Source of the DNA: Kouleothrix aurantiaca
GTDB taxonomy: Bacteria; Chloroflexota; Chloroflexia; Chloroflexales; Roseiflexaceae
Length of the DNA: 14,116 nucleotides
NCBI GenBank assembly: GCA_001399705.1
Contig: LJCR01000020.1
Location: forward strand, 1-14,116
Direction: 5' to 3'
Part shown: piece by piece, positions 1 to 14,116 of the stretch
Numbering within the stretch: the first letter of the stretch is position 1
How the letters are laid out: each line of letters begins with the position of its first letter
The notes under the pieces: model-generated
Database searches by the model: none
What the model was told of the DNA's origin: nothing
What the model saw: the letters and a program-made list of their open reading frames with translations, nothing else
Program-made: the position numbers and the translations under genes

Positions 1-8
1 GTTGGTGG

Positions 9-465
9 CTATTCCTGATTGATCGCCGGGCGGCGGAATATCTTGCCATCGGCGAATGCGTTGCCTTCGACCAGGAACTGCACGCCCCGGATGGTTCTGA
101 GTGTCGTGGGCGACTCGACCACGGTGCGCATGGCGGTGTCGAGCTCGGGCGCGCGGGCAAATTGCTCGGTGAAATCGACCAGCGCCACATCGCCATTCAG
201 CTTGATGCCGCGCAGCTGTGTGCCCTCGGGCAACACGCGCCGCACAACGCCATTGTACGAGCCAGGGCCTTCGAGCAATGCCTGCACCGTGGCCTGGGCG
301 GTTTGCTTGGTTTTCGGCACCATGCGGATCAGGCGGATGTCGTGGTTGCTGCTGGCCGACGGGAAGTACAGCGGCAGGAACTCGGTGGCCGAGTAGTCGG
401 TGGCCAGGTTCTGCGGGTTCAGCGGGTTAAGGATCGGCCGCGCCCGCGCCGCGCGTCGCCAGCCC
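9..465 (-). pseudogene. GerMN-domain protein, C-terminal fragment
   Basis: The translation from about 465 down to the stop at 9 matches the GerMN domain, known from spore-germination protein GerM and from many non-sporulating bacterial lipoproteins. Visible features are LPLYFPSAS, IRLIRMVPKT, ATVQALLEGP, VRRVLPEGTQL, a VDFTEQF strand motif and the final VQFLVEG. GerMN proteins usually carry an N-terminal signal peptide or lipobox. None is present here, and the open frame upstream of about 465 is only a shadow of the overlapping DUF2298 frame. The fragment therefore begins where the DUF2298 remnant ends, one frame over. It is probably a 3' gene remnant fused by a deletion. Alternatively it is a genuine membrane-anchored fusion broken by a one-base indel at about 430-465. 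The domain assignment is firm; the origin of the fusion is inferred. Confidence 0.75.
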
Positions 466-862
466 GCCAAACAAGATCGCCGCGACCGGCAGGCCAAGCG
501 CCAGCAGCGCGTAGATCGCCAGCAGCCACAGCACAATCGCCACCGGCTGCGACTGCCCGAGCGCACTCCAGCTATATTCGGGCACGGCCTTGAGCGTGTA
601 CACCGGCTGCGCCAACTGCGTGCTGCGCGGCGCGGGGTACGTGGGCGCGCGCGTGTCCAGCGTGGTCGAAAGCACGGCCAGCGCATCCTTGCCGCGCGGC
701 ACGCGGAAGATCTGGGTCGAACCCTCGCTGTACACGCGTTCGAGCGTGCCCGCGTCGGCCATTGCCTGGAACTTTGCCAGGCCAGCAGCCGGGTAGAGCG
801 CGCGCTCCAGCTTGCCTTGCAGCGACTTGAGCGATCGTTTGTGTAGCGGTGTCGGCATACAT
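427..862 (-). pseudogene. DUF2298-like membrane protein fragment
   Basis: This reading frame runs from the Tn3 end at 862 to a stop at 427. It contains GKLERALYPAAGLAKF, then GTLERVYSEGSTQIFRVPRG. Near its end, residues VAIVLWLLAIYALLALGLPVAAILFGGL form two hydrophobic stretches of membrane type. From memory, the order (a LER..Y...GLAKF block, a VY..G...I(Y/F).V strand, then YSW and an LWLL..Y.LGL..P helix) resembles DUF2298 (YYY) proteins, very large integral membrane proteins typical of Chloroflexi. Only about 140 residues remain. The 5' side is cut exactly at the outer edge of the Tn3-family terminal repeat and the 3' side runs into the GerMN fragment out of frame. It is probably not expressed as a working protein. 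Without a profile search the family call is moderately secure. Confidence 0.55.
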
Positions 863-900
863 GGGCTGTTAGGAGCGAGCGTGTAATTTACAACGCTATC
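863..900 (+). repeat. Tn3-family 38-bp terminal inverted repeat
   Basis: The 38 bases begin with GGG and end TTTACAACGCTAT, the arrangement of Tn3-family ends (GGGG at the outer tip, ACGCTA at the inner tip). In particular the ATTTACAACGCTA block matches the Tn1546-type end as I recall it. It lies 35 bases beyond the tnpA stop codon, where the tnpA-proximal repeat is expected. The matching far end was not found in this window. Confidence 0.8.
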
Positions 901-934
901 GACTTTTTTCACAAACCTTCTCGGTACCGGAACC

Positions 935-3708
935 TCAAACATCTTCTCCATCCTCGGGTCGATCTCCGGCCAGTGGCTCTGTGCGAATACGCAGCGGCCG
1001 GCGCCCATTTTGCCGCTGCGGCTCGCTCAGGTCAAAGTGGTAGCTCCCATGGAAGGTGATGTGCTCCCATAGTAGCGGCGTCACATGCTGGAGATCGGCC
1101 TCGTTGATCGGATAGCCTGTCAGTCGTAGGTGGTCGATCGCGTCCATCATATAGCGCGTGTTCCAGACCACGATTGCGTTGATGATCAGGCTCATACAGG
1201 TCGCCCGGTTGAGCTGGCTCAGGTAATCACGTTCGCGGAACAGTCCTTGCTGCCCGAAGAATACCTCGCGCGCCAGGGCATGCAGCAACTCGCCCTTATT
1301 AAGCGTGTGGTGGATGCGCCGGCGATAATCCTCGTCGCTGATATAATGCAACGCTGCGATCGTCTTGAAGACCCGCCCCAGTTCTTGAATGCCTGAAGCT
1401 TGCTCACCAACAGCTGCGCCGTGACCGTCCCGTCCTGGAGCGAGGCCGCGATCCGGTGCATCTCGTCCCAATTGGCCCGGATGTGCGCCCGATTGATCCG
1501 CGGCCCCCGAAAGAGCGGCCCAAGGGTGCCGCGACGGTGCTCGCGCTCCATCGGGTAGAGAATCTGGGATGGCAGATCCCGGATGCGCGGCGAGAAGATG
1601 CGGCTCTCCAGCTCGAACAGCCCGAATATCAGCTCCGTGTAGCCATGGGTATCGGTGAAATGTTCCTTAATCGGCAACTCCGTCTCATGATGCAGTGCCG
1701 CGTCCAGCACGGCCGCCGACTCGCGGATATCACAGCGAATAACATCCAGATAGGGCTGCGACCCCTGATCGCTGGTCATGTCGTAGACCGTGACGCCGCG
1801 GGTGCGCGTGGGCAAGCGCGGGTTGTGCCGCGCATAGAGCGAGCGTGCGGTGACACCGAAGCGGATGCCATCCGACATCGCTGAGGTACCGGGGCCAAAG
1901 GTGGCGGCCAGCGGCAGGCTGTGGTGATAGTCCACCAGTGCGATGATCGCCTGGCGGATGGTCGCCTCGCGCATGTACCAGTCGGCGGTATGGACGAGCT
2001 TGTGGTACGAGAGGCCAGACGCCTCGGCCATCGTGGCCAGCGGGAGGTTGCAGCCCTGAGCCAGAATCACCGCGAAGATGCACATATCCAACAGTACATC
2101 TCGCCCAGTGGCGGGCTGCCGCATATCTGCGTTGGGGTGGGTGAAGTGCTGGCGAAAGGGGAGCCAACTGTTCACTTCGATGAGCAGCGCCGGCAGCTTC
2201 ACGCGCGGCAGCAGTTCGACGATCGCCTTGCGCAAGGCTTTGGCACTGGCGGGGATCTCGATCTTCTCATCGCGAGAAAGCACGAGTTGGCCGTCCTCGA
2301 TGCGTGCAAAACTGTTCTCCTCCCAGGTATCCTCCACCTGCTTCAGCGCGGCGGCGAAGCGCTCGGCCACATGGTCGAGATAGGTATCCACGTTTGGAGA
2401 ACCATGCCAGGCATCAAACCAGTTCGCCCGCCGCTCGGCCCAGGCTGCCTGGGGATGTAGGTAGCTCTCCCAGTCGCGGTGCTGGCGGCTACCCGGCACC
2501 AGAATGTCGGCCGAGCGGAGCTGGCGCCGCAACTGCTCGGCCAAGCCCAGCATCCACAGTTGATGGTCGATCGTGTCAGGGCTGGGGCACACCACAGAGC
2601 GCCAGCGATCATCCAGAAAGCTGAGCGGTACCTCGGGCGGCAGCTTCTTCCATCTGGGTTTGGTCGTATCGAGGTGGTTGATGAACGCCAGCGCATCCAA
2701 GGTGGGGCGCGCCGCATCCGTGCCGGTGAAGGGGATGGCATCGAGTACATCGACCAAAAACGAGCGTAGGTGACTGTACCGCTTGACGACGAAGGCAAAG
2801 ATATTGAAGTCTTCTGGCTGGACCAGCGCGGCCGACTCGTCGTAGGCGCGTTGCAGCGCCTCCGCGGGGATCGCGCCGAAGGCCTGCTGGCGCACCTGGT
2901 CATCGGGAATGTCCCGGTCGAGCACAATCGCCGTGATGGTGCGGAAGAGGATGAGCTTCGCGTTGATGTGCTTGCCCTGCTGCTTGAACTCCTCATCGCG
3001 CTCCTTCTCGGACTGGCTGAAGATCCGGCCGATCAGGACATCCAACATCTCGATAATGTCGTCTGTAACCTCCTGGATAAGATCCTGGAGCAAGCAGACC
3101 AGGATGACATAGCGTTTGGGCGGATCGAACCGCTTGAGGGAGCCGGCGTGGTAAGAGTGCCCGAGTTGGGCGAACTGGCGCACACGATTGCGATTGAGCA
3201 CACGCAGATCCAGGTCGGTCACGGTCAGCGCAAGGATCGTGGCGCGCTTGCTCAACAGTTCGCCAATGGCATTGACCGAGGCAGCAGGCGCGGCGGTTTT
3301 CAGCCAGGCAAAGGTCGAGCCGCGCCGCCCTTGCGAGCGCGTGAGCAGGGCTTCCAGGTTCGCAATCTGGGCGGGCTGGAGTTGGCGCATGACCACCTGC
3401 TGAATCTGCTCCTCGGCAACCATGCGTGCGTATCCAACCAGGCGCTGGAGGGTGCTGACGGCCGGGAAGAGGATGCGGGCACGGCGCAGCCAGTCCTCAG
3501 CTTCGGCGATCAGGACACCAGCGTCGTCGCGGTGCATGGCGCGCTGGATCAGATAGGTGCGCAGTGCATCGCTGTCGGCTGCTGCGTAGGACCGTAACCC
3601 CAGGTAGGTGCGGATCTGCGCGACGTGATCATCGCGGGTTTGTGGGCGGGATGCGTAGGTGGTCAATGCAGAGGGGTTAATGTCGAGTTGGAGGCTGATA
3701 AAATGGAT
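935..3708 (-). pseudogene. tnpA: Tn3-family transposase TnpA, 5'-truncated and frameshifted
   Basis: This is the DDE transposase that would act on the 38-bp ends of its transposon. Reading continues upstream of a TTG at 3666 through LQLDINPSALTTYASRPQTR to the IS1595 junction at 3708. That corresponds to the middle of the N-terminal DUF4158 region, so about 60-90 residues are missing. The central part shows the first two catalytic aspartates in SDGIRFGV and YDMTSDQGSQPY. At about 1374-1380 one base is missing (AAC TGG GGC GGG against the expected RVF frame). The true C-terminus continues in another frame from GRVFKTIAALHYISDEDYRRR through LNKGELLHALAREVFFGQQG, which holds the third catalytic residue (E of NKGE), down to a stop at 935. 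The frameshift separates that glutamate from the two aspartates, so the enzyme should be inactive. The indel lies in a short C run, so an assembly error is possible. Confidence 0.95.
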
Positions 3709-3731
3709 GGCTCAATAGTACAACTAGTGCA
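3709..3731 (+). repeat. IS1595 left terminal inverted repeat
   Basis: These 23 bp pair with 4663-4685 with two mismatches. A possible -10 box (TATACT, 3739-3744) for the transposase lies just inside, without a convincing -35. Confidence 0.9.
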
Positions 3732-3751
3732 AACTTGGTATACTACCGGGT

Positions 3752-4682
3752 ATGGATTTTCCAATTCTTACTCTGCTGGATACCGAGGCGAGCGTCGCCT
3801 GGATCGAACAGCATTTCCATCCGGATGGCTTTGGCTGTCCACATTGTCAGGCCAGCCTGGCCCACGCGCGCTTGTTCCGTATCAATCGCGGTAGTGGTCT
3901 GCCAGTCTATCGCTGCCGAAACTGCCAAGGCGTCTATACGCTCTATACTCGCACGATCTTCGAAGGCGCGCAGCTGTTGCCCACCCAAGTGGTCTTGCTG
4001 CTGCGTGGCGTGTTCCACGGTCAGTCCAGCGCGCAACTCGCACGCGAGCTCGACCTGACCGAGAAAACAGTCCTGAAATGGCGGCATCGCCTGCACGACC
4101 GTGCCGAGGCAATACAACCCGACACACCACTGCCGGATAGTGCGACTGAGAGCGACGAAATGTTCCAGAACGCCGGGGAAAAAAAGTGACGAGCATTTCA
4201 ATCCGGCTGACCCACCGCGCTGTCGGGCGAATAAGCGGCGCGGACGTGGCACATATGCTAATGACCGGCCGCCGATCCTGGGAACTGTGGGACGCGTGAG
4301 TGGACAGGTGCGTCTGCGGGTGGTCCTGGACACCAAACAGACCACGTTGCGCGCGCATGTAGAGCAGTTTACTGGAGCAGGAACGCACGTCTATACCGAC
4401 GAATACGAGAGTTACGCGACGATTGCGCGACCACATGCCACGGTGTGCCACGCGGCACGGGAATGGGCGCGTGATGCGGACGGTGATGGGACGCGCGAAG
4501 CACACACCAACAGCTGTGAAGGCCTGTGGAGTGGATTGCGGACATATTTGCGCGTGTTCCGTGGCGTGCATAAGGCCTATCTCAGCGGCTATGTGGCGAT
4601 GCATGAGTTTCGGGTCAATTTGAAAGCGGTCAGCGAGTTGTTCGTGGCTGCTCTCGTTACCGTGCACTACTTGTACTCTTGA
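3752..4682 (+). pseudogene. IS1595-family transposase, split by frameshift at A7
   Basis: This is an ISXO2-like DDE transposase. The N-terminal zinc ribbon is clear (CPHC near residue 32 and CRNC near residue 55). A helix-turn-helix region follows (SSAQLARELDLTEKTVLKWRHRL), then the start of the catalytic domain, SDEMFQNAGEK. The first frame stops at TGA 4187-4189, just after a run of seven A (4179-4185). The protein continues one base out of frame as DEHFNPADPPRCRANKRRGRGTY through DEYESYATIARPH and HTNSCEGLWSGLRTYLRVFRGVHKAYLSGYVAMHEFR, the conserved C-terminal motif. Six A residues would restore one reading frame of about 310 codons. Either this is an inactivating one-base insertion, or transcriptional slippage on the A7 run yields some full-length protein. 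IS1595 elements are not generally known to use frameshifting, so I favour a mutation. There is no strong ribosome binding site before ATG 3752. Confidence 0.9.
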
Positions 4683-4685
4683 GCC
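4663..4685 (-). repeat. IS1595 right terminal inverted repeat
   Basis: This is the reverse complement of 3709-3731 with two differences. It contains the transposase stop codon. Confidence 0.9.
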
Positions 4686-4777
4686 AAAGTATTAGGCTAT
4701 GAGATTAGTTCAGGAAAGTGCCACCACGAGAAGTTCGTTGCATTGGGAAGCTCTAAAAAAGCAGTCAGCTTCGGTGC
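4686..4777. other. Short stretch between IS1595 and IS3; former downstream flank of the membrane-protein gene
   Basis: These 92 bases are neither IS1595 nor IS3. Joined across the GTGC duplication to 6990 onward, they supply the last two codons (CGA AGC) and the TGA stop (4767-4765) of the interrupted membrane protein gene on the minus strand. A T6 run on the minus strand follows that stop closely (4762-4754 region), but I see no strong stem. A small minus-strand open frame across this stretch is judged fortuitous. Confidence 0.65.
4774..4777 (+). repeat. 4-bp target site duplication (GTGC), left copy of IS3 no. 1
   Basis: GTGC lies directly outside the TGACATGAG end and is repeated at 6986-6989 directly outside the other end. 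A 4-bp duplication is usual for the IS407 type of IS3 element. Confidence 0.85.
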
Positions 4778-4829
4778 TGACATGAGACCCAAGAACTGGT
4801 CAAGTCCCAATGTTATAGCGGTTTGCGGA

Positions 4830-5779
4830 TCACTTGAGCATTGGCGATGAAACGAGATAGCCACAATGGTCGAAGAATGCACGGGCGTCAGCCGATGTGA
4901 TTGTGGCAAGTGCTTCCGCAATGGCCGCTTCAAGCGCCTCTTTGGTGCGAGCCGCTGCACGCCGTACCGCCTGTTTGATCTTGGCGAATGCCAGTTCAAT
5001 CGGTGTGAGGTCAGGTGAATAGGCCGGCAAAAACCAGACGTCACACTGCTTGTGCGCAAGCAACGGCTCCAATCGCGCACGTTTGTGGGCACTGAGATTG
5101 TCAAACACCACGATTTGGCCCTTTTGCAGCGTTGGAGCAAGAACGTGTTCGACATATGCTTCAATCGCCAAATGGTCGGCACCGCCCTCGAAGAGCATTG
5201 GCGCTTGCATGCCCGCAGTCGACAGGGCGGCGATCAAGGTCGTATTGGGTGGTGTATTCCGGGGTGTTTGCTCAGACACACGTACGCCGGCAGGCGCACG
5301 TCCATAGCGTGGCGTCATATCAAGGTTATAGCCGGTTTCGTCAACGACGACGAATGCTTCAGCCGCGTGTTGCAGGATGCGCAGGCGATAGGTACAGCGC
5401 AGACCTTCGTCACGCTCGAGCGCAGTCAGGCTCTTTTTTTTCGTGGCAAGCCGATGGTGGCAAGCGTGCGGCACATTGTCGCTTGGCTGACGCGCACACC
5501 GGTTTGTTGCGCCCATGCATCGCACAGGTGGGCGAGTGTGGCATCGGGGCCAGCAGCAACAAGATCGGCCAGGGCTGGATGCTGGGTGCTGGGAATGGCA
5601 GGCTGCGGGCCACCAGCGTGTGGACGCGCGGCCAAACTGTCGGAGGTACGGTGCTGTTTGAGGTAGCGCGTCAAGGTGGATTGCGAAATCTGGAAGATGC
5701 GCAGCACGTCGGCTCGCGACAGCCCTTCCGTCACTGCCGCAACCACGCGTTGGCGTAAATCGAGAGAATAGGCTTTCAT
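4830..5779 (-). CDS. IS630-family transposase, OrfAB by -1 frameshift
   Basis: This Tc1/mariner-type DDE transposase cuts and joins at TA. The start chosen is ATG 5779, giving MKAYSLDLRQRVVAAVTEG, the usual IS630 opening, rather than an upstream ATG at 5803. The first frame holds the paired helix-turn-helix DNA-binding region (GLSRADVLRIFQISQSTLTRYLKQ, then VSQATMCRTLATIGLPRKK) and stops at TGA 5426-5428. The second frame continues KSLTALERDEGLR with the catalytic triad intact: D in VVVDETGYN, D in IVVFDNLSAHK, E in SPDLTPIELAFAKIKQ. It ends SSPMLK at 4830. A run of eight A at 5441-5434 (minus) contains the slippery A AAA AAA G. A -1 slip gives the continuous sequence LPRKKKSLTALERDE, as in other IS630 members. 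Total length is about 317 residues, normal for the family, so it is potentially active. Confidence 0.93.
5434..5441 (-). promoter_or_regulatory. Programmed -1 frameshift site of IS630 transposase
   Basis: Eight consecutive A on the minus strand followed by G give the slippery heptamer A AAA AAA. The first-frame TGA comes two codons later, and the second frame is open at that point. Sequence and position are those expected for IS630-family translational frameshifting. Confidence 0.8.
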
Positions 5780-5799
5780 GCGCACAGTATGCCATATAC

Positions 5800-6651
5800 T
5801 CAATCCGTTTGCAAACCGCTATAGGGATCCTGCGATTTTGTTTGGGCTTCGAACCAGGCCGCTTTGAATTCCAGCGGCGTGAGATAGTCGAGCTGGCTGT
5901 GCGGTCGCTCAGTGTTGTAGTGCCGCCGGTACGCGCCAAGCCGAACCGATGCCTCAGCCAGTGAGGTGAAGACGTGCAGATTCAAGCACTCGTCGCGCAC
6001 CGTCCCGTTGAACCGTTCCTCCTTTCCATTCTGCCACGGCTTGCCTGGCTCGATGTAGAGAGTCTGGACACCATACTGCACCAGCCACGTCTGTACGGCT
6101 ATCGCCACAAATTCCGCACCATTGTCACTGCGCAGATAGGCCGGTGCCCCGTGCTGTCCAACCAAAGCCGCCAGCACGCCGATCACTCGTTCCGCCGAGG
6201 TCGTCAGCGCCACATCGAGCGCCAGCCCTTCGCGCGTGAACTCATCCATTACTGTCAGAATGCGCAGCGGCGTGCCGTCGGCCAAGGCATCCTCGACAAA
6301 ATCATAGGCCCAAATATGGCCAGGATAGGCGGCCTGCAAGCGCTCCGGGCGCGTGCGGCGCGTGCGCTTGCGCACGACACGACGTACTTGCATCCGATGG
6401 AGCCGCCACAATCGGCGCACGCGCTTGTGGTTGACCGTCTCGCTGCGATTGAGCAGGGCGTTGATCCGGCGATAGCCGTAGCGCGGGTGCTGAGCAGCCA
6501 AGGCCTGCATTTGGTTCACCAACACGGTATCGTCGGTTGGGTGTGCGGCGTAGCGAAAGGTCGAGCGATAGATTTGCACCAATGCACAAGCGCGGTGCAC
6601 CGACACGCCGCCATGTACGAAGAACTGCACCGCCTCGCGTCGCTCGGTCAT
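5800..6651 (-). CDS. IS3-family transposase OrfB (IS3 no. 1), stop codon lost to IS630
   Basis: This is the catalytic half of the IS3 (IS407-like) transposase. An HTH_21-like helical region lies at the N-terminus (HPRYGYRRINALLNR). The rve integrase core follows, with D in IWAYDFVED, D in LRSDNGAEF and E in PWQNGKEERFNG, and the typical C-terminus YNTERPHSQLDYLTPLEFKAAW. The frame is normally entered by a -1 slip from orfA, although an ATG exists at 6651. The original protein ended KSQDP with TAA formed by the TA at the terminal repeat. The IS630 insertion on exactly that TA changed CCC TAA to CCC TAT AGC, adding SGLQTD before a TGA at 5800. The six-residue tail may be harmless to the enzyme. 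The interrupted left end is the likelier handicap for mobility. Confidence 0.93.
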   Translation of the reverse strand: MTERREAVQFFVHGGVSVHRACALVQIYRSTFRYAAHPTDDTVLVNQMQALAAQHPRYGYRRINALLNRSETVNHKRVRRLWRLHRMQVRRVVRKRTRRTRPERLQAAYPGHIWAYDFVEDALADGTPLRILTVMDEFTREGLALDVALTTSAERVIGVLAALVGQHGAPAYLRSDNGAEFVAIAVQTWLVQYGVQTLYIEPGKPWQNGKEERFNGTVRDECLNLHVFTSLAEASVRLGAYRRHYNTERPHSQLDYLTPLEFKAAWFEAQTKSQDPYSGLQTD

Positions 6652-6653
6652 CG

Positions 6654-6923
6654 TCAGCCCTTTTTTGAGAGCAACTCTTTGAACAGATCAAGTTCGAGCA
6701 CGCGCTCGGCCAGCAAGCGCTTGAGACGTGCATTCTCTTTCTCCAGTTCTTTGAGCCGTTGCGCCTCATTGACCGACATACCGCCATAGGCTTTGCGCCA
6801 GCGATAAAACGTATTCTCAGCAATCCCATGTTCGCGACACACGGCGGCAATCGTCTGCTCACCCTTCTCAGCTTGCTCAAGGATCTTGATGATCTGTTCG
6901 GCGGTATGCTGGTTGGTTTTCAT
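6654..6923 (-). CDS. IS3-family transposase OrfA (IS3 no. 1)
   Basis: This is the DNA-binding half of the transposase. Starting at ATG 6923 gives MKTNQHTAEQIIKILEQAEKG. A helix-turn-helix follows (IAAVCREHGIAENTFYRWRKAYGG), then a leucine-zipper-like coiled coil (AQRLKELEKENARLKRLLAERVLELDLFKELLSKKG). A strong ribosome binding site (AAGGAGGA, 6935-6928) lies 4-5 bases upstream and favours this ATG over the upstream in-frame one at 6953. The stop at 6654 follows immediately after the slippery run. With the -1 slip the product continues as GLTMTERREAVQ into OrfB, giving a full OrfAB of about 370 residues. Confidence 0.93.
   Translation of the reverse strand: MKTNQHTAEQIIKILEQAEKGEQTIAAVCREHGIAENTFYRWRKAYGGMSVNEAQRLKELEKENARLKRLLAERVLELDLFKELLSKKG
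6660..6666 (-). promoter_or_regulatory. Programmed -1 frameshift site A AAA AAG of IS3 no. 1
   Basis: On the minus strand TCA AAA AAG GGC TGA ends orfA. Slipping back one base at A AAA AAG yields GGG CTG ACG ATG, in frame with orfB. This is the canonical IS3-family signal. Confidence 0.85.
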
Positions 6924-6946
6924 GTCGTCCTCCTTCTTGGAGGATC

Positions 6947-7513
6947 CTAACATATCAATCTGGCCAGTTTGTTGGTCTCATGACAGTGCAACCGTCCAAC
7001 TATGGAAAGGCCAAGAAATACCATGATGCTCAGGACAATAAAGGCAACAATTGCGACTATTAATGTAGCATTATTGAAGCAGTATTTCCCAATCGGTTGC
7101 AGATCAATAGTGCTCCCACGGATAGCGAATGTTTGTGTCCCAAAAGATTCGGGCACTACACATGTCGTTGTGAATTGGCCATCCCAGTGGAATGTCTCTA
7201 TCACATTGGCATAGCGCATTAGGCACCATCCGGGAATCATTCTTTGCAGACGATAGATGGCGAACCCATATTGAACTGCAACCTCCTGATCCTTTGAAAG
7301 ACAGGCTGCGAAGTCGATATTAGTGTGACCTCGTAGTTCACTAACAAAGACAGGAGCAATATTTCTATTGTATAAGTAGAGAGATACTACATAAATCGCG
7401 ATCATTGACAGAAACAGACTGGTGAATGCACGTAGATAGCGATTTTGTAAGAGTACCATATAAGGAATCATTAGCAATTGGTTCTCAAAGATTACCCGGA
7501 CTAAAATCATCAC
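6947..7513 (-). CDS. Small two-helix membrane protein, C-terminus altered by IS3
   Basis: I do not recognise a family. The protein has an N-terminal hydrophobic helix (residues about 30-48, AFTSLFLSMIAIYVVSLYLY). A mostly polar, probably extracytoplasmic loop of about 95 residues follows, with four or five cysteines. A second helix lies near the C-terminus (ATLIVAIVAFIVLSIMVFLGLSIVG). IS3 no. 1 is inserted after codon 176 (CAC, 6988-6986). The present frame runs 12 residues into the IS end (CHETNKLARLIC) and stops at TAG 6947. Joining across the GTGC duplication gives the ancestral end RLHRS-stop at 4765, so only two residues were replaced by twelve and function may persist. It begins 18 bases after the lipoprotein gene, suggesting one transcript. 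No clear ribosome binding site supports the first ATG; ATG 7471 is an alternative start. Confidence 0.65.
   Translation of the reverse strand: MMILVRVIFENQLLMIPYMVLLQNRYLRAFTSLFLSMIAIYVVSLYLYNRNIAPVFVSELRGHTNIDFAACLSKDQEVAVQYGFAIYRLQRMIPGWCLMRYANVIETFHWDGQFTTTCVVPESFGTQTFAIRGSTIDLQPIGKYCFNNATLIVAIVAFIVLSIMVFLGLSIVGRLHCHETNKLARLIC
6986..6989 (+). repeat. 4-bp target site duplication (GTGC), right copy of IS3 no. 1
   Basis: Identical to 4774-4777 and directly adjacent to the CA terminus of the element. Confidence 0.85.
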
Positions 7514-7531
7514 TTAACTATAAGATAAACT

Positions 7532-7987
7532 CTACTCAATCTTTACCTCAATGCCACCAGCGTCAAAGGTGTGAACTGTCGCCTGATTGTCCACTCTGAT
7601 CTCTAGTTCATCATGCATTTCAGCAGTGGCTGTCGTTGGTACAGTTACTCTAAATGGTAATTCAAAGTGTTGCTCCGGTTCAAGCGTAATTGTTAGCGGT
7701 AAGATCTGCTCAAGTGTTATCCAGCCAAGCGCCGATTGCTCCATTGGTGCAGTGATAGTATATGTGTCATGTTTCGTGCCATCATTTATGATAGTCATAT
7801 GATATGAACCAGTCGCTCCAGGCGACATATGCAAGGAGTCCTTGCTGACGCTAACATGGTACTCCCGCGATGGAATCTCATCCGCATCGACTCCGGGTTG
7901 TGATGAGACGAGTCGGTTTTGGCACGCTAGAAGACTGAGACTGAGCGTCAGAGTCAGGATGGCCCTGGTGAAGATACGATAGCTCAT
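7532..7987 (-). CDS. Lipoprotein with NEW3-like beta-sandwich domain
   Basis: This 151-residue protein has a signal peptide (MSYRIFTRAILTLTLSLSLLAC) with lipobox L-L-A-C at residues 19-22, so it should be lipidated and held on the outer face of the membrane. Residues about 45-150 form one immunoglobulin-like domain: PGATGSYHMTIINDGTKHDTYTI, ALGWITLE, ITLEPEQHFELPFRVTVP, DELEIRVDN. It resembles the NEW3/COG1470 type of domain found in surface glycoside hydrolases and adhesins. The same domain occurs in the neighbouring giant protein, aligned without gaps over PG...HDTYTI. The start is well supported by AGGAGG (7998-7993) five bases before the ATG. A TATAAT (8016-8011) and a 12-bp hairpin lie just upstream. 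Domain homology to the neighbour is directly visible; the family name is from memory. Confidence 0.8.
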   Translation of the reverse strand: MSYRIFTRAILTLTLSLSLLACQNRLVSSQPGVDADEIPSREYHVSVSKDSLHMSPGATGSYHMTIINDGTKHDTYTITAPMEQSALGWITLEQILPLTITLEPEQHFELPFRVTVPTTATAEMHDELEIRVDNQATVHTFDAGGIEVKIE

Positions 7988-8010
7988 ACATTCCTCCTCA
8001 TGATAGGGTG

Positions 8011-8016
8011 ATTATA
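8011..8016 (-). promoter_or_regulatory. Candidate -10 box TATAAT for the lipoprotein-membrane protein pair
   Basis: A perfect TATAAT on the minus strand lies 24 bases before the lipoprotein ATG, with AGGAGG in between. No good -35 sequence is seen at 16-18 bases; that position falls inside the hairpin loop. A regulator-dependent or hairpin-influenced promoter is possible. Confidence 0.4.
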
Positions 8017-8017
8017 T

Positions 8018-8059
8018 CCGCAGCGCGCCAATCTGGATGTCTGTATCGGCGCGCTGCGG
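8018..8059. repeat. Perfect 12-bp inverted repeat (CCGCAGCGCGCC) with 18-nt loop
   Basis: The arms are 8018-8029 and 8048-8059, fully complementary and GC-rich in an AT-rich intergenic region. It lies 162 bases after the stop of the giant surface-protein gene and directly abuts the TATAAT of the next gene. It could be a terminator for the former, though no T-tract follows on the minus strand. It could also be an operator, or a stem near the 5' end of the lipoprotein mRNA if transcription starts further upstream. Confidence 0.75.
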
Positions 8060-8220
8060 AAAGTGAGCGCTGTACTATTGTCATCATTGGCATAAATCAA
8101 GCTGATGCCAGGACATTTGTACAGTGTTCCTACTTCTCGGCACGTATCTCCCAATATAGCTTATGTCAGAGCTTTCGGCAACAACAGTTGCGTGGGAAAG
8201 CGTATCATAGCCCTAGATAT
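8060..8220. other. Intergenic region, nothing recognised
   Basis: This AT-rich spacer lies between the stop of the FG-GAP protein and the hairpin. Short plus-strand open frames here show no recognisable protein, and I see no RNA gene. Confidence 0.5.
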
Positions 8221-8249
8221 CTATTTCAGTATTATGGCGAGATTGTTGC

Positions 8250-10290
8250 CGCCCCCGTTCGCAACCGCTAAGTCTAAGGCCGTATCACCATTGAAATCAC
8301 CGGTCGTAACGTACATCGGAGCCCTCCCGACCGCATACTGGATCGCCGTCTGGAAGGTGCCATTGCCGACGCCCAGCAGTACGCTCACATTGTTGCTGCT
8401 CTGATTCGCAGTCGCCAGGTCAAGCTTGCCATCTCCATTGAAGTCACCGGTTGTGGCTGAATAAGGAAGGTTCCCGACCGCATATTGAACCGCAGCCTGA
8501 AAGGTGCCATTGCCGGCACCCAGAAGCACGCTCACATTGTTGTTGCTCTGGTTCGCAGTCGCAAGATCGAGTTTGCCATCTCCATTGAAGTCACCAGTCG
8601 TGACTGATTGAGGATAGCTACCAACGGTATATTGGACTGCGGCCTGGAAGGTGCCGTTGCCGACGCCCAGCAGCACGCTCACTCTGCCAGTGGTATAGGT
8701 CATACCAGCCAGAGCCAGATCGAGTTTGCCGTCCCCATTGAAGTCGCCAGCCGTGACCGAGCGCGCAAAGTTCCCGGCCGAATACTGAACCGCCGTCTGG
8801 AAGGTGCCGTTGCCAACGCCCAGCAGCACGCTCACATTGTTGCTGCTGCTTTCGTTCGCAGTCGCAAGGTCGAGTTTGCCGTCCCCGTTGAAATCACCCT
8901 TTGTGACCGTCCAAGGAAGGTTCCCGACTGCATACTGGATCGCCGTCTGGAAGGTGCCGTTGCCGACGCCCAGCAGCACGCTCACATTGTTGCTGCTATT
9001 GTTCGCGGTCGCCAGGTCAAGCTTGCCATCCCCGTTGAAGTCGCCAGTCGTGACTGATCGAGGAGAGTTAGCGACCGAGTAGGCACCTACTGCCTGGAAG
9101 GTGCCATCACCACTGCCCTGCAGCACACTCACGTTGTTGCTGCTCTGATTCGCAGTCGCCAGGTCAGGCTTGCCATCTCCGTTGAAGTCACCGGTCGTGA
9201 CCGCCCAGGGATAGTTCCCGACCGCATAATGGACAACAGCCTGGAAGGTGCCATCACCGCTGCCCAACAGCACGCTCACATTGTTGCTGCTATTGTTCGC
9301 GGTCGCCAGGTCAAGCTTGCCATCTCCGTTGAAGTCACCGGTCGTGACCGATTGAGGAGCGTTAGGGACACCATAGTTGCTTGCCGCTTGGAAGGTGCCG
9401 TTGCCGACGCCCAGCAGCACGCTCACATTGTTGCTGCTATTGTTCGCGGTCGCCAGGTCAAGCTTGCCATCTCCGTTGAAGTCACCGGTTGTGAGCGATT
9501 GAGGAACGAGAGGGACACCATAGTTGCTTGCCGCCTGGAAAGTGCCATCGCCATTGCCCAGTAGCACGCTCACGTTGCCGCTGGAGTTGTTGTAATAGTT
9601 CGCGGTCGCCAGGTCAAGCTTGCCATCTCCGTTGAAGTCACCGGTTGTGACCGAATAAGAAACGCCACCGACCGCATATTGCACCGCAGCCTGGAAAGTG
9701 CCATTGCCAGCACCCAGCAACACACTCACGTTACTGCCGAAGTTTGCGGTCGCCAGGTCAAGCTTGCCATCTCCGTTGAAGTCACCGGTTGTGACCGAAT
9801 AAGGATTGCCACCAACCGCATATTGAACCGCGGCCTGAAAGGTGCCATTGCCGGCACCCAGCAACACACTCACGTTGCTGCTGTTATAGTTTGCGGTCAC
9901 CACGTCAAGTTTGCCATCCCCGTTGAAGTCACCGATCGTAACCGATTGAGGTGCATTAGGGACAGTGTAGTTGCTTGCCGCCTGGAAGGTGCCGTTGCCG
10001 ACGCCCAGTAGCACACTGACGTTACTGCTGTAGTTGCTGCTGTTATAGTTCCCAGTAACCAGGTCAAGCTTGCCATCTCCGTTGAAATCACCAGTCATGA
10101 CCGCATAAGAATTGCCACCGACCGCATACTGCACCGCAGCCTGGAAAGTCCCGTTGCTGGCACCCAGCAACACACTCACGTTGTTGCTGTTTTTGTTTGC
10201 AGCAACCAAATCGAGAAGACCATCGCCATTGAAATCACCGGTTGTGACCGATTGAGGATAACTGCCGACAGCATAGGTGTTGGCAACTCG
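8250..10290 (-). repeat. Tandem coding repeats, 14 units of about 148 bp
   Basis: The FG-GAP units are recognisable at DNA level by recurring sequence such as TTGAAGTCACCGGT and CACGCTCACATTGTTGCTGCT on the plus strand. Neighbouring units differ mainly in the linker (AVGGNPYS, VPNAPQS, VGNLPWT) and in insertions of two to six residues. Near-identity between units suggests recent duplication or gene conversion and makes copy-number change by recombination likely. Confidence 0.9.
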
Positions 10291-10566
10291 AAATAGTGGC
10301 CTGTTCTGATCCGCCTTCACCTGTAATATACCGCTTTCAGCAGTGTTAGCAATTGTGGCGCTCTGCACACCTAGTTCCAATTCATCGACCACGCCTGTGA
10401 GCGCACCAAACGGTACTGTTATCGTTAGTGGGAACGTCGTTTGTTGTCCTGGCTCCAGCATCACTGTCACTGGTGTCGTGCTAAATGTCATCCAGCCAAG
10501 CGATGAGGAGGGCGTCTGCGGTGCAATTGTGTAGGTATCACTCATGAGACCGGTGTTTTTTACGAC

Positions 10567-10569
10567 GAG
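10567..10569 (+). repeat. 3-bp target site duplication (GAG), left copy of IS3 no. 2
   Basis: GAG lies directly outside the TGAAGTTGACCC end and matches 11822-11824. IS3 elements commonly duplicate 3-4 bp. Confidence 0.8.
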
Positions 10570-10640
10570 TGAAGTTGACCCGCTTTCATGGACACCTCGA
10601 ATGGGGTATGATTGGAAACCACAAAAGAGGAGCCATGATC

Positions 10641-10916
10641 ATGGGAACACGACGAACCTACACCGACGAATTCAAACAGGAAGCCATCAAACTCGCGACT
10701 GAGCACGGACTGACCCGCAAGCAGGTCGCGCGCGACCTTGGCATCGACCCACAGACCCTGCGCTCGTGGTTGCATGCCGCTGACGGCTCGCCTGCCGCAA
10801 CCCCGGCCGCCGACACCGCCGAACTCGCCCGTCTGCGCCGCGAGAACGACCAGCTGCGCATGGAACGCGATATTCTAAAAAAAGCGCTCGGCATCTTCTC
10901 GCGGATGCCACAATGA
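10641..10916 (+). CDS. IS3-family transposase OrfA (IS3 no. 2)
   Basis: This is the DNA-binding subunit. ATG 10641 gives MGTRRTYTDEFKQEAIKLATEHG and lies 8 bases after GAGGAG (10627-10632). The ATG at 10635 is too close to that site, and the open frame upstream is only the IS end. A helix-turn-helix (LTRKQVARDLGIDPQTLRSWLHA) is followed by a coiled coil (AELARLRRENDQLRMERDILKKALGIF). The stop overlaps the orfB ATG (ATGA, 10913-10916). The domain layout fits the IS51/IS150 type of IS3. Product length is 91 residues, or OrfAB of about 390 after the -1 slip. Confidence 0.93.
   Translation: MGTRRTYTDEFKQEAIKLATEHGLTRKQVARDLGIDPQTLRSWLHAADGSPAATPAADTAELARLRRENDQLRMERDILKKALGIFSRMPQ
10877..10883 (+). 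promoter_or_regulatory. Programmed -1 frameshift site A AAA AAA G of IS3 no. 2
   Basis: CTA AAA AAA GCG in orfA slips to AGC GCT CGG and continues as SARHLLADATMNQKYQ into orfB. This is a canonical IS3-family position, 33 bases before the orfA stop. Confidence 0.85.
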
Positions 10917-11791
10917 ACCAGAAGTATCAGTTCATCGCCGCCCACGCGAAGGAGTATCCCGTCACTGTGGTGTGCCGGGTGCTCGGGCTGGCGCGCAGTG
11001 GCTACTATGCCTGGAAACGTCGAGCGCCCAGTGCGCACGCGCGACGCGATCACCAGTTGCTTGACCAGATCCAAACGAGCTTTACGGCCAGTCGGCGCAC
11101 GTATGGCAGCCCGCGCGTGCACGCCGACTTGCGTGCACAGAACGTGCGCTGTGGCCGGAAACGGGTCGCGCGTCTGATGCGCGAGGCGAAGCTGGTGGCA
11201 CGCACACGCCGCTGTCGCACGCCGCGAACGACCGACAGTCGGCACGGCCTGGGGGTTGCACCGAATGTCCTTGACCGCCAGTTTGCGGTCGAGCGACCCA
11301 ATCAGGCGTGGGTCAGTGACATCACGTATCTGCCGACGCGCGAAGGCTGGTTGTACCTGGCCGTGGTGCTGGATTTGTATGCACGACGGGTGGTGGGTTG
11401 GTCGATGCAGCCGACGCTGGAGCGGAAGCTGGTGCTGAGTGCGCTTGCAGACGCGATCGGGCGACGGCAGCCGCCACGTGGGATGCTGCAGCACAGCGAC
11501 CGTGGCAGCCAGTACGCGAGCGGCGAGTATCAGGCGCTGCTGGCGAGGCACGGGATTGTGGCGAGCATGAGCCGGACGGGCAACTGCTGGGACAACGCGG
11601 CGATGGAGAGCTTTTTCGCGACGCTGAAGGCCGAGTTGCCACAGATAGAGTTTGCAAACCACGCAGAAGCACGCAGCGCGGTGTTCGACTACATCGAGCG
11701 GTTCTACAATCGCCAGCGCCGCCATTCGACGCTGGACTATCAGACACCGCTTGCGTATGAGCTGGAGTTTGCTTCGAGCCATGCCGAATGA
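10913..11791 (+). CDS. IS3-family transposase OrfB (IS3 no. 2)
   Basis: This is the catalytic part, 292 residues. An HTH_21-like region (RTYGSPRVHADLR, VARLMREAKLVAR) precedes the rve core. The intact triad is D in QAWVSDITYLPT, D in MLQHSDRGSQYAS and E in NCWDNAAMESFFATLKAE. The C-terminus is the usual YIERFYNRQRRHSTLDYQTPLAYE. The length is normal for IS3 OrfB. The ATG at 10913 overlaps the orfA stop. The main product is expected to be the OrfAB fusion, with separate OrfB as a possible minor or regulatory product. Confidence 0.95.
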   Translation: MNQKYQFIAAHAKEYPVTVVCRVLGLARSGYYAWKRRAPSAHARRDHQLLDQIQTSFTASRRTYGSPRVHADLRAQNVRCGRKRVARLMREAKLVARTRRCRTPRTTDSRHGLGVAPNVLDRQFAVERPNQAWVSDITYLPTREGWLYLAVVLDLYARRVVGWSMQPTLERKLVLSALADAIGRRQPPRGMLQHSDRGSQYASGEYQALLARHGIVASMSRTGNCWDNAAMESFFATLKAELPQIEFANHAEARSAVFDYIERFYNRQRRHSTLDYQTPLAYELEFASSHAE

Positions 11792-11821
11792 TCCTGTGTC
11801 CATGAAATCGGGTCAATACCA

Positions 11822-11824
11822 GAG
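11822..11824 (+). repeat. 3-bp target site duplication (GAG), right copy of IS3 no. 2
   Basis: Adjacent to the CA terminus at 11820-11821; same as 10567-10569. Confidence 0.8.
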
Positions 11825-13989
11825 TGTGTAGAGAAAGCTCGTTCCGGGCCGCACCAGTATCGTTCCTTCACCTTGCACCGTAACATCATAAGCGCGCATG
11901 AGCGGGATAAGCTCGTCGTCAGCGGCATCATGCGATATGTATTCAGAGGCAGGGTCTGGATCGGCAGTTATACCCGGCCTGCCAATCGGGCCGTTATCAT
12001 ACTTGAGGTACGGCCAATCCGCAAAGCCTCTCAAGGTATCCGATGCCGACGCCGCTGGCTTGTTCTTCGGACGGTTAATATCAGCCTGCACGGGATTATC
12101 GTTGGCGTCACCATCGCAGTTCCAATCAAGGTTTATGGCGGGTTTTAGTTTATCGTCACACCAGTATTGTGGAAGCTTATAGTTATATTGTGATGGCACA
12201 CCAACCAGTTCATCAAGCTGATTCTCGACCAAATTGTTGAGCTGAGAACGCGAGTAGTCAATCACCATGTCATACCGGTTAGTCCCTTGTTGTTTCAGAA
12301 GGTTGCCTACCTGGTATGCATAGTTCATCACACTGAAATAGTTGGGCTTGTAGTTTTGATCCCCAACTTCGGCTGAGGTCGCCAATCCCAAGTCGACAAG
12401 CTTAGTTGGGCCGCCGTGATCTAAGCTAAGCGCATGGCCCAACTCATGCATTAGCGTGCCCGCCTGCCCAGCAACATCATTATATTTCCAATTGGAAACA
12501 GCAAGTGTTACTAGTGTAATTATCCTGCCATTCAGGAATGTAAAGGTATTGCCAGTTGAGGTCGAACTCCCAGTCCAGCACTGCTGTCCATCCTGGGGCG
12601 TATTCATATATGTATGGCCGAACACCGCATATCGAAACACCGGCAAGCGCTCTCGCGCCAAATGTGTCTCAAGGAGTGCAATAGTCTCCAGTTGAGTTTG
12701 ACCGGGGCCATAGCAGTTTCCTCGGATGACAGATGCGTATGGAATCTCTGTCCCTTGTGAAAGAGCGCCCCATTTCGCTCCAGTTCTTGGGTTCATTATG
12801 CTGTTTGGGCCAGCATCAATGTGCAGATCTATGCCGCTAACGCCATCAGGATTGTTCACTGGCGAGTCGGTAAAAGCTTGAGTAACCAACTCGAGCGCTA
12901 CAGCGTAAGGCTTATGGCTTCGGGCTACACAGCCGAAAAACAACAGCGTACATTCGCTCGTATCAGCCATCCAATCGGCTTCAACAAAAATGTCTTTGTG
13001 GTCAGGATGGGCACCCATCGCCGGAAGATCGACAATATGCGTCGTGCCGCTAGAATCGACATACTGGTAGCCATTGATCTCCCAATCATCTGGCAGCGCA
13101 TCACAGTCCGTGTCGATAGGGGTAGTACCAGCAATGACTTCTAGTCGATTTGCCAGGCCGCCGATTCGCATGTCATTTGTGATTGGCACTGCCTCCCAGG
13201 TTGTGCAGCCGTTGGTGAGGACTTGAACTTCCGTGTTACCGCCAACAATCGCCGCGACGATTGCGTGATTTTTGCGATCGGCGCGAATGAAACCAGTCGA
13301 ACTTGTCCTGGCTGACACAGGTGTAACAACTGGTGTCCCCAGCACGTTATCCACGCGCTGGATGCCAGTTCCTCCGGCCACATAGACTGCGCCGTCACGA
13401 GTCGGCGCGACATATCCGCCGCTCACATCGACGCGGTGGGTTAACGCAGCTACATGGTAATCTCCAGTCGCCCAAAGCCCAGAACCACCACCCCACGGGA
13501 CACCGACGAGACCCCGCGATCCCTGCGCTCCTGAAGTCCATGGCAGGCGCTCAAGATAATTCCAGAAGGTAATCCAAGGGCCATCTGTGTAGCCAGCTAC
13601 CACATTCGTGCCAGCCTCCACATACCCAACACGCGCCGAGTCGATACCGTTGCCACGTATGTCGTGGATGACTATCTCGCCGTTCGCACCAGGAAGAGCT
13701 GATGTCTCTCCTGTCCCTCGATCTGGACCGAAGAGAATAATCGAGGTTGATCCACTGCCAACCGTGCCGCGGGTTAGCACCTCGTAGCCATCCCGCTCAA
13801 TTCGATCGATTCCCCAAGCCAGCATCCACTGACCATTGACCGTCTCACTCCACTCGACGCGGCGGATTCTAATCTTTTCAGTCAGGGATCCAGTGGCTGG
13901 CAAAGCGACGGCAGTCCAGGTTTGCCCGGCGTCTTGCGTCAGCCAGAGAGGTGTGGTTGCGCCATCAGCCATGACTACAGAGCCACCGT
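11822..13989 (-). pseudogene. Giant surface protein, 5' part: BNR-like region and metzincin-like peptidase
   Basis: About 722 codons remain between two IS3 elements. The region opens with BNR/sialidase-type propeller motifs (LWLTQDAGQTWTAV at the start, TTWEAVP later, with Gly-rich strands between). A calcium-site motif TDCDALPDDWEINGYQY comes next, then HPDHKDIFVEADWM. The zinc site HELGHALSLDH (12448-12431) follows, with a Met-turn in KPNYFSVMNYAYQ, and then DYSRSQLNNLVENQLDELVG, as in bacterial metzincin-like secreted peptidases. The consensus HExxHxxGxxH has Ser in place of Gly here. The region ends RPGTSFLYTL, the first strands of the NEW3-like domain. After that the frame meets a TGA three codons into IS3 no. 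2. The N-terminus, with the signal peptide, is missing because another IS3 end replaces it at 13990. The TTG at 14014 lies in that IS and is not the true start. Peptidase activity is inferred from motifs only. Confidence 0.85.
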
Positions 13990-14116
13990 TGACATGAGCC
14001 CTTAAAACTGTCAAGTCCCGGTGAGAGGATCTGCCTGGTTTTGTTGCGCTTCACTCCACGCAGCGCGAAATGCGTGTGGTGTGAGATAGCCAAGACTGCT
14101 ATGCGGTCGTTCGCTG
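13990..14116 (-). mobile_element. IS3-family element no. 3 (IS407-like), end only, continues past the window
   Basis: The end TGACATGAGCCC...AAACTG.TCAAGTCCC parallels the left end of IS3 no. 1, with two single-base gaps. Inside it is the same layout (GGATC near the orfB end, then the ERPHS...YLTP coding motif). It is related to but clearly not identical with no. 1, and has the same orientation. The other end and its target duplication are outside the window. Confidence 0.85.
14011..14116 (-). CDS. IS3-family transposase OrfB, C-terminal 34 residues (IS3 no. 3)
   Basis: The minus-strand frame entering at the window edge reads SERPHSSLGYLTPHAFRAAW, then SEAQQNQADPLTGT, with a TGA stop at 14013-14011. 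It matches the end of OrfB of IS3 no. 1 (TERPHSQLDYLTPLEFKAAW) and many IS3 transposases. It is partial because the window ends here. Confidence 0.9.
   Translation of the reverse strand, partial: SERPHSSLGYLTPHAFRAAWSEAQQNQADPLTGT

What the first reader, a model, noticed from the sequence alone, without database searches (positions are those of the whole stretch)
8221..13989. IS3 insertion splits one giant gene; removing it restores a single frame
The two large minus-strand frames are pieces of one gene. IS3 no. 2 (10570-11821) has TG...CA ends and a GAG/CTC duplication. Deleting it plus one copy gives TTT CTC TAC ACA CTC GTC GTA AAA AAC (FLYTLVVKN). That sequence aligns without gaps over 23 residues with the neighbouring lipoprotein (PGATGSYHMTIINDGTKHDTYTI). 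The architecture is BNR-like propeller, Ca site, metzincin-like peptidase, NEW3-like domain and 14 FG-GAP repeats, over about 1,500 codons plus a missing N-terminus. Annotated as it stands, this would appear as two unrelated proteins.
Basis: partly seen in the sequence, partly recalled or inferred. Interest (0 to 1): 0.75.

Follow-up and report, generated by a model that had tools for sequence, protein, structure and literature searches.

The report
IS3 insertion splitting a secreted-peptidase gene
A jumping DNA element (IS3 type) sits in the middle of one long gene for a probable secreted metal-dependent protease in a Chloroflexota bacterium, so that one gene looks like two; this is an ordinary kind of gene breakage, although a second element has also cut off the gene's start.

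The parts
11822..13989 (-). Upstream (N-side) piece of the interrupted gene, about 722 codons, bounded by IS3 elements on both sides; no signal peptide seen by eye (no predictor run)
13079..13114 (-). Ca-binding type motif D-x-D-x-D...D-x-W-E, residues 301-312 of the ORF at 11813-14014
   Evidence: invariant D301, D303, D305, D309, W311, E312 in 18 sequences, window included
11963..13114 (-). Metzincin-like peptidase core
   Evidence: profile from 17 homologues, 318 bits, residues 301-683
12416..12448 (-). Zinc-binding HExxHxxxxxH, residues 523-533
   Evidence: H523, E524, H527, H533 and downstream M563 invariant in 18 sequences
11825..11899 (-). First part of the Ig-like (NEW3-like) domain, profile positions 2-26
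   Evidence: 11.4 bits
11822..11824 (.). Right copy of the 3-bp target duplication GAG
10570..11821 (+).
10635..10916 (+). IS orfA (start chosen by eye), A7 run at 10877
10913..11791 (+). IS orfB, DDE transposase (rve)
10567..10569 (.). Left copy of the 3-bp target duplication GAG
8221..10569 (-). Downstream (C-side) piece of the interrupted gene; its first ATG at 10545 lies inside the domain
10327..10563 (-). Remaining part of the Ig-like (NEW3-like) domain, profile positions 29-104
   Evidence: 54.4 bits
8224..10302 (-). Fourteen FG-GAP repeats, spaced 48-53 residues
13990..14116 (-). 3' end of a further IS3-family element that cuts off the gene's N-terminus; its end is fixed by two other contigs that share these 127 bp and diverge right behind them
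7532..7987 (-). Neighbouring lipoprotein (lipobox by eye) with one Ig-like (NEW3-like) domain, a relative of the split domain
   Evidence: profile 65.6 bits; BLASTP E 2e-15

Best explanation
An IS3-family element transposed into an existing gene for a large, probably secreted, Ca- and Zn-binding metallopeptidase (metzincin core, Ig-like domain, 14 FG-GAP repeats), made a 3-bp target duplication and broke the Ig-like domain in two. A second, different IS3-family element lies across the gene's 5' part, so start and export signal are gone as well. Shown by sequence: the element, its ends, the duplication, the split domain, the second element's end. Inferred: the intact ancestor was exported and proteolytic; the present pieces are non-functional because the gene's own start is missing and the second piece begins inside a domain.
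Against: The 3-bp repeat alone is weak (1 in 64). No close intact copy was found: 4 of 82 genomes of the order have a peptidase relative; the longest match is 41% identical (residues 294-726), short segments reach 52%; the only other genome of the genus (G336, 71% complete) has none. The search does not report the window's own locus either, so it cannot rule out a second copy in the bin. Peptidase-FG-GAP fusions are rare (3 of 177), and 0 of the best 120 FG-GAP relatives (of 8000) carry peptidase or Ig-like domain. My window-type FG-GAP profile found 0 of 81 genome ORFs but also missed P0016 and P0111, so that zero is weak. The upstream half-domain match is only 11.4 bits, or 5.5 bits against the whole piece. 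The bin is a draft (83.5% complete, 7.5% contaminated, 3843 contigs), so contig artefacts cannot be excluded from sequence alone. The zinc motif lacks the Gly of the usual metzincin consensus (recalled).
Confidence: 0.93

Rival explanations
1. Two separate genes, peptidase and FG-GAP protein, with the IS in the gap between them.
For: 174 of 177 listed peptidase relatives show no FG-GAP domain and the best 120 FG-GAP relatives show no peptidase.
Against: A single Ig-like domain is divided between the pieces without a missing position; the first ATG of the C-side piece lies inside that domain.
Confidence: 0.03
2. Chimeric contig: the assembler joined two unrelated loci through a repeated IS.
For: Draft bin with 3843 contigs and a repeat at the contig end.
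Against: The IS was matched once in the bin (1246 of 1252 bases, at the window itself); equal GAG repeats and complementary domain halves would not arise from a chance join.
Confidence: 0.03
3. The split is functional: two proteins are made and reassociate, or the element excises precisely to switch the gene on.
For: Twin P0122 suggests an IS end at another place in the same gene, which would fit a mobile or rearranging element.
Against: The gene also lacks its 5' part; the IS genes run opposite to the gene.
Confidence: 0.03

Closest known systems
IS3-family insertion sequences (orfA/orfB, rve transposase, NCBIfam NF033516)
   Same: Two overlapping frames, DDE (rve) domain, TG...CA ends, 3-bp duplication, about 1.25 kb
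   Different: Nothing notable; relatives in the order that match over 500 bp or more are 66-72% identical at DNA level
Metzincins of the adamalysin/reprolysin kind (Pfam PF13582/PF13688; ADAM17, bothropasin)
   Different: Window protein is below the Pfam cut-offs; PF13582 just passes for P0016 and P0004, not for P0002, P0003 or P0101. An N-terminal Ca motif and long conserved segments belong to this group
Choice-of-anchor L domain proteins (NCBIfam NF038133) such as Herpetosiphon giganteus P0002
   Same: Same Ca motif, peptidase core and Ig-like domain
   Different: NCBIfam finds no anchor-L domain in the window piece; P0002 has Calx-beta instead of FG-GAP
P0016 (1083 aa, metagenomic)
   Same: Ca motif, peptidase, Ig-like domain, FG-GAP repeats in this order
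   Different: A further stretch lies before the FG-GAP repeats, which are of another subtype; N-terminus incomplete, with PD40 repeats
Ca-binding domain of clostridial binary toxin B / protective antigen (PF03495)
   Same: Short D-x-D-x-D...WE stretch: 19.7 bits of 25 over 21 residues; the alignment profile's best PDB hit is C2 toxin component II, E 5.6e-7, where only this motif aligns well
   Different: No other part of such a toxin matched; not a member

Membership tests
IS3 family | orfA with HTH and orfB with rve DDE domain | tested here: met
   orfB 367.8 bits to NF033516 (cut-off 160); orfA HTH_Tnp_1 61.7 bits (cut-off 24.1)
IS3 family | Terminal inverted repeats starting TG and ending CA | tested here: met
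   22 of 27 terminal bases identical
IS3 family | 3-5 bp target duplication (size recalled) | tested here: met
   GAG/GAG
IS3 family | Programmed frameshift making OrfAB | not testable with these tools
   A7 run at 10877 seen; not tested
Metzincin peptidases | HExxHxxxxxH/D zinc site (motif recalled) | tested here: met
   H523, E524, H527, H533 invariant in 18 sequences
Metzincin peptidases | Met-turn behind the zinc site | tested here: met
   M563 invariant; sequence only
Metzincin peptidases | Metzincin fold | tested here: inconclusive
Metzincin peptidases | Proteolytic activity | not testable with these tools
   none
FG-GAP repeat proteins (PF13517/PF01839) | Repeats above the Pfam cut-off | tested here: met
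   486.4 bits (cut-off 26.9); 14 repeats
BNR-like propeller at the N-side | BNR/sialidase-type repeats | tested here: inconclusive
   no Pfam match at E 1 with its best stretch in residues 1-290; model under pLDDT 50 in 1-297
Binary toxin B / PA | PF03495 above cut-off | tested here: not met
   19.7 of 25 bits, 21 residues only

The most novel reading that the evidence does not exclude
The same IS3 element has broken this gene more than once in the population: a database protein found on two contigs (P0122) appears to end in this element's end 363 bp upstream of the window's site, and a different IS3 cuts the 5' part. The costly secreted protease would then be under repeated inactivation (selected loss or an on/off switch), rather than hit by a single accident.
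Probability: 0.15. Interest if true: 0.4.

Novelty: new member of a known kind. Interest (0 to 1): 0.2.

Why it matters
It corrects an annotation: two apparently unrelated genes are fragments of one. It also shows a Chloroflexota gene for a large secreted protein decaying under several mobile elements. The peptidase core belongs to a widespread group: the 80 best of 465 genome loci carry it in bacteria of many phyla and one archaeal bin, and 3921 proteins match the core-plus-Ig query at E 1e-5 among 7998 scored (some of the 3921 may match the Ig-like domain only, since just the 120 best were listed). In the members scanned, neither Pfam nor NCBIfam gave a model dedicated to this peptidase. This group may deserve more attention than the insertion.

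Tried and rejected
Search for an intact copy in relatives: 9 of 301 genomes of the phylum and 4 of 82 of the order have a peptidase relative, none close enough to serve as an empty site. Genome-contig scan: 465 relatives, best 80 kept, best segments 37% identical at most; records near the window's genome may be left out there. Conserved pairing of the peptidase with a small Ig-like protein: 0 of 80 loci have a frame of 80-260 codons with the domain, within the flanks held (at most 8 kb). A second FG-GAP gene in the bin (contig C3260) is a different protein with Thr-Pro repeats; no peptidase motif was seen by eye in its 739 codons, which run off the contig. Structure of the window piece: pLDDT 44.3, no significant Foldseek match. 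A plain Foldseek search with the good model could not be run; one search was used. Toxin reading of the Ca motif: rejected, see Closest known systems. P0122's last residues could in part also come from a short deletion between two CACAATA repeats 21 bases apart (seen), but its last residue and the end of the frame would then need a further change; the IS end explains both. Four of 17 homologues were left out of the Ig-domain profile because the domain was not aligned in them. Papers: only search listings with titles and starts of abstracts were seen; no paper was opened. FG-GAP + metallopeptidase + Chloroflexi found 0 papers, which covers only the held open-licence library.

Full report
What is there. 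The window is contig C1113 of a draft metagenome bin (7.8 Mb, 3843 contigs, 83.5% complete, 7.5% contaminated). The bin lies in the same order as Herpetosiphon giganteus DSM 589: genome G034 of 'same order' has a contig of 370644 bases, the same length as that strain's record, with the same gene. So it is very probably a Chloroflexota bacterium; I did not name the species.

The element. 10570-11821 holds orfA and orfB of an IS3-family element; orfB scores 367.8 bits against the NCBIfam IS3 model (cut-off 160). The ends begin TG and end CA, 22 of the first 27 bases agree between the two ends, and GAG stands on both sides. In the bin it was matched once, at the window itself, over 1246 of 1252 bases. 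In 82 genomes of the order, 18 (the bin included) have any match; matches over 500 bp or more are 66-72% identical, and two in genome G311 run up to base 1252 of the query, which agrees with the right end.

One gene or two. A stronger test needs no join. I built a profile of the Ig-like (NEW3-like) domain that follows the peptidase from 13 of 17 aligned homologues (four lacked an alignable domain), leaving the window out. The last residues of the upstream piece match profile positions 2-26 (11.4 bits; 0 of 2000 shuffles of the same tail reach this), and the downstream piece, read from 10566, matches positions 29-104 (54.4 bits). The one residue left on each side fills positions 27 and 28.

Homologues. 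The peptidase core was found in all 80 loci kept from the genome scan (the best 80 of 465) and in all 177 proteins listed (the best 120 of 3921, plus 57 further ones, the window's twin P0122 among them). The Ig-like domain follows within 60 residues in one frame in 12 of 81 genome ORFs and 116 of 177 proteins; 17 of the proteins had been used to build the profiles. FG-GAP repeats in the same protein are rare: 3 of 177. P0016 has the window's order: Ca motif, peptidase, Ig-like domain, a further stretch, FG-GAP repeats. P0111 and P0101 have the repeats in front. In the 81 genome ORFs the window-type repeat profile found none, but it also misses P0016 and P0111; a loose motif count points to one unresolved 3446-residue ORF in L080. 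The best 120 of 8000 relatives of the FG-GAP piece have neither peptidase nor Ig-like domain. So the joined architecture exists elsewhere but is uncommon, and the FG-GAP part was probably recruited separately (inference).

The missing N-terminus. Read on the minus strand, 14116-13990 encodes the end of another IS3-type transposase (read by eye, not scored against a model). The same 127 bases start two further contigs of the bin, C2513 and C591, and the three sequences diverge directly behind base 13990. This fixes the end of a second element there and suggests (inference) that the contig stops because the assembler met a repeat with word length 127. The gene is thus cut twice. Its first part was not found.

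A twin. P0122 (598 aa, two contigs, NCBI) is identical to the window's frame over residues 16-610 and then ends in the two residues that the window's IS end encodes before its stop. The simplest reading is the same IS end 363 bp further upstream, by a second insertion or an adjacent deletion. I could not fetch those contigs, so this is a lead only.

How it works, and verdict. An IS3 element landed in an existing gene; the product is most likely dead, since the gene's start is missing and the Ig-like domain is broken. No signal-peptide predictor was run. Interest 0.2.

Noticed in passing
13990-14116: End of a further IS3-type element; the identical 127 bp open contigs C2513 and C591 of the same bin, which looks like an assembly break at a repeat.
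   Followed up: partly
window 12185 versus protein P0122: Database twin of the peptidase piece ends in what looks like the same IS3 end 363 bp upstream of the window's insertion site; listed for two contigs.
   Followed up: partly
935-6953: A cluster of mobile elements: Tn3-type transposase in two overlapping frames (1219-3666 and 935-1471), IS1595-like pieces (3752-4682), IS630 (inverted repeats 4814-5823) sitting at the end of an IS3 element (frames 5800-6953).
   Followed up: partly
7532-7987: Lipoprotein with one Ig-like domain related to the split domain; no such small neighbour in 80 peptidase loci.
   Followed up: partly
11963-13114: The peptidase core belongs to a widespread group without a dedicated peptidase model in Pfam or NCBIfam for the members scanned.
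   Followed up: partly
9-686: Frame with a Germane (PF10646) domain at the left edge of the window.
   Followed up: no
L115 (G000:C3260:1-2400): Another FG-GAP protein in the same bin with Thr-Pro repeats, 53% identical over 344 residues of the repeats.
   Followed up: partly
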